From: Synechococcus sp. KORDI-52
GTDB lineage: Bacteria; Cyanobacteriota; Cyanobacteriia; PCC-6307; Cyanobiaceae
Reading direction: 5' to 3'
NCBI RefSeq assembly: GCF_000737595.1
Contig: NZ_CP006271.1
Coordinates: 992,001 to 1,056,000 of the forward strand
Length of the DNA stretch: 64,000 bases
Below the pieces are notes generated by a model. That model was given only the letters and a program-made list of their open reading frames with translations, was not told where the DNA came from and searched no databases. The position numbers and the translations under genes were made by a program. Below are positions 1 through 64,000 of this stretch, piece after piece. Within the stretch, counting starts at the first letter, position 1. Every line of letters begins with the position of its first letter.

Positions 1-955
1 ACACCGCTTCGTTGCCCAGAGCGGCAGTGGCGATCACTGCCACCAGCGCCGAGTCGATGCCGCCGCTCAACCCCAGCAAGGCCTTTTTGAACCCGCATTT
101 CTGGGCGTAGTCGCGCACCCCAAGCACCAGGGCTCGGAACAGCCGTTCCAGGGGATCAATCGGCTGGAACTGGATCGGGGCCGGCTGGTCGCTGTCCCAA
201 ACCGCAAGATGCTCCTCACAAACGGGAAGCTCAAGCTGCACACTGCCACCGGCTCCCACCACAAAACTGGCCCCGTCAAACACCAGCTCGTCATTGCCCC
301 CCACTTGATTGAGGTAAATCAGTGGGCAGTTCAGGCGTCGCGCCGCCGCCGCCGCCAACTGTCGGCGCAGGGCCGGCTTGGCGGCATCGAAGGGGGAGGC
401 CGCCAGATTGATCACAAGATCCGGCTGTTCGGGGATCAGCTGATCGATGGGGTCCGGCCCGGCCAGGCGCTCGCGCTGCAGGCCGTCATCCACCCAGAGG
501 TCTTCGCAGATGGTGAGGCCCAACCGTTCTCCGCTGGGCAGGGTCAGCAGGCAGGGCCCATGGCCAGGCCGGAAGTAGCGCCGCTCATCAAAGACGTCGT
601 AACTGGGCAACAGCTGTTTGTGGGCAATCGGCCGCCAGCCCAGCCGGTTCACCAGCACCACACCATTGAGCAGCCGTGGACTACGGGCATCTTCTGCCGG
701 TAGCGCAGCACCCACCAAAAGAGTGACGCTGCTTTTGAGTTGGTTCACCAGCCACTGCAGCACCGTGTCTTGCTGCTGAATGCGGCTCGGCTCAAGCAAC
801 TGGTCACGGGGCGGGTAGCCCCAGAGGGAGAGTTCAGGGGTGAGCACCAGCTCAACGCCCTGCTCTTCTGCCTTGCGTACGGCCTCCAGAATCCGCTTCG
901 CATTGCCCTCGAAGTCGCCGACCACGGGATTGAGCTGGGCCAAGGCAATGCGCAT
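1..955 (-). CDS. nadE: Glutamine-dependent NAD+ synthetase, C-terminus cut by window edge
   Basis: Makes NAD+ from deamido-NAD+ using ATP and ammonia released from glutamine. The N-terminus starts MRIALAQLNPVVGDFEGNA, a nitrilase-fold glutaminase domain. The catalytic Glu lies in TPELSLWGYPPRD and the catalytic Cys in LTICEDLWV. The last visible part is the synthetase PP-loop, LLGLSGGIDSALVAV, near positions 10-75. The open frame runs off the left edge, so the rest of the synthetase domain is missing here. The ATG at 955 overlaps the nadD stop by one base (TGATG), which indicates translational coupling of the last two steps of NAD synthesis. Confidence 0.93.
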   Translation of the reverse strand, partial: MRIALAQLNPVVGDFEGNAKRILEAVRKAEEQGVELVLTPELSLWGYPPRDQLLEPSRIQQQDTVLQWLVNQLKSSVTLLVGAALPAEDARSPRLLNGVVLVNRLGWRPIAHKQLLPSYDVFDERRYFRPGHGPCLLTLPSGERLGLTICEDLWVDDGLQRERLAGPDPIDQLIPEQPDLVINLAASPFDAAKPALRRQLAAAAARRLNCPLIYLNQVGGNDELVFDGASFVVGAGGSVQLELPVCEEHLAVWDSDQPAPIQFQPIDPLERLFRALVLGVRDYAQKCGFKKALLGLSGGIDSALVAVIATAALGNEAV

Positions 956-1536
956 CAGCAGGGGCTCCCTGAAAGGCCATAAAGATTGTGCTGGAGCAAC
1001 AGGGGCCACACCGCTTCAGGGATCTGAGCTTCATTGGGCTGCTGGCGTAGCTGCGAACTGGCGGTGGCGGGAACCTCGAGATCCAGCAGGTCCACCCGTC
1101 CGCCCAAGTCGCGCAGGGCCTGCACCGTGGCGTCCTCGAGGGGCCAACCTTTACGGGGGGCGATCGCCAAGCGGCACTGCGGCAGCCAGCAATCGCTCTG
1201 TTTCCAGCGGGGAATCTGGCCGGCGAGGTCACTGCCCACCACAAACACCAGGTCGCGATCAGGCCAATGTTTGGCTGCCCGTTGCAGGGTGATCAAGGTG
1301 TAAGGGCTGCTCAGATGCTGGGCTAGTTCCAGCCGTTCATCCTGAAGCTGTTGCACCAGATGGCCCAGCAGCATCGCCCGTAACTTCAGAGGAGCATCGT
1401 GCTGTTTCAAGGGGTTGTCGCTGGCCCAGGTCGCTACGTGGCCATAGCGGTTCAGCAGCCCTTCCAGCAGCAGCTGATGGCCGCGGGTGGGTGGATCGGC
1501 GCTGGTGCCCAGCAAGGCGATGGCAGCAGCAGACAT
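955..1536 (-). CDS. nadD: Nicotinate-nucleotide adenylyltransferase
   Basis: Adenylates nicotinate mononucleotide to deamido-NAD+, the substrate of the NadE encoded directly downstream. The protein (193 aa) starts MSAAAIALLGTSADPPTRGH; the GTSADPPTxGH stretch is the nucleotidyltransferase GxFDPxHxGH motif in a divergent form. A second stretch, FVVGSDLAGQIPRW, matches the family's VGxDxxxxxxxW region. The open frame extends 40 codons further upstream, but those codons read through the end of the GTPase gene, so the start at 1536 is preferred. It is co-directional with the GTPase upstream (1 bp gap) and with nadE downstream. Confidence 0.88.
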   Translation of the reverse strand: MSAAAIALLGTSADPPTRGHQLLLEGLLNRYGHVATWASDNPLKQHDAPLKLRAMLLGHLVQQLQDERLELAQHLSSPYTLITLQRAAKHWPDRDLVFVVGSDLAGQIPRWKQSDCWLPQCRLAIAPRKGWPLEDATVQALRDLGGRVDLLDLEVPATASSQLRQQPNEAQIPEAVWPLLLQHNLYGLSGSPC

Positions 1537-1537
1537 C

Positions 1538-2833
1538 TCAGGGCAGGAGTGGTTGGAGATCTTGCTCCAGGGCTTTGGGCCAGCGCAGCAGCCAGTGGTG
1601 CACCACGGGATCCCTTTCGGCCAGGCGCTGCAGTAGCGCTCCGGGTTGACCGCCACGTCGTCGCAGCAATTGCTGTGCCACCAGACGCCCTGTTTGGCGG
1701 CTGGCGTGCACCGCCAGGGCCGCCTGGGCCAGGGCCACGGGAGCGGCTGGAGCCAAACTGCCGCCTCCGCTCACCGGCACCAGCAGCAACAGTGCCTGCT
1801 TGAGGGCCGCCAGCCCCAGCTGAACGCCGCCGAGCAGGGCGTTGTGGCTGGAGAGTCGGGTGAGCAGCACTCGTGCCGCTGCTGGCGTCATCGGCAGGTT
1901 GTACAGGCGGCTGAGCTGCAGCACCAGGGCGGTGTCACAGGCGATGCCGCCGGCCATGTCCAGGGCCATCACCGGGTTCACGGCCACACCGGTGGCCTTG
2001 GCGGCCGCGTAGCGACCGATCAGACTCTGGGCCGTGCGGCGGTGCTGCTGCAGCCGCAGTTGTTGGCAGGATCCCTGAAAGCGATCGGCCTGGCGCAGCG
2101 ACTGGATTGCCAGCAGCAGGGTGCCTTCGTTCTCCAGCTGTTGGCAGAGCTGCTGGCGCAGCTCCTGCACTCGCGGCGCTGTGATCGTGCTGCGTACCCG
2201 GCCATCGGCCTGGAGCTGGGGACGACGGGGCGCCGCGGCTGCGGCGGTGATCGGGAGATCCGCCGGCAGGCGGGCGCGAATGCTGCGCAGCAGCTCAGCA
2301 CGCTCGTGTTCCGGCCATCGGTCACTGCGGTTCAGCACCAGCTGCAGGGGCTTGCCACTGTCCAGCAGCGTGCCCAAGGCCTCCAGGTCGGCCCTGGTGA
2401 GATCGCTGTCCACCACCAGCAGCACCAGATCGGCTCCCATGGCCACGCGGGAGGCCAACCGCGCCCGCCCGGCGGCATCAATTTCGTCGATACCAGGGGT
2501 GTCCACCAACTCCACCCTTGTCAGCCCTGAAATCTCTACGGGCCAGTCCACCGCCTGTTGCCGCCGGGTGCTGCCATTGGCGACATCGGTCTTCAACAGC
2601 GGCCGTCGGATCAAGGCATTGATCAGGCTGGATTTGCCAACTCCCACCCGTCCAAACAGGGCGACGCGCAAGCGCCGTTGCTGCAGCCGTTGCAGCTGAC
2701 GATTCAACAGCTGCAATTCACCCCCCAGGAGGCCCCGCTCGCGGGGGCTCAGCTGGAGCTGGCTCTGCCAGCGCTCCAGCAGCAGCTGGCAGCGTTCAAC
2801 CGTGTGGGGCGGGGTTGGTTGCATCCCGCTCAT
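1538..2833 (-). CDS. Era-like GTPase with hydrophobic C-terminal half
   Basis: GTP-binding protein of about 431 aa. G1/P-loop GRVGVGKSS is at residues 61-69, G3 is VELVDTPG, and a G4-like NRSD replaces NKxD. The C-terminal half has hydrophobic Ala/Leu-rich segments (AGGIACDTALVLQLSRLY and LGLAALKQALLLLVPV), a pattern seen in cyanobacterial YcjF/DUF697-type GTPases that associate with membranes. The N-terminal 60 residues are Gln/Leu-rich and probably helical. The ATG at 2833 overlaps the upstream CBS-protein stop (ATGA); a start at 2854 is also open but lies inside that gene. The cellular role is unknown. Confidence 0.8.
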   Translation of the reverse strand: MSGMQPTPPHTVERCQLLLERWQSQLQLSPRERGLLGGELQLLNRQLQRLQQRRLRVALFGRVGVGKSSLINALIRRPLLKTDVANGSTRRQQAVDWPVEISGLTRVELVDTPGIDEIDAAGRARLASRVAMGADLVLLVVDSDLTRADLEALGTLLDSGKPLQLVLNRSDRWPEHERAELLRSIRARLPADLPITAAAAAPRRPQLQADGRVRSTITAPRVQELRQQLCQQLENEGTLLLAIQSLRQADRFQGSCQQLRLQQHRRTAQSLIGRYAAAKATGVAVNPVMALDMAGGIACDTALVLQLSRLYNLPMTPAAARVLLTRLSSHNALLGGVQLGLAALKQALLLLVPVSGGGSLAPAAPVALAQAALAVHASRQTGRLVAQQLLRRRGGQPGALLQRLAERDPVVHHWLLRWPKALEQDLQPLLP

Positions 2834-3828
2834 GCTGCCGGCTTGCGCCACCACCCGGCCAGTACTGCTAACACTGATTCGGCGCCGATCACGCCAACAA
2901 AGCCCCCGAATTCATCCACCACCACGCGCACGCCACCGCTGTCGCGTCGGAAGCCCGTCAGCAGCCGATCGGCACGAATCATCTCCGGCACGTATTCCAC
3001 CGGCTCGCAAAGGTCAACGGGGGTGAGCAGTCCGCGGTTCTCCAACAGGGCGGTGAGCACCCGCTCGCGGCTGGCCACGCCAAGCACCTTGTCCACTTGA
3101 TCGCCGAGCACCACCCACCAGGGGTCGTTGGTGCTCATCAGCTTGGCCCGCTGGGCTTCGATGCTCAGGCCGCCGTCCAGGGTGGGAGCCGCCACCCTGG
3201 GCGTCATCAGGTCGCGGGCGGTGAGGTCGTTCAGCTGAAACACCTTGCCGATCATTGCTGCTTCGTCGGCTTCGATCTCTCCCTTTTGGGAGCCCAGGCG
3301 AGCCAGCAGTCGGATCTCTTCTTCATTGGTGCTGAGCTCAGCCTCGGCCGTGATGGCCGGCAGCATCCGTTCCAGCAGCAGCACCAGGGGCCGCAATGCC
3401 AAACCAAGCCAGTGAAGCAAGGGTGCGCTTGCCAAAGCAACCGGCAGGGCCAGGCGGCTGCCGAGGGCCTTGGGCAGGATTTCCCCCAGCAGGATCACCA
3501 GCACGGTGAGCCCCACAGAAAACACCGGCAGGGCCACACCACTGATGTTGCGTTGCTCGAACACCCAGGCGGCATAACCGCCCAGCATCAGGCTGCCGAA
3601 AATGTTGAAACCGTTGTTGGCGATCACCAGCGCCGACAGGGTGCGTCCCAGGCGCTTGCGCAGCTGGGCAAGCCGCCGTGCCCCCGCCACGGGGCGATCC
3701 CGGGCCGCCAGCTCGTGCACCCGGATGGGGCTCACAGTGAGCAGGGCCGCTTCCACGCCGGAACAGAGGGCCGAGCCCAGCAGCACCACCAAAACCAGCA
3801 GCAACAGCACCAGGAGATCGGAGCTCAT
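2830..3828 (-). CDS. CNNM/HlyC-CorC-type membrane protein with CBS domains
   Basis: A 332-aa membrane protein with an N-terminal DUF21/CNNM transmembrane domain: MSSDLLVLLLLVLVVLLG, then GNNGFNIFGSLMLGG-like and LTVLVILLGEILPKALG segments. CBS repeats follow (LNDLTARDLMTPR and VRVVVDEFGGFVGVIG). The E-x-L-P-K segment and the LMTPR turn are typical of the TlyC/CorC family, linked to Mg2+/Co2+ efflux; substrate specificity cannot be read from sequence. The frame stays open to 4644, but that extension is antisense to the well-supported aminopeptidase gene, so the start is set at 3828. It is divergent from that gene, with an 87-bp gap. Confidence 0.85.
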   Translation of the reverse strand: MSSDLLVLLLLVLVVLLGSALCSGVEAALLTVSPIRVHELAARDRPVAGARRLAQLRKRLGRTLSALVIANNGFNIFGSLMLGGYAAWVFEQRNISGVALPVFSVGLTVLVILLGEILPKALGSRLALPVALASAPLLHWLGLALRPLVLLLERMLPAITAEAELSTNEEEIRLLARLGSQKGEIEADEAAMIGKVFQLNDLTARDLMTPRVAAPTLDGGLSIEAQRAKLMSTNDPWWVVLGDQVDKVLGVASRERVLTALLENRGLLTPVDLCEPVEYVPEMIRADRLLTGFRRDSGGVRVVVDEFGGFVGVIGAESVLAVLAGWWRKPAA

Positions 3829-3915
3829 TGCCGTCTGAAACTCCTTGCATCGTAGAGGCCCTGGCCAGTTCGGCCCTGCCAACTGCCATCCTGTTTCCTT
3901 CAATGCTTTGCTGTT

Positions 3916-5241
3916 GTGAACGGCTTCGACTCCGGCATCCACGCGCGCCGTCGCGCCCTGTTCCTGGAGCAACTCGGTGCCGCGGCTGCGGTGATTCCGG
4001 CCGCGGCGCTGGCCACCCACCACGCCGACTGCGAGTGGCCCTTCCGGCAGGACAGCGATTTCTTTTACCTCACCGGTTTTGATGAACCGGATGCGGTGGC
4101 CCTGCTGCTGCCGCATCGGCCTGAGGGTGAGCGTTTTGTGCTGTTCGTACAGCCCAAGGACCCGGCTGCTGAGGTTTGGACCGGTTTCCGCTGGGGCACT
4201 GAGGGAGCGGTGGAGCGCTATGGGGCGGATGTGGCCCATCCGCTGGATCAGCTGGGCGAAAAACTTCCGGAGTACCTCGCTGGTGCCGAAGCCATCGCCT
4301 TTCGTGTTGGCCGCCACGCATCGGTGGAGTCGAAGGTGCTTGGGGCCTGGGGGCGACAGCTTGATACCTATGCCCGCACGGGTACGGCGGCCCTGGGCCT
4401 GGTGGCGCCGACGCCGATCCTGCATCGCCTGCGACTGCGCAAGGAGCCCCACGAGCTGGAACGTCTGCGGGAGGCCTGCCGCATCTCCGCCGAAGCCCAT
4501 GAGCTGGCCCGTTCGATCACCCGGCCGGGCATGAACGAAGCCGAGGTGCAGGCGGCGATGGAGGCCCATTTCCGCAGCAACGGGGCTCGCGGTCCGGCTT
4601 ACGGCTCCATCGTTGCCGGCGGCGACAACGCCTGCGTGCTGCACTACACCGCCAACACGGCCCCGTTGCAGGACGGCGACCTGCTGCTGATCGATGCCGG
4701 CTGTTCCCTGGAGGATTACTACAACGGCGACATCACCCGCACCTTCCCGGTGAATGGCCGCTTCACGGCCGAACAGCGGGACCTCTACAGCCTGGTGCTG
4801 GCGGCCCAGGAAGCGGCTGTGGCGGTCGTGGCACCCGGCGGCACCGCTTCAGCGGTGCATGCCACAGCTCTGAGAATTCTTGTTGAGGGGCTGGTAGACC
4901 TGGGCCTGTTGATCGGGGATCCGGACGGGATCATCGAGCGGGGCGACTACCGCCACCTGTACATGCATCGCACGGGCCATTGGTTGGGCCTGGATGTGCA
5001 CGACGTGGGTGCCTACAGGCTCGGTGAGCAGCCCGTGCCGCTGGAGCCGGGCATTGTGCTCACGGTGGAACCGGGCCTCTACGTCAGTGACCGCCTCAAC
5101 GTGCCGGAGGGTCAGCCGGAGATTGACGATCGTTGGAAAGGCATCGGCATCCGCATCGAAGACGACGTCGCTGTCACCGAGACCGGCCATGAGGTGCTCA
5201 CCGCTGGCGCCCTCAAGAGCGTTGCCGCGATGGAACGCTGA
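3916..5241 (+). CDS. pepP: Xaa-Pro aminopeptidase (M24B)
   Basis: Cytoplasmic metallopeptidase that removes N-terminal residues preceding proline. The 441-aa length fits the PepP family. The N-terminal creatinase-like domain has FFYLTGFDEPDAV. The catalytic pita-bread domain carries the dinuclear metal ligands in LLIDAGCSLEDYYNGDITRTF (Asp, Asp), HRTGHWLGLDVHD (His), VLTVEPGLY (Glu) and GIRIEDDVAV (Glu). The start is GTG at 3916; no in-frame ATG fits the family N-terminus better. It converges with the antiporter gene downstream. Confidence 0.92.
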   Translation: MNGFDSGIHARRRALFLEQLGAAAAVIPAAALATHHADCEWPFRQDSDFFYLTGFDEPDAVALLLPHRPEGERFVLFVQPKDPAAEVWTGFRWGTEGAVERYGADVAHPLDQLGEKLPEYLAGAEAIAFRVGRHASVESKVLGAWGRQLDTYARTGTAALGLVAPTPILHRLRLRKEPHELERLREACRISAEAHELARSITRPGMNEAEVQAAMEAHFRSNGARGPAYGSIVAGGDNACVLHYTANTAPLQDGDLLLIDAGCSLEDYYNGDITRTFPVNGRFTAEQRDLYSLVLAAQEAAVAVVAPGGTASAVHATALRILVEGLVDLGLLIGDPDGIIERGDYRHLYMHRTGHWLGLDVHDVGAYRLGEQPVPLEPGIVLTVEPGLYVSDRLNVPEGQPEIDDRWKGIGIRIEDDVAVTETGHEVLTAGALKSVAAMER

Positions 5242-5281
5242 CCTCACTGACCTCACTGACCTCAATCGCTGATCGAGGTCA
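5239..5281. repeat. Three tandem 9-bp repeats ending in a hairpin
   Basis: TGACCTCAC occurs at 5239-5247 and 5248-5256, followed by TGACCTCAA at 5257-5265. The last copy can pair with GAGGTCA at 5275-5281 (7-bp stem, 11-nt loop). It spans the stop codons of two convergent genes, so it may act as a weak bidirectional terminator. There is no T-tract. Confidence 0.6.
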
Positions 5282-6442
5282 GCTCACAACCTGCAGAGCC
5301 ACCCAGACCACGCCCACGGTGAGCAGCATCAGCCCATCCATTTCGCTGACGCGTCCACTGATCGGCCGCACCAGGATCAGCGTCAGCACCAGCAGCACCG
5401 ACTCCAGTGGATCCAGCCCGAGGATCACATCGGTGCCCGTGAATTCGCCGATGGCCAGCACCGCCGGCACCGTCAAGCAAAGGGTCGAGAGGGACGACCC
5501 ATAGAGGGTATTGAGCGACCGCTGCAACTCTCCTTTCCCAGCAGCCTGAAAGGCATTCAGAGCTTCCGGTGCCACCACCAGCAAGCCCACCAGCAAGCCC
5601 CCCAGGGAACTGGGCAGGCCAAGGTCGCTGATGCCGGTTTCGATCAGGCTCCCCATCGATTCCGCGATCAGCACCAGCACCAGCAGCCCGGCCGCCATCA
5701 GGCCTCCGTTTTGCAGGATTGAACTCTGCTGTTCGTCCGGCGGTGTGGGTGCTTCCGCAGGGCCATCAACCAGGGACACCGTCCCGGAGGCCTGTTGCTG
5801 GGGGCTTTCAACGAACAGGTTGCGGTAGCGGCCAACCTGGCCGCGCAGGAAAATGCCGTAGAGGCTGATCGACACGAAGGTCAGCAACCAGTTGATCGGC
5901 AGGGAGAAGTTGGCCTCGAGGCTGTCCTGGCTGAAGTTGGGAAGCACAAGCGCCAGAACGCTGATGGTGGTGATCAGATTGATGTAAGCACTCGAACCGC
6001 TCTGGTTCACAGCCGCCAGGTCTTCCAGCTGCATCGGTTGGGTGCGCCCCTGACGCTGCACCCTGGCGGCCACGATCAAGGTCAAGCCCTTGATCCCCGT
6101 CAGCACGATCATCAGCACCGAGAACATCGAGTCGCGGGCCAGGGTCGGGTTGCTCTCACCCGTCAGCATCGTGGAGGCGATCAGGGCCAGTTCAATCACG
6201 ATCACGGACCCCGTCAGCACCAGGGTTCCCAGAGGCTCCCCGAGGCGCTCCGCCAGTTGATCGGCGTGGTGTGCCACCCCCCGTGCCATCAGCAGCACCA
6301 ACAGGCTCAGCAGGCCCAGGCCTGTTAGCACATGCAGGGCGGGCTGGAGCAGCAGCCAGTCGAGCAGGTTGGTGGTCTCCAGGCCGATCAAGGCCATGAT
6401 CCCGATCAGCAGGGGGGCCTCGCGCAGTACGGCCGCCCTCAT
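5279..6442 (-). CDS. Ca2+/H+ (cation/proton) antiporter-like membrane protein
   Basis: A 387-aa polytopic protein with about ten hydrophobic segments and two CaCA-type alpha-repeat-like regions: GSVIVIELALIASTML in the first half and VVAPEALNAFQAAGKGELQRSLNTLYG followed by STLCLTVPAVLAIG in the second. Acidic residues in both fit the ChaA branch of Ca2+/H+ or Na+/H+ exchangers. A hydrophilic linker (ESPQQQASGTVSLVDGPAEA) separates the halves. The start ATG overlaps the HAD stop upstream (ATGA), so the two are probably co-translated. The ion transported is inferred from the family only. Confidence 0.8.
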   Translation of the reverse strand: MRAAVLREAPLLIGIMALIGLETTNLLDWLLLQPALHVLTGLGLLSLLVLLMARGVAHHADQLAERLGEPLGTLVLTGSVIVIELALIASTMLTGESNPTLARDSMFSVLMIVLTGIKGLTLIVAARVQRQGRTQPMQLEDLAAVNQSGSSAYINLITTISVLALVLPNFSQDSLEANFSLPINWLLTFVSISLYGIFLRGQVGRYRNLFVESPQQQASGTVSLVDGPAEAPTPPDEQQSSILQNGGLMAAGLLVLVLIAESMGSLIETGISDLGLPSSLGGLLVGLLVVAPEALNAFQAAGKGELQRSLNTLYGSSLSTLCLTVPAVLAIGEFTGTDVILGLDPLESVLLVLTLILVRPISGRVSEMDGLMLLTVGVVWVALQVVS

Positions 6443-7200
6443 GCCGCCGCTCCCTCCCAGCTCAAGACCGCTGCGGTGTTGCGCAGCACCCGATCAGCGC
6501 CGGCCTCCTGCAGCCGTTGTTCATAGATTCTTCGGGCCGGCGCCTGCTCTGCGGTCTGCAGGTGCGGTGGAACCACCGCAAGACTGATGAACGTTTGTTC
6601 CGGCCAGCTTTCCCGGGCTTTCATCACGGTATGTACATCGGCCACGGTGTCGCCGAGATAGGCCACCTGTGCCTCCTTGCCCTCAGCCCCCAGCGCTTTG
6701 GCCAGGTGGATCAAACCCTTGGGGTCCGGTTTGTCGGGGGCATCGCCCATGGCGATCAGGGGCGGATCCACAAGCCCCAGGCGCTGCTCCAGCACGAAGC
6801 GGGCTGAGGGCGGTTCAGCTCCACTCACAAATCCCCAGCGCAGCTTCCGCTGCGTCAACGTTGCGAAAAAGCTGGCGTCCACCAGCAGCGGCTCATCGCC
6901 GATGAATCCGGTCCACTGGCTGGGGTCCCCCTCCGGATCACCGCCGAAGTAGAAGGCGCTGAACACGTCGATCAGTGCGGCACGATCCGGTAGGTCAGTC
7001 CCATGTCGCCGCAGCAGTTCAAGGCTGGCGTCCCAGTCGTTGTTCCAGGATCCTTCGGCCTTCAGCGCATCGATCTCAGCGCTGCTGGGCTGCCAACCGC
7101 AGTAGTGCTGAACGGTGCATTGCAGGGCCCGTCGGTAACTGCCCGCTACATCGCGGATCACACCATCGATGTCGAACAGCAGGATGGTTGGAGATCCCAG
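6439..7200 (-). CDS. HAD-superfamily phosphatase (cyanobacterial TIGR01548-like), no canonical start
   Basis: HAD hydrolase with the nucleophile motif ILLFDIDGVIRD at the N-terminus, motif III in APDKPDPKGL and motif IV in YLGDTVADVHTV. Between them lies a small cap region with FYFGGDPEGDPSQW. It is an acid phosphatase of unknown substrate. The first canonical start, GTG at 7161, falls inside the DxD motif and would remove both catalytic aspartates. Further upstream the frame is open to a TAA but holds no ATG, GTG or TTG. Candidate starts are CTG at 7200, ATC at 7185, and CTG at 7182 or 7179; the end given is therefore provisional. Divergent from the PSRP-3 gene. Confidence 0.8.
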   Translation of the reverse strand: MGSPTILLFDIDGVIRDVAGSYRRALQCTVQHYCGWQPSSAEIDALKAEGSWNNDWDASLELLRRHGTDLPDRAALIDVFSAFYFGGDPEGDPSQWTGFIGDEPLLVDASFFATLTQRKLRWGFVSGAEPPSARFVLEQRLGLVDPPLIAMGDAPDKPDPKGLIHLAKALGAEGKEAQVAYLGDTVADVHTVMKARESWPEQTFISLAVVPPHLQTAEQAPARRIYEQRLQEAGADRVLRNTAAVLSWEGAAA

Positions 7201-7209
7201 AACGTCTGA

Positions 7210-7779
<570 letters not shown>

Positions 7780-7803
7780 TTTTTCCCCTCAGTTTGTCGA
7801 TTC

Positions 7804-7829
7804 AAACCTGCCTTCCGGCAGGTTTTTTT
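7804..7829 (+). terminator. Rho-independent terminator after PSRP-3 gene
   Basis: AAACCTGCC and GGCAGGTTT form a 9-bp stem around a TTCC loop, running directly into a T-tract (7822-7829). It lies 25 bp after the PSRP-3 stop. Confidence 0.9.
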
Positions 7830-7888
7830 GTGCTCTTCTGAAGGGTTTGGCGTCACTGATCATCGTCATCGATCACAGAGCCACCATG

Positions 7889-7920
7889 AAAAAAGCCAGA
7901 GGCGGGAGCCCCTGGCTTTT
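7889..7920 (-). terminator. Rho-independent terminator after atpC
   Basis: On the minus strand, AAAAGCCAG pairs with CTGGCTTTT around a GC-rich loop and ends in a run of six T. It sits 30 bp beyond the atpC stop and closes the atpD-atpC unit. Confidence 0.85.
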
Positions 7921-7949
7921 GAAACGTCAACCGTTGGACAGCGGATGAA

Positions 7950-8360
7950 TCAGTCGGCGGTTTTACTGGCCTGCAGGCGAGCCCGGGCTTCATTCATCTG
8001 TTGCTGTGCTTTGAGCTTTTCCGGAGAAGCCGGTTGGCCTTCCATGCCTGCCACCACGGTGGAGGCCTTCTGGAAAGCGGCTTCAGCGGCACCGGCATCG
8101 ATGGCGCTGCCCAGTTCGGCCTTATTCACCAGAACGGTGACTTCATCAGCGTCAACCTCGGCGAAGCCACCCATCAGTGCGATGGAGTTCCAGGCACCGT
8201 TGGTACGCACGCGCAGTACACCGATGTCGATGGCGGTGAGCAACGAAATGTGGCCTGGCAGGATGCCGAGTTGGCCGGTGGTACTGGGCAGGATCACCTC
8301 GTCGGCGCTGCCATCAAAGACGTTCTGGTCTGTTGCCAGCACGCGGAGGGTGAGGGACAT
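7950..8360 (-). CDS. atpC: ATP synthase F1 epsilon subunit
   Basis: Epsilon subunit (136 aa) of the thylakoid F1Fo ATP synthase, part of the central stalk and a regulator of ATP hydrolysis. The N-terminal beta-sandwich shows LTLRVLATDQNVFDG, LPSTTGQLGILPGH and LMGGFAEVDADEVTVLVNKAE. The C-terminal helical hairpin carries PEKLKAQQQMNEARARLQ. It lies 72 bp downstream of atpD in the same direction, the usual cyanobacterial atpB-atpE (here named atpD-atpC) pair separated from the other ATP synthase genes. Confidence 0.97.
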   Translation of the reverse strand: MSLTLRVLATDQNVFDGSADEVILPSTTGQLGILPGHISLLTAIDIGVLRVRTNGAWNSIALMGGFAEVDADEVTVLVNKAELGSAIDAGAAEAAFQKASTVVAGMEGQPASPEKLKAQQQMNEARARLQASKTAD

Positions 8361-8432
8361 GAACCTTGGTTCGAAAAGAGAACGGACTGTCGATAAACAC
8401 GTGATCGGGGGTGTGAATCACCCCCGCAGCGA

Positions 8433-10066
<1,634 letters not shown>

Positions 10067-10118
10067 CTCGCGTCGATGCGTGGCGCTTTGCGCCCTGTCC
10101 CTGCTCCTGCAAGTACCC

Positions 10119-10430
10119 ATGGCTGCTGTTTCTCTCAGCGTCTCGACTGTCAAACCCCTTGGCGATCGCATCTTCATCAAGGTGTCCGCTTCTGAAGAGA
10201 CCACTGCCGGCGGCATTCTTCTGCCTGACACCGCCAAAGAAAAGCCCCAGGTGGGTGAAGTGGTTCAGGTGGGCCCCGGCAAGCGCAACGACGACGGCAG
10301 CCGCCAGGCTCCCGAAGTCGGTGTGGGCGACAAGGTCCTCTACAGCAAGTACGCCGGCACCGACATCAAGCTCGGCAGCGATGAATACGTGCTGCTGTCC
10401 GAGAAGGACATCCTGGCCGTCGTCAACTGA
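10119..10430 (+). CDS. groES: Co-chaperonin GroES
   Basis: Seven-subunit lid of the GroEL folding chamber (103 aa). Family motifs present are [12 protein letters not shown], the mobile loop region [37 protein letters not shown] and [13 protein letters not shown]. The frame is open from 10023, but that stretch contains the CIRCE element; ATG 10119 gives the standard N-terminus [17 protein letters not shown]. groEL follows 77 bp downstream in a classical bicistronic operon. Confidence 0.97.
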
Positions 10431-10495
10431 GATCAGCCCCGCTGCATTGCGGTCTGAGCCTCGGCTCAGCTTTCCCTTTTCATCCTCTTCACTAG

Positions 10496-12142
<1,647 letters not shown>

Positions 12143-12151
12143 TCGATGCGT

Positions 12152-12221
12152 GGGTGGTCCAGCGACCACCCGATCACTTCAAATCAAGTCATAACAAGAG
12201 GCCCTGCGGGGCCTCTTTTTG
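12152..12221 (+). terminator. groESL terminator region: two hairpins
   Basis: The first hairpin is GGGTGGTC/GACCACCC at 12152-12171 with a CAGC loop and no T-tract. The second, AGAGGCCC/GGGCCTCT at about 12198-12216, runs into TTTTT (12217-12221) and is a standard rho-independent terminator. The first may stabilise the 3' end of the mRNA. Confidence 0.85.
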
Positions 12222-12362
12222 TGCAACCCACGCGTCTTGTAAGGTCTAGATTCTGCAAGACATGTGACCAGCGAGGGCCAGCGTCAGTTGCAGGGCATGA
12301 AGCATTTGAGGTGCAGGCGTGCAGCGGCTAGGGTCTTGTTGTGTATTGTTGAGTCGGGACAA

Positions 12363-12719
12363 ATGCCCCAGCGCCCCGGTGCTTTTGCTGCTCAGTTCGC
12401 CCCTGAGACGCTGCAGCGTTTTAAAGCTCTCTGTCGACAGCAGGACAAGGCTTATTCCAAGGTGTTGGAGCGTCTTGCTTTGCTGTACGTCGAAACGGAG
12501 GGAGGAATTCTTTCAACAGCCGGCTCTGCCGGACCTCCATTGAAAGGCGCCCAAAAAAGGCAAGTCCAGGTTGAATCTCTGCAAAACAAGTTGTTGGAAG
12601 ATCTGTTGAAGCGGGTTGAGATCCTCGAAAAGAAGGAAACAAAAACGTTGTACGAATTAGATCGACTTCACAAGGACCTTGCCTTTTTCACGTCAGGATT
12701 AAAAGAGCCAGAATCTTGA
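12363..12719 (+). CDS. Small unknown protein: RHH-like N-terminus plus coiled coil
   Basis: Not recognised as a named family. A 118-aa product starts MPQRPGAFAAQFAPETLQRF. Residues ~10-48 (FAPETLQRFKALCRQQDKAYS and VLERLALLYVETEG) have the spacing of a strand followed by two helices, like ribbon-helix-helix DNA-binding proteins; this is an inference. The C-terminal half, with QNKLLEDLLKRVEILEKKE, has heptad-like Leu/Ile spacing suggesting a coiled coil. The frame is open to 12264, but upstream residues look non-coding. It sits at the junction between the groESL terminator and the AT-rich island, and base composition begins to drop within it. Confidence 0.6.
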   Translation: MPQRPGAFAAQFAPETLQRFKALCRQQDKAYSKVLERLALLYVETEGGILSTAGSAGPPLKGAQKRQVQVESLQNKLLEDLLKRVEILEKKETKTLYELDRLHKDLAFFTSGLKEPES

Positions 12720-12770
12720 TCAGGTCAATTCTCAATGCTTAGCAGTTTCACATTGCTTGAATGCAATGGT

Positions 12771-14159
12771 TCATTTTTTTAACGTCAACATTTGTATGAT
12801 CATGTCGATGACGATTTGAGTATTGATGCTGTAGCTGATAAGTCCAGATCCAGCCTTCTGGACTTGTGTATTATTTGCGAACAAATTTCCTACATCTTTA
12901 ACAAGAGATTTGTCAACTAGTTTAACGGAAGTATTGTTAATGCCCGTCGGGAAAACGCAATGCTTCTCATTGGAATGCAGAATCCCTGGCTTTCTGCAAA
13001 AACGATGCGGAACAAGTTGCCCGGCACCTGCATTCGCAATGAAAAAATCGATAAATTGGCATTGTTGGATTTTTTCTCGGTAGGTTTGACCCACCAAGCT
13101 CACAATTGAAATATTTGAATAAGGCAATAATTTCTCTCGAATAGAATCGACCACTTCAAGATCTTGGCAGACTGGTGTCGCTTTGCTTCCACGAAGGGGA
13201 ATTTGACTTGAATTTTCGTATTCGGTAAAGCCGTCAATCAAGAAGACAAATGAATCAAAGTATGGTGTTAGTTGTTCTACGAGTGCTGGGAGAAAGTCTT
13301 CTTGTTCGACCCATATTCTTTTCTGGCCTGAGATTCCAAACCAGAGAGTTAAGGTTTTGTTGCCTCCAGCTAAAGACCTCAATTTTTTGACAACTTTCCC
13401 CCAGATTCTGGTCGCTAACTTTCCTCGGCATTCATTATATACGGCGTTTTCCATCTCTTCAGTATATTGATCTAACTTCATTCCCAGTTGATTGGATCCA
13501 ATAATGGTAGGAAAGACTGTAATTCTAGCGATATCTTTGGTTCTAGGGTGGATTTTTTTGCTTAAGCATTTAGGGCTGAAGAAAGATTTTTTGCTTAAAA
13601 TCGGCTTTTTGTCTTGTAGGTAAATAAACCATTTTAGCTGGTCATAAAAGTGATGATATGGCCTTAATTGATCGAGCAAATAGCCGCCCATTATTGCTTT
13701 TTGGGGCTCAGGTTGTTTTGAACTTTTTTTAATTTCATTCCGCATGATATTTCGTAATGGGTTGAGTATTGTTTCGTCGCTTATTGAAGATTTGTGCTTT
13801 CCTGAAAATGTGGTCGAAAAAATAGCATCTACAAATGAAGTGCATTGACACAATATCCATTTGTTTTTTCCTTTTGAGTCATAAAAGAAGATGAAATTGC
13901 ACATTCCTTTTCTTATGCTTTTGGACGCAAATGTTTCCAGGCTTTCCATAAAAGGGTGTGGCATGCAAAAAGTGCCTTCTTGCTTGTATATCGGCTCTAT
14001 GATGTCGACAAGTGTTTTGAGGTCGCGTTTTTCGATTGAGTTGATAATCTTTATCCATAATGGATTGCAGACTTTTTGAGCAAGAGAACTGGGTAGTTTT
14101 TTTGATGGAATGTTGAACTTGTTTTTGGTCGGCTTCTTAGGCTCTTGATTCTTTCGCAC
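12771..14159 (-). CDS. Large unknown protein, possibly a glycosyltransferase
   Basis: A 462-aa protein in strongly AT-rich DNA, Lys/Ile/Phe-rich unlike its neighbours. No family is certain. The C-terminal third alternates hydrophobic strands and loops (FVFLIDGFTEY, ISIVSLVGQTYREKIQQCQF and IDFFIANAGAGQLVPHRFCR, then PGILHSNEKH). This resembles the nucleotide-sugar-binding half of GT-B-type or GT61-like glycosyltransferases, where a Gly-rich turn precedes HR/H residues. The N-terminal half has no recognised motif. There is no signal peptide or clear membrane segment. With the two sulfotransferase-like neighbours it suggests cell-surface glycan modification, by context only. Confidence 0.55.
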   Translation of the reverse strand: MRKNQEPKKPTKNKFNIPSKKLPSSLAQKVCNPLWIKIINSIEKRDLKTLVDIIEPIYKQEGTFCMPHPFMESLETFASKSIRKGMCNFIFFYDSKGKNKWILCQCTSFVDAIFSTTFSGKHKSSISDETILNPLRNIMRNEIKKSSKQPEPQKAIMGGYLLDQLRPYHHFYDQLKWFIYLQDKKPILSKKSFFSPKCLSKKIHPRTKDIARITVFPTIIGSNQLGMKLDQYTEEMENAVYNECRGKLATRIWGKVVKKLRSLAGGNKTLTLWFGISGQKRIWVEQEDFLPALVEQLTPYFDSFVFLIDGFTEYENSSQIPLRGSKATPVCQDLEVVDSIREKLLPYSNISIVSLVGQTYREKIQQCQFIDFFIANAGAGQLVPHRFCRKPGILHSNEKHCVFPTGINNTSVKLVDKSLVKDVGNLFANNTQVQKAGSGLISYSINTQIVIDMIIQMLTLKK

Positions 14160-14429
14160 TTGGCTTGTTTGTTTGCATCCTGGTATTCTACATGCCTCTA
14201 TGCATGTTCAAAGCATATGTTGTTTTCAAGCATAGAGTAAGTAGAGCATGCGCTCAAGTTCTTATGGAAATTTAGTGGTATTTGGCACATATTTTTCGTC
14301 TAAGTAGTTGCTTTGGACGAGAGCTGCGACAAGATTTCTTGGCATGGATTCATGCCGAACAACCCTCTCTCTTGCTTTGCTTTGTAACATCAAGCGTGTT
14401 TAATTGATGTTTCTGAATGATTTTTGATG

Positions 14430-15596
14430 TTATGGCTTTCCACTAGCGAGTTGTGCCTTTGCTCGCTCCAGAAGTTTGGCTAATTTTTGCCCTTGGGGCC
14501 GATTTTCTTTAGCCACGTCCAGCAATTCTACCTCTGTGACTTTTGACACTTTCCCGGATTGGCTTAATGCAATGATGGCATCGACAGTTTCGTTTGAGAG
14601 TTTACGCTTTGACTCATGGGTGAATGCTTGAAGCAGTTCATCTCCGATGAGTTGCAAGGATATAGCTTCTTCTTGGCGAATTCTGTGAGCTTGCTCTGGA
14701 TTGATAAGTTGTGATTTGGGTTCTTTGAGGGTTGCGATCGAAGTTAGTTGTTCGTTTGGATCGAGACTTGCATTGATGATTTTTAGAAAGCTATCATTTT
14801 TTTCGTAAATTTTTTCAAGCTGCTGCTTGTTGATTTTGCATTGCTTCGCTTCGATTTTTGGTTGACTTTTGATCAATGCATCTGAAATCCTTGTGCTAAT
14901 CCATGGGTATTTGTTGTAGTATAGAGCATTGATAATGATTAGGATCTCAAGTTCTTTCCCGCTAAGACTCCGGTTGATGATGGCTTCTGAAACCTGATCT
15001 TCTGGATAGAGTTTTTCGGCACCGATCAATTTGAAAATTAATTTTGAAATATCTCGTTTATGCTGGGAGTAGTTAATGATTGTATTTGAAATGTTCGCTT
15101 GAGACATTAGTGAGATGATCTCGGCGGCTTTTTCGTGATGGGATGAGATAAAATGTCTTGCGCGAATAAATTGCTCTAACGGCATTGAATCGCCGTGCCG
15201 CTTGACGCGTTGTTGGTATTCAGAAGACAGCATCTCCTCGATCTCTCGTACTGCCAGGATGATATGCAAATCAATATACTTTTCCCAGTTGCTTTTGTTC
15301 TGGATCAGCTCTGGGACTAACCAAAATAGTGATTCTGAGCTCAGGATTGTTTTTGATTGATCGTGATTGCTTTCGCCAATCGCGATCAATTGATCACTCA
15401 GGCTCGCCTCAGGATTCGGCTGCCAATTCCCAGATGTGATTTCGAGGCGCGATGCTCGATCTCGTAGCGACGGATCAATGGGATAACTTATCCCTTGCTT
15501 GTTTAAATCGTCTGATGCGATTGCTAGTGAAGATTGAATGGCTGAAGTGCCCGTTTTTCCGTGGCCAATGTGCAGGAAAAGTTTTGTTTTCTTCAC
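14430..15596 (-). CDS. Sulfotransferase-like protein (PAPS-binding fold)
   Basis: A 388-aa protein. The N-terminal FLHIGHGKTGTSAIQSSLA (residues 7-25) is a 5'-phosphosulfate-binding loop of the type seen in PAPS-dependent sulfotransferases (consensus hhHhGxxKtGTTxhQ). A later segment, LHIILAVREIEEMLSSEYQQ, has the Arg-x6-Ser arrangement that binds the 3'-phosphate of PAPS. The C-terminal ~150 residues are Lys/Gln-rich helices with no match. It is AT-rich relative to the core and divergent from the second sulfotransferase-like gene, with a 129-bp gap. The acceptor is unknown; surface polysaccharide is the usual guess. Confidence 0.7.
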   Translation of the reverse strand: MKKTKLFLHIGHGKTGTSAIQSSLAIASDDLNKQGISYPIDPSLRDRASRLEITSGNWQPNPEASLSDQLIAIGESNHDQSKTILSSESLFWLVPELIQNKSNWEKYIDLHIILAVREIEEMLSSEYQQRVKRHGDSMPLEQFIRARHFISSHHEKAAEIISLMSQANISNTIINYSQHKRDISKLIFKLIGAEKLYPEDQVSEAIINRSLSGKELEILIIINALYYNKYPWISTRISDALIKSQPKIEAKQCKINKQQLEKIYEKNDSFLKIINASLDPNEQLTSIATLKEPKSQLINPEQAHRIRQEEAISLQLIGDELLQAFTHESKRKLSNETVDAIIALSQSGKVSKVTEVELLDVAKENRPQGQKLAKLLERAKAQLASGKP

Positions 15597-15725
15597 TGCA
15601 CTCCCTGATGATCCAGTGACTTTACCATTATTTCTGCCATTGGCCTATGCATGCTGCAGCGAAAACTTTAGCCGTCGCATGAAGTCACTATCCTGATCTA
15701 GTCTTAGGGGAGGTGGTCAGTTCCG

Positions 15726-16847
15726 ATGTTTAGGCGGTCCCGAAGGCTTGTCATCCACATTGGAGCTCAGAAGTGTGCGTCTTCTTCGCTGCAAGCTTCC
15801 CTTGAGCTTGTTGCAAAGGCGGCAAAAGGTCGCTTTTGCTTTTGTCATCTACAGTCCGAGCTGCTTCGGGGTGTCAACCAAGCCTTGGAAGATAAGGATG
15901 GTGAACCCTTTGGATATATTGACGGTGTTCTTTCCACTCAGGATGCTTATCAGGTTGTTGTTAGCCATGAAATGATGGGCAATCGTCCAAAATTGGTGTG
16001 TGCAATTGCGGGTCGCGCTTTAGAGAAACATTCTTTTAATCATGTGGTGATATCGGGTTACTCAAGGTTGCAGTCTAGTTATTATATTTCTGAATTCTCT
16101 CAATGGGGGTTTAGAGGCAGAGCAAAGCTATATGCCGATATGGAAGCCATGTTGGCACATAATTTAGATTGGCGAAAGTTTACAGCTCTTGAGCGCAGCC
16201 TTTTAGCTTTTTCTCTTGAGGGAAATGACCGAGATTGGTTCGCTGACTATCAAGGCTTTTGTCGAGCTTCAGAACTTTTTGGGGAATCTGTCAGTGTAGT
16301 GAGTTGTCATATTCCAACTCGCCATCATCCCTATTCATTGTTGAATCATTTCATGTCTTCCTGTGGCCTGTCTTTTGGTCTCAGCGATCTAGAGTCATTG
16401 GATGTTCGTGAAAATCTTTCGTTTCAGCCCCTGTTGATTCATGCAATCTCCAGTCATCTGTGCGCATTGCGGCCATGGCGGCAGTCGTTTTTCCCTAGGC
16501 CCCACGCAGGAAATCAATGGCTCTTTTCCATTGGCAAGCGTATGGCTGGTGCGAAGAATATGTTGCTTGAATTCAATAAGTTATTTTCTTGTGATCTCCA
16601 GCGAGCTTTGGTTGGTCACCTTGACTGCCGATCGTCTGAGAGTAATAAAAAATACTGTGATCTGATGTCTGTAAATTTTAATTACTTTCAGCCTTCGGAG
16701 GGCGCGTCGTTGTTGTCAAAATCGGAATTGTTGTCGCTTGCGAGGCAAACCACTCAGGATCGAGATCTTGAAGACATAAAGCATCTCAATCGCAGGATCG
16801 AAGACGCTTGCATGCAGAGTATTCAAGCTGAAATTGAGTGTTCTTAA
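15726..16847 (+). CDS. Second sulfotransferase-like protein
   Basis: A 373-aa protein. The N-terminal RLVIHIGAQKCASSSLQASL matches the 5'-phosphosulfate-binding loop (hHIGxxKxxSSSLQ). A later stretch, HVVISGYSRLQSSYYISEF, is placed where the 3'-phosphate-binding Arg/Ser motif usually lies. It shares only this fold-level pattern with the neighbour at 14430-15596, so they are not recent duplicates. The start ATG follows GGGGAGGTGGTCAGTTCCG, a purine-rich stretch about 10 nt upstream. It ends 10 bp from the convergent secG stop, marking the right edge of the island. Confidence 0.65.
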   Translation: MFRRSRRLVIHIGAQKCASSSLQASLELVAKAAKGRFCFCHLQSELLRGVNQALEDKDGEPFGYIDGVLSTQDAYQVVVSHEMMGNRPKLVCAIAGRALEKHSFNHVVISGYSRLQSSYYISEFSQWGFRGRAKLYADMEAMLAHNLDWRKFTALERSLLAFSLEGNDRDWFADYQGFCRASELFGESVSVVSCHIPTRHHPYSLLNHFMSSCGLSFGLSDLESLDVRENLSFQPLLIHAISSHLCALRPWRQSFFPRPHAGNQWLFSIGKRMAGAKNMLLEFNKLFSCDLQRALVGHLDCRSSESNKKYCDLMSVNFNYFQPSEGASLLSKSELLSLARQTTQDRDLEDIKHLNRRIEDACMQSIQAEIECS

Positions 16848-16857
16848 TTTGATTCTT

Positions 16858-17088
16858 CTAGGCCAACCAGCCAGCACTCAGGATCACGGCTAAAGACAGG
16901 AAGAGAGCCAGGCACGTCCATGTCAGTCGATTCAATGTTGCTTCTGCACTGCTGGCGCTGCTGAACATCGAGCTGCCGCTGGCGGCCAATCCACCCATGC
17001 CATCACCCTTGGGGCTGTGCAACAACACCAAGATGATCAGCAGGATGCCTGTGCCAATCCAGCTCCAGGACAGAATTGAGGTCAGCAT
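16858..17088 (-). CDS. secG: Protein-export membrane protein SecG
   Basis: Small SecYEG translocon subunit (76 aa) with two transmembrane helices (WIGTGILLIILVLLHSPKGDG and LTWTCLALFLSLAVILSAGW) around a Gly/Ser-rich cytoplasmic loop, GGLAASGSSMFSSASSAEATLNR. The LLHSPKGDGMGG signature is typical of cyanobacterial SecG. The start codon overlaps the last base of the gpmI stop, so it is probably read from the same transcript. Confidence 0.93.
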   Translation of the reverse strand: MLTSILSWSWIGTGILLIILVLLHSPKGDGMGGLAASGSSMFSSASSAEATLNRLTWTCLALFLSLAVILSAGWLA

Positions 17089-18725
17089 CAGACGGAAAGA
17101 GGCAAGCGAGCGGTCATGGGGGTGGGGTCCATGTTGGAGATTGGAGCGATCAGACTGACACCAGTCATCGCCTCCGGCTGCGGCAGATCAAGAATCTGAA
17201 GCAAGGTTGGTGCGATATCAGCCAGCCCTCCGTTTTCACGCAGCGTGATTCCGTTGCCGTGGCCAGGCAACTTGCGCCGCTCCCCCTCGATCAGGATCAC
17301 AGGCACCGGATTGGTGGTGTGGGCTGTCCAGGCCTGGCCATCCGGACCCTGCATCAACTCTGCATTGCCGTGATCGGCCGTGATCAACATGGTTCCTCCC
17401 TGGCGTCCTACGGCATCCAGCAAGCGGCCAATGCAGCGGTCAACCGTCTGGATGGCTTCCATCGCGGCATCCATCACACCGGTGTGACCAACCATATCGG
17501 GATTGGCGTAGTTGATCACAATCAGCGCATAGTCTGCTTTTCCGATAGCTGCGATGCAGCTGTCGGTGAGTTGCTCGGCAGACATCGCCGGTGAGAGGTC
17601 ATAGGTGGCGACCCTCGGTGACGGCACAAGGTGGCGCTCTTCCCCCTCCAGTGGCTGTTCGATGCCCCCATTCATGAAGTAGGTGACATGGGGATACTTC
17701 TCCGTCTCTGCTGTGCGGTACTGCTTCAGCCCCGCGTCGGCCACCACCTGGCCCAGCAGTTGATCGAGCGGCTCTGGAGGGAAGGCGACCTGGACGGGCA
17801 GGTCCTGTTCCACCTGGGTGAAGGTCACCACGTCCAATGTCGGAACGTGGCTGCGCTTGAACGCCTCGAAGTCTGCAAGGCACAGCGCTTGCACAATCTG
17901 GCGGGCACGATCCGGTCGGAAGTTGAACACCAGAACACTGTCGCCGTCCTTGATCACGCCGTTCTGCAGGCGGACCGGTTCGAGGAACTCGTCGGTGATT
18001 CCCTCGGCATAACTGGCCGCCAGCACCTGCTCGGGCGTTCGGTTGTCCACCGCGATGGCAGGGTCGGTGTAGAGGTTGTAGGCCTTCTGGGTTCGCTCCC
18101 AGCGCTGGTCTCGATCCATGGCCCAGTACCGGCCGCAGAGGCTGGTGAGCTGGCCCACGCCGCATTGGTTCAAGGCGGCTTCCACCTGGCTGATGTAGCT
18201 CGGTGCGCTTTGGGTGGGGGTGTCGCGGCCGTCGGTAATGGCATGGACGGCGAGATCGGAGATGCCGCTGTCGGCAGCCCAGCGGATCAGTCCACAGAGG
18301 TGGTCCACATGGCTGTGAACACCGCCGTCGGAACAGAGGCCCAGCAGGTGCAGTGTTCCTCCCCGCTTCTGGATCCGTTCCGCCAGTGACGTCAGCACGG
18401 GCATGTCCCCCAGCTGGTTGCTGCGTACGGTGTCGCTGATCCTCACCAGCTCCTGGCGGATGATCCGGCCCGCACCGATGGTCAGGTGACCGACCTCGGA
18501 ATTGCCCATCTGCTGATCGGGCAGCCCCACATGGGATCCGCTGGCCTCAATCAGCGTGTGTGGATAGGCATGCCACAGGGCATCCATCACCGGTGTTCCG
18601 CTTTGCTGAATGGCGTTGTGCTCGCTTGCGTCCCGATGCCCCCACCCATCCAGGATGGTAAGGACCACAGGTGCCACTGAGCCGGAGCGACCTGAACCGT
18701 TGGTTGTGTTTTTCCCCACGTTCAC
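17088..18725 (-). CDS. gpmI: 2,3-bisphosphoglycerate-independent phosphoglycerate mutase
   Basis: Interconverts 3- and 2-phosphoglycerate in glycolysis. The protein is 545 aa, a little longer than typical. The alkaline-phosphatase-fold metal site is visible: [13 protein letters not shown], then the catalytic Ser in [37 protein letters not shown]-like (here [12 protein letters not shown]), [14 protein letters not shown] and [12 protein letters not shown], with [10 protein letters not shown] near the end. It shares an overlap with secG downstream and is divergent from pyrR. Confidence 0.96.
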
Positions 18726-18832
18726 CCGCGACCGACGGTTCTTAAGGACTTTTGCAGAATCAACCTAACGCTCCGTCAGCCCTCAGGCTGCAGTTTCGTC
18801 CAATCACCACATCCCCGCATCGCTTGCTGTCC

Positions 18833-19384
18833 ATGGCCGACACTGACCGGATCGAAATTCTTTCGGCGCGAGAGCTTGGCCTCACCCTGGCCCGCTTGGC
18901 GTCACAGGTTCTGGAAAGTGCTGAGGACAGCCGAAAGCTCATCTTGCTGGGCATACCCACGCGCGGCGTTCAGTTGTCAAAGGTCCTTGCACGGGAATTG
19001 GAGCGGCTGACGGGCCATGCGATCGCGCAGGGCTCAATTGATCCCACATTCCATCGCGATGACCTGGAGCGTATCGGTACTCGACTTCCTCAGCTGACCA
19101 CATTGCCCACAAGCATTGAAGACCGTTTGGTCATCCTGGTGGATGATGTGATCTTCACTGGTCGAACGGTGCGTGCAGCGCTGGAGGCCCTTCAGAGCTG
19201 GGGACGTCCGCAACGCGTGATGCTTTTGGCCATGGTGGATCGTGGCCATCGTGAATTGCCCATCCAGCCCGATTTCTGCGGTCGCGTTGTTCCTACCCGA
19301 CGCAGCGAAAGCATCGAGCTGCGCCTGCAGGATGTGGATGGCGAAGAGGGAGTGTTCCTGAATCGGGCTAGTCGATCATTTTGA
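18833..19384 (+). CDS. pyrR: Bifunctional PyrR: pyrimidine regulator / uracil phosphoribosyltransferase
   Basis: A 183-aa type I phosphoribosyltransferase. The PRPP-binding loop is VILVDDVIFTGRTVRAALEAL. Other family motifs are LLGIPTRGVQLSKVLA, DPTFHRDDL and VDRGHRELPIQPDFCGR. In Firmicutes PyrR attenuates pyr operons by binding mRNA; in cyanobacteria a regulatory role is not established, so only the enzyme assignment is firm. The frame extends to 18752, but ATG 18833 gives the family N-terminus. Its last 17 bp overlap the convergent ftrV. Confidence 0.93.
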   Translation: MADTDRIEILSARELGLTLARLASQVLESAEDSRKLILLGIPTRGVQLSKVLARELERLTGHAIAQGSIDPTFHRDDLERIGTRLPQLTTLPTSIEDRLVILVDDVIFTGRTVRAALEALQSWGRPQRVMLLAMVDRGHRELPIQPDFCGRVVPTRRSESIELRLQDVDGEEGVFLNRASRSF

Positions 19385-19589
19385 GTTCATCGGCGCGGAA
19401 ATGGGCCTTGTAGCGGCCGAAGGCAACGATCACTGGAAGCGTTGGGCTGATCACACGTCCCTTCCAGTCGTTGAGCACATTCACCACGTCACCGCACTGG
19501 CCCTTCATGTCGAAGGCTTTACCCCTGTGCTCGGGATGGTTGAACACCACGACGGATGCCTCAACCGTCACCCTGTCGCCCGCCTTCAT
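19368..19589 (-). CDS. ftrV: Ferredoxin-thioredoxin reductase variable (alpha) chain
   Basis: Small SH3-like subunit (73 aa) of FTR, which passes electrons from ferredoxin to thioredoxin in light regulation of enzymes. The sequence MKAGDRVTVEASVVVFNHPEH, then RGKAFDMKGQCGDV and PVIVAFGRYKAHFRADEL, matches FtrV (VVVYHHPEH...AFDLKG). The start at 19589 (MKAGDRV) resembles homologues; an in-frame ATG at 19607 adds six residues. Its 3' end overlaps pyrR by 17 bp on the opposite strand. Confidence 0.88.
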   Translation of the reverse strand: MKAGDRVTVEASVVVFNHPEHRGKAFDMKGQCGDVVNVLNDWKGRVISPTLPVIVAFGRYKAHFRADELKMID

Positions 19590-19619
19590 CGCACCTGAAT
19601 CATCCACGGGCTCATCTTG

Positions 19620-20480
19620 TCACGGGCTCGGGGATGAACGCCTGCAGAAGCTCTCAGGCCCATCTTCCTCAATGCGTCCACCGAGGTTGCTGCATCCCGT
19701 GGAAAAAGCTGTCCAGGGGTCCAGCCCTCGGCGTAATTGATCCTGCACAGCGGCATCCAGCGCGTCACCACTGATGACGTCGGGATGCGCCGCGGGATGC
19801 TGTTGATGTTCCTGGGCCGTGTCGAGAGCCCGTATTGCAGTCTCCACCTGTTCTCGGGTGGCAAGGGCCTGCTTTTGCCACCAGGGATGGTCGAGTTTGT
19901 TGAGGCTGTCGAGGGCCTCCCACCAGCGTTCCTGTTCGACCAGTTGGACCAGCCGACGCTGTTCCAGACGATTGCGGTTCCAGATCTCCATCAGCGTTGC
20001 ACTGAGTTGGCTGATCGAACTGCGCGCATGGCCTTTCAGGGGGTCCAGCAGGTTGAGTGCCTTCTGAAGTTCCCCTTGGCGAAACAGAGCAACTGCCTGA
20101 TCCTTCAGAGCTTCTTGCCAGCTTTTGAGCGTCTCGCGATGAGCATCGAGGTCGCCATGTCCCGATGCGACCAGTTGTTGCTGCAGCGCAATGGCGGCGA
20201 TGAGTTCACCCTGGTCCCAGAGCTCTTCGGCGTGCTTTTGGCGGCAGAAAGCCTGCTCTTCCGGTGCTCCATCTCCCAACCAGCGCAGGGCTGCCAGTTG
20301 CTCGCTGGTGCGAATGCAGGCTTCGTAATCCTTGGCGATGAGGGTGTTCTGCAGCCGCTCTGGCAATTGTTTTTCCCACCAATAGGCGCCTGCTGCCATC
20401 GCAAGCACCAGCCCAAGGGTCCCCAGACCCCAGAGCCGCAGCAACAAATGGCGCGGTGCCGCCAAGAACCCATGAGCCAA
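19620..20480 (-). CDS. Unknown membrane-anchored helical protein
   Basis: A 286-aa protein of no recognised family. One transmembrane helix near the N-terminus (LWGLGTLGLVLAMAAGAYWW, residues ~16-35) is followed by ~200 residues of Leu/Gln/Glu-rich helices with Trp-containing units (ERWWEALDSLNKLDHPWWQKQ), reminiscent of tetratricopeptide-type repeats. The C-terminal ~60 residues, including QDQLRRGLDPWTAFSTGC, are less regular. It follows the Hsp70-like gene by 59 bp on the same strand and is followed by ftrV, so a shared transcript is likely. It may be a membrane partner of the Hsp70-like protein (inference). Confidence 0.7.
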   Translation of the reverse strand: MAHGFLAAPRHLLLRLWGLGTLGLVLAMAAGAYWWEKQLPERLQNTLIAKDYEACIRTSEQLAALRWLGDGAPEEQAFCRQKHAEELWDQGELIAAIALQQQLVASGHGDLDAHRETLKSWQEALKDQAVALFRQGELQKALNLLDPLKGHARSSISQLSATLMEIWNRNRLEQRRLVQLVEQERWWEALDSLNKLDHPWWQKQALATREQVETAIRALDTAQEHQQHPAAHPDVISGDALDAAVQDQLRRGLDPWTAFSTGCSNLGGRIEEDGPESFCRRSSPSP

Positions 20481-20539
20481 GAGCTAAGTCTGTTTTATGG
20501 ATGGACAGCTGCTGTTCCAGGGACCTGTGGACGGACGTG

Positions 20540-22114
20540 CTATCGGACGGCACCCAGCGTTGGGTAAGCCCACGCTTGTCCGGAGCGCAGGTCGTTGATC
20601 TCAAGTTGGAGCTGCGCCTGCCCATCAATGCTCCAGCGCAGCCTCAGGCAATCCTCACCCCGTTCGCCGGCGGGGTCCAGAGGTAGGACCAGGGGGGCGC
20701 CGGGCCAGGCTTGATGGGAGACCTCCCCTGCGGTCTGCTCCTGAAGGGTTGGCAACCCATCGATGAAGACCACGCTGTGGCTGCCCTGGGGGCTCGGTTC
20801 CCCCAGCACCAGCTCCAGGCTCCGTTGCCCGGTCTGGCTGGCGGCCAGCACGAGATCGAGGGGGGAAGGGCTCGGCCAGGGTTGCCCTGCAACGAACAGT
20901 GGATGCCAGCGGTGGCTGTTGCTGCGCTGATCCCAGAAGCGCAGGGAAACACCGTGCTGGAGCACATCCCGGATGGCAACGCCGGGGGTGAGTTGCAGGG
21001 CGCCGAGGGCCACGGCCTCCACTGGTGGGGGGGTGAGCAAGCGTGCTGGAGCCGTGTTCTCGGAGAGCCATTGGCGCAGGAAGGGCAGCTGGGCTCCGCC
21101 TCCGACGGCCACAACCCCCTCAAGATCCTCAAGGCTGCAGTTGTTGCGGCGACCGCCAGCCAGGCAGCTCTCCAGCAGTCGTTCGAGCGCGTCTCCGAAT
21201 CCGCGCTTCAGCAGCAGCGTGTTGAGGTCGCTGCGTGCCAGGCGAAGAACATGCTCATGGTCATCCACCGCCAACTCCATGAGCTTTTCGCGTTCGCCCA
21301 GAGTGGTGTCGCTCAGCCGGCATTTGAGTCGTTCGGCGGCATTGAGCAGAGGGGCGCTGGCGGCTTGTCCCGGGCAACAGTGGTCCACGATCCAGCGATC
21401 AATCTCGCGGCCACCGAGGCGCAGCCCTGCCTTGCCCAGCACCTTTGCCGTGCGCAGCATCTGTCGGCTGTTGTCCCCCAGGCTGCGTCCCCCCAGCCGC
21501 AGTAGTTGTGCGATTGGTGCTGCACGACCTTCGCCGCCTTCCAGGGCCACCAGGGCCAGATCCAGGGTGCTTCCCCCCAGGTCGACCACCAGCAGGGTGG
21601 ATCCTGCCGGGAGGCCTGCGCCCATGGCTGCTGCGGTGGGTTCATCGACCAGGGCTATTTCGTCCACCGGCAAGGCTCTGCAGGCCTGCAGCAACCAGCT
21701 TCGGTAAGTCCGATAGCACTCCACTGGGGCGGTGAGCACCAGGCGTTTGATCGCGAGGTCGGGGGGGAGGCGGCTCCAGATCTGCTGGATCAGCTGCTCT
21801 CCTGCCCAACAGGCTTCGTCCTGATCAGGGGCGTCTGCTTGACCGATACGGCCCTTGAAGTCCCGATGCAGTCGGCCGTCACGGCTGTCGCATAACCCCG
21901 ATTCGACCACCTGCCGACCGATCAGCGGTCGTTGCGTCGCCCTCCACACAAGGCTGGGAATTTCACCGGGCCGGCTGCAGATCGCTGACAGGTTCAGCAG
22001 CTCGGGTTTGGTTGATGTCGAACCTTGATAGGCCACCACCGTGGTGGTGCTGCCCAGGTCGATGGCGAGTGTTCCGCCCCGATGGTCCGAATGCTGAAGC
22101 TTTTCTTCGCCCAC
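20540..22114 (-). CDS. Hsp70 (DnaK)-like ATPase without canonical substrate-binding domain
   Basis: A 524-aa protein with the actin-like ATPase core: phosphate-1 LAIDLGSTTTVVAYQG near the start, KRLVLTAPVECYRTYRSWLL, the DEPTAAAMGAG segment, phosphate-2 LLVVDLGGSTLDLALVAL and the adenosine motif VVAVGGGAQLPFLRQWL. The remaining ~140 residues contain beta-rich segments (GVSLRFWDQRS, RSLELVLGEPS and LRLRWSIDGQAQLQLEINDL). These resemble only the beta part of an Hsp70 peptide-binding domain; the helical lid and an EEVD tail are absent. It is a DnaK paralogue distinct from housekeeping DnaK (~630 aa). It precedes the membrane-anchored unknown gene. Confidence 0.82.
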   Translation of the reverse strand: MGEEKLQHSDHRGGTLAIDLGSTTTVVAYQGSTSTKPELLNLSAICSRPGEIPSLVWRATQRPLIGRQVVESGLCDSRDGRLHRDFKGRIGQADAPDQDEACWAGEQLIQQIWSRLPPDLAIKRLVLTAPVECYRTYRSWLLQACRALPVDEIALVDEPTAAAMGAGLPAGSTLLVVDLGGSTLDLALVALEGGEGRAAPIAQLLRLGGRSLGDNSRQMLRTAKVLGKAGLRLGGREIDRWIVDHCCPGQAASAPLLNAAERLKCRLSDTTLGEREKLMELAVDDHEHVLRLARSDLNTLLLKRGFGDALERLLESCLAGGRRNNCSLEDLEGVVAVGGGAQLPFLRQWLSENTAPARLLTPPPVEAVALGALQLTPGVAIRDVLQHGVSLRFWDQRSNSHRWHPLFVAGQPWPSPSPLDLVLAASQTGQRSLELVLGEPSPQGSHSVVFIDGLPTLQEQTAGEVSHQAWPGAPLVLPLDPAGERGEDCLRLRWSIDGQAQLQLEINDLRSGQAWAYPTLGAVR

Positions 22115-22176
22115 GCGATCTCTGACCGTGCTCTGGGCACGGTGAAGTCAGGATGAGACTAAAGGGACTGGAGGCG

Positions 22177-22461
22177 ATGGATCGATTGCAACAGCTGATC
22201 TTTTCCTTCTACCGGGAAGATCCTGAACTGCAGGAGAGGCTGGAGCCACTGCGGAGCTGTCGCATGCGTCGCAGCTGGGGCAGCATCCGCATCGAATGCC
22301 TCGATGAAGCCCATCTTGAGGAGTTGAGTGGACTGGTCGCTGATCTGCGTTTGCCTCTGGCGGCCTTGGGGATTGGGCGCCAGATCGTGTTGCGGGTTCC
22401 AGGCTCCCGTCAACGGGCCTATCCCATGCACGTGCCCTTCCACACCGATCAGCTGGCCTGA
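22177..22461 (+). CDS. Small conserved-looking unknown protein
   Basis: A 94-aa product starting MDRLQQLIFSFYREDPELQE; an in-frame ATG at 22153 would add eight residues. It is compact and amphipathic with no signal or membrane segment, and includes RRSWGSIRIECLDEAHLEEL and LPLAALGIGRQIVLRVPGS. No family was recognised. It is divergent from the Hsp70-like gene and 40 bp upstream of rpoZ in the same direction, so it may share that promoter. Confidence 0.65.
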   Translation: MDRLQQLIFSFYREDPELQERLEPLRSCRMRRSWGSIRIECLDEAHLEELSGLVADLRLPLAALGIGRQIVLRVPGSRQRAYPMHVPFHTDQLA

Positions 22462-22501
22462 GAAGGCTTGCAACTAGCCTGGAGCTGTTTGATTCAAGCC
22501 T

Positions 22502-22729
22502 GTGCTTTCTGCCGGAGTGAACCCCAAGGACCTCGCCAAACGTGGCGAAAGTTTGATCCGTCAATCCAGTAATCGTTATCTGACCACGGTGCGGATTGCC
22601 TTTCGGGCTAAACAGCGGCGTTTCGACGACTTCGATGGTCTGCTGGAGGAATCCAGTGTCAAGCCGGTTCAGCGGGCCATCGTGGAATTGAGCGACGAAC
22701 AGGACCAGCCCGATCTGCTGCCTGGTTGA
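22502..22729 (+). CDS. rpoZ: RNA polymerase omega subunit
   Basis: A 75-aa omega subunit, which assists assembly of beta' into RNA polymerase. The sequence [41 protein letters not shown] and [15 protein letters not shown] matches cyanobacterial RpoZ. The start is GTG at 22502, since the family N-terminus ([12 protein letters not shown]) begins there. A DUF1818 gene follows 10 bp downstream on the same strand. Confidence 0.93.
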
Positions 22730-22739
22730 TCGATCGGGT

Positions 22740-23111
22740 GTGATTCAGCAGGAGGGAGCCGGTTGGCGTTTGTCTTTGGATCCCTCCCGAGGGCAGTACT
22801 GCGTTCTTGTTGGCGGAGAGCGCTGGGCGTTTGAGTTGACCGAGCCGGAGTGGCGGGATCTGGTGGATCTCGTGGCGACCCTGGAGCAGCAGCATCGGGG
22901 CCTGGTTGACCAGCTGATGCCGGAGGAAGTGATTGAGCTGGAGTTAGACCGTGACCTCTGGTGGGGATGTTTGAGCGGCGATCGCCACCAATGGGAGTTG
23001 CGCATCCTGCTGACGCCGCTGGAGGGGCGGGCTGCTGAGGGTGAATGGCCTGCCCCTGCAGCAGCAGCGGTGGTGGCTGCGATGAGAACGTTGTGGGACT
23101 CGCAGCATTGA
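22740..23111 (+). CDS. DUF1818 family protein
   Basis: A 123-aa cyanobacterial protein of unknown function. The pattern GWRLSLDPSRGQYCVLVGGE, WAFELTEPEWRDLVDLVATL and DLWWGCLSGDRHQWELRILL followed by a C-terminal Ala-rich helix is typical of DUF1818 (PF08848). The predicted start is GTG at 22740, ten bases after the rpoZ stop, so it is likely co-transcribed with rpoZ. No catalytic residues can be pointed to. Confidence 0.75.
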   Translation: MIQQEGAGWRLSLDPSRGQYCVLVGGERWAFELTEPEWRDLVDLVATLEQQHRGLVDQLMPEEVIELELDRDLWWGCLSGDRHQWELRILLTPLEGRAAEGEWPAPAAAAVVAAMRTLWDSQH

Positions 23112-23424
23112 TAAGCGTGGCTAATTGTTTCTGGGCTATTGATTTCCCCCGCCCATCGCCGGCGGCTCTGCACAGCTTTTCCACAGGCTATGGGTCGCGA
23201 GCGCCGTTGTGGCGGGCTGCTGTGGAAAACGGCTGGTTTTTGTTGTTTTCGCTTGACGATGGTGGCGGGCTGCGCGGATCCGTCTATGCCTGCGTTGCGG
23301 CCAGTGCAGGAGACGCTTCCAGGCAGGAATCTCGCCTGGAGATGAATGAGAATGAGTCCATGTTGCTGGTCCTTGACGCTGGCGCCGCGATGTGGAGAAC
23401 TAGTGGTCGTTTCGTAAAGACAAG
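23112..23424. other. Gene-free gap with inverted DnaA-box-like 9-mers
   Basis: No convincing gene lies in these 313 bp. TTTTCCACA, the DnaA-box form reported for cyanobacteria, occurs on the plus strand at 23177-23185 and on the minus strand at 23221-23229 (TGTGGAAAA). A third site, TGTGGAGAA at 23391-23399, differs by one base. The two perfect boxes face each other 35 bp apart. Function is unproven; possible roles are DnaA binding at a promoter, titration of DnaA, or chance. Confidence 0.5.
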
Positions 23425-23670
23425 ATGCCGGAAGGCCTTGAGCAAGCCGCGGCTGAGACCAGTGTTGTGAGTTTCCAGTCGGAACTTCCACAGCCCCTTC
23501 AGCAGGCCATGACCCAGTTCATCGAGGGGCATCCGAATTGGGATCAATACCGATTGGTTCAGGCGGCATTGGCCGGTTTTCTCGTCCAAAACGGCAAGCC
23601 CTCACGAGAGATCACTCGGGTTTATGTCGGAAACATGTTTCGCCGGGAGTCATTGCTCAATGGGGTCTGA
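23425..23670 (+). CDS. DUF2811 family protein
   Basis: An 81-aa cyanobacterial protein of unknown function. The core SFQSELPQPLQQAMTQFIEG, HPNWDQYRLVQAALAGFLVQ and a C-terminal SREITRVYVGNMFRRESLL match DUF2811 (PF10929). It is a single compact helical domain without signal peptide. Its last 49 bp overlap, on the opposite strand, the coding end of the membrane-protein gene at 23622-24350. Upstream lies the DnaA-box-like gap. Confidence 0.75.
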   Translation: MPEGLEQAAAETSVVSFQSELPQPLQQAMTQFIEGHPNWDQYRLVQAALAGFLVQNGKPSREITRVYVGNMFRRESLLNGV

Positions 23671-24350
23671 GGTCTGCAGCAGGCCATCAGCACCAGGGCG
23701 CTGAAGGGGAGGCTGAGCAGGAGTCCCAAGGTGGCGCCGATCAGCCCCAGCAGGTTGATCCCCAGCAGCATCCCCAGCAGCGCCAGAACCTGGAAGCCAT
23801 TACGGTGCACCAACTGGCGGCTGAGGTCCATCGCCTGAAGTGCGCGGCAACGCTCGTGGACCAGCAAGGGAAGGGCCATGATCTGGCTGAACAGCCAGCT
23901 CAGCAGAATCAATCCACCCAACACAACGCTCAGGCCGGCCAGGGCGGTGCTCCAGCGTCCGAGCATCCAGCTCAACGACTGAACCAACCCGACACCACCC
24001 AGCACGAGCAGCAGTTCCAGCAGCACCAGGGTGAAGGCTTGCCGCAACAGCCGTCGCCAGCTCTGCTTGGGCCGCTCGCCGCGTCGATCGGGGAGCAGAC
24101 CATCCGTGAACTGCAGCAAAGCCAGAATCGGCAGCAGGGGAAGCACCAGACTCACCAGCACAGAGAGATCCCCAAGTCGGTTCAGCCATGGGGATCCCGC
24201 CAGGCGCAGGTCGTGACCGACCACCGCTGGGCCACTGGCGCTGATCAACACCAACGCCGCCAGGCCGACACACCGCCAGGGCCCGCGGCTGAAGCCGATC
24301 CATGCCCGGGGCAGCAGGGTGACCAGTGGGATTTCAGTGGAACTGGCCAA
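23622..24350 (-). CDS. Unknown polytopic membrane protein
   Basis: A 242-aa protein with about five hydrophobic segments: RCVGLAALVLISASGPAVVG, LGDLSVLVSLVLPLLPILAL, FTLVLLELLLVLGGVGLV, LAGLSVVLGGLILLSWLFSQ and VLALLGMLLGINLLGLIGAT. The pattern resembles cyanobacterial integral membrane proteins of unknown role; no functional motif was recognised. Its start overlaps the EVE-domain gene upstream by 17 bp, so the two are probably co-translated. Its C-terminal codons overlap the convergent DUF2811 gene. Confidence 0.75.
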   Translation of the reverse strand: MASSTEIPLVTLLPRAWIGFSRGPWRCVGLAALVLISASGPAVVGHDLRLAGSPWLNRLGDLSVLVSLVLPLLPILALLQFTDGLLPDRRGERPKQSWRRLLRQAFTLVLLELLLVLGGVGLVQSLSWMLGRWSTALAGLSVVLGGLILLSWLFSQIMALPLLVHERCRALQAMDLSRQLVHRNGFQVLALLGMLLGINLLGLIGATLGLLLSLPFSALVLMACCRPQTPLSNDSRRNMFPT

Positions 24351-24795
24351 GCCGTGAGAGGAGGTCGTTGGCGGTGTCGACGGGAACCGGAAGGATCGAG
24401 AGCCTGTTGCCGCGTTTGATCACGGGCAGCTGCTCTTCGGTATAGAGGTCCCGCAGCTGATCGAGACTGAGCAGAGTGTCGAACTCTCCAAGAAAGCGCA
24501 GACGGGCGCAGTCCCAGCGCGGTTTCTCGGGGGTCGACTTGGGGTCGTAGTACTTGGCTGTGGGATCAAATTGAGTGGGATCCACCAGACCGGTCTCCAT
24601 CACGTCCATCAGCCCGATGATCCCGGGTGGTTTGCAATTGGAGTGGTAAAAAAATGCTTGGTCGCCCACCTCCATGCTGCGCATGAAATTGCGCGCCTGG
24701 TAGTTGCGAATGCCGTCCCACAGCGTGGTGCCCTCGCGACGCAGATCATCGATCCCGTAGGCGTCGGGTTCGCTTTTCATCAACCAGAAGGCCAC
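24334..24795 (-). CDS. EVE domain protein
   Basis: A 153-aa single-domain protein of the EVE/PUA-like family (thymocyte nuclear protein 1-like). It shows the signature start MAFWLMKSEPDAYGIDDL, then TLWDGIRNYQARNFMRSMEV, GDQAFFYHSNCKPPGIIGL and AKYYDPKSTPEKPRW. EVE domains bind modified nucleobases in RNA or DNA; in bacteria the exact target is uncertain. The complete domain and aromatic cage residues suggest it is functional. It is upstream of and overlaps the membrane protein gene, with murD further upstream. Confidence 0.88.
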   Translation of the reverse strand: MAFWLMKSEPDAYGIDDLRREGTTLWDGIRNYQARNFMRSMEVGDQAFFYHSNCKPPGIIGLMDVMETGLVDPTQFDPTAKYYDPKSTPEKPRWDCARLRFLGEFDTLLSLDQLRDLYTEEQLPVIKRGNRLSILPVPVDTANDLLSRLGQFH

Positions 24796-24865
24796 GTCTC
24801 ATCGCTTGTTTCCCACCATCATCGGACCGTCAGGCCCGGATTCATCCCATTGCGTTCGTTTGGTC

Positions 24866-26251
24866 TCAGGCGACGTCCAGCAGGGGCTGGATCAGGGCGC
24901 GGAAGTGTTCCCCTCTGGCCTCGAAATCCCGGTATTGATCAAAGCTGGCACAGGCCGGTGACAGCAGCAGCGACGAGGCCTGATGCCGCTGCACGGCCTT
25001 TTCAGCCAGGTTGACAGCGCTTTCGAGCCCTGGGCACTGCAGCAGTTCGCCTGGGTATCCAGCCGCTTTGGCAAGATTGGCCAGCTCATCGGCCCCCGCA
25101 CCGAACAGGATCAGGCTGCAGGCCTTGGTGTGCAGCTGCTTCATCCATCCACTGGCATCACCCTGTTTGGTCTGCCCCCCGGCCAGCACCACGACGGGGC
25201 GCTGCACGGCCCTCAAGCCCACCTCGGCTGCGTCGTAATTGGTGGCTTTGCTGTCGTTGAACACGCTGGCTCCCGCCAACGTGCCCAGCTGTTCAAGCCG
25301 GTGTGGCACGCCCGGAAACGTGCGCAAGGCGTCGGCAATCTCCTGGGGGGATAGGCCCACCTCCAGGGCGGCAGCGGTCACCAGCAAGAGGTTTTGGCGG
25401 TTGTGGCGGCCCGGCATCGCCAGGACATCAGCCGCAAACAATCTCGTGGTGTTGTTGCGCACCATGCCCTCGTCATCAATCCAGAGGTCGACGGGCTGGT
25501 TGTCCGGACGCGCCCCCTCACTGCTGACCCAGGTGCCGCGGCCCCAGCTGCTGCGTTGCTTGCGCAGGTCTGGATCATCGGCATTGAAGAGGGCGCACGC
25601 TGAGCGTTCGAGCAGCCCGCGTTTGATCGCCCGGTAGGCCTCAAGGGTGCCGTGGCGCTCAAGATGGTCTGGGGTCAGCGTGGTCCAGATGCCGATCTTG
25701 GGGGCCACAGCGGGCGCCGCCTCGATCTGGTAGCTGCTCAGTTCCATCACGAGCCAATCGGGGCGGGGTGTGGCCCCTGAGCTGATCTGGCAGGCCAGCT
25801 CTGCTGCGGAGAGGCCCATGTTTCCCCCCATCGGTGCCATGAGGCCTGAGGCCTCCAAAACGTGGCTGAGCAGATGGGTGACCGTGGTTTTGCCGTTGGT
25901 TCCTGTGATGCCGATCCAGGGGATCTGCTGGAGGGCATCCCAGGCCAGATCCATCTCTCCGCGCACCTGGACGCCCTCGGATCGCAGCTGGACCAGAGTT
26001 GGGTGATCCCAGGGAATGCCAGGGCCGATCACCACAGCGCCCAGGTTGTCTCGCCAGGTGTCAAAGCTTTCCGGGGTGAGGGGCTGCCCCAGGACCACCT
26101 GAATGCCCTCTTCGGCGAGTGTTTTGGAGGTGTGTTGGAGGGCTTCGTTATCGCCCCGTTCGAACACAATGACGTCGAGATTCTGCTGCTTGAGCAGACG
26201 TGCAGCCCCCAAACCTGAACGACCCAAGCCAACGACAATCGTGCGTGTCAT
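24866..26251 (-). CDS. murD: UDP-N-acetylmuramoylalanine--D-glutamate ligase
   Basis: Adds D-glutamate to UDP-MurNAc-L-Ala in cytoplasmic peptidoglycan synthesis. The 461-aa protein has a Rossmann-like N-terminus (MTRTIVVGLGRSGLGAARLL), the ATP-binding P-loop WIGITGTNGKTTVTHLLSHV, GGNMGLSAAELA, the metal-binding WTTLTPDHLERHGTLEAYRA and the C-terminal FPGVPHRLEQLG / FNDSKATNYDAAEVGLRAV. The start at 26251 matches family N-termini; an in-frame ATG at 26284 adds 11 residues. The gene lies just downstream of tRNA-Val on the same strand. Confidence 0.95.
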   Translation of the reverse strand: MTRTIVVGLGRSGLGAARLLKQQNLDVIVFERGDNEALQHTSKTLAEEGIQVVLGQPLTPESFDTWRDNLGAVVIGPGIPWDHPTLVQLRSEGVQVRGEMDLAWDALQQIPWIGITGTNGKTTVTHLLSHVLEASGLMAPMGGNMGLSAAELACQISSGATPRPDWLVMELSSYQIEAAPAVAPKIGIWTTLTPDHLERHGTLEAYRAIKRGLLERSACALFNADDPDLRKQRSSWGRGTWVSSEGARPDNQPVDLWIDDEGMVRNNTTRLFAADVLAMPGRHNRQNLLLVTAAALEVGLSPQEIADALRTFPGVPHRLEQLGTLAGASVFNDSKATNYDAAEVGLRAVQRPVVVLAGGQTKQGDASGWMKQLHTKACSLILFGAGADELANLAKAAGYPGELLQCPGLESAVNLAEKAVQRHQASSLLLSPACASFDQYRDFEARGEHFRALIQPLLDVA

Positions 26252-26295
26252 CGCAAGGTTTGAAGCTCGTAAACGCAGTTCCAACAGGGAAAGTG

Positions 26296-26367
26296 GGCGA
26301 TACTGGATTTGAACCAGTGACTCCTACAATGTCAATGTAGTGCTCTACCCCTGAGCTAATCGCCCGA
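26296..26367 (-). tRNA. tRNA-Val (anticodon GAC)
   Basis: On the minus strand the acceptor stem GGGCGAT pairs with ATCGCCC. The D arm is GCTCAGGGGTAGAGC, and the anticodon stem CTACA/TGTAG encloses TTGACAT with anticodon GAC. The T arm is CTGGTTCAAATCCAG. The discriminator is A and CCA is not encoded. The length is 72 nt. Confidence 0.96.
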
Positions 26368-26438
26368 CCTCGATCAAGCTGAAATCTTGTGATTTCATCG
26401 ACCGAGGCTGAACAGTAGCAGCTGGTGGGCAGCTCAAC

Positions 26439-27215
26439 TCAACTGCGGCGCAGTTCGACGCGCCAGCGCTCCCGTTTGGTGCGGGTGAGTGAGAGCACCT
26501 CCACAGAGCCGCGATCCTGCAGCTGCAGCCGGTCGCCCACCACCAGTTCACGGCTGGCTTGACGCACGTTGTCCCAGTTGAGCCGTAAACGCCCAGCTTT
26601 GACGTGGGTCACGATCTTGGCCCGGGACAGCCCGAATCCTGCAGATGCAATCGCATCCAGGCGACAGGAGGCCTCCACCGTCTGCAGGGTGCGGACGCTG
26701 CGTTGCACAGGGTGCTGCAATTGCTCCATAGGGCGGGATTCGCAGCGAATCTCCACCTCGCGCACGGCCCCCAGGCGGCCATGCAGGGCTTCGGCAGCGC
26801 TGGGGGTGCAGACCCCTTGCCCACCGCGATCGCCGCGCACCCAGAGATCGCCGATGTTGTCTGCGTCGACGCCCATGGCCTGCAACGCTTCGCGCAGATC
26901 CTCGGGGGAAAGGGGGTCGAAGAGGAAATTGCCTTCGATCAGCAGGCCTTGAACCGGGGCCGCTACATCAGGGTTGTCGTCGCGACGGTGGCAGAGCAGC
27001 CGTTGGCGTTCGGCGCCTGGATAACCACCATCACTGACCCAGGTCAATTCACTGAGGCTGCCCAGGCGAGCCAAGGCTTCCTCCCGCAGCGGTGCACTGA
27101 GGAAGGGGCTCCAGGCCGGTTGCCAGGTGCGCAACACCTGCTCCGCGAGATCGACGAGGAGCGTCAATCCTTCCGGGTTCTGGGCCCCCTCTAGCAGCTC
27201 CTCCCTGGGCAGCAT
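26439..27215 (-). CDS. Photosystem II S4-domain RNA-binding protein (YlmH-like)
   Basis: A 258-aa protein with an N-terminal helical region (LPREELLEGAQNPEGLTLLV), a middle domain (LLIEGNFLFDPLSPEDLREAL) and a C-terminal S4 RNA-binding domain: LDAIASAGFGLSRAKIVTHV then KAGRLRLNWDNVRQASREL and VGDRLQLQDRGSVEV. It matches the cyanobacterial 'photosystem II S4 domain protein' family (TIGR03069), related to YlmH. The exact role in PSII is not established. GTG (27218) and ATG (27215) are adjacent; the ATG overlaps the upstream stop (TGATG). Confidence 0.85.
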   Translation of the reverse strand: MLPREELLEGAQNPEGLTLLVDLAEQVLRTWQPAWSPFLSAPLREEALARLGSLSELTWVSDGGYPGAERQRLLCHRRDDNPDVAAPVQGLLIEGNFLFDPLSPEDLREALQAMGVDADNIGDLWVRGDRGGQGVCTPSAAEALHGRLGAVREVEIRCESRPMEQLQHPVQRSVRTLQTVEASCRLDAIASAGFGLSRAKIVTHVKAGRLRLNWDNVRQASRELVVGDRLQLQDRGSVEVLSLTRTKRERWRVELRRS

Positions 27216-27715
27216 CACAGGTCGTCGAGGCGAACCACCTGTTGCGGCCGCGACTTTTGAATCACTTGCCAGGGGGCTTCGATGCCATTGGGGGTTTCCA
27301 GCAGCACCAACCAGCGTCCTTCGTCGCGGCGGTTGCGCAGGATCCGCACGCCTGCATCGTTGTCTGAATCCACACTGGCGGCCGCGGCGTAGCTCCCCAT
27401 CAGGCCGGAGCCCATGCCCAGCAGGCCACCGATCAGCGTTTCACCCCAGGGGCCAAAGCTGGCGAAGGTGGTGAGGTTGGTGATCTTGGTGAAGGTCACT
27501 CCAGCCAGGAAGCCGAAGGGCATCAGCCAGCGGGCCATACCCCGTTGACGTTGCTGGCGGGTCAGGTTGGGGTTCAGCAGGGCGACTTTGTCGATCGCAT
27601 CCCCGTCAGGGGGAATCATCAAACATTTGAGCAGCGGCAGATCGGTGTCCCGGAGCCGCTGGATCAGGCCCTCTGCCGCTGGGGCATCGGTCATCACCAT
27701 CACACAGACGGGCAT
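27215..27715 (-). CDS. Unknown protein with a Gly-rich membrane segment
   Basis: A 166-aa protein starting MPVCVMVMTDAPAAEGLIQR; the frame stays open to 27871 but those codons look non-coding. It contains RWLMPFGFLAGVTFTKITNL and a glycine-zipper-like hydrophobic stretch, GETLIGGLLGMGSGLMGSYA, so it is probably membrane-associated. The C-terminus (VRILRNRRDEGRWLVLLETP) is soluble-looking. Its stop overlaps the PSII S4 gene's start, suggesting co-translation. Function is unknown; it is conserved-looking by composition only. Confidence 0.7.
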   Translation of the reverse strand: MPVCVMVMTDAPAAEGLIQRLRDTDLPLLKCLMIPPDGDAIDKVALLNPNLTRQQRQRGMARWLMPFGFLAGVTFTKITNLTTFASFGPWGETLIGGLLGMGSGLMGSYAAAASVDSDNDAGVRILRNRRDEGRWLVLLETPNGIEAPWQVIQKSRPQQVVRLDDL

Positions 27716-27821
27716 GGGGCATTCAGATCCAGTGCGCTGAATTCTGAACCCTGTGCTTCGAACTGGAGGGGGTGGTGGGTGTCGATCTCTACAGTTCTCC
27801 GCGGCAGTTCTGCGCCTTTCG

Positions 27822-29408
27822 ATGACGAAAGTTCTTGTCTCCGATCCGATCGACCAGGCCGGGATCGACATTCTCGGCCAAGTGGCGCAGGTGGATCAGC
27901 GCACCGGCCTCTCGGAGGAGGAGCTGATCGGGATCATCGGTGAATACGACGGATTGATGATTCGTTCCGGCACCCAGGTGACCGCAGCGGTGATCGCTGC
28001 GGCGAGCCGGCTCAAGATCATCGGCCGCGCCGGCGTCGGCGTGGATAACGTTGATGTTCCTGCGGCCACCCAGAGGGGTGTGCTGGTGGTGAACTCCCCC
28101 GAGGGCAACACCATCGCAGCCGCGGAGCACGCTCTGGCGATGATGTTGACCCTCTCGCGGCACATTCCCCAGGCCCATGGCGGCATGCGGTCCGGCAAGT
28201 GGGATCGCAAGAAATACGTCGGCAACGAGCTCTACAAGAAGACCCTTGGGGTGGTCGGTCTGGGCAAGATCGGTTCCCACGTTGCCCGGGTTGCCCAGGC
28301 CATGGGCATGGAGGTGATCGCCTACGACCCCTTCATCGCCGCCGATCGCGCCCAGCGGATGCAGGTGAAGCTGCTCGAGTTGGATGAGCTGTTTCGCGCC
28401 GCCGACTACGTCACCCTGCACATCCCCCGCACCAAAGACACCGAAAATCTGGTCAATGCGGAGCTGCTGCGCACGATGAAGCCCACGGCGCGGATCGTGA
28501 ACTGCGCCCGCGGTGGCGTGGTGGATGAGGCGGCGATCGCTGAAGCCATCAACAACGGGGTGATCGCTGGTGCTGGCCTGGATGTGTATGCCAGTGAGCC
28601 CCTGGCGGAAGACTCCCCCCTGCGGTCGGTGGAGCGTGGTCTGGTGCTGACGCCCCACCTCGGTGCATCAACGGAAGAGGCCCAGGAGAATGTGGCGATC
28701 GACGTGGCGGAGCAGATCCGTGATGTGCTTCTGGGTCTGCCGGCCCGCAGCGCAGTCAACATCCCCGGCCTCAGCGCCGAGATCATGGAGCGGCTCAAGC
28801 CCCATCTCCAGCTTGCTGAAACCGTCGGTCTGCTGGTCAGTCAGCTGGCCGGCGGTCATGTGAAGGAGATGGAACTGCGCCTGCAAGGTGAATTCTCCAG
28901 CCATCCCTCCCAGCCTCTGGTGATTGCTGCTCTGAAGGGTCTGCTCAGTGCTGGCCTTGGCGACAGCATCAACTTTGTGAATGCCTCGCTCGAGGCCAAG
29001 GCCCGCGGCATTCTGGTGCTGGAGGTGAAGGATGAGAGCAGCCGCGACTTCGCCGGTGGCTCACTGCAAATCACCACTCGCGGCGATCAGGGCAGCCGTA
29101 GCGTCACCGGTGCCGTCTTTGCCGATGGGGATCTGCGTATCACCAGCATTGATGCCTTCCCGGTCAATGTGACGCCGAGCAACCACATGCTGTTCACCCG
29201 TCACCGGGACATGCCCGGCATCATCGGCCACCTGGGCTCGCTGTTGGGTGAACACAACGTCAACATCGCCTCGATGCAAGTGGGCCGCAAGATCGTGCGT
29301 GGTGATGCAGTGATGGTGCTCAGCATCGATGATCCGATCCCTGCCGATCTGTTGAAGACGATCACGGCGATCGAGGGCATTCAGGAAGCCCACCCGGTCA
29401 CGCTCTGA
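27822..29408 (+). CDS. serA: D-3-phosphoglycerate dehydrogenase
   Basis: First enzyme of serine synthesis, oxidising 3-phosphoglycerate with NAD+. The 528-aa protein is the long form with catalytic, intervening and C-terminal ACT domains. Visible are the NAD-binding GVVGLGKIGSHVARVAQAMG, the ARGGVVDEAAI segment, the catalytic Arg-Glu-His set ending in LTPHLGASTEEAQENV, and the ACT domain HRDMPGIIGHLGSLLGEHNV. ATG 27822 gives the family N-terminus MTKVLVSDPIDQ. The stop overlaps the prmA start (TGATG). Confidence 0.96.
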   Translation: MTKVLVSDPIDQAGIDILGQVAQVDQRTGLSEEELIGIIGEYDGLMIRSGTQVTAAVIAAASRLKIIGRAGVGVDNVDVPAATQRGVLVVNSPEGNTIAAAEHALAMMLTLSRHIPQAHGGMRSGKWDRKKYVGNELYKKTLGVVGLGKIGSHVARVAQAMGMEVIAYDPFIAADRAQRMQVKLLELDELFRAADYVTLHIPRTKDTENLVNAELLRTMKPTARIVNCARGGVVDEAAIAEAINNGVIAGAGLDVYASEPLAEDSPLRSVERGLVLTPHLGASTEEAQENVAIDVAEQIRDVLLGLPARSAVNIPGLSAEIMERLKPHLQLAETVGLLVSQLAGGHVKEMELRLQGEFSSHPSQPLVIAALKGLLSAGLGDSINFVNASLEAKARGILVLEVKDESSRDFAGGSLQITTRGDQGSRSVTGAVFADGDLRITSIDAFPVNVTPSNHMLFTRHRDMPGIIGHLGSLLGEHNVNIASMQVGRKIVRGDAVMVLSIDDPIPADLLKTITAIEGIQEAHPVTL

Positions 29409-30295
29409 TGTGGTGGCGTCTGACACTCCCGTGTCCTCCGGAGCTGGAGGAATCGCTGGTGTGGAAGCTGACGGATCTGGGCCTGCACCGCCATGCGGTG
29501 CAGCATGCGCCTGAAACGCCTGACCGCAAGACGCTGTTGGTCTGGCTCCCGAAGCCGGAGTGGCCGGAGCCTCAGCGGCGGGAGCTGATCGCCAGCCTGC
29601 AGCCGCTGGCGGAGCCCTTTGGTCTCAGCCTGCCCGATGGGCACTGGGACGATGTGGCGGATGAGGATTGGAGCCTCAGCTGGAAACAGCACTGGCAGGC
29701 CGATCCTGTCGGTGCTGGGCTGTTGATCCTGCCGGCCTGGCTGGAGGTTCAGCCGGAGCATGCCGACCGGCTGGTGATCAAGATGGATCCGGGCAGTGCC
29801 TTCGGCACTGGAAGCCATCCCACCACCAGGCTCTGCCTGGAAGCTTTGGAGCAGTCGCCTCCTTTGGGGTCGCTTGTGGCCGATCTGGGCTGCGGCAGCG
29901 GGGTGCTGGGCCTTGCTGCGCTGGGCCTGGGGGCGGAGTCGGTGGTGGCCGCTGACACCGATTCCCTGGCGGTGCGTGCCACGGCGGACAACCGCGGCCT
30001 CAACGACCGATCGGAGGCTGAGCTTCAGGTGGCTCTCGGTTCAGTGGAGACCCTGAGCGAGCTGCTCGCCCCCCGCCGCGCTGATCTGCTGCTCTGCAAC
30101 ATCCTGGCTCCGGTGATTGAAGCCCTCTCCCCGGGGTTTGAGGGGCTGCTTCAGCCCGATGGGCGCGCTCTGCTCAGTGGGCTCCTGGTGGATCAGGCAC
30201 CGCGCCTGAAGGAGGTCCTGGGGGGTTTGGGCTGGTTGGTCACCGTCGAGGCGGCACAGGGCCGCTGGGGGCTGTTGGAGATCCGCCGCCGCTAG
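29408..30295 (+). CDS. prmA: Ribosomal protein L11 methyltransferase
   Basis: SAM-dependent enzyme that trimethylates ribosomal protein L11. The 295-aa protein has the N-terminal substrate-recognition domain, then the class I methyltransferase fold: KMDPGSAFGTGSHPTTRLCL, motif I LVADLGCGSGVLGLAAL, VVAADTDSLAVRATADN and LLCNILAPVIEAL. It is translationally coupled to serA, a linkage common in picocyanobacteria. After its stop come a short palindrome and the ferredoxin gene. Confidence 0.93.
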   Translation: MWWRLTLPCPPELEESLVWKLTDLGLHRHAVQHAPETPDRKTLLVWLPKPEWPEPQRRELIASLQPLAEPFGLSLPDGHWDDVADEDWSLSWKQHWQADPVGAGLLILPAWLEVQPEHADRLVIKMDPGSAFGTGSHPTTRLCLEALEQSPPLGSLVADLGCGSGVLGLAALGLGAESVVAADTDSLAVRATADNRGLNDRSEAELQVALGSVETLSELLAPRRADLLLCNILAPVIEALSPGFEGLLQPDGRALLSGLLVDQAPRLKEVLGGLGWLVTVEAAQGRWGLLEIRRR

Positions 30296-30305
30296 GCCTG
30301 CCCGT

Positions 30306-30320
30306 ATAAGCCAGGCTTAT
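30306..30320. promoter_or_regulatory. Palindrome between prmA and ferredoxin gene
   Basis: ATAAGCC-A-GGCTTAT is a perfect 7-bp inverted repeat with a one-base centre, 11 bp after prmA and 130 bp before petF. It has no T-tract and the loop is too small for a terminator, so it could be a protein-binding site. No known operator was recognised. Confidence 0.4.
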
Positions 30321-30450
30321 CAGAGTGGGGTCTCCGATTGGTCCTCTTCCCTAGTGGCCCAGGAATCGTCAGGTTGAGCACCTATTTGAAGTAAAAATGT
30401 GGCGTTCTGCAGGACCGGGTTTTCCGGAACCCTGTACGCATTCATCAATC

Positions 30451-30750
30451 ATGGCTTCCTACAAGGTCACCCTGGTCTCCGAGAGCGAAGGTCTGAACAA
30501 GACCATCGAAGTGCCCGACGACCAGTACATCCTCGACGCTGCTGAAGAGCAGGGCATCGACCTCCCCTACTCCTGCCGCGCTGGCGCTTGCTCCACCTGC
30601 GCCGGCAAGATCACTGCTGGCACCGTCGACCAGTCCGACCAGAGCTTCCTGGACGACGACCAGATCGAAGCTGGTTTCGTGCTGACCTGCGTCGCCTACC
30701 CCACCAGCGACTGCACCATCAAGACCCACGCCGAAGAAGAGCTCTATTGA
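30451..30750 (+). CDS. petF: Plant-type [2Fe-2S] ferredoxin
   Basis: Soluble electron carrier from photosystem I to FNR, FTR and other enzymes. The 99-aa protein has the four cluster cysteines at residues 42, 47, 50 and 80 ([15 protein letters not shown] and FVLTCVAYP), the typical acidic surface ([12 protein letters not shown]) and a C-terminal HAEEELY. The frame is open upstream to 30397, but [14 protein letters not shown] is the family N-terminus. A strong terminator follows, so it is likely monocistronic. Confidence 0.96.
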
Positions 30751-30782
30751 GTCTCTGTCCTTCAACATGTGGACGAGTCCTC

Positions 30783-30810
30783 AACCACCCCTGCGGGGGT
30801 GGTTTTTTTT
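30783..30810 (+). terminator. Rho-independent terminator after petF
   Basis: AACCACCC and GGGTGGTT form an 8-bp stem around a short GC loop, followed by a run of T to 30810. It begins 33 bp after the ferredoxin stop. Confidence 0.92.
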
Positions 30811-30852
30811 GGTCTGGTCGTCTTCCATGCGTGTCCCTTGTCTTCTCCTGCC

Positions 30853-31239
30853 GTGAGCCGCCCCGAAGTCGACGATCTTCTGGAGCCCGGCAGTGTTCAC
30901 ACCAGCCCCGGCGGTCAGTACAGCTTCCGCGTGATCGGGCCCTGTTGCCGGTTGTTTGACCGTGAAGAACTGCCCTGGCCCTGCTGTCGTCTGGCCTGGC
31001 GCAGCAAGGAGCCGAGCTGGAGACGAATCGGACGTCGGTTTGTGCCCGACCTGGCTGCCCGGCGCTGCCCCTCCTACGCGGTGGAACTGCTGCAACCGGG
31101 CGGACGACCCACGCCCACGGTGCTGACTCTGTTCTCCGTTCGCTTCAGCCGGGATCTGCAGGAGTGGTGGTACAGCCGCCATCCCAGCTCCATGGCCCCT
31201 GAGCATGTGAGTCCTGAACAAAAAGCCCCGATGGCCTAA
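30853..31239 (+). CDS. Unknown Cys/Arg-rich protein
   Basis: About 128 aa if started at GTG 30853 (VSRPEVDDLLEPGSVHTSPG); an ATG at 30769 also fits but would read through the petF terminator. Features seen are FRVIGPCCRLFDREELPWPC, a Trp/Arg-rich middle, and TVLTLFSVRFSRDLQEWWYS near the C-terminus. There is no signal peptide. The family is not recognised. The stop codon TAA lies in the loop of the terminator that serves the convergent psbV gene. Confidence 0.6.
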   Translation: MSRPEVDDLLEPGSVHTSPGGQYSFRVIGPCCRLFDREELPWPCCRLAWRSKEPSWRRIGRRFVPDLAARRCPSYAVELLQPGGRPTPTVLTLFSVRFSRDLQEWWYSRHPSSMAPEHVSPEQKAPMA

Positions 31240-31252
31240 GGCCACCGGGGTC
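31219..31252 (-). terminator. Rho-independent terminator after psbV
   Basis: Read on the minus strand, a long near-perfect stem (CCCCGGTGGCC with GGCCATCGGGG, one mismatch) around TTA is followed by a T run. The loop contains the stop codon of the convergent gene at 30853-31239. Confidence 0.88.
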
Positions 31253-31278
31253 GATCGCTGGCTGAGAGCCGGATGGAA

Positions 31279-31791
31279 TCAGAAGTAGATCTTTCCTCCT
31301 CCCCAGGCACTGCCCTGGACTTTGGGTGACACCAGGATGTAGCCGGCCATCAGGCGGAGATCTTCATCGTCAAGGTCGCGCATGGCGGGGTACAGCTCGG
31401 CGTCGCGCATGCTGGGGTGAAGGTCGGCAATGCTGTATTCACCGTCGTATGACGTTGGATCCTTCATGTAGTCAACCAGGGCCTCGACGTTGTCTCGGGC
31501 CGGGGTGGCCAGGGCCAAGGTTTCCGGATCCAGGCCGACGTTGTGGTTGGTTTTGGTGATGCCACCGGCGTGGCAGGTGCCGCAGCTGGTGTTGAACACC
31601 TTGCGGCCGGCATCGATTTCGCGATCGGTGAAGGTCACCTCTGATCCGGACGGGTCAGCCGGAACGGTAAGGGTTTCGGCGTCCCACTGGGCCGCCTGAG
31701 CCGGGGAGATGACGCTGAGACCGATCAGCACCGGGACAAGGATCAGAAGGCCCTTCAGGGACCGTCGCAAAGAAGAGAACACAGTGGCCAT
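31279..31791 (-). CDS. psbV: Photosystem II extrinsic cytochrome c-550
   Basis: Lumenal heme protein that stabilises the oxygen-evolving complex of PSII. The 170-aa precursor has a signal peptide (LLILVPVLIGLSVISPAQA, cleavage near residue 33), a heme-binding CGTCH at residues 70-74, NHNVGLDPETLALATPARDN and a second axial-ligand region, SIADLHPSMRDAELYPAMRD. The C-terminus GGGKIYF is typical. ATG 31791 is chosen; an in-frame ATG at 31815 adds eight residues. No other PSII gene is adjacent. Confidence 0.95.
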   Translation of the reverse strand: MATVFSSLRRSLKGLLILVPVLIGLSVISPAQAAQWDAETLTVPADPSGSEVTFTDREIDAGRKVFNTSCGTCHAGGITKTNHNVGLDPETLALATPARDNVEALVDYMKDPTSYDGEYSIADLHPSMRDAELYPAMRDLDDEDLRLMAGYILVSPKVQGSAWGGGKIYF

Positions 31792-31865
31792 GAAGGTGTG
31801 GGGGGTGTGACGCATTCACCGCACCAAGCTCTTGTATCACGGGGAAGTGACCCTCCGAGGCCGGA

Positions 31866-32825
31866 TCACAAACTGTTGCAGCGTGGTTTGACCTCAATGC
31901 TGAGGAAGTCCTTGGCCAGCAGCGTGTTGGGGAAGATCGCCTTGGCCTCGTCCAGCAGGTTTTGAGGGGTCACAAGATTGCCCGGTGCATAACGCGGGCT
32001 GAGGTGGGTCAGCACCAGCTGCCCAACACCAGCTTCAGAGGCCGTCTGGGCGGCCATGGTGCTGGTGGAGTGCTGTTTCTGGAAGGCCATCTCTGCCTCC
32101 CCATGGGCAAAGGTGGATTCGTGGATCAGCAGGTCCGCGCCTTGGGCGAGCTCCACGGCCGCATCGCAGAACACGGTGTCGGTGCAATAGACGACGCTCA
32201 CGCCGGGTCGTTCTTCTCCGCAGAGGCTGGTGCCGTCGATGCTGCGACCGTCCTCAAGGGTCACCGTTTCGCCCCGCTTCAACTGGGCGTAGACCGGGCC
32301 GGGAGGAATGTTCAGCTCCCTGGCTTTCTGAATATTGAACCGTCCGGCCAGGGGCTTCTGATCAATGCGATAGGCGTAGGCCGGCACGCGGTGGGTGAGC
32401 GGGGTGCAGCGCACGGTGAAGTCCTCGTCCTCGAACAGCAGCGTGCCCTGCTCGGCGGCAGCCCTCACCCGATGCACCTCCAGGGGATAGCCAATGCGGG
32501 TGGAGCTGCTGCGCAGCACCCCGTTCAGGTAGCTCTCCAGTGGATCCGGTCCATACAGGTCCACCCCTGCGGGGCTGCTGCCGGCAAGGCCGAGGCTCGC
32601 CAGCAGCCCTGGCAGCCCGAAAATATGGTCGCCATGCATGTGGGTGATGAACACCCTGCGCAATTGGGACAGTCGCAGGTCACTGCGCAGGAATTGATGC
32701 TGGGTCCCCTCACCGCAGTCGAACAGCCACATCTCAGAGCGCTGCGGCAAGCGCAGAGCCACAGCTGAAACGTTGCGGGCCCGGGTGGGCACCCCTGAAC
32801 TCGTACCGAGAAAAGTGACCTGCAA
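31866..32825 (-). CDS. rnz: Ribonuclease Z
   Basis: Endonuclease that trims the 3' ends of tRNA precursors lacking an encoded CCA, as seen for the tRNA-Val in this window. The 319-aa short form has the metallo-beta-lactamase signature [20 protein letters not shown], the N-terminal [47 protein letters not shown] and [12 protein letters not shown]. It is divergent from the SpoIID-like gene. Confidence 0.95.
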
Positions 32826-32866
32826 GGCCGGTGCTCCTCAGGGCTCATGCTGCCATCTGGCTGAAC

Positions 32867-34318
32867 GTGGGATCAGGCGGCACACTGGGTCGCCTTTTGA
32901 TTCTCAGCGTGCGTTGCACCTCCGTTGCCGTCGGGCTGGTGCTCGTCGCTTTGATCGCTCCAACACCAGCGGCGTGCGCCCGCGGTCGGGAGCCACAGAT
33001 GCGTGTTCTGCTGCTTGAGGACACCCAGCTCAGCCTTCGTTCCGACGGTGCAAAGCCCTTGCTGGTGCAGGGGCTCCCCGGCGGCGAACGACAACCGCAA
33101 CGCCTGCAGCTCAGTCTTCAGGGCAGGCGTCTGAGCGCCACGGTTGATGGCCGTTCGATGGCGCTGGGATCCAGCACCCTGCTCACGGTGCAGAACGATG
33201 ATCCACGGGGCATCTGGCTGGGCTCCCGTCGTTACCGCGGGGTTCTGCGCATCAGTGGGCGGGGCGGAAGCCTTCGGGTGGTCAACAGTCTGGGAATCGA
33301 GACCTATCTCGCCAGTGTTGTGGGCAGCGAAATGCCTCATCGCTGGCCTCTGGCGGCCCTGCAGGCCCAGGCGGTGGCGGCCCGCACCTATGCGCTGAAA
33401 CAACGCAGCCGTGGTGGCGCCTGGGATGTGAAGGCCACGGTGGCGAGTCAGGTGTACCGCGGCGTGGAGTCCGAAACCCCAAGCACCCGGCAAGCGGTGG
33501 CCAGCACCCGTTCCCTGGTGCTTGTGCATGGCGGTCGCCTGATCGATGCGGTGTTCCACAGCAGTTCCGGCGGGGTGACCGAGGCGAGCGGAATGGTTTG
33601 GCGCCGGCAGCACCCCTATCTGGTCAGCGTTCCCGACCACGACCAGCACAGTCCCGTGCACCGATGGGAGCAATGGTTTGATCCGGCTGGCCTACGCCAG
33701 CGGCTGCCGGAAACCGGTGGGCTTGAGGCTGTTGAGGTGCTAAGTCGGTCCGATAGCGGTCGCGTCCGGCAGGCCCGGTTGCGCGGACCACGCGGATCGC
33801 TGGTTCTCAGTGGTGGTGAGCTGCGCAAACGGTTGGGTCTCAAAAGCACCCTGGTGAGCTTCGAGATGGTGAGCGGGGCTCAGCGGCCGCCCGTGGATCT
33901 TCCAGTGGGGAGCGTGACCACACCCGCCAGCAATGCATCCCGGATCAGTCGGATCACAGCGTCCGTGGCGCGTCAGAAGCCACGATGGCGGCCGCTCCTG
34001 GTGGCTCCGCCGCCGCTGCTGGTGAGCAAGACCTCGATCCGTCGTTGGTCTGCCGGCGGACTCCAGCTGCTGGTGAAGGGCCAGGGCTATGGCCATGGCG
34101 TCGGCATGAGCCAGTGGGGGGCCCACGGTCTGGCGGAGCAGGGCGCGGACTTCCGCGCGATTCTTCAGCACTATTACCGCGGTGCGGAGCTCATGCCCTA
34201 CCGGCCGCATTTCGACCCGTCGCTGGCGCTGAAGCCTCCGATCAAGCCACTGTGGAAGGAGACTCCGGTTTTGCCCTTTGGCACGGTTTCCCTGTCATCT
34301 GCAGCGTCATTCCAGTGA
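32867..34318 (+). CDS. SpoIID/LytB-domain protein
   Basis: A 483-aa protein with an N-terminal signal or anchor (SVAVGLVLVALIAPTPAACA). The SpoIID domain carries YLASVVGSEMPHRWPLAALQ, AQAVAARTYALKQRSRGGAW, AVFHSSSGGVTEASG and, at the C-terminus, GQGYGHGVGMSQWGAHGLAE. SpoIID proteins are lytic transglycosylases or amidase enhancers acting on peptidoglycan; in cyanobacteria the role is not defined. The start is uncertain: GTG 32867 is given, and GTG 32831 is possible. Its 3' end overlaps nagB by 41 bp. Confidence 0.85.
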   Translation: MGSGGTLGRLLILSVRCTSVAVGLVLVALIAPTPAACARGREPQMRVLLLEDTQLSLRSDGAKPLLVQGLPGGERQPQRLQLSLQGRRLSATVDGRSMALGSSTLLTVQNDDPRGIWLGSRRYRGVLRISGRGGSLRVVNSLGIETYLASVVGSEMPHRWPLAALQAQAVAARTYALKQRSRGGAWDVKATVASQVYRGVESETPSTRQAVASTRSLVLVHGGRLIDAVFHSSSGGVTEASGMVWRRQHPYLVSVPDHDQHSPVHRWEQWFDPAGLRQRLPETGGLEAVEVLSRSDSGRVRQARLRGPRGSLVLSGGELRKRLGLKSTLVSFEMVSGAQRPPVDLPVGSVTTPASNASRISRITASVARQKPRWRPLLVAPPPLLVSKTSIRRWSAGGLQLLVKGQGYGHGVGMSQWGAHGLAEQGADFRAILQHYYRGAELMPYRPHFDPSLALKPPIKPLWKETPVLPFGTVSLSSAASFQ

Positions 34319-35045
34319 CACGGATCTCTGCGCTGTACTGGCGGCTCATCTGGAGCGTCATTTGCGCAGCTGGCAGGGGCCTCACCTCCTGAAGCCGTTG
34401 GGTCTGGCCACGGGGCGAACCATGGAGCCGCTGTACCGGACCCTGGTGGAACGGCTGCTGTTGTGGTCTGCCGATGAGCTGGAGGGGCTGCGTGCCCGTT
34501 GGTGCAGTTTCAACCTGGACGAATATCTCGGGCTGTCCGCCGAGGATCCCCGGGGGTACAGGGCGTACATGACCCACCACCTCGCTGCACCGCTGGGGTT
34601 GCCCCCTTCAGCGGTGCACCTTCCCGACAGCACCGCCGCTGACGGAGAGGCTGCCGCACAGCTTTACGGGGAGCAGCTCACGCGCTGCGGGGGCATCGGA
34701 CTGCAGCTGCTGGGGCTCGGCAGCAATGGACATGTCGGTTTCAATGAGCCGCCTTGTTTACCCGACCAGCACTGCCACGAGGTGGTTCTGACGCCTGCAA
34801 CGCGGCATCAGAACGCGGAGCTTTTTGACGGTTGCGTGGAGGCCGTGCCCCAGCGGGCCATCACCCTTGGTCTTCAGGAGATTCTTGAGGCTGCTGAGAT
34901 TCATCTGGTGGTGACTGGCGCCGCCAAGGCAGGCATCCTCAAGCGTTTGCTGGCCCTGACGGAGCCTGACTCTTCGCTGCCCGCCAGTTGGCTGCTGACC
35001 CATCCGAATGTGTGGCTCTGGTGCGATGCGGCGGCTCTAGCCTGA
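34278..35045 (+). CDS. nagB: Glucosamine-6-phosphate deaminase (NagB) family
   Basis: Converts glucosamine-6-phosphate to fructose-6-phosphate and ammonia, in amino sugar recycling. The 255-aa protein shows GLATGRTMEPLYRTLVERLL, FNLDEYLGLSAEDPRGYRAY, the signature LLGLGSNGHVGFNEPPCLPD and VVTGAAKAGILKRLLA. The catalytic Asp of the family lies in FNLDEY. The start is TTG at 34278, overlapping the SpoIID gene by 41 bp; no later start keeps the N-terminal fold. The pairing with a peptidoglycan-acting protein hints at wall turnover (inference). Confidence 0.88.
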   Translation: MARFPCHLQRHSSDTDLCAVLAAHLERHLRSWQGPHLLKPLGLATGRTMEPLYRTLVERLLLWSADELEGLRARWCSFNLDEYLGLSAEDPRGYRAYMTHHLAAPLGLPPSAVHLPDSTAADGEAAAQLYGEQLTRCGGIGLQLLGLGSNGHVGFNEPPCLPDQHCHEVVLTPATRHQNAELFDGCVEAVPQRAITLGLQEILEAAEIHLVVTGAAKAGILKRLLALTEPDSSLPASWLLTHPNVWLWCDAAALA

Positions 35046-35064
35046 AGAGCCGAGATCACAGGCG

Positions 35065-35328
35065 ATGGGCATCGACCCCGTGGAACGGCGTCTCGAACAG
35101 AACTTTGAAGCGGAACGCTGGACGCGTTTCATTCAGGACTGTCAGGACCTTGAGCAGTTGCGCGAGACGGCTCTTGCGCTGGTGCAGCAGCTGGCCCAGC
35201 AGAAGGCGGCCAGTGCCTGGATGGCCACCCGGGCCTCTGAATCGGAAAACGCCAAGTTGCAGATGCTGGCGCGGATGATCCGTCAGCAACCCGATGGCGA
35301 GGAGGAGAAGGCGACTGAGTCCCCCTAA
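35065..35328 (+). CDS. Unknown small helical protein
   Basis: An 87-aa product, MGIDPVERRLEQNFEAERWT then FIQDCQDLEQLRETALALVQ, QLAQQKAASAWMATRAS. It is almost entirely predicted helix, Gln/Ala/Glu-rich and acidic at the C-terminus. No membrane segment or motif. It follows nagB by 19 bp and may share its transcript. Its last codons form one arm of a CCCCC-TAA-GGGGG hairpin without a T-tract. The composition suggests a conserved picocyanobacterial protein, but the family was not recognised. Confidence 0.65.
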   Translation: MGIDPVERRLEQNFEAERWTRFIQDCQDLEQLRETALALVQQLAQQKAASAWMATRASESENAKLQMLARMIRQQPDGEEEKATESP

Positions 35329-35358
35329 GGGGGCTCCAGCCGCCGGCCTGGTCAGGTG

Positions 35359-35529
35359 TCAGTGTTCCTTTTGCCAGCGGCTCAGGTGGGCCGGTGAGAA
35401 CTTGTGACCGTGTTTGGCTCCGACCTTGACCACGCATGAGTTGTCCTTGCCGCAGCGCTGCACCTCATCGCGGATTGAATCGTTGCTCTGCACCCGCGAC
35501 ATGAACGTCTCCAGCTGTTTCATGGACAT
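35359..35529 (-). CDS. Standalone Nif11-like leader-peptide-family protein
   Basis: A 56-aa protein. The sequence MSMKQLETFMSRVQSNDSIR, DEVQRCGKDNSCVVKVGAKH and GHKFSPAHLSRWQKEH follows the Nif11 domain pattern (helix, then GxxCVVxxAxxxGxxFxxxxL). Nif11 domains often serve as leaders of nitrile-hydratase/Nif11-type RiPP precursors such as prochlorosins. Here there is no double-Gly cleavage site and no core peptide, and no lanthionine synthetase is nearby, so it is an orphan. A clear ribosome binding site, GGAGG, lies 6 nt before the ATG at 35529. It converges with the gene at 35065. Confidence 0.75.
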   Translation of the reverse strand: MSMKQLETFMSRVQSNDSIRDEVQRCGKDNSCVVKVGAKHGHKFSPAHLSRWQKEH

Positions 35530-36977
35530 GGTGATCCTCCAGAAGGGATGTCTTCGGCCTAGCGGTGGGGATGCATGGGGCTCAGGGACGCAAGCTTTCG
35601 TGCGGATTTGCTGACAATAAACTTCAGATCATTGCCAATCGCTCTCCAGTACTGTCGGGATAGCGAGGTTGGAGCTGAAGCTCCGCCTTGTCCAAGGTTT
35701 GGCTGTGACCCTGCTCCAGTCCCAAAAGCCGAAGTTCTGAGGGGCTGTCTTTGTCATTGGAGGAGGTGTCGATCCATCCATGGCAGTCGTCTTGGAGAAG
35801 AAACTCTGCTGATTGGTTCAGGACATCCATGCGTCGCGGGGGAGCTTGCCGAAGAAGCGTGTGGGGGTAATTGAGGTCACACCCAGATGGAGCAACATCA
35901 GTCGCCGCAGCTTGACTCTGCCGATCCCTTGGTGATGTGCTTCAGCCCACCAGTTGTTTGTTGGCCTTGGCCTTGGTCAGGGCAGATCGCAGGGGTTGAT
36001 TCTGGTGCCATCGGGTAGAGGTCACGGTTGCTGTGGCGGCGATGATGATGACGTCTTCTGACCACCAAATCTTTCAAATGATATTGATGCAATTGATTTT
36101 TTTGGTAAAAAGAATCGCATGGTGAAAACTGTCCTAGCCTGAGGTTGATGGGCGGAGTCATGCCATCTTCAAAATTTCAACGGTGAATACATCATCCACT
36201 TGTATTTGTAGGTATCCGCGAAAAGAATTGGAGAGCTGAAGCACCGGCTTGGTTGTCTCTTCAGGGCATGGGAGGACGTCAAAGTGGTCTACTCCACCAT
36301 TGATCTGAAACTTAAAAAGCAGTCAGCAAGTGTGTTTGCCGTTCTTTCAAGGCTTTTTATTTTTTTATCAAAAATCTACAGCTATTTCTAGGCATATTTA
36401 GTTGTAAAGCGGCTTCAATGTCAGCCCCGTCTTTTGTCTCGGGGTGTCGTTGACGGTTTCTTCTGTTCCCCTTTTGTTTGTAGGTAGACACTTTTTGCTG
36501 CGAGAGTTGGGATTGTTCTCGTTTAGACAAGAAACCCAATGGGGTAGTGGATGCATCTCCAGGGCTCGGTTTTAGCTCTCGGATCACACCACATCCCGAA
36601 GAAACCCACCTACGCTGCTAAAGGTGATCCGGCGATCAGGACCAAATTCAGCATCACGAGTCGGCGAAGCTGTCCTTGGCGAGCCTTTATATTTTCATCG
36701 AAATGAGTTCAAGTCGCATCCCCAAAAAGGACGAGACGATGACCTCCATGCGCTCCTCCAGGAGACGGTCCAGCAACAGATGTTCACTGAATATTCCCCT
36801 TGCTGTTGCACAGCCACAGCTAATCATGGCTTCAACAGCGCAGGGTCGTTTGCTTTTAGGGCAGTCATCTGTTCTCCGGCCAGAAACAGAGCAACGCGGG
36901 TGTTTTGAGCTACGGGTTGGTCGTGACTGCCTTGAATAATCTCCTTTTGTGGGCTCGAACAAATGCTGCTTCCATTG
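35530..36977. other. Low-coding accessory stretch
   Basis: No convincing gene in ~1.45 kb. Short open frames on the minus strand at 35624-35830 (MDVLNQSAEFLLQDDCHG...), 36357-36587 and 36687-36962, and on the plus strand at 36624-36908, lack ribosome binding sites, recognisable domains or biased codon use. Some may be remnants or lineage-specific peptides. Base composition varies, with AT-rich patches near 36050-36120 and 36340-36420. No repeats or tRNA remnant were noticed. Confidence 0.5.
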
Positions 36978-37355
36978 TCAGCTCCCCCCTGCGCAGCCGT
37001 TCCATTCGTTACAGGGTCTTTCCCAGAACACTCTCAGCTGCCCCCTTGGTGATTTGAAGACAAGTCCACCTTCATCGGCAACGCGCTCGTAGCTTTTGCC
37101 ATCCTGTTCAGAAGCGAAGAAGTAATCGACGCTGCCGCGATAAACCCTGACATTGCCTTGTCGTTGGCTGAAGCCGCACGGCTTCAGTTCAGTCGGTGGG
37201 AACCCATTCTCCTGGGTGAAACACCAAACATCAGCAGTGTCGGCTTGTGCTGGTGTAACCAGGGCACCGATGGCGATGGTGGTGGCGGTAAGTGTGGTGC
37301 GAATCGCTGCTTTGGCTCCCCTGATGGACATGGGCAGTTCGAGTTTAGAAATCAT
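36978..37355 (-). CDS. Small secreted Cys-containing unknown protein
   Basis: A 125-aa precursor with an N-terminal signal peptide (AAIRTTLTATTIAIGALVTPAQA, cleavage after AQA near residue 38). The mature ~87 residues, DTADVWCFTQENGFPPTELK, PCGFSQRQGNVRVYRGSVDYF and RVFWERPCNEWNGCAGGS, contain four Cys that could form two disulfides. No family was recognised. The start may instead be ATG 37331 (MSIRGAK). It stands alone in an accessory stretch, and a small membrane-protein-like ORF lies upstream on the same strand. Confidence 0.6.
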   Translation of the reverse strand: MISKLELPMSIRGAKAAIRTTLTATTIAIGALVTPAQADTADVWCFTQENGFPPTELKPCGFSQRQGNVRVYRGSVDYFFASEQDGKSYERVADEGGLVFKSPRGQLRVFWERPCNEWNGCAGGS

Positions 37356-37379
37356 GTTCAGTTTTTACTTGAAGTAAAT

Positions 37380-37739
37380 TTAGGCATAAGCTAGTGATGA
37401 ACAGCTAGAAAAACCAGCCTCCAGGTCCGAAAAGGCCCCCACAGGTTGCAATCCGAGATGAATCAGCGCGGTTGCCACAACAAGAGCTGCCAGAGACGTG
37501 ATAGTGGCTGGAAAATATTTTCTTTTTTGCTTGAAGTGCGCCCATGGATGCTTGCAGATCAGGCAAGAAATCGGGGCGGCCCAAAGGACCAGGGGCGTTA
37601 GAGGATTGTTTTTTCGCCAATGGTTGGACCAGTCCACATTAAACCCATAATTAACTTGTATAAAATTTTCTTTGGTATATCGATGTTGTTTGACCGTCTT
37701 AACACGTTGCTGAGGAAGATGTTGTTTGCATGAGGGCAA
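37380..37739 (-). CDS. Possible small membrane protein
   Basis: An open frame of 119 codons, possibly shorter if a start near VDWSNHWRKNNPLTPLVLW is used. Two hydrophobic stretches (NPLTPLVLWAAPISCLIC and ATITSLAALVVATALIHLG) suggest membrane insertion. The N-terminal 35 residues look random and may be untranslated. No family was recognised and there is no clear ribosome binding site, so coding status is doubtful. It lies 24 bp upstream of the secreted-protein gene on the same strand. Confidence 0.35.
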   Translation of the reverse strand: MPSCKQHLPQQRVKTVKQHRYTKENFIQVNYGFNVDWSNHWRKNNPLTPLVLWAAPISCLICKHPWAHFKQKRKYFPATITSLAALVVATALIHLGLQPVGAFSDLEAGFSSCSSLAYA

Positions 37740-38405
37740 TGTTGTTCTGAAAAAAATCAGATCCCACCTTTACCGGTTGATCAAGTGCTTTGGTTTTGTT
37801 TTTCCGCCGGAAACGCAGTTTTCTGGTCATTGTTCGCAGCGTTGCGTCTTGTGCCTCCAGGCTCACTGCTACGGCCTGATGGAGTGCAGGACTCAGCCAG
37901 ATCCAGGCTTCGACGGTTTCAGGTCCAGGCAGGCAATAAAAAAGGAAAGGGCCCTCAGCCCACCCCTCTTGGGGTCGACGCATTGAAGGAACAACTTTTC
38001 TTCTCCCAAATCTGCCTCAGAGGCCGCCTCGCTTCTGTGTATTCCGCACCAAATTAGGCATTTCAGCCTAGTGGGCATTCTTTCCGGATCCCTGATGATT
38101 CACAGGGCGCGAGCACCACTTCAAACGCTTTGGGAGCTGGAATGATCGCGGGTTCCCTAGCCCGCTTCTCCCTCAACATCTGATTAGAGATATGCGCCTC
38201 GCCATCCTTCGCCAGGGTTGCTGAGAGCGACCATCGCTTCCGAGTCGGAGGAGCCGACCACCTCGATGTCAACTGAACGTTGATTACGTCTGAACCATCT
38301 GCTCAGCCCTTGGGAATCGAAGGCTTTTGAGAGGATGGTTGCAGCTCTGCCTCAAGGCCCCAGGCCGTCAAAATCCGGTTTCGGCGATAGAGCTGCTGAT
38401 GCCCG
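37740..38405. other. No supported gene
   Basis: Only short overlapping frames on both strands (for example 37699-37983 minus and 38063-38272 minus), with Arg/Ser/Pro-rich translations typical of non-coding GC-rich DNA. No hairpin with a T-tract and no known RNA gene was recognised. Confidence 0.5.
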
Positions 38406-38654
38406 CTAGACCTCTGCTGCCTTGCACCAGGCAGGGTTTTTCAGCAGTGTCCAGCCCTGCCTTTGGAGTGACTGCCACAACTGGTCGGCAGCTTCTTTGC
38501 CGAGGTAGCGGCGTTCTTTGAGCAGCGGTGGGCCATCGGGCATGGTCCGCCCCCGATCCGCGAAGACCTTTGGGTCACGGATCCATGCCTTCTCGTCGCG
38601 GTGGAAGCGCCAGATCCAGTAGTTGTCGCGGTCGATCAGCCAGCCTTCGCGCAT
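38406..38654 (-). CDS. DUF1651 family protein
   Basis: An 82-aa protein. MREGWLIDRDNYWIWRFHRD, EKAWIRDPKVFADRGRTMPD and ERRYLGKEAADQLWQSLQRQGW match DUF1651, a small family expanded in marine Synechococcus and Prochlorococcus, of unknown function. The Trp-rich GWLIDxxxxWxxRFHRD core is its hallmark. TTG 38657 and ATG 38654 are adjacent; the ATG is used. Members often lie in variable regions, as here, and are reported as multi-copy within genomes. Confidence 0.8.
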   Translation of the reverse strand: MREGWLIDRDNYWIWRFHRDEKAWIRDPKVFADRGRTMPDGPPLLKERRYLGKEAADQLWQSLQRQGWTLLKNPAWCKAAEV

Positions 38655-39222
38655 CAACCATCAAGCAAGTACGCCCGTACTAGCGACGGGTGTGGTGGCG
38701 CTGCAATGCTGTCGCCTGAAGAAAACCTGTGGAAGTGTGCCACCACCCACCAGCTGCTGGCCATGGTGATGGTGTGGGTCTGGCAGGGAAACCGGCCGCC
38801 ACGCGGGGATCGAGGCCTAACGGACTCTCCCCAACCCTGAGGGGGATCGAGGACCACCTGGACTCTCCCCCACAGCATTCACTGTCGAATCAGCCGCAAA
38901 TATCGTTTGATTCCGATGACTTGCCTCTGTTTCTGGTTTTCAGTACTCCGGAAGTGATCTGCGTGAGTGAAATGACGTGAGTTATTGATCTGCATCCTCG
39001 TGTGGACAGTTTTGGCTTCACGTTCCGTGCGATCTGGTGCCAAGGTCATTGCCCTGTCCCTGCTGAGACACGTTGTCCAGGCAGGGACGGGGCAGTACAG
39101 GCGTTGTTGGGTAAGGGTGCAGACATTTTTGATATGAGTGTTCATGCTTCGAACCAGCACAAGCCTGATTTGATGTGAGAAATGGATTGGGAGTTTTTGA
39201 TTTTAGTTATTGGGTCTTGGTC
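38655..39222. other. Gene-poor stretch with one doubtful small ORF
   Basis: A plus-strand frame at 38706-38840 would encode 44 aa (MLSPEENLWKCATTHQLLAM, VMVWVWQGNRPPRGDRGL), partly hydrophobic, but without a clear ribosome binding site. The rest shows no gene. The imperfect direct repeat at 38805-38871 overlaps the end of that frame. Composition becomes AT-rich after 38900 towards the TauE/SafE gene. Confidence 0.4.
38805..38871. repeat. Imperfect direct repeat, two copies
   Basis: GGGGATCGAGG, 6 nt, GGACTCTCCCC (38805-38832) is repeated as GGGGGATCGAGG, 7 nt, GGACTCTCCCCC (38841-38871). Each unit has C-rich and G-rich ends that can also pair across the junction (CTCCCC with GGGGGA). Confidence 0.6.
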
Positions 39223-40017
39223 TTAGTTTCCAATTATCATCACAATAAGTTCGATGCTGACTACTGCTATTAAAAGGAAATAAATCCACTTTTTAATCCA
39301 AGGTTGTAGGGCAACTTTTGCTGCCCACCATGACCCTAAAGCGCCTCCAGCGGCTAATGTGATGCCAGGTACCCAGTCAATCTTGCCTTCTAAAAAGAAG
39401 ATGGGGATGGAGAGTATTGAAGCCGTCAGCAGAAATACTGCCTTTATGGGATTTGCTTCGGTAACATCCATGGAGCCAAGCATCACCAATGCAAGAATCA
39501 TGTATGTGGCGGAGTCTAAGACTATGAATCCAGTCCAAAAGCCCACCAGGAAAAGTGCTGGAAGTATGAAGCGACTTTCTTTGTCTTGACGAGATTCTTT
39601 TAAAAAAATAAATCTCTTTGATCCAATGACAAGAATGGCCAATGCGGTAAATATTGCGATATTGATCACAAGCTGTATTCTGTCGTCATTCAGATATGTT
39701 GCAGCTCTGGCCCCTAGGATTGCTCCTGTCGCGAGAGGCGCCGACAGTACGAGGGTTTTTCTCCAAGGTATAGATTTTGCTTTTTGAAAGCTGATTACAG
39801 CTGAGAAAGATCCGAGTAAAACGCCAAGTCGATTCGTCCCGTTGGCGATGCCGGGCGGCACTCCCAGTAAAATCAGAAGAGGAAGCGTTATCGCTGATCC
39901 GCTGCTGGCAAGGGTGTTGAGGGCTCCTGCAAATGCTCCACCTATGAGAAGCATTGGTATCTCCCATGCGTTCATTCCCTGTCTCCAGATGTTCAGTAGA
40001 CCTTCTGGTAGCAACAT
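39223..40017 (-). CDS. TauE/SafE-family membrane transporter
   Basis: A 264-aa protein with about eight hydrophobic helices. The family repeat shows as GGAFAGALNTLASSGSAITL then LLGVPPGIANGTNRLGVLLG in the first half, and LVGFWTGFIVLDSATYMILA plus AAGGALGSWWAAKVALQPWI in the second. The family exports or imports sulfite, sulfonates or other organic anions; the substrate here is unknown. The DNA is AT-rich compared with the core, in line with the surrounding accessory stretch. No sulfur-metabolism genes are adjacent. A start at 39975 (MNAWEIPM) is possible. Confidence 0.82.
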   Translation of the reverse strand: MLLPEGLLNIWRQGMNAWEIPMLLIGGAFAGALNTLASSGSAITLPLLILLGVPPGIANGTNRLGVLLGSFSAVISFQKAKSIPWRKTLVLSAPLATGAILGARAATYLNDDRIQLVINIAIFTALAILVIGSKRFIFLKESRQDKESRFILPALFLVGFWTGFIVLDSATYMILALVMLGSMDVTEANPIKAVFLLTASILSIPIFFLEGKIDWVPGITLAAGGALGSWWAAKVALQPWIKKWIYFLLIAVVSIELIVMIIGN

Positions 40018-40394
40018 TTGGTCGCGCGCGACAATGAATTTAACTTTTTGAATCTTATGAGGTTTGTGCGCTCAGTCAGGTGATTGGTCTGTGCTCTTGG
40101 TGTGATGTTGAATTTGAAGAATATCTCTGTAGATGCTTCGGGCCTGCTCAGCACCAAATGCGTCAGATTCGTCGTTTCGACGTGTTGCAATCAGTCCTCT
40201 CGGCAGGAACGCAATGCGGTAGTTGCCGGTCATGGGTTCAGATATTTCTGAGATGAGGGTTCCCTACTTCTCTCAGGCGAAAAAACAGATTGCCTTTAAA
40301 GCCTGGGTTACATCACTCCTTGCTCTTTCAGTGGGCGAGCATTGATGAGATTTGTTCTGATGCTTCGATGAGAGTTTTGTTGCTTCAGACCGTC
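40018..40394. other. No supported gene
   Basis: Short frames only, such as 39993-40190 on the minus strand and a 37-codon plus-strand frame at 40232-40345, none with a ribosome binding site or recognisable domain. Presumably holds the promoter of the TauE/SafE gene. Confidence 0.45.
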
Positions 40395-40553
40395 TCAGCT
40401 TTGTTCACGAGCTTTTTTGGCTGCGAGCCCGGCTTCCACTGATGTGCCAGCAGCGAGGGCGACGGGTCCAAGTAAGCCAATCAATTGGTTTTGGATGTCT
40501 CCGGCGCCCTGTGCTCCTTCTCCAAGCACTGCACCAAGGACAAACCAGGTCAT
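40395..40553 (-). CDS. Possible 52-aa small membrane protein
   Basis: A minus-strand frame translates as MTWFVLGAVLGEGAQGAGDI, QNQLIGLLGPVALAAGTSVE, AGLAAKKAREQS. It has two weakly hydrophobic, Gly/Ala-rich segments and a basic C-terminus, more protein-like than overlapping frames. The frame remains open upstream to about 40620 without an ATG (preceding residues RRWKAYWITCALA), so a longer form with an unusual start cannot be excluded. No family was recognised. Confidence 0.4.
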   Translation of the reverse strand: MTWFVLGAVLGEGAQGAGDIQNQLIGLLGPVALAAGTSVEAGLAAKKAREQS

Positions 40554-40759
40554 TGCCAGAGCACATGTGATCCAGTACGCCTTCCAGCGGCGCTGGTGCA
40601 GGTACCCGGCGCCTCATCCCGGAATCACGTTCAAGGTGATGACCACCCAGCCTGCTGATGCTGCGCTAATCACGCCTTGCTGTCCTCTGCACCCTGAGGT
40701 TCAACACCGTCAACTCAAAGCCGAAGCCATGATCCGCGAGCAGGGCGAAACGTCCCCGT

Positions 40760-41590
40760 TCATGAGCCATAGGGTCCAAATCGCGTTGCACAGGCGGCAC
40801 CACACTGGGCGCCCAAGGCGATGGCCTTCGCCAAGGACCAGCGCGCAGCAAGGCCGGTGACCACCCCCGCTGCAAAGCTGTCACCGCAGCCGTAGCTCTC
40901 CACCAAGGGCCCGTGGAGGAGGGCAGGGGCATAGCGACCGCCCGGATGGCTGAAGCCCCCTGCGGCACCTTCGGTTTGAATCAGCGTGTGGGGGGCTGTG
41001 TTCAACTGTTCCGGCTCCACCCGCTCATCCGGATCAAGGCCACTGCCAATCAGGGCGTCGAGGGCTACACCGGCCTCCTGAAGCACAGGCAAACCAATCC
41101 GCGGAGTCGCGGCCAGGACTGCAGCCGACCGGCAGGCTTTCAATAGAGGCGCATCAGCTGCGGTGGCGAAGAGGCCGTCGCATTCGCCGAGGGCCTCCCA
41201 GGGCAGGTCATCGTCGAGCGTTGGGGTCAGCCGCTCGCCGATCACGGTGATCGCCCGGTCCCCTTCGCGATCCACCAAGCTCAGACCTCGCCGGGTTGGT
41301 GCCTCCCTCCAGGCGACATGAACATCAAGGCCCAGATGTTCGAGCCGCTTGATGCAGGCTTCGCCGACCGAATCGCGACCCAGGGCCGTAAAGAACTGGA
41401 CGGGCTGCTGCAGCAACCGCGCCATCTGCACAGCAACGACGGCGCCACCTCCAGCAGGTTCCTGCAGGGTCTGCAGGGCGTGACCAATGGCCCCGGGACG
41501 GGGCCACTGATCCACCGCCAGAAATTCCACCCACTCGACATGGCCGACGACGGCCAAGCGCAGGGGCGGCAGGGCGGAGGCGGAAGACAA
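40760..41590 (-). CDS. PfkB/ribokinase-family sugar kinase
   Basis: A 276-aa carbohydrate or nucleoside kinase. PfkB features are the N-terminal RLAVVGHVEWVEFLAVDQWP, GGGAVVAVQMARLLQQPVQF, TALGRDSVGEACIKRLEHLG and the C-terminal PfkB signature VESYGCGDSFAAGVVTGLAA, in which GCGDSF carries the catalytic Asp and anion hole. The protein is slightly shorter than typical (~300 aa). The substrate cannot be assigned. It lies 125 bp downstream of yebC on the same strand and ends where the accessory stretch begins. Confidence 0.88.
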   Translation of the reverse strand: MSSASALPPLRLAVVGHVEWVEFLAVDQWPRPGAIGHALQTLQEPAGGGAVVAVQMARLLQQPVQFFTALGRDSVGEACIKRLEHLGLDVHVAWREAPTRRGLSLVDREGDRAITVIGERLTPTLDDDLPWEALGECDGLFATAADAPLLKACRSAAVLAATPRIGLPVLQEAGVALDALIGSGLDPDERVEPEQLNTAPHTLIQTEGAAGGFSHPGGRYAPALLHGPLVESYGCGDSFAAGVVTGLAARWSLAKAIALGAQCGAACATRFGPYGS

Positions 41591-41715
41591 CGGCAGTCCA
41601 TGACGGCTGAAAACCCATCAAACTCCCCCAACGGGATGCCCAGAGTCTTTGGGGCCTGCAGGCCATTCCCAACGGGTTGCCTATGACGCTGGCCGCGGCC
41701 GTGAATTCATTGATG

Positions 41716-42459
41716 TCAGTCGATCTGCAGGTCTGGCGCCAGTTCGAGATTGGCGCTGACGCTTCGCACGTCATCGAGTCCATCGAGGGCGTCCAGCAGC
41801 TTCAGGCAGCTTTGAGCGGTTTCGGGATCACTGACTGAGACGCTGGTCTGGGCGGACCAGTGATGACCCCATTCCCGCACATCCCAGCCAGCCCGGTGCA
41901 AGCCGTCCTGAAGGCTCTCGAGAGCTTCAAAGGAACCGTGCACCAGTACGGCTTCGTTCACCATTTCATAACCATCGGCGGCCAGCTCCAGGAGGCTGTC
42001 CAGCAGCCGCTCCTCGTCGTCGGGGCCGGCATTGAGGATCACTTCGCTGCGGTGTTCGAACAGATAGGCCACGCAGCCGTTTTCGCCCAGGTTGCCGCCG
42101 TTCTTGCTGAAGGCCAGCCGCAGATCCGCCGCGGTGCGGTTGCGGTTGTCGGTGAGCGCCTCCACCAGCACCGCCATGCCACCGGGGCCATAGCCCTCGT
42201 AGCGCACCTCTTCAAGCTGGGCTCCATCGCCCGCCTGGCCTGAACCCTTGGCGATGGCGCGTTCGATGTTGACGGCGGGGACTCCCGCCGCTCGGGCTTT
42301 GCTGATGGCCGTTCGCAACTGGAAATTCCCGGCGGGATCGGCTCCGGCCCTGGCCGCCACCATGATCTCTCGCCCCAGTCGGGTGAACACCGCACCCCGT
42401 TTGGCGTCAACGACGGCCTTGGTGCGTTTGATCTGGGACCATTTGCTGTGGCCAGCCAT
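41716..42459 (-). CDS. YebC/PmpR-family protein
   Basis: A 247-aa protein of the YebC family. It starts [40 protein letters not shown], with [20 protein letters not shown]-type sequence and [40 protein letters not shown]. The family was long annotated as transcription regulators; some members act in translation of difficult peptide motifs. Which applies here is unknown. Upstream lies truB, 53 bp away and co-directional. Confidence 0.95.
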
Positions 42460-42512
42460 CGCGTCAGCTCAGCGCGGGATGAGCTCGGAGAGTACTGAGC
42501 GATCGGGTGTGT

Positions 42513-43421
42513 TCAGCCTGCTGCATCGAACACCACTTTGGGTCGCAACAGATCCTCGTCCTCTCGGTGGCCGATGCCGGCCAAACTTCCATCCGCATTG
42601 CACACCACAACAGTCTCCCCAGCACCACGCTCCATCGCGATGCGCCGGCCGCAGCGCCAGTCGATTTGTTCGTTTTCGCTGAGATTGCGCCGGGGCAGAG
42701 CGCCCAGAGCCAGCAGTGGAGAGACGGGATCGGGCGGCGGAGCGTCTCGCTCCGGCAAAGGATGGGCCTGGTGCGCATGGAACCCCAGGGCCTGGGTGCG
42801 ACGCAGGGAGGCCAGGCAACCTCCACAGCCGAGGGTTGCCCCGAGATCCCTGGCAATCGAGCGGATGTAGGTGCCGGCGGAGCAGTGCACCTCAATGTTC
42901 AGTTGCCCCAGCGCGGCATTCCAGTGCAACAGCTTCAGCCGGTGCACGGTGACGGCCCGCAGCGGCAGCTCCATGGCTTCGCCGCGCCGGGCTCGGGCAT
43001 AGGCCCGTTCGCCATTCACATGGATGGCGGAGACCTGCGGTGGACGTTGTTCAATCGCGCCCCTGAACGGCTCCAGGGCGGCATCGAGCTCGTCTGTGCT
43101 GAGGGAAGGCCAGACCTGTTGTTCCAACAGCTTTCCCTCCAGGTCGTCGCTGTTGGTGCGCCTGCCCAGCTGGATGACGCCCTTGTAGGTCTTGTCTCCG
43201 GGGAGGTATGGCAGCAGTCGGGTGGCCGGCCCCAGGGCGATGGGGAGCACCCCGGTGACAGCAGGGTCGAGGGTGCCGCCATGGCCCACGCGCTTGAGGC
43301 CGTAACTGCGGCGCAGGCGGCTGACGCAAGCGTGGGAGGTGAGGCCTGCGGGCTTGTCGATCACCACGAAGCCGAAGGGGCCGTTCACCGATGCTGGAGC
43401 GGGATGCCCTGACTGTTGCAT
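42513..43421 (-). CDS. truB: tRNA pseudouridine(55) synthase
   Basis: Makes pseudouridine 55 in the T arm of tRNAs. A ~302-aa protein with FVVIDKPAGLTSHACVSRLR, the catalytic Asp in GHGGTLDPAVTGVLPIALGP, TKxY-type DKTYKGVIQLGRRTNSDDLE, QRPPQVSAIHVNGERAYARA and CSAGTYIRSIARDLGATLGC. ATG 43421 is chosen; ATG 43460 is in frame but leaves only 2 bp to the divergent methyltransferase start. Confidence 0.94.
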   Translation of the reverse strand: MQQSGHPAPASVNGPFGFVVIDKPAGLTSHACVSRLRRSYGLKRVGHGGTLDPAVTGVLPIALGPATRLLPYLPGDKTYKGVIQLGRRTNSDDLEGKLLEQQVWPSLSTDELDAALEPFRGAIEQRPPQVSAIHVNGERAYARARRGEAMELPLRAVTVHRLKLLHWNAALGQLNIEVHCSAGTYIRSIARDLGATLGCGGCLASLRRTQALGFHAHQAHPLPERDAPPPDPVSPLLALGALPRRNLSENEQIDWRCGRRIAMERGAGETVVVCNADGSLAGIGHREDEDLLRPKVVFDAAG

Positions 43422-43462
43422 TCCGCCGGCTGCGTAGGTTGGCCGCGCCCTGACGTTCATCC

Positions 43463-44215
43463 ATGCCCCAGCTCCGCAGCAGCACGGATGTGGACGTTTC
43501 CGCCTTTCTGGAGGACGGGCTGGGCATCAAGCAGCACCTCAGCCGTTATCTCGATCTCACGACGGAGCAGCTGGAGCAGCGTCTGCCCAGCAGCACCGAC
43601 GAGCTGGCGGATCTGCATCCCGGTGCGTTCCGTCCTGAGGATGCCACCGCCTTCTACGAAGACACAGTCGGAACGGGGCACCTGCTGGAGCTGGCGGCCT
43701 GGCATCTTTCCAGTGCGGACTACATCGCCGACACCCTGCGCTTGCAGGGCATGGCGGTGCAGGGCCAGGTGCTCGATTTCGGTGGTGGCATCGGCACCCA
43801 TGCCCTCTCGGCGGCGGCGCTGTCGGAGGTCGATCACGTCTGGTTTGTGGATCTCAATCCCCACAACCAGGCCTTTGTCCAGCAACGGGCGCAAAGCCTC
43901 GGTCTGGCGGACAAGCTTTCGGTGCATCGGGACCTCAGCAGCACGGGCGATGTGCGTTTCGATGCAGTCGTCTGCCTCGATGTGCTGGAACATTTGCCGA
44001 ATCCCTCGGCGCAGTTGCAGGAGTTTCACCAGCGCATGGCTCCCGGGGCCATTGCTCTTCTCAACTGGTACTTCTTCAAGGGCCATCAGGGGGAGTACCC
44101 CTTCCACTTCGACGATCCAGCCCTCGTGGACGGGTTTTTCAGCACCCTGCAGGCCCAGTTCCTGGAGGTGTTTCACCCCCTCTTGATCACGGCCCGTCTG
44201 TACCGCCGCTCCTGA
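43463..44215 (+). CDS. Class I SAM-dependent methyltransferase
   Basis: A 250-aa protein. SAM-binding motif I is GQVLDFGGGIGTHALSAAAL, followed by an acidic motif II (VWFVDLNPHN) and motif IV/post-II VRFDAVVCLDVLEHLPNPSA, the UbiE/Coq5 or methyltransf_11 style. The N-terminal ~90 residues are helical (GIKQHLSRYLDLTTEQLEQR). The C-terminus EYPFHFDDPALVDGFFSTLQ may be a substrate lid. The substrate is unknown. It is divergent from truB and convergent with rpmA. Confidence 0.85.
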   Translation: MPQLRSSTDVDVSAFLEDGLGIKQHLSRYLDLTTEQLEQRLPSSTDELADLHPGAFRPEDATAFYEDTVGTGHLLELAAWHLSSADYIADTLRLQGMAVQGQVLDFGGGIGTHALSAAALSEVDHVWFVDLNPHNQAFVQQRAQSLGLADKLSVHRDLSSTGDVRFDAVVCLDVLEHLPNPSAQLQEFHQRMAPGAIALLNWYFFKGHQGEYPFHFDDPALVDGFFSTLQAQFLEVFHPLLITARLYRRS

Positions 44216-44226
44216 GGGTCAGGCAA

Positions 44227-44258
44227 CAAAAAACCCGATGCCACAACGGCATCGGGCC
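44227..44258 (-). terminator. Rho-independent terminator after rpmA
   Basis: CCCGATGCC and GGCATCGGG form a perfect 9-bp stem with a 5-nt loop; on the minus strand it ends in seven T. It closes the rplU-rpmA unit and may also stop the convergent methyltransferase transcript. Confidence 0.92.
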
Positions 44259-44282
44259 TTGAATTCGTGCTTGAGACGAAAC

Positions 44283-44549
44283 TCAGACTGCTGCGGTGAT
44301 GTTGATGCGCTTGCGATTGCGCAGGCCGCGGCGGATCGATTCGAACTTAACGACGCCATCGGTGAGGGCGAACAGGGTGTCGTCCTTGCCTTTGCCCACG
44401 TTGATGCCGGGCAGAACGGAGGTGCCGCGCTGGCGGATCAGGATGGATCCGGCGGTGACGGTTTCGCCGCCATAGGCCTTCACGCCAAGGCGTTTGGCGT
44501 TTGAGTCGCGGCCGTTACGGGTTGAACCTGTGCCTTTTTTATGTGCCAT
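44283..44549 (-). CDS. rpmA: 50S ribosomal protein L27
   Basis: An 88-aa ribosomal protein near the peptidyl transferase centre. It starts [20 protein letters not shown], then [40 protein letters not shown] and [20 protein letters not shown], matching bacterial L27. It is 50 bp downstream of rplU in the standard rplU-rpmA order. A strong terminator follows. Confidence 0.97.
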
Positions 44550-44599
44550 GAGAAGAAAAAGGAGGTGGGTGGGGCGGTCGATGAGGCGAGCGGGAGCTG

Positions 44600-44965
44600 T
44601 CAGCTGATGGCCTTGCCGCCCACGGAGATGGACTCAACCATCACCCGGGTGAGTTCCTGCCGATGACCATTCTTGCGGCGAGTTTTCTTTTTGGGGCGCA
44701 TCTTGTACACGATCACCTTGGGGCCACGGCGATGGGCCATCACCTTGAGGGACACAGAGGCGTCCTTGACGTAGGGCTGGCCCAGGGTGGTGCCCTCGCC
44801 ATCCTTCACGAGCAGCACGTTCTCAAGCTTGATCGTGTCGTCCACCTCGGCCTGAAGCCGGTCGATGTCGTAGTAGCGGTTGGGCTGCAACCAGATCTGG
44901 GTGCCCGACGCCTCAACGATGGCGTAGGTCCCGCTCTGTTCCGCGGCTGGTTTCGTGTCGGCCAT
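44600..44965 (-). CDS. rplU: 50S ribosomal protein L21
   Basis: A 121-aa ribosomal protein. After a short extension ([12 protein letters not shown]) it matches L21: [60 protein letters not shown] and [20 protein letters not shown]. It is divergent from kaiA with a 132-bp gap that should hold both promoters. The rplU-kaiA neighbourhood is characteristic of marine picocyanobacteria. Confidence 0.97.
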
Positions 44966-45097
44966 AGGGTGAAAAGACGCGCTCAGGCTCGGCGAACCGA
45001 TTCAGGCCTGAGCCGCAATCGAAAGACAAACAAAGATCTTCGGCTCTGAAGCGCCCCATCGTCAAGATCTAGATACGTCGACGCTTCGGACGCTCGG

Positions 45098-45982
45098 ATG
45101 GCCAGGCCGGCCCTCACTGTTGCTCTCGTCCTGGGTAGCCCTGCTCTGGTGGACTCCTGCCGCCAGTGGCTGCCATCCAACCGTTATGAGCACGTTGTTC
45201 TGACTGTTGCTTCCGGGGAGACTCTGGCCGTTGTTCTCGGACCCCGGCAGGACGACGTTGATGCTGTGGTGATTGAACAGACCCTGCTTGATGCTGAGGC
45301 CAAGGAGCAACTGCTGGCGTCAGGTCTGCTCTTCCCCGCCGTGATCGTTGGGGAGGTTAAGGGGCAAGTGGATTACCACCCCGAGGAGCTGCATCTTCCA
45401 CACGACCAGCTGGCCCAGCTGGGATACAACGTGGATGCGGCCATTTCCCGCTTTCTACGCCAGGGCCGCGCCGATGGCCGCCAGGAGGACAGCAGTTCCT
45501 CATCACGCGCCGTCAGCAATCTCTCCGATCGTCTGCAGGAGCGGCTGGGCTACCTAGGGGTCTTCTACAAACGGGATCCATCCCGCTTCCTGGGCAGCCT
45601 GCCCCCTGAGGAACGCCGGGATCTGCTGCTGTCGCTCCAACGCACCTACCGGGATCTGCTGGCGAGTTACTTCAGCGATCCGGCGACTGCGAATCAGGCG
45701 CTGGAAAGCTTCGTGAACACCGCTTTTTTCAGTGATCTGCCCATCACCCGCACCGTTGAGATCCACGTGGATCTGATCGATGAATTCTGGAAACAACTGA
45801 GTCTGGAGGGTCACAAACATGACTTTCTTCAGGATTACCGCCTTGCGCTTCTCGACGTGATGGCGCATTTGTGTGAGATGTACCGGCGCTCCATTCCGCC
45901 GGACCTTCCTCTGTCGGGCACGGCCTCCAGCCGTGTACGTCGCCCGACGGATCAGCTCGATGCCTCGGAGGAGTCGTCATGA
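45098..45982 (+). CDS. kaiA: Circadian clock protein KaiA
   Basis: Stimulates KaiC autophosphorylation by binding its C-terminal tail. The 294-aa full-length form has an N-terminal pseudo-receiver (residues ~1-135: [20 protein letters not shown] and [13 protein letters not shown]), a linker rich in Ser/Asp ([12 protein letters not shown]), and the C-terminal four-helix dimer domain ([59 protein letters not shown]). Having an intact kaiA points to Synechococcus rather than Prochlorococcus. Its stop overlaps the kaiB start (ATGA). Confidence 0.96.
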
Positions 45983-46344
45983 GTCCCCGCAAGACCTACA
46001 TCCTCAAGCTTTACGTGGCGGGTAACACCCCCAACTCGATGCGGGCCTTGAAAACGCTGCGCAACATCCTCGAGACCGAATTCCGCGGCGTCTATGCCCT
46101 CAAGGTGATTGACGTGCTGAAAAATCCGCAATTGGCGGAGGAGGACAAGATCCTGGCCACGCCCACGTTGTCCAAGATTCTTCCTCCGCCGGTGCGGCGC
46201 ATCATCGGCGATCTTTCCGATCGGGAGCGGGTGCTGATCGGCCTGGATCTGCTCTACGACGAATTGTCCGACTCGGCGCTCAACTCGACCCTGATCGACG
46301 CGATTGATGAGGAGGTCGACACGGCGATTCCCTCAGATCCTTAA
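45979..46344 (+). CDS. kaiB: Circadian clock protein KaiB
   Basis: Thioredoxin-like fold-switching protein that binds phosphorylated KaiC and sequesters KaiA. The 121-aa protein shows [60 protein letters not shown] and [20 protein letters not shown]. The acidic C-terminal tail ([15 protein letters not shown]) is usual in marine Synechococcus. It is translationally coupled to kaiA and 65 bp upstream of kaiC. Confidence 0.97.
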
Positions 46345-46409
46345 GCGACATGGTTCTCTCCAGCACAGTCCATGTCCTGCTCACTACGGTCCAGTCATAG
46401 GTGGTTGCC

Positions 46410-47948
46410 ATGCAGTTCCCTCCGACCAGCGGTCAGCCTCAGATGCAGGTTCAAAAGCTCCCGACAGGGATCGAGGGCTTTGATGATGTGTGCCAGGGCG
46501 GCCTGCCGATCGGCCGCAGCACGCTGATCAGTGGCACGTCCGGCACCGGCAAGACGGTCTTTTCACTGCACTTCCTCCACAACGGCATCAAGCAGTTCGA
46601 CGAACCCGGCATCTTTGTCACCTTCGAGGAATCGCCCCTCGACATCCTTCGCAACGCCGCCAGTTTCGGTTGGAACCTGCAGGAGATGGTCGAGCAGGAC
46701 AAGCTCTTCATTCTTGATGCCTCCCCGGATCCCGACGGTCAGGACGTGGCGGGAAGTTTTGATCTCTCCGGTCTGATTGAGCGAATCAACTACGCCATCC
46801 GCAAGTACAAGGCCAAGCGTGTCGCCATCGACTCCATCACGGCGGTGTTCCAGCAGTACGACGCTGTGTTTGTCGTGCGTCGTGAGATCTTCCGCTTGAT
46901 CGCCCGGCTCAAGGAAATCGGCGTCACCACGGTGATGACGACTGAGCGCATCGACGAGTACGGACCGATCGCTCGTTATGGCGTTGAGGAATTCGTCTCC
47001 GACAATGTGGTGATTCTGCGCAACGTTCTCGAGGGAGAGCGGCGGCGGCGCACCCTTGAGATTCTCAAGCTGCGGGGCACCACCCACATGAAGGGTGAGT
47101 TTCCCTTCACCATGGGGGCTCACGGCATCAGCATCTTCCCGCTTGGGGCCATGCGCCTGACTCAGCGGTCGTCCAACGTTCGGGTCAGTTCCGGTGTGCC
47201 CCGGCTCGACGACATGTGCGGCGGCGGCTTCTTCAAGGATTCGATCATCCTGGCCACCGGTGCCACTGGCACGGGCAAGACGATGCTTGTCTCCAAGTTC
47301 ATTGAAGACGCCTGCCGCAACAAGGAACGAGCCATCTTGTTTGCCTATGAGGAATCGCGCGCTCAACTGCTGCGCAACGGCACCAGCTGGGGGATCGATT
47401 TCGAGCAGATGGAGCAAGACGGTCTGCTGAAGATCATCTGTGCCTACCCCGAATCCACAGGCCTCGAAGATCACCTGCAGATCATCAAGACAGAGATCAG
47501 CCAGTTCAAGCCCTCGCGGATGGCGATCGACTCCTTATCAGCCCTGGCACGCGGTGTGAGCCACAACGCCTTCCGTCAGTTTGTGATCGGGGTGACCGGT
47601 TACGCCAAGCAGGAGGAGATCGCGGGCTTCTTCACGAACACCTCCGAGGAGTTCATGGGCAGCCATTCGATCACCGACTCCCACATCTCCACGATCACCG
47701 ACACGATCCTGCTGCTGCAGTATGTGGAGATTCGCGGTGAGATGGCCCGCGCCTTGAATGTGTTCAAGATGCGCGGCTCCTGGCACGACAAGGGCATCCG
47801 GGAATTCGTGATCACGGGCAATGGACCTCAGATCAAGGATTCCTTCTCCAATTTCGAGCGAATCATCTCCGGTGTGCCCCATCGGGTGACCACGGATGAG
47901 CGAAGCGAGTTGTCACGCATCGCCCGAGGCGTGTCCAGCGAAGACTGA
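46410..47948 (+). CDS. kaiC: Circadian clock ATPase/kinase KaiC
   Basis: Central clock protein: a hexamer with ATPase (CI), autokinase and autophosphatase (CII) activity. The 512-aa protein has CI Walker A GTSGTGKT at residues 42-49 with catalytic Glu pair in TFEES, and CII Walker A GATGTGKT with AYEES. The phosphorylation pair is conserved at S427 and T428 (SITDSHISTITDT), equal to S431/T432 in S. elongatus. The C-terminal A-loop and tail that bind KaiA are present. ATG 46410 is preferred over GTG 46401. The stop lies one base from the convergent nblS stop. Confidence 0.97.
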   Translation: MQFPPTSGQPQMQVQKLPTGIEGFDDVCQGGLPIGRSTLISGTSGTGKTVFSLHFLHNGIKQFDEPGIFVTFEESPLDILRNAASFGWNLQEMVEQDKLFILDASPDPDGQDVAGSFDLSGLIERINYAIRKYKAKRVAIDSITAVFQQYDAVFVVRREIFRLIARLKEIGVTTVMTTERIDEYGPIARYGVEEFVSDNVVILRNVLEGERRRRTLEILKLRGTTHMKGEFPFTMGAHGISIFPLGAMRLTQRSSNVRVSSGVPRLDDMCGGGFFKDSIILATGATGTGKTMLVSKFIEDACRNKERAILFAYEESRAQLLRNGTSWGIDFEQMEQDGLLKIICAYPESTGLEDHLQIIKTEISQFKPSRMAIDSLSALARGVSHNAFRQFVIGVTGYAKQEEIAGFFTNTSEEFMGSHSITDSHISTITDTILLLQYVEIRGEMARALNVFKMRGSWHDKGIREFVITGNGPQIKDSFSNFERIISGVPHRVTTDERSELSRIARGVSSED

Positions 47949-47949
47949 G

Positions 47950-50016
47950 TTAAGGGTCGACGGCTTCGGCGATGGCATTGCGGCTGCGTCGTTCTGCCTG
48001 CAGCTGAAGCTCATCTTGGTCGGCTTCCGCCAGGGGCAGGTCAAACCAGAAGGTGGTGCCAACGTCGGGCTCACTGGCCATGTACACCTTTGAACTGTGT
48101 TTCTCAAGAATGCCCCGCACGATTGAAAGGCCCAGTCCGGTGCCCACTTCCGTGTGAACGGCATTTTCGACCCTGAAGAAGCGATCGAAGATGCGTTCCT
48201 GGTCGGCATTGCTGATGCCGCAGCCCGTGTCGGCAATCTCAATCCTCAGTTTGGGCAGCGGTGAAGTGAGGGCACATGTGGGTCCGTCACTGTCGCTGAT
48301 CGCCATTCCCTGCACCGTGCAGGCATCGGGCCAGGGATAGGCACGCAGGGCTAGAGGCCCTCCGGGGCGGCTGAACTTGAGGGCATTGCCCACCAGGTTG
48401 TCGAGCACCTGGAGCAGAAGGTCCCAATTGCCCAGCACTTCAGGCAGATCTTCAGGAACATCCAGCACCAGCTCCACCTGACGATCATCGGCATTCAACC
48501 GGTAAGTGCGCAGGGTCTGCTCCATGGCCGGGCGCATGCTGATCGGTTCGAATTGCAGCGTTCGCCCCGACTCCAGTCTTGAGAGATCCAGCACGTCGTT
48601 GACCAGTCGGGTGAGCCGATCGGTTTCGTCGTTGGCGACGCCGAGAAACTCCTTCTGTTCGTCGGGGCTGAGCTGGTCGCCCAGGTCGTGCAGGGTTTCG
48701 ACATAGCTCTTGATGTTGAACAGCGGAGTGCGCAGCTCATGGGAGACGTTGCTGATGAAACGGCTCTGGGCCGCATTCAATTCCACCTCGCGGGTGAGGT
48801 CCTGAATGGTGACGGCGATGCCTTTGAGGCTTTCTCCGTTGGCATCACGCACCGCCTGCAGAACGATGCGCAGGGTGCGGGCCGGCTCCCCAACGCTGCA
48901 GCGCAGATCTTCACTGTCTGCAGAGCCACCAAGCAGGGCATCGAGGGGGCTATGCAGTTCCATCGCCAGAAGTTCGGGCAGTTCCCCCACCAGCTCATGG
49001 CCTTCCAGGCTGCGTCCTTCCCAGCGGAACAGGCGTCTCGCCGTGGGATTGGCCAGAACGATGCGGCCGTCGGAATCCAGCAACATGGCGCCATCGGCCA
49101 TGGTGGCGATCAACGACTGCTGCTTCACTTGGGCTGCCGTGAGCTCCTCGATGTTGGCCTCGTCGTAGGCCTCGAGCTGGGAGGCCATGGCATTGAAGCC
49201 AGTGAGCAATTCCCCCAGCTCTCCGCCCACCGGCAGGTCGACACGGGCTCGGAAGTTGCCAGAGGCGACGGAGCGCACCCCCCGCAGCAGCTCTTTCACC
49301 GGGCGGGTGATGGTGAGGGCGTTGAACACCGCACCCAGAATCACCAGCACCCAGATCGAAATGAACACGGCCACCGTCACCTCACGGGTGAGAGCTGCAC
49401 TGGCCAGTGCGGTCTCGTTCGGGTTCACCCCAAGGCCGAGAACGCCGTAGTACTGGCCTCCCCGGATCAGGGGAACAAACACATCGGTAACGGCGCCCTG
49501 GGGCGTCAGATGTTGCCGCACCAGTGGATTCTGGGGGCGTCGACGCAGCTCTTCGGGGAGCTCGAGCCGTCGGTTGAGACGCAGTTCACCGTCACCATTG
49601 CTCGGGGTGCCGCTGATGGGAATCCCCAGGTAGACAACACCATCCGGATCGGCGAAGAAGATGTAGCGAACGCTGCGGCTGGAGCGCCAGAATTTTTCGG
49701 CGACATTGGCCAGCTCCCGGTCCTGCCCCTGTGCCACCAGTTCGGTGACATTGCCGGCGAGCAGCAGGCCCAGATCCCTGGCGTAGCGCGTGTCGTTCAT
49801 CACGGCATCACGCTGAATTCCGTTCAGAGCAAAAAAGGTGATGCCTGTCATCATCAGGCTCACCACCAGGGTGGCAATCGCCAGCAGCTTGGTCTGGAGG
49901 GTGAATTCAGCCCACCAGGCGGTAATGCGGTCCCAGAGGCTTTGATCCTCACCAGGTGGTTGACCGTTGGGAGGAAGGGCCCAATCAGCGATTGCTGCTC
50001 CGCTGCCGCTGCTCAT
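47950..50016 (-). CDS. nblS: Sensor histidine kinase NblS (Hik33/DspA)
   Basis: A 688-aa membrane sensor that responds to high light and other stress, usually signalling to RpaB/NblR-type regulators. Domains in order are TM1 (LLAIATLVVSLMMTGITFFA), a periplasmic sensor region, TM2 (VAVFISIWVLVILGAVFNAL), HAMP, PAS (IATMADGAMLLDSDGRIVLA), HisKA with H-box FISNVSHELRTPLFNIKSYV, and HATPase with N-box LDNLVGNALKFS, IADTGCGI and GTGLGLSIVRGIL. The start ATG overlaps the purD stop (ATGA). Confidence 0.93.
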   Translation of the reverse strand: MSSGSGAAIADWALPPNGQPPGEDQSLWDRITAWWAEFTLQTKLLAIATLVVSLMMTGITFFALNGIQRDAVMNDTRYARDLGLLLAGNVTELVAQGQDRELANVAEKFWRSSRSVRYIFFADPDGVVYLGIPISGTPSNGDGELRLNRRLELPEELRRRPQNPLVRQHLTPQGAVTDVFVPLIRGGQYYGVLGLGVNPNETALASAALTREVTVAVFISIWVLVILGAVFNALTITRPVKELLRGVRSVASGNFRARVDLPVGGELGELLTGFNAMASQLEAYDEANIEELTAAQVKQQSLIATMADGAMLLDSDGRIVLANPTARRLFRWEGRSLEGHELVGELPELLAMELHSPLDALLGGSADSEDLRCSVGEPARTLRIVLQAVRDANGESLKGIAVTIQDLTREVELNAAQSRFISNVSHELRTPLFNIKSYVETLHDLGDQLSPDEQKEFLGVANDETDRLTRLVNDVLDLSRLESGRTLQFEPISMRPAMEQTLRTYRLNADDRQVELVLDVPEDLPEVLGNWDLLLQVLDNLVGNALKFSRPGGPLALRAYPWPDACTVQGMAISDSDGPTCALTSPLPKLRIEIADTGCGISNADQERIFDRFFRVENAVHTEVGTGLGLSIVRGILEKHSSKVYMASEPDVGTTFWFDLPLAEADQDELQLQAERRSRNAIAEAVDP

Positions 50017-51320
50017 CTGCCCGAGCGCACTTGATGGCCGATATCGCGACGGTAGGTGATCCCGGCGTAGTCCAGCTGATTGAGACCGTCGTAGGCCCCG
50101 GCAAAGGCCGCATCGAAGTCATCGCCCTGGGCGACGACGGCCAGCACCCGGCCCCCTGCTGTCCGCAGCTCGCCAGAGCTGTCGCGGCGGGTGCCGGCGT
50201 GAAACAGCTGATGATCAGGGTTGGGCGCGAGGTCGATGCGGATGGCATCGCCTTTGCGCGGGGCCTCCGGGTAGCCCTCTGCGGCGGCTACAACGCAGGC
50301 GCTGCAACGCTGGATGATGCTCAGCTGCGGGGCCAGATCGAGGCGGCCCAGGGCGCAGGCTTGAAGCACCGCGGCGATTTCGGGGCCGAGCAGGGGCATC
50401 AGCGTCTGGCATTCGGGATCGCCGAAGCGACAGTTGAATTCGATCACCTGGGGCCCATCGGAGGTGAGCATCAGGCCGGCATAGATCACGCCTCGGTAAT
50501 CGATACCGCGTTGGCGCAGGGACTTCAGGGTGGGCTCGAGCACGATGCGCCGTACCTCCGCCAGACCGTCTGCATCCAGAAGTGGAGCGGGGGCATAGGC
50601 ACCCATGCCGCCGGTGTTGGGCCCTCGATCGCCTTCGTTGAGCCGTTTGTGATCCTGCGCCGGTGGCAGCAGCACCATCCGCTCCCCATCGCAGAGGGCG
50701 AACACCGACACCTCAGGACCTTCGATCCGCTCCTCCAGCACCAGCTGGGAGCCTGCAGCACCGAAGCGCCCTTCGAAGGCTTCGTGGATGGCGGTTTCCG
50801 ACTCCTTCACCGTGTTCGCCACCGTGACGCCCTTGCCGCCGGCCAAGCCATCGGCCTTGACCACCAGGGGGCGTTGCACCTCACGCAACACCGCCAGAGC
50901 CTCCGCTTCATTCGCCACCGCCCAGTGGCCAGCCGTGGGGACCCCTGCGTCTTGCATCAGCTGCTTGGCCCAGGCTTTGCTCGCCTCCAGCTGGGCACCC
51001 TCCGCTCCAGGACCGAACACAGCAAAGCCCGCATCGCGCAGGGCATCGGCGACGCCAGCGGCCAGCGGCGCTTCCGGACCCACCACCACCAGGTCGACGG
51101 CGTTCTGCTGGCAAAGCGTAATCAACCCCGCGCGATCGGTTTCGCCCACCGCCATGGCGCTGCCTTCAGCGCCGCCGTTGCCAGGGGTGATCCAGACCGT
51201 CTCCAGGCCGGGGCAACGGCCCAAGGCCCAGGCCAGGGCCTGTTCCCTGCCGCCACCACCGACGACGAGGGCACGTTTGAGGGCGGGCAGCGTGTTGGGA
51301 CGGGTGGTCGAAATGGCCAT
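50013..51320 (-). CDS. purD: Phosphoribosylamine--glycine ligase
   Basis: Second step of purine synthesis (GAR synthetase). A 435-aa ATP-grasp enzyme with ALVVGGGGREQALAWALGRC, VVVGPEAPLAAGVADALRDA, PLVVKADGLAGGKGVTVANT, the GPNTGGMGAYAP segment and IEFNCRFGDPECQTLMPLL. ATG 51320 (MAISTTRPN) is chosen; the frame is open to 51428. It is translationally coupled to nblS and divergent from the unknown gene that leads into purC. Confidence 0.95.
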   Translation of the reverse strand: MAISTTRPNTLPALKRALVVGGGGREQALAWALGRCPGLETVWITPGNGGAEGSAMAVGETDRAGLITLCQQNAVDLVVVGPEAPLAAGVADALRDAGFAVFGPGAEGAQLEASKAWAKQLMQDAGVPTAGHWAVANEAEALAVLREVQRPLVVKADGLAGGKGVTVANTVKESETAIHEAFEGRFGAAGSQLVLEERIEGPEVSVFALCDGERMVLLPPAQDHKRLNEGDRGPNTGGMGAYAPAPLLDADGLAEVRRIVLEPTLKSLRQRGIDYRGVIYAGLMLTSDGPQVIEFNCRFGDPECQTLMPLLGPEIAAVLQACALGRLDLAPQLSIIQRCSACVVAAAEGYPEAPRKGDAIRIDLAPNPDHQLFHAGTRRDSSGELRTAGGRVLAVVAQGDDFDAAFAGAYDGLNQLDYAGITYRRDIGHQVRSGR

Positions 51321-51378
51321 GGTTGCGGGAGGAACGGTTTGGGCCTCGTAGGTTTTCCTTTGTAGACCGCAGCCCGCC

Positions 51379-52272
51379 ATGGGGACTCCCCTTTTCCCCT
51401 TCGCCCTCACCCTTCTGGCTGCTGTCACGGCAGCCCCTGATCCGCAGGTGATGCGCGAAGAACGCTTTCAGAGCGTTCTCGCTGAGATGGATGTGGCCGC
51501 GGCGGAGCAGGCCTGTCTTGACCCCCGCATCGCGAACTCCGATGGCCGTCGGCAGGCCTTGCGCGATCGGCTTCTGGCGCTTCATCCGGTCATCGACTCG
51601 TTGGCGCTGTTGCTGGCGAACGCCGAAGCCCTGATGAGCTGCGGTGCACCCGAAGCTTCAGCAGTGGTGATGAACCGCTACAGCCCCGGGACGGGAGATG
51701 AACGGCGGCAGTGGTTGTTGCTGCGCTGGCGTGCTGCCGCAGCGGCCCTGGATCATCGCCAGGCGGCCCTTGCGTTGCGGCGCCTGGTTGCCGGAAACCT
51801 GAGCGCCCTGGACGCGCCACTGTTGCCAGGTCAGGCCAACGGCTTGGATCAGCTGGCTCTTCACGAGGCGGCCCAGGGGCGTCGTGCTGTGGCCGTGGAG
51901 GTGCAACTGCAGGGGGTGCTGGCGGGTGTGCCGGGGGCAAGGCGGCTGGCGCGGGCTGCCCAATGGCTCGACGCCGATCAATTTGAGCAAGCCGATCAAT
52001 TGCTGGAAACCGCCTTGGAGCAGGCGGCGGCAGGGGAAGCCTGGGGCTTGGCCATGGAGCTGTTGCGTCAGCAGCTGCAACTGCAGCTGGCGGCAGGGGG
52101 TGATGGTGAGCGGCCGCGCCAGCGGATGCAGCGCCTGGCCACTGTTCTCGATGACCGCTATGCGCTCCAGCAGCTGCAGCCTGAGGCCGAACCCGATCCC
52201 CTGCTGCGCTCACCGCGGGATCCTGGAGGCCATGCTGATGTAAGACCATCAGCCGTTGCACCGTCGCCATGA
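51379..52272 (+). CDS. Unknown secreted or periplasmic helical-repeat protein
   Basis: A 297-aa protein with a short N-terminal signal-like segment ([16 protein letters not shown]). The rest is Ala/Leu/Arg-rich helices with repeat-like spacing ([60 protein letters not shown]-like), suggestive of tetratricopeptide-type repeats. No named family was recognised. The stop overlaps the purC start (ATGA), so it is the first gene of the purC-bamA-lpx cluster. A link to the outer membrane is possible but unproven. Confidence 0.72.
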
Positions 52273-53021
52273 CGCCCGATCACGGAGAGCTGCTGTACGA
52301 AGGCAAGGCCAAGCGGGTGTTCGCGAGCACGGATCCCGAGCGGGTGCTGGTGGAGTTCAAGAACGATGCCACCGCCTTCAATGCTCAGAAGAAAGCTCAG
52401 CTGAATGACAAAGGTCGGCTGAACTGCCAGATCTCAGCGCGGTTGTTCGAGCTGCTGGAGCGTGAGGGGGTGCCGACCCACTACTGCGGTCTGGCCGGTG
52501 AGACCTGGATGCTGGTGCGACGGGTGGAGATCATTCCCCTGGAAGTGGTTCTTCGGAACATCGCCACCGGATCGCTCTGCCGTCAGACGCCGATCGCGGA
52601 GGGCACCTCCATCGATCCAGCTCTGTTGGATCTCTATTACAAGGACGACACCCTTGGTGACCCGCTGCTGACCGAGGCCCGCGTGCAGCTGCTGGGGGTG
52701 GCGGACTCCGCCCAACTGTCAGCGATTGAACAATTGGCCCGCCGCGTGAACGCGGTATTGACTTCCTTTTTTGCAGAAATTGATCTGCAGCTGGTCGATT
52801 TCAAACTGGAGTTAGGGCTGGTGTCCGATGGAACACTGCTGCTTGCCGATGAGATCAGCCCTGACACCTGCAGGCTCTGGGACCGCCGCAACAGCAACGC
52901 CGAAGACCGAATTCTGGATAAGGACCGTTTCCGCAAGGATCTCGGCGGAGTGATGGAGGCCTACGGGGAGGTCCTCAAACGGGTCCAAGGCACCTGCCCG
53001 AACCCCCGCAACTGCCTGTAA
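52269..53021 (+). CDS. purC: SAICAR synthetase
   Basis: Converts CAIR and aspartate to SAICAR in purine synthesis. The 250-aa protein has [74 protein letters not shown]-type sequence (here [19 protein letters not shown]), [20 protein letters not shown] and [12 protein letters not shown]. It is coupled to the upstream unknown gene and 43 bp before bamA. Confidence 0.96.
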
Positions 53022-53064
53022 GGTCGGCGCACGTTTTTGTGGCTTCGGCCCAGCCTGCGCCTCG

Positions 53065-55260
53065 ATGACCCGCCGTTCGTCCCACCGCTCCTCGGTTGCC
53101 GTTCGTCGCACGGTGTTGGGCCTGATGCTGGGGATACCCCTAACTGCGCCGTCCATGCTGGCCCAGGAGGCCACCCCTGTTGACGGCCCTTTCGAGGAAT
53201 CAATCACGGAAACCGAGACCTATGAGGTTGAGGAGACCGTGGTGGAACAGCCCCGGGTCTTGATCTCTGAGGTGCTAATTGAGGGGATTGAGGGCCATCC
53301 GGAAGAAGAGCGTCTCCAGATTTCCACCTACGACGCGATGCAGGTGCGTCCGGGCATGCGTGTCACCCGGGAGGAACTCCAGAACGATCTAAACAGCATT
53401 CAGGCCACAGGTTGGTTCTCTGATGTGCGGATCGTTCCCCAGGACGGTCCCCTGGGCGTTCAGCTTGTTGTTCAAGTGGAGCCTTTCCCTCCGCTAACGG
53501 CTGTCGATGTCAGCGGCGACGAAGGTGATCTTTTGTCGGATGCAGTGGTGGAGGAGACGTTCGCGTCGGATTACGGCCGCACCCTCAACCTCAACGACCT
53601 GCAGCAGCGGATGAAGTCACTCCAGGCTTCCCTTGCCGATAGGGGCTTTTCTCTGGCTCGGGTGTCTGGTCCGGAGAGGGTCAGTCCGGAGGGAGTGGTC
53701 ACGCTGAAACTGCTTCAGGGTGGCGTGGCTGGCATCGAGGTCAAATTCCTCAACAAAGAGGGTGACGACACCGATGAGAATGGCAATCCCATCAGGGGCA
53801 AGACCAAGGAGTGGGTGATCACTCGGGAAGTCTCGATTCAGCCGGGTGATCCCTTCAACCGCACCCAGTTGGAGAGCGATATCAAGCGCTTGTACGGCAC
53901 CCAGTTGTTCAGTGATGTGAAGGTGACCCTGCGTCCTGTGCCCGAGCAGCCTGGGGATGTGGTGATTGTTCTTGGCATCGTCGAACAGTCCACCGGTCAG
54001 CTCTCCGGCGGTCTCGGCTACAGCCAGAGCCAGGGCGTGTTCGGTCAAGTGCAGCTGCAGGAGACCAATCTTCTGGGCCGTGCCTGGAATCTCGGAACGA
54101 ATGTCAACTATGGCCAGTTCGGCGGCTTGGCCGATCTCAGCTTTTCAGACCCCTGGATCTACGGCGACAAGCACCGCACCAGTTTCCGCACCTCGGTGTT
54201 CCTAAGCCAGCAGGTTCCTCAGGTTTTTCAGAGCGAAGACAACGGCAACATCCGTACAGCGAAGGATTACGTCGATAACAACACCAAAAATGCTTATCGG
54301 ACCGGCCGGAAGTTTGGCTTCACAGACGGAGATAAGGCCCCGGGCAGCGTCAACAAAGCCGATAAGGAATATCCCAATCGCAGTTGGTTCGACTACGAGG
54401 GTGACACCGTCGTACTGCGCAAGGCCGGCGGAAGTTTCTCATTTGCCCGTCCCTTGAACGGTGGTGATCCGTACAAGGATGCCAAATGGAATGTTCTGGC
54501 CGGCATGTCCTTCGCTGAGGTGCGGCCGATCAACTTTGCCGGTGATTCAAGGCCTTACGGCGTCTCCACCAAAAAGCTGGGTAAAAAAATTAAAAACGAC
54601 AACGTCATTTGCGTTTCATACAACTGCGCTGATAGCAACACCCTTGTGGGGATGCGTTTCGCTACCACCTACAACAACTTCAATAACCCCCGGAATCCAA
54701 CCAGCGGCAACTTCTTCACGGCTGGCACTGAACAGTTCCTGGGGGTTAACAACGATTCGCCCACCTTCAATCGGCTGCGGGCCAGTTACACGCAGTTCTT
54801 CCCTGTGGATTGGCTCAAAATCCATAAAGGTTGCCGTCCCAAGCCTGGTGAGGAGGCCGATTGCCCCCAGGCCATCGGTGTGCAGGTCAAGGGCGGAGCC
54901 ATCATGGGTGAAGCTCCCCCCTATGAGGCGTTCTGCATGGGCGGCTCCAACTCAATCCGAGGTTGGTTTGACTGTGATCTGGCGGTCTCCACGGCCTTCA
55001 CCGAGCTCACGATCGAGTACCGCTTCCCCCTGATCAGCATCTTTTCAGGGGAGGTGTTCATGGATGCGGGTACTGATTTCGGCACCCAGAAGAATGTGCC
55101 CGGCAAGCCAGGTCTGCTGCTGGACAAAGACGGTTCAGGTGTCTCCGTCGGTACTGGCGTGATCGTCACCACCCCGGTTGGTCCGATCCGCCTTGAAGTT
55201 GCCAGCAAAGACTTTGCCTCCGACTGGCGCTTCAATCTTGGAGTTGGCTGGAAGTTTTAG
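53065..55260 (+). CDS. bamA: Outer-membrane assembly factor BamA/Omp85
   Basis: Beta-barrel insertase of the outer membrane and relative of chloroplast Toc75. The 731-aa protein has a signal peptide (VLGLMLGIPLTAPSMLA), then an acidic linker and three POTRA-like repeats (ISEVLIEGIEG, LTAVDVSGDEGD and REVSIQPGDPFNRTQLESDI). The C-terminal barrel carries the conserved GGSNSIRGWFDCDL loop, corresponding to the VRGF/Y motif, and ends in Phe. lpxC starts at its last base, so barrel assembly and lipid A synthesis are linked in expression. Confidence 0.93.
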   Translation: MTRRSSHRSSVAVRRTVLGLMLGIPLTAPSMLAQEATPVDGPFEESITETETYEVEETVVEQPRVLISEVLIEGIEGHPEEERLQISTYDAMQVRPGMRVTREELQNDLNSIQATGWFSDVRIVPQDGPLGVQLVVQVEPFPPLTAVDVSGDEGDLLSDAVVEETFASDYGRTLNLNDLQQRMKSLQASLADRGFSLARVSGPERVSPEGVVTLKLLQGGVAGIEVKFLNKEGDDTDENGNPIRGKTKEWVITREVSIQPGDPFNRTQLESDIKRLYGTQLFSDVKVTLRPVPEQPGDVVIVLGIVEQSTGQLSGGLGYSQSQGVFGQVQLQETNLLGRAWNLGTNVNYGQFGGLADLSFSDPWIYGDKHRTSFRTSVFLSQQVPQVFQSEDNGNIRTAKDYVDNNTKNAYRTGRKFGFTDGDKAPGSVNKADKEYPNRSWFDYEGDTVVLRKAGGSFSFARPLNGGDPYKDAKWNVLAGMSFAEVRPINFAGDSRPYGVSTKKLGKKIKNDNVICVSYNCADSNTLVGMRFATTYNNFNNPRNPTSGNFFTAGTEQFLGVNNDSPTFNRLRASYTQFFPVDWLKIHKGCRPKPGEEADCPQAIGVQVKGGAIMGEAPPYEAFCMGGSNSIRGWFDCDLAVSTAFTELTIEYRFPLISIFSGEVFMDAGTDFGTQKNVPGKPGLLLDKDGSGVSVGTGVIVTTPVGPIRLEVASKDFASDWRFNLGVGWKF

Positions 55261-56087
55261 TGACCAGCTGGCCTGAGGATTACTCCGCAGCCTGGACGTT
55301 GGCTGCAGAGACATCACGTTCCGGCGTCGGCCTCCACACGGGGGTTGAGGCCACCGTGCTGCTTCGGCCGACGGACCATCCGGGGTTCCACATGCGTTTG
55401 CCCGGGATGGATCAACCGATCCAACTGCGACCGGATCAGGTGCGTGACAGCCCCCTTTGCACCACCTTGGATCTGGGTTCCAGCAGGGTGGCCACCGTGG
55501 AGCATCTCCTGGCTGCCCTGGCGGGTTGTGGCTTGAGTCATGTTGAGATCGAGCTCAGTGGCCAAGAAGTCCCTCTGCTTGATGGCTCGGCCCTGGGCTG
55601 GGTGGAGGCCATTTCTGCTGCTGGGTTGGTCCCCGCTGCTACGCCGAAGCCTGCTTCACCACAGCTGAAGCAACCGCTGCTGCGCACTCGTGGCAGGAGC
55701 GTGATCACAGCCACTCCATCGGAGCGCTTTGGTGTGGTGGGCATTATCGATTTCCCTCAGGCGGCCATTGGCCGCCAGCACTTCGCGCTGGAACTCACAC
55801 CCAAGGGGTTTGTCGATCAAATCGCCCCTGCACGCACCTTCGGCTTCCGGGAGCAGGTGGAGCAGCTTCGTGATGCCGGTTTGATCCAGGGTGGTGCCCT
55901 GGACAACGCTCTGGTCTGTGATGGAGACCGCTGGATGAATCCGCCGCTTCGGTTCGCCGATGAACCGGTGCGCCATAAGCTCTTGGACTTAATCGGCGAC
56001 CTGGCCCTCGTCGGTTTTCCCCAGGCACAGGTTCTTGTGTACAAGGGATCCCATGGTCTTCACACTGATCTCGCAGCCGCTTTGTGA
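55260..56087 (+). CDS. lpxC: UDP-3-O-acyl-GlcNAc deacetylase
   Basis: Committed step of lipid A synthesis, a zinc amidase. The 275-aa protein shows [55 protein letters not shown]-like ([20 protein letters not shown]), the ARTFGF segment and the zinc site [20 protein letters not shown]. The start is GTG at 55260, sharing its first base with the last base of the bamA stop TAG. Its stop overlaps the fabZ start (GTGA). Confidence 0.95.
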
Positions 56088-56539
56088 CTGAATCCTCCAC
56101 CCCAGATGTTGTGCTCACCAGCGAGCAGATCGCCGGTCTGTTACCGCACCGTTACCCTTTCGCTCTGGTGGATCGGGTCATTGCCCATGAGCCTGGGGTC
56201 TCGGCCACAGCGATCAAGAACGTGACCATGAATGAGCCCCAGTTCCAGGGGCATTTCCCAGAGCGCCCGTTGATGCCTGGGGTCCTGATCGTGGAAGCCA
56301 TGGCGCAGGTGGGCGGATTGATCGTCACCCAGATGCCCGATCTGCCGAAGGGCCTGTTCGTTTTTGCCGGCATCGACGGGGTACGCTTCCGGCGCCCTGT
56401 GGTTCCAGGAGACCAGCTGGTGATCCACTGCGAACTCCTCAGCCTCAAGCGGAAACGCTTCGGCAAGGTCAAAGCTGAAGCAACAGTGGACGGCGATCTG
56501 GCCTGCTCCGGCCAGTTGATGTTCTCCCTGGTGGATTAG
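56084..56539 (+). CDS. fabZ: 3-hydroxyacyl-ACP dehydratase
   Basis: Dehydrates 3-hydroxyacyl-ACP in fatty acid synthesis, competing with lipid A for the same acyl-ACPs. The 151-aa hotdog-fold protein has the active-site His in [20 protein letters not shown], then [20 protein letters not shown] with the catalytic Glu and [20 protein letters not shown]. The start is GTG at 56084, overlapping the lpxC stop. Placement between lpxC and lpxA is widespread in Gram-negatives. Confidence 0.95.
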
Positions 56540-56544
56540 GCGCG

Positions 56545-57369
56545 ATGTCGCAGCAGACGGCGTCACAGCAGATTCACCCCACGGCCGTGGTGGACCCGAA
56601 AGCCAAGCTCGCCCCAGGAGTGGTGATTGGGCCTGGTGCCGTGGTGGGTCCCCAGGTGGTGATCGGAGAGAACACGACGGTTGGCCCCAACGCGGTGTTG
56701 GATGGTCGCCTCACCCTGGGCCGCGATAACAAGGTGTTTCCGGGCGCTTGCCTTGGTCTGCCGCCACAGGATCTCAAATACCGCGGTGCTGAGACTGAGG
56801 TGGTGATTGGAGATGGCAATACCCTTCGGGAGTGCGTGACGATTAACCGTGCCACCGAAGAGGGCGAGGTGACCCGCATCGGCAACGGCAATCTTTTGAT
56901 GGCCTATTGCCATCTGGGCCACAACTGCGATCTCGGCAACAACATCGTGATGTCCAATGCCATTCAGGTGGCGGGCCACGTGGTGATCGAAGACTGTGCC
57001 GTCATCGGTGGCTGTCTGGGCATTCACCAGTTCGTCCACATTGGTGGGATGGCGATGGTGGGCGGCATGACCCGGGTCGACCGTGATGTTCCGCCCTACT
57101 GCCTGGTGGAGGGGCATCCGGGACGCGTGCGGGGGCTGAACCGGGTTGGCTTGCGTCGCAGCGGTCTGGCCACCAACCACGATGGCGCTGAACTCAAGCA
57201 ACTTCAGCAGATCTGGACCCTGATGTATCGCTCCGACCTGGTGATTGCCGATGCGCTTCAGCAGGCCCGGAGCCAGCTTTTATTGCCGGCTTCCGAGCAC
57301 TTCTGCCGGTTCCTGGAGTCCTCCACCGGTCAGGGTCGACGGGGCCCGATGCCGGTGCAGGGTCGCTGA
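56545..57369 (+). CDS. lpxA: UDP-GlcNAc acyltransferase
   Basis: First acylation of UDP-GlcNAc in lipid A synthesis. The 274-aa protein is a left-handed beta-helix built from hexapeptide repeats ([40 protein letters not shown]). The catalytic His lies in [20 protein letters not shown], and [20 protein letters not shown] follows. The C-terminal helical domain ([20 protein letters not shown]) is present. It is 5 bp after fabZ and its stop overlaps the lpxB start. Confidence 0.96.
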
Positions 57370-58550
57370 TGGTTCGGCTGCTGATCAGCACCGGGGAAGT
57401 GTCCGGTGATCTGCAGGGCAGCCTGTTGATTCGCGCCCTGCGCTCGGAGGCGGAACGGCGGGGGCTGAAGATTGAGGTGCTGGCCTTGGGTGGGCCGCGA
57501 ATGGAGGCTGCCGGTGCGGTGTTGATCGCCGATACTGCGCCGATGGGGGCGATCGGCCTATGGGAGGCCGTGCCGCTGATTCTCCCCACGCTGCGGCTGC
57601 AGGAACGGGTGGATGCGTTGCTGCAGGAACGGCCCCTGGATGGGGTGGTGCTGATCGACTACGTGGGCGCCAATGTGCGGCTGGGCACTCGATTGCGGCG
57701 GCAGCGGCCCGAGTTGCCGATCACGTATTACATCGCCCCCCAGGAATGGGCATGGCGCTTCGGTGATGGCAGCACCACCCGTCTGCTCGATTTCACCGAC
57801 AAGATTCTGGCGATTTTTCCGGCGGAGGCCGAGTTCTATGCCGCCCGTGGTGCGGATGTGGACTGGGTGGGCCATCCCCTGTTGGACAATTTTCAGAACC
57901 TTCCCGAGCGCGGCAGAGCCCGCCAGCAATTGGGCCTGGATCCTGAGGTCCCGGTGCTGTTGCTGCTGCCGGCCTCGCGTCCTCAGGAGTTGCGCTACCT
58001 GATGCCATCGTTGGCTCAGGCGGCTGCCTTGCTGCAACAGCGTCACCCTGATCTGCAGGTGCTGCTGCCCGCTGGACTGGCGACGTTCGAAAAGCCTCTG
58101 GCTGCGGCGCTGCAAGAGGCCGGCGTGCGCGATGGCCGGGTGATTCCCGCCGCTGAAGCCGATGGGTTGAAGACCACTCTCTGTGCTGCAGCTGATCTCG
58201 CTTTGGGAAAATCCGGCACCGTGAATCTCGAACTGGCCCTGCAGGGGGTTCCCCAGGTGGTGGGCTACCGCGTGAGCCGACTGACGGCATGGGTCGCCCG
58301 CCACGTTCTGCGGTTTCATGTGGACCACATCTCTCCAGTGAATCTGCTGCTCAAACAGCGTTTGGTGCCGGAGCTCCTGCAGGACGAACTCACGCCAGAA
58401 GCTCTGGTGGAGATGGCTCTCCCTCTGTTGACCGATACCCCAGAACGACGCGCCATGCTTGAGGGCTATGAGCGGCTACGGGCCAACTTGGGGGATCCTG
58501 GGGTCACCGACCGAGCTGCTAAAGCTATTTTTGATCAGGTGATCGGATGA
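57369..58550 (+). CDS. lpxB: Lipid A disaccharide synthase
   Basis: GT19 enzyme joining UDP-2,3-diacylglucosamine and lipid X. The 393-aa protein starts [20 protein letters not shown], then [60 protein letters not shown] and [33 protein letters not shown] near residue 285 is the donor-binding region. The gene that removes UMP from UDP-diacylglucosamine (lpxH/lpxI) and lpxD are not in this window. Confidence 0.95.
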
Positions 58551-59167
58551 CACGAACGCTGCTGCTGCTGGTCACCTGCCTGGTTCTGCTGTGCGGGCCC
58601 CGGCCCGCCATAGCCGAGCTGGAGACCGCGGTGTTTGCAGGAGGCTGTTTCTGGTGTCTGGAGCATGACCTGGAGGATCTCCCTGGGGTACGGGATGCCG
58701 TGAGTGGCTACAGCGGCGGGCACGTGGAACGCCCCACCTACCGACAGGTGAGCAGTGAGACCACTGGGCATCAGGAGGTCGTTCAGGTGCGTTTTGATCC
58801 GGATCAGATCAGCTATGCCGAGCTGCTGCGCAGTTATTGGCGCAATGTGGATCCCCTCGATGGCGGTGGCCAGTTCTGTGACCGTGGGGATTCCTACCGG
58901 CCTGTGATTTTCACCGCTGATGCCGCCCAGGCCCGAGCTGCTGAAGCCAGTGCTGAGGCGGCGGCCCGAGAGTTGAAGCAACCACGCTCCGCGCTGAAGG
59001 TGGAGCTCAGGCAGGCGGCACGATTCTGGCCTGCTGAGGGCTACCACCAGAACTATGCGGAGAACAACGCGATCAAGTACAGCTTCTACCGCTTCAGTTG
59101 TGGGAGGGACCGTCGATTGGATTCGGTCTGGGGCAATGAGGCGCGAGGCGGTCGTCCATGGCGTTGA
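58547..59167 (+). CDS. msrA: Peptide methionine sulfoxide reductase MsrA, predicted exported
   Basis: Reduces methionine-S-sulfoxide. The 206-aa protein has the MsrA core: [20 protein letters not shown] with the catalytic Cys in [45 protein letters not shown] and [11 protein letters not shown]. An N-terminal hydrophobic segment ending in an AxA-like site ([20 protein letters not shown]) predicts export to the periplasm or lumen. The start ATG overlaps the lpxB stop (ATGA). Resolving Cys residues are not certain. Confidence 0.9.
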
Positions 59168-59333
59168 TCCATCAAATTCCGACGAATTCCTTAAGAAACA
59201 AACACTCAACCTGTTGAAAAGATTAAGCGGGATGACCTGATTGATTCAGCAAGTTCTCAGTGAACAGAAGGGTTCTCCCTAATCGACCTAACTTATGCCC
59301 ATGCTTACGATCAGGCAGTAAGAGGAGAGTTGT

Positions 59334-59516
59334 ATGTATCTGCTGACCATTAAGGATGGTCTTGGCACCCGTCACATCGGTCCCTACCCGTCGCCTAAGC
59401 ATGCGTCGGATGATCTTGATCGGGTGTTGGAAACCTGCTCTGAACGAGCACGGTGGCAGATCCATGCGCTTGAAACCCCAAACCGTTCGCTCGAGCTTCA
59501 GGCTGTTGCCTCCTGA
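59334..59516 (+). CDS. Unknown 60-aa protein
   Basis: A short protein, MYLLTIKDGLGTRHIGPYPS, PKHASDDLDRVLETCSERAR, WQIHALETPNRSLELQAVAS. It reads as a compact beta-alpha-beta fold with no signal or membrane segment. A good ribosome binding site (AGGAGAG) lies 5 nt before the ATG, supporting translation. The family is not recognised, but it has the look of short conserved marine picocyanobacterial proteins. It ends one base from the convergent membrane-protein gene. Confidence 0.7.
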   Translation: MYLLTIKDGLGTRHIGPYPSPKHASDDLDRVLETCSERARWQIHALETPNRSLELQAVAS

Positions 59517-59753
59517 TCAACTCTGACCTCGCCCAGGAAAACCTCGGCTGAGCCCACTGTCGATCATCAGGCCGATGCCGGCGTTGATGCAGATCAAGCT
59601 GAGGGTTCCGTACCAGAACCAGGGTCCTCCGTCCTTGCCCAGCATCTGAACCACCTTGCGGCTCACAGCTTCGCCGAACAGGCAGAGACCCACCGGGAGC
59701 AGAAGCACCCCCAGTTGGGCCTTGATGTACCAGCGCACCGGGGAGCGGCTCAT
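59517..59753 (-). CDS. Unknown small membrane protein downstream of pepA
   Basis: A 78-aa protein with two hydrophobic helices: VRWYIKAQLGVLLLPVGLCL and GGPWFWYGTLSLICINAGIG, plus a polar C-terminus (SGLSRGFPGRGQS). It resembles small DUF3188-like cyanobacterial membrane proteins, but this is uncertain. The start overlaps the pepA stop (ATGA), so it is probably co-translated with pepA. Confidence 0.7.
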   Translation of the reverse strand: MSRSPVRWYIKAQLGVLLLPVGLCLFGEAVSRKVVQMLGKDGGPWFWYGTLSLICINAGIGLMIDSGLSRGFPGRGQS

Positions 59754-61225
59754 GACTGGGCAAGAACCCAGTTCACCAGGGTCCGCACGCCGTAGCCCGT
59801 GGCGCCAGCTGGGTTAACGCCTTTTCCTTTGTCACTCCAGACCGGCCCGGCGATGTCGATGTGGGCCCAGGCTGTGTCCTGGGCCACGAACTCCTTCAGG
59901 AACAGCGCGGCCGTGATTGAACCCCCCGGCCGTGGGCCGGTGTTCTTCATGTCGGCCAGCAACGATTTCAGGCCGTCCTTGTAGGAGTTACGCAGCGGCA
60001 TGCGCCAGAGGCCTTCACCGCCCATCTGAGCAGCGGCATCCAGAGATTTCGCAAGGCCGTCGTTGTTGGACCACAACCCGGCCATCTCATCACCCAGGGC
60101 GATCACACAGGCTCCGGTGAGCGTGGCCAGATCCACCACCGCATCAGGCTTTTGCTCGCAGGCATAAAGCAGGGCATCGGCGAGAGTCAAGCGGCCTTCC
60201 GCGTCGGTGTTGTTGATCTCGATCGTCATCCCGTTCGCTGCCGTGACGATGTCGCCGGGGTGAACGGCAGAACCGTTCACCATGTTTTCGCAGGACGCCA
60301 CCACCATATGAACCTCAACCCCGGACGGTTTGAGTTCAGCGATGCTGCGCATGGCGCCCAGTACGGCGGCGCTCCCACCCATGTCGAACTTCATCATGTC
60401 GATCTGGGCTGCGCCCACCTTGAGGTTGTATCCGCCGGAATCGAAGGTGAGACCCTTGCCCACAAGAGCGATGCGGTGTTTCACCTCGCCCTCTGGGCGG
60501 TAGATCAGGTGAATGAACTTGGGGGGCAGATCGGAGCCTTGGCTGACGGCCAGAAAGGCCCCCATGCCCCTGGCTTCACAGTCGCTCCGCTCGAGCACCT
60601 TGAGCTCAAGGCCATGGTCCCCAGCGATACCGGCGGCCGTGTCTGCCAGAGCGGCTGGAGTGACAACATTTGGGGGTGCGGCCACCAGCTCCCGGGCCAG
60701 CTCCACGCCGGCACAAGTGGCATTGACCGCCGCGAAACCGCTGATGGCGGCGGGGTCGAGGTCGATCAGCTCAAGGGCATCGGGGCTCCTGCGCGGATCT
60801 GACTCTTTCCTGAAGCGTTGATCTGTGTAAAGGCAAAGCCGTACGGCTTCAGCACTGATGCGGGCGGCTTCCGCGTCTGCGTCGGCTGTCCCCGTCCACG
60901 GCAGCTGAAGTCCCAGAGTGCCGTCACAGCCGATCGATGCCTTGGCCGCTCGGGCAGCGGCGCCCCGCAGGCTGTCGGCGTCGATCCCATCGGCGTCTCC
61001 CAGGCCCAGCACCACAAGGCGTTGAGGACCCTCACTCAGGGGCGTGATGACGAGTTGATCACTCGGCTTCCCCTTGAACTCCTGCTGCTTGAGAATTTCG
61101 GTGATCCCAGCAAAGCGTCGTTCAAGAGCGGTTGCGGTGGAATCGACATCGCCCTTGGGCAGCCCCACCGCCAGCACATTGCCATTCCACTCCTGCAGAC
61201 CGGTGGAGGACAGGGAGAAGCGCAT
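59750..61225 (-). CDS. pepA: Leucyl aminopeptidase (M17)
   Basis: Cytosolic zinc or manganese aminopeptidase, normally a hexamer. A 491-aa protein with the catalytic signature NTDAEGRLTLADALLYACEQ, the metal-binding LVGKGLTFDSGGYNLKVGAA and FDMGGSAAVLGAMRSIAELK, and VDLATLTGACVIALGDEMAG. The N-terminal macro-like domain is present. ATG 61225 (MRFSLSSTG) is chosen; ATG 61237 adds four residues. Confidence 0.95.
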   Translation of the reverse strand: MRFSLSSTGLQEWNGNVLAVGLPKGDVDSTATALERRFAGITEILKQQEFKGKPSDQLVITPLSEGPQRLVVLGLGDADGIDADSLRGAAARAAKASIGCDGTLGLQLPWTGTADADAEAARISAEAVRLCLYTDQRFRKESDPRRSPDALELIDLDPAAISGFAAVNATCAGVELARELVAAPPNVVTPAALADTAAGIAGDHGLELKVLERSDCEARGMGAFLAVSQGSDLPPKFIHLIYRPEGEVKHRIALVGKGLTFDSGGYNLKVGAAQIDMMKFDMGGSAAVLGAMRSIAELKPSGVEVHMVVASCENMVNGSAVHPGDIVTAANGMTIEINNTDAEGRLTLADALLYACEQKPDAVVDLATLTGACVIALGDEMAGLWSNNDGLAKSLDAAAQMGGEGLWRMPLRNSYKDGLKSLLADMKNTGPRPGGSITAALFLKEFVAQDTAWAHIDIAGPVWSDKGKGVNPAGATGYGVRTLVNWVLAQS

Positions 61226-61288
61226 GACTGGGGGCATGAACAGAAAATGAGCGTAGCGATCCTGCGCGATGGGTTTCCCCTTCGCTCA

Positions 61289-61732
61289 TCAGGGTGAACA
61301 GCGCTGGTTCAGGGCGTTGATGATCAGCTGCTCGGCATCCGGCTGGCTCTGGATGACGAAAGCTTCCTGTTCCAGGGCGACGCTGTTGGGTTTGTAGTGG
61401 TTGCGCAGCAGGTAGCGAATCTGGCTCCCCACGGCCGGATCGACCGGGCGTTGCACGCCGATCAGCGAGAGCGCTCCTGTGGGACAGCTCTGGGCGGCAT
61501 GCACCGCTTCGTGCAGCAGCACGGGGCGTGTGATGCCGAGCTCCCCCACGAGTGGCGAGATCTCCAGCCGTCGTTCTGCGGGGATAAAGCGTCCGTAGGC
61601 CCGGCCCGGGGGCTGCTGGACGTCGATCGTGAAGCCATGGCGAAGAAGACTTCGCTGGAGCTGGACGAGGTCGGCTGCGGGGGCTGGCAGGGCCAGCAGC
61701 AGCAGGGCGACAGCTGCTTTCACTGGAATCAC
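61289..61732 (-). CDS. Predicted exported HExxH-type protein
   Basis: A 147-aa protein started at GTG 61732 (GTGA overlap with the upstream stop). It has a signal peptide (VKAAVALLLLALPAPAADLV). The mature part contains VLLHEAVHAAQSCPTGALSL, an HEAVH match to the HExxH zinc-peptidase motif, and LEQEAFVIQSQPDAEQLIIN, where a downstream Glu-rich helix (EQEAF) could supply the third zinc ligand, as in gluzincin-type enzymes. Peptidase activity is inferred. It is the last gene of the HhH / GIY-YIG trio. Confidence 0.7.
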   Translation of the reverse strand: MIPVKAAVALLLLALPAPAADLVQLQRSLLRHGFTIDVQQPPGRAYGRFIPAERRLEISPLVGELGITRPVLLHEAVHAAQSCPTGALSLIGVQRPVDPAVGSQIRYLLRNHYKPNSVALEQEAFVIQSQPDAEQLIINALNQRCSP

Positions 61733-62301
61733 AGCTCGGCGGTGAAGGGGGTGGCCCAGCGTTGGCGGGTTTCCTTGTTGAACGGCGGCCACCAGCGTTG
61801 AATCAACTGCTGTTCTAAGGCGCGCCTGGCCCGGGTGGCCCGGGGTACATCACAACTGAAGCGGATGCTCAGTTGGGCACTCAGCTCACAGCTCTGCAGG
61901 GCTTCGCCGTAGGCGGCGAGGTAGGCCTTGCAGTCGTGATCCCCTTTCCAGCGGCGCTCGGCGGCCAGGGTTTCGCCCACATAGAGCAAAAGCGGCTGCT
62001 CCAGCTGGGCTGGCCTGTCCATCACCAGATAGATCGCTGCCCCGCGGTGAGACGGTTCCGGCCAGCGCCAGAAACTCATCGCCAGGGGGGTCAGGGCCAG
62101 TGGATCGATGGCCGCAGCGTCGTCGTCGGGGCTGCCGCCGAACAGATCTCCCTGGGCAGCGCCGGCGCTTTCTCCGCGGAACAGCGGCGCCTGATGGGCA
62201 TGCAGCCGCTGTTGCCAGGCGAGCAGCTGCTCCCGTTGCAGGGGCAGGTCGGGCCCGTTGCTGACGGCCAGCGCACCGGTGGAGAACAGATCCCCCTGCA
62301 T
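61729..62301 (-). CDS. GIY-YIG-like domain protein
   Basis: A 190-aa protein started at ATG 62301 (TAATG overlap with the upstream stop); the frame is open further upstream but inside the HhH gene. The core AAIYLVMDRPAQLEQPLLLY, VGETLAAERRWKGDHDCKAY and LAAYGEALQSCELSAQLSIRF fits the GIY-YIG nuclease fold (xIYxV...LYVGxT...RW..H). The conserved Glu near the C-terminus is in RRALEQQLIQRWWPPFNKET. The N-terminal ~70 residues (MQGDLFSTGALAVSNGPDLP, two GDLF elements) are of unknown role. Confidence 0.75.
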   Translation of the reverse strand: MQGDLFSTGALAVSNGPDLPLQREQLLAWQQRLHAHQAPLFRGESAGAAQGDLFGGSPDDDAAAIDPLALTPLAMSFWRWPEPSHRGAAIYLVMDRPAQLEQPLLLYVGETLAAERRWKGDHDCKAYLAAYGEALQSCELSAQLSIRFSCDVPRATRARRALEQQLIQRWWPPFNKETRQRWATPFTAEL

Positions 62302-62870
62302 TAGGGCAGCGGCAGGCTGGGCCCGGCACGGCGGTTGCCAAAACTCACCCGGCCGATCAGGGCTTCCACGCTGCTGGCAGGAAGGCAGAGCCGGTCCTGC
62401 AGATCGGCCAGATCCTTGAAACCGGCGTGTCGGCGCTCCCGCATCAGGTTGGCCAGCCGTTGTTCTGGCCAGCCAAGCAGCGCCAGCTGATCGGCGCTGG
62501 CGTTGTTGAGGTCGATGGGAGCGGCCTGAGGCTGCGGTGGAGTGTCCCCATGCCACCGGAAGACGAGATGAGGGGTCCAGATCCTGACCAGATCGTTCGG
62601 GAGCTCCAGCAGCCGGAAGAGATCATCGGCGCAGGCGAATTGCACACCACCTTGTTGCAGTCGCACCAGCAGATCGGCCGTGTCCTGGCTGCAGCCTGGC
62701 AGCTGCAGCCACTGATCGCGGCTGGCGCGATTCACATCCATCACCCACGCAGGAGGCTCGGGCGCGATCGGTTCAGGCTGCGGCAACGCCGGCCGGGGTG
62801 GCGCTGGCAGCTGCCCAGTGGCCTGCAGCACCCTCCTGGCCAGGGGATCCAACCAGTGGCTGCGGGGCAT
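62301..62870 (-). CDS. Helix-hairpin-helix (ComEA-like) protein
   Basis: A 189-aa protein with two HhH units: MDVNRASRDQWLQLPGCSQD, TADLLVRLQQGGVQFACADD in the first, and IDLNNASADQLALLGWPEQR, LANLMRERRHAGFKDLADLQ in the second. Both follow the DxNxAxxxxLxxLPG pattern of HhH DNA-binding proteins such as ComEA. There is no signal peptide; the N-terminus (MPRSHWLDPLARRVLQATGQ) precedes a Pro-rich linker. It is the first gene of a coupled trio. Confidence 0.8.
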   Translation of the reverse strand: MPRSHWLDPLARRVLQATGQLPAPPRPALPQPEPIAPEPPAWVMDVNRASRDQWLQLPGCSQDTADLLVRLQQGGVQFACADDLFRLLELPNDLVRIWTPHLVFRWHGDTPPQPQAAPIDLNNASADQLALLGWPEQRLANLMRERRHAGFKDLADLQDRLCLPASSVEALIGRVSFGNRRAGPSLPLP

Positions 62871-62918
62871 GCTGCTCAGCAGGAGTGGGCTGACATTAAC
62901 GAGGGCGCAAGGGCTGCG

Positions 62919-63233
62919 TCAGCGCAGCTGGCGCACGAGATCCTCACAACCCCCCTGTTCGTCGATGTAGCGGCGCATCAGATCGTCGTAGCCCGGAGCG
63001 CTTTGCACCTCCTCACGGTCAGCGTCGCTCACTCCTTTGCTGGTTAAAAAGCGATTAGCGATGTCTTGGGCCTGGACGGCCTTCATTTGATTGGTTTCGA
63101 TCAGGCAGCGGGCATTGGCCTCAGCGATGGTCACCAGGGCGGTGGTGCGTTCGCTTGCGGCGAAGACTGCCTGTTGAATGAGGCTGCTGACGCTGAGAGC
63201 CACCAGGGCTGCGGTGGCGGCGCGTTGGACCAT
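62919..63233 (-). CDS. Small secreted unknown protein
   Basis: A 104-aa precursor with a signal peptide (ATAALVALSVSSLIQQAVFA, cleavage near AVFA|AS). The mature ~80 residues are helical and acidic: TTALVTIAEANARCLIETNQ, MKAVQAQDIANRFLTSKGVS, DDLMRRYIDEQGGCEDLVRQ, with two Cys. The family is unrecognised. The regulator gene lies upstream on the same strand with a 38-bp gap. Confidence 0.7.
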   Translation of the reverse strand: MVQRAATAALVALSVSSLIQQAVFAASERTTALVTIAEANARCLIETNQMKAVQAQDIANRFLTSKGVSDADREEVQSAPGYDDLMRRYIDEQGGCEDLVRQLR

Positions 63234-63271
63234 GGCGTCAGGACCGCTCGAAGTCCCCTCAGGATGGTCCT

Positions 63272-63979
63272 TCAGGTGGAGGGGGTCCAGCGGGGAATCG
63301 GCAGTGGTGGATCTACCAGGTTCCGCTGAAACGCCATCAGCACCGCCTGGGTGCGACTTTTGGCATCGAGTTTGCGCAGCAGCCCAGTGACGCAGTGCTT
63401 GGTGGTTTCAACCGAGAGGTGCAGCTGATCGGCAATCTCCCGATTGCTGAGGCCTTTGCAAAGACCGCGCAGCACGTCTTCCTCCCGCAGGCTCAGCACA
63501 TCACTGAGGGGATGACCGACGCCTTTGACGCAGCGGTCGTGGTTGGCCACTCCGGCAATCACTGGATCCATGTGGCTGCCATCGCTCTCCATGGCGCGCA
63601 GAACGCTGAGCAGCCCGCCATTGCCGATCCGCTCATGGCTGCAGAGCCCCTCGCATTGCGCCTTGGCCGCGGCGTGAATTGTGCTGAGTAACGGCCGTTG
63701 AATCAGCATCAGGCAACGCAGGGACGGCTGCTGGGCCTTGACGGCCGCCACCAGGGAGGGGCCATTACCGCGCTCGAGCTGGTCGCTGCAGATCAGCAGA
63801 TCAGCGGCCGTGCTGCTGAGGCAGGCGAGGGCTTCCGCTTCGGTGCTGGCGGCTCCTACCAGGGAGCCGATGCCATCGAGGCTGTGCACCAGGCCGCTGA
63901 TCAACACGCGATCGGCGCTGGCAACCATGATGCGACGCCCCTCTAACAGGGGTCGGTGACGCTGGGGAAGCTCACGCAT
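63272..63979 (-). CDS. LuxR-type response regulator with degenerate receiver
   Basis: A 235-aa protein. The C-terminal LuxR/NarL helix-turn-helix is clear (LSLREEDVLRGLCKGLSNRE, IADQLHLSVETTKHCVTGLL, RKLDAKSRTQAVLMAFQRN). The N-terminal ~120 residues fold like a receiver (RIMVASADRVLISGLVHSLD, ALACLSSTAADLLICSDQLE), but the acidic pair near the start is ADR instead of DD and the phospho-acceptor position appears to be Ser beside an offset Asp (LLICSDQ). It is probably phosphorylation-independent, but this rests on manual alignment. No sensor kinase is adjacent. Confidence 0.85.
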   Translation of the reverse strand: MRELPQRHRPLLEGRRIMVASADRVLISGLVHSLDGIGSLVGAASTEAEALACLSSTAADLLICSDQLERGNGPSLVAAVKAQQPSLRCLMLIQRPLLSTIHAAAKAQCEGLCSHERIGNGGLLSVLRAMESDGSHMDPVIAGVANHDRCVKGVGHPLSDVLSLREEDVLRGLCKGLSNREIADQLHLSVETTKHCVTGLLRKLDAKSRTQAVLMAFQRNLVDPPLPIPRWTPST

Positions 63980-64000
63980 CGCGCCGAGCTGAGCTGTGAA

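What the first reader, a model, noticed from the sequence alone, without database searches (positions are those of the whole stretch)
12720..16856. AT-rich island with two sulfotransferase-like genes and a glycosyltransferase-like gene between groEL and secG
Seen: about 4.1 kb of clearly AT-rich DNA with Lys/Ile-rich proteins sits between GC-rich core genes. Two proteins carry PAPS-loop-like N-termini (HIGHGKTGTSAIQ and HIGAQKCASSSLQ), and the third has a GT-B-like C-terminal half. Known: such loops mark PAPS-dependent sulfotransferases. Inference: a horizontally acquired cassette that sulfates or extends a surface glycan, possibly for phage or grazer avoidance.
Basis: partly seen in the sequence, partly recalled or inferred. 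Interest (0 to 1): 0.6.

Follow-up and report, generated by a model that had tools for sequence, protein, structure and literature searches.

The report
Sulfotransferase swap site in marine Synechococcus
Between two housekeeping genes of a marine cyanobacterium lies a small AT-rich slot that, across the genus, has been emptied and filled with different enzymes of the kind that add sulfate groups, probably to cell-surface sugars.

Summary
In detail: window 12720-16857 is AT-rich (GC .36-.47 against about .58-.67 nearby) and holds three genes of low GC3. C (14430-15596) is a PAPS-type sulfotransferase (ST) by motifs and a profile match to solved STs. D (15726-16847) is very probably one, by motifs and a moderate-confidence model. 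B (12771-14159) could not be shown to be a GT-B glycosyltransferase; only the glycan-cluster context of distant relatives supports a glycan role.

The larger point lies outside the coordinates. Of 34 genomes of the genus, 28 could be read at groEL-secG (3 only in part): 24 are occupied, 4 empty. All 24 carry an ST-like gene, from seven sequence groups (one weak). Of 40 stretches from other genera, 38 keep groEL near secG-gpmI; none of the 40 holds these ST groups. Slot content clashes with the core tree, though it is not random on it; close relatives differ by the whole cargo; the four empty gaps are homologous, and three keep part of D's 3' end. So this looks like a replacement-type island dominated by STs and exchanged between lineages, not a recent import into one strain. 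Phage or grazer avoidance is untested.

The parts
10508..12142 (+). groEL, left conserved flank
   Evidence: ORF; 95-100% identical protein in the genus stretches; within reach of secG-gpmI in 38 of 40 stretches from other genera
12264..12719 (+). U151: small conserved ORF at the left edge of the slot, taken as a resident rather than cargo; weak match to phage-protein family phrog_5354 (E 6.3e-4). Its start is uncertain; the part shared by the orthologues begins near MPQRPGAF
   Evidence: in 15 genus intervals, the 4 empty ones included
12771..14159 (-). B, 462 aa, fold unknown; glycan-related by the context of distant relatives; in 7 genomes of the genus, each time next to C
14430..15596 (-). 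C, 388 aa, PAPS-type sulfotransferase (loop HIGHGKTGT; R117-x7-S125)
15597..15725 (.). 129-base stretch between the divergent genes C and D; 98-153 bases in the 10 genomes where both were found
15726..16847 (+). D, 373 aa, very probably a sulfotransferase (loop HIGAQKC; R114-x7-S122)
16858..17088 (-). secG, right conserved flank (coordinates read by eye and the frame)
17088..18725 (-). gpmI, anchor used for the synteny survey

Best explanation
The groEL-secG interval is a small replacement-type genomic island of this marine Synechococcus genus whose cargo is mostly sulfotransferases. Shown here: the position is fixed, the cargo differs between close relatives, most of the cargo is ST-like and much of the rest is of glycan-modifying type, and the slot has been emptied by deletion. 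Inferred: whole cargo blocks are exchanged by homologous recombination in the highly conserved flanks (groEL/U151 on one side, secG/gpmI on the other), without a recombinase in this strain. Inferred function: C and D use PAPS, made through the host's APS kinase, to sulfate sugars of an exported glycan (O-antigen, capsule or exopolysaccharide); B helps to build or modify that glycan. Swapping the cargo would change the sulfation and charge of the cell surface and so what phages, grazers or other surface-binding agents recognise; this last step is conjecture.
For: ST identity of C: a 21-row alignment keeps H9, G11-T17, Q21, S86, E88 and R117 unchanged and S125 in at least 90%; its profile matches SULT-type structures 7d1x (E 1.5e-5) and 7eov (1.7e-5) over the R...S region. 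ST identity of D: K16, R114, Y119 and S122 invariant in 13 rows; the model aligns with sulfotransferase 3rnl (Z 10.0, 210 residues) and human 3-OST-3 1t8t (Z 9.9, 218 residues), out to residue 322-323. Slot: 24 of 28 readable intervals occupied, each with an ST-like gene; 0 of 40 stretches from other genera hold any of the seven ST groups, 38 of them with groEL in reach. Exchange: haplotype I (B+C) as one clade on the core tree rejected, p-AU 2.2e-62; the core clade G006/G015/G027/G008 rejected on the C tree, p 1.6e-7, and G005+G009, p 1.2e-4; G028 and G033, 96-97% identical in the flanks, differ by the whole cargo, with edges at the end of U151 and of secG. Loss: the 4 empty gaps align with each other over 266-416 bases (71-83%), and 3 of 4 match D's 3' end (best E 4e-12). 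PAPS: APS kinase in 28 of 34 genomes and 19 of 19 complete ones, the window's own included. Glycan context: 2 of 3 relatives of C in other genera of the family lie beside glycosyltransferases (third not scanned); other slots hold GT61, GT2/92-type, methyltransferase and GSCFA genes.
Against: Slot type is not random on the core tree: 6 changes, reached by only 2 of 200 shuffles, so part of the pattern is inherited. No export, polymerisation or sugar-nucleotide gene lies in the window's interval. D has no Pfam, NCBIfam or PDB sequence match, P-loop kinases tie with STs in Z, and its profile does not match CL0 well (12.9%). CL0, the largest ST-like group, has no Pfam ST match in the 4 of 17 members scanned and rests on its loop motif and a 96.9% profile match to C. 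Of 12 comparisons of D 3' ends with the empty gaps, only 5 beat all 300 shuffles. Recombination tracts in the flanks were not demonstrated. There are no phage, grazing or chemical data.
Confidence: 0.66

Rival explanations
1. Vertically inherited accessory genes of an AT-rich locus: C and D are ancestral in the genus and were lost many times, with little or no exchange between lineages; low GC reflects weak selection on codon use.
For: C at the same place in 15 of 28 readable genomes and D-type genes in 13 intervals; GC low in the slot of 23 of 24 occupied genomes, those of low genomic GC included; slot types cluster on the core tree more than shuffles do; a decaying D copy in G014 (E 1.5e-6) and weaker traces in G029 and G003 (E .007 and .021); most of the C tree is unresolved.
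Against: The C tree rejects two core clades; homologous empty sites lie among filled relatives; ST groups that do not cluster with C or D hold the same slot in other lineages.
Confidence: 0.2
2. The STs act on something other than a surface glycan: a sulfated small metabolite, lipid or secreted protein.
For: ST superfamily members with such acceptors are known (recalled); no polysaccharide export gene was seen in the window's interval.
Against: Two relatives of C in other genera sit beside glycosyltransferases, one of them also near a nucleotidyltransferase and a sugar-dehydratase-type gene; a relative of B sits beside UDP-glucose dehydrogenase and a GT2/RgpF protein. D's model aligns well with a 3-O-sulfotransferase, though a fold alone shows no substrate.
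Confidence: 0.2
3. An integrase-borne mobile element (tycheposon- or satellite-like) made the slot, and the STs are its cargo.
For: G014 has a phage-type integrase and a resolvase in the interval, and G016 has a blastp relative of that integrase beside U151; contig L083 has an integrase arm-binding domain next to a cut-short B; U151 weakly resembles a phage protein family.
Against: In the other 22 occupied genomes no frame of 90 aa or more that was scanned or clustered looks like a recombinase (G019_1 was not scanned; G023_1 matched nothing); the only tRNA in the window lies at 26293; no match of B, C or D in 50,697 phage records.
Confidence: 0.08

Closest known systems
Replacement-type flexible genomic islands of aquatic bacteria (Alteromonas, PMC4119200, passages seen)
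   Same: Same location in many genomes, different genes of similar assigned function, surface-related content, exchange by homologous recombination proposed
   Different: Smaller than most islands in the table rows seen there (7-74 kb): 0.9-7.2 kb in all but one of the occupied intervals with both ends seen. Dominated by sulfotransferases rather than a whole glycan cluster, and it can be empty
Marine Synechococcus genomic islands (Dufresne 2008, PMC2441476, passages seen)
   Same: Atypical composition, flanked by homologous core genes in several strains, glycan genes prominent, grazer and phage avoidance suggested there too
   Different: The main text holds neither 'sulfotransferase' nor 'groEL'; its supplementary island table was not read and may list this interval
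XssA and XssE sulfotransferases of the synechan cluster of Synechocystis PCC 6803 (PMC8205485, passages seen)
   Same: Cyanobacterial STs of distinct subfamilies that belong to an exopolysaccharide pathway
   Different: There the STs lie inside a nearly complete Wzx/Wzy cluster on a plasmid; here they stand apart from any export or polymerisation gene; no direct sequence comparison was made
Sulfotransferase in a hypervariable region of SAR11 (HVR4, PMC2217521, passages seen)
   Same: An ST gene in a variable region of a marine bacterium
   Different: One ST in a table of mixed genes; different organism and place
Cytosolic sulfotransferases (PDB 7d1x, 7eov) and human 3-O-sulfotransferase 3 (1t8t)
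   Same: R-x7-S region in sequence (C); fold over about 215 residues (D)
   Different: Distant in sequence (about 10% identity for D); substrates unknown

Membership tests
PAPS-dependent sulfotransferase superfamily (gene C) | 5'-phosphosulfate-binding loop with conserved Lys (definition recalled) | tested here: met
   H9 and G11-T17 invariant in 21 rows
PAPS-dependent sulfotransferase superfamily (gene C) | 3'-phosphate-binding Arg and Ser, eight apart (definition recalled; alignment to 7d1x seen) | tested here: met
   R117 invariant, S125 at least 90%; aligned to VIYLIRNPRDVLVSGYH of 7d1x
PAPS-dependent sulfotransferase superfamily (gene C) | Sequence-profile relation to known STs | tested here: met
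   7d1x E 1.5e-5, 7eov E 1.7e-5; single members stay under the Pfam cut-off (C; best 18.7 of 22 bits among 9 homologues)
PAPS-dependent sulfotransferase superfamily (gene C) | ST fold | not tested
   The two structure jobs went to B and D
PAPS-dependent sulfotransferase superfamily (gene C) | PAPS binding and sulfate transfer | not testable with these tools
   Needs protein and assay
PAPS-dependent sulfotransferase superfamily (gene D) | Loop Lys and R-x7-S | tested here: met
   K16, R114, S122 invariant in 13 rows
PAPS-dependent sulfotransferase superfamily (gene D) | ST fold | tested here: inconclusive
   STs Z 9.9-10.0 over 210-218 residues; designed P-loop proteins and kinases reach Z 8-11.4 over 128-180 residues; Foldseek gave no match at E <= 0.001; four of five models under pLDDT 60
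PAPS-dependent sulfotransferase superfamily (gene D) | Sequence relation to curated ST families | tested here: inconclusive
   No Pfam, NCBIfam or PDB match of use; profile match to C over the loop only, 80%, 1.4e-5
GT-B glycosyltransferase (gene B) | Two Rossmann-like domains, or a match to a GT family | tested here: inconclusive
   No family match; model pLDDT 37 from 3 sequences; no structural match of Z 8 or more
Replacement-type flexible genomic island | Same position, different content, similar function | tested here: met
   24 of 28 readable intervals occupied, all with ST-like genes of seven groups
Replacement-type flexible genomic island | Exchange by homologous recombination in the flanks | tested here: inconclusive
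   Discordant trees and sharp edges, but no recombinant tract shown in the flanks
Integrase-borne, tRNA-linked island (tycheposon-like; definition recalled) | Recombinase gene and tRNA at the site in this genome | tested here: not met
   No recombinase match for U151, B, C or D; only tRNA of the window at 26293

The most novel reading that the evidence does not exclude
One chromosomal address in marine Synechococcus works as a sulfation-type locus: different sulfotransferase families are deleted and re-imported there as a block through conserved flanks, so that close relatives present differently sulfated surface glycans, a sulfate-based counterpart of O-antigen switching driven by phages or grazers.
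Probability: 0.35. Interest if true: 0.68.

Novelty: new variant of a known kind. Interest (0 to 1): 0.52.

Why it matters
Island glycan genes of marine Synechococcus have long been suspected of a part in grazer and phage avoidance (stated in PMC2441476, passages), but islands are mostly large and mixed. Here is a small, fixed slot of nearly one function, with related genomes that differ in slot content (G028/G033 and G010/G020, flanks 95-97% identical; G005/G009 and G006/G015, flanks about 90%, apart from a 74.5% block in the former that takes in C, D, secG and gpmI). That makes the question whether glycan sulfation sets phage host range directly testable, and the homologous empty sites give a handle on losses and gains.

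Tried and rejected
Sequence-only look-ups of B, C and D gave nothing usable in Pfam, NCBIfam or PDB, and in PHROGs only weak matches to families of unknown function. Profiles against PDB helped only for C. The fold of B failed for lack of relatives (3 sequences, pLDDT 37), and its structural matches are not used. Viral origin: no relatives of B or D found in viral contigs, two of C and three of CL0, all 24-31% identical or very short, none of B, C or D in phage records. Plasmids were not searched. The idea that the empty sites are untouched ancestral sites was dropped because of the shared gap sequence and the D relic. A protein-level search for D relics in the empty sites found none; the DNA comparison did, for 3 of 4. 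In one search, 5 of 12 comparisons beat all 300 shuffles (G001 and G031 with the D of G010 and G000, G020 with that of G010); none did for G033 or with the D of G005. The shuffled control was made from the four empty intervals only, so it does not cover the weak traces in G003 and G029. An RNA-family scan of the window found only the tRNA.

Rows left out: A4 holds 15 of 17 CL0 frames (two fragments of one interrupted G027 gene dropped). A5 holds the window's C plus 20 of the 23 further frames (L087 for unknown residues, L103 overlong, L102 weak; a 51-residue match to a CL0 gene in L089 not counted). A6 holds 5 of 7 D frames (two with unknown residues). Of 34 genomes, 6 could not be read at the slot: G004, G011 and G022 without a gpmI match, G017 with a partial one at a contig end and not fetched, G002 and G030 cut by contig ends. 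In G016, G019 and G025 the slot was read without its groEL side. A4 and the ST profiles were built from slot members, so counts of strong matches in the slot (16 of 20 for CL0 at E < 1e-50) favour the slot. The 40 stretches from other genera are 40 of the 81 such genomes with gpmI, chosen by me mainly for long contigs. One search looked only for these ST groups and B, so other STs there are not excluded.
Full report
Observation. The stretch is real and lies where stated. GC is .356-.472 in the 500-base windows that start from 12500 to 16500, and GC3 of the three genes is .40-.44 against .75-.78 for atpD, groES, groEL and gpmI and .62 for pyrR. Three long frames fill it: B 12771-14159 (-), C 14430-15596 (-), D 15726-16847 (+). 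To the left lies a 151-aa ORF (U151, 12264-12719, GC about .50), to the right secG and gpmI. dN/dS between orthologues is .054-.126 (C, 6 pairs).084-.203 (D, 5 pairs) and .085-.235 (B, 4 pairs), so all three are under purifying selection (NG86, most dS values saturated).

What C is. Single-sequence searches found nothing of use. A scan of bacterial and archaeal genomes brought 21 loci: 7 of Synechococcus type (one of them labelled proteobacterium), 13 of alphaproteobacteria, mostly Rhodobacterales, and one Alteromonas (the orders are recalled). In a 21-row alignment H9, G11-T17, Q21, S86, E88, R117 and L211 are invariant and S125 is kept in at least 90%. The profile matches 7d1x (E 1.5e-5) and 7eov (E 1.7e-5), both sulfotransferases, over the R...S region. 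The names of the two PAPS motifs and their spacing in SULTs are recalled.

What D is. In 13 rows G13, K16, R114, Y119 and S122 are unchanged; R114 and S122 are eight apart, as are R117 and S125 in C. Sequence searches are blank or chance-level. Profile comparison gives 80% with C over the loop only and 12.9% with CL0. The best of five AlphaFold models (5 sequences, pLDDT 72.9, pTM .65; the others 54.7-59.0) has no Foldseek match at E <= 0.001. The structural aligner gives sulfotransferase 3rnl Z 10.0 over 210 residues, human 3-OST-3 1t8t Z 9.9 over 218 and Teg12 Z 8.1 over 202-217, each out to residue 319-323; designed P-loop proteins and kinases score alike or higher (up to 11.4) but their alignments end by residue 264. 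D is very probably an ST, not proven.

What B is. No family, no credible solved relative, unusable model. Its C-terminal half has distant relatives in frames of 489-609 codons in 8 of 300 genomes of the family, four of them genomes of this genus that also have B. In G003 that relative lies near UDP-glucose dehydrogenase and an epimerase and beside a protein with GT2 and RgpF domains; in G191 a relative lies beside a protein with GT1-type domains. A glycan role is likely; GT-B is unverified.

The slot. With gpmI as anchor, 31 of 34 genomes of the genus have a match. 28 could be read at groEL-secG, three of them (G016, G019, G025) without the groEL side. 24 are occupied; G001, G020, G031 and G033 hold only U151. 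Of 99 frames of 90 aa or more, 15 are U151 and 54 are ST-like: CL0 17 (two are fragments of one gene), C 15, D 13, CL5 4 (two are fragments), CL6 3, and the single frames G016_9 and G013_1. That is 54 of 84 without U151, or 54 of 73 if 11 frames of G014 and G016 (the mobile-type genes and those on the groEL side of U151) are also set aside. Evidence for the ST label differs: over a Pfam cut-off for CL5 (2 members scanned, 22.4 and 33.2 bits against 22), CL6 (2 members) and G016_9; PDB profile match for C; 96.9% profile match to C and the loop motif for CL0, which has no Pfam ST match in the 4 members scanned; motif and model for D; under cut-off for G013_1 (24.1 against 27 bits). Each of the 24 occupied slots has at least one such gene: C in 15; D in G024, G025 and G032, where no C was seen (the G025 contig ends beside D); CL5 in G007; CL6 in G021, G023 and G026; one each in G013 and G016. 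Other cargo includes GT61, GT2/92-type, methyltransferase, GSCFA and GT2 genes. Slot GC is .26-.46 in 23 of 24 and .63 in G026, against .49-.66 for gpmI, so low GC is a lasting property here, not a sign of recent import.

Other genera. Of 40 stretches from other genera of the family (40 of the 81 such genomes with gpmI), 38 have groEL within reach of secG-gpmI. There the interval is 75-809 bases in 23 of 38 and otherwise holds frames not related to the cargo of this genus; none of the 40 contains a member of the seven ST groups or B. Relatives of C and D do exist in a few genomes of other genera; in the stretches fetched around them no groEL, secG or gpmI was found.

Exchange and loss. On a core tree of atpD, groEL and gpmI (30 genomes, 8 with under half of the columns) haplotype I (B+C), haplotype II (C without B) and empty need 6 changes where 2 is the least. 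Shuffled labels need 8.9 on average and as few as 6 in only 2 of 200, so slot type is partly inherited. Haplotype I as one clade is rejected at p-AU 2.2e-62. On the C tree the core clade G006/G015/G027/G008 is rejected at 1.6e-7 and G005+G009 at 1.2e-4; 10 of 12 inner branches of that tree are unresolved and two rows have long branches. G028 and G033, sisters on the core tree, align at 96-97% up to the end of U151 and again from the end of secG, and differ by the whole cargo, about 5.9 kb against 0.28 kb. The four empty gaps align with each other over 266-416 bases (71-83%, E down to 2e-79), and three of them match 85-110 bases of cargo-bearing genomes that take in the last part of D and the short spacer to secG (best E 4e-12). 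With the last 150 bases of D alone, 5 of 12 comparisons beat all 300 shuffles. The empty sites are therefore deletion products of one homologous kind. Since their bearers lie among filled relatives, either the slot was refilled, most clearly in G028, or an empty allele was itself transferred; repeated deletion at the same bases is the less likely way out. In G014 a decaying D lies between C and secG (E 1.5e-6); the traces in G029 and G003 are weak (E .007.021).

How it may work. PAPS: APS kinase is found in 28 of 34 genomes and in 19 of 19 complete ones. Glycan: relatives of C in G228 and G242 lie beside proteins with GT2 and GT1 domains and, in G242, within some 5 kb of a nucleotidyltransferase and a sugar-dehydratase-type gene; the neighbours in G152 were not scanned. 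The best reading is that C and D sulfate an exported surface glycan and that B serves the same glycan. The step to phage or grazer avoidance is conjecture, in line with what Dufresne 2008 suggests for island glycan genes (passages) and with LPS as a cyanophage receptor in other cyanobacteria (PMC4390846, passages).

What is known. Replacement islands are described for Alteromonas (PMC4119200, passages); islands with glycosyltransferases for Synechococcus (PMC2441476, passages); polysaccharide STs for Synechocystis (PMC8205485, passages); an ST in a SAR11 hypervariable region (PMC2217521, passages). A 2020 study of picocyanobacterial islands (PMC7522525, passages) holds neither 'sulfotransferase' nor 'groEL' in its main text. 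The listings of searches show no title on an ST slot at groEL-secG; some were capped (15 of 22, 15 of 28), only open-access papers are held, and no supplement was read.

Verdict. A small replacement-type island dominated by sulfotransferases, with recognisable empty sites: a new variant of a known kind.

Noticed in passing
window 36000-40500: A second low-GC patch (.47-.54 in 1500-base windows) with few convincing frames: a TauE/SafE permease at 39223-40017 (-) and a 125-aa ORF at 36978-37355 (-) that by eye has a signal-like start and matches no Pfam family; between them only frames under 120 aa and no Rfam match.
   Followed up: partly
L083 2769-3683: A contig labelled uncultured proteobacterium carries secG, D and C of Synechococcus type and a B gene cut short beside an integrase arm-binding domain: a binning error or chimera, or an element inserted in B.
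   Followed up: partly
L059 535-7610 (G014) and L073 6494-7831 (G016): Integrase and resolvase genes in the G014 slot and an integrase relative in G016, next to U151, suggest that mobile elements also use this position; G014 also has a 419-aa protein with a match to DruA far under cut-off.
   Followed up: partly
window 12264-12719: U151, a small conserved protein of unknown function with a weak phage-family match, marks the left edge of the slot in 15 genus genomes; a 121-aa frame that looks alike by eye follows groEL in another genus (L168).
   Followed up: no
L147 7779-9548 (G003): A protein of about 590 aa related to B's C-terminal half lies in a sugar-nucleotide and glycosyltransferase cluster and matches no Pfam family.
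   Followed up: partly
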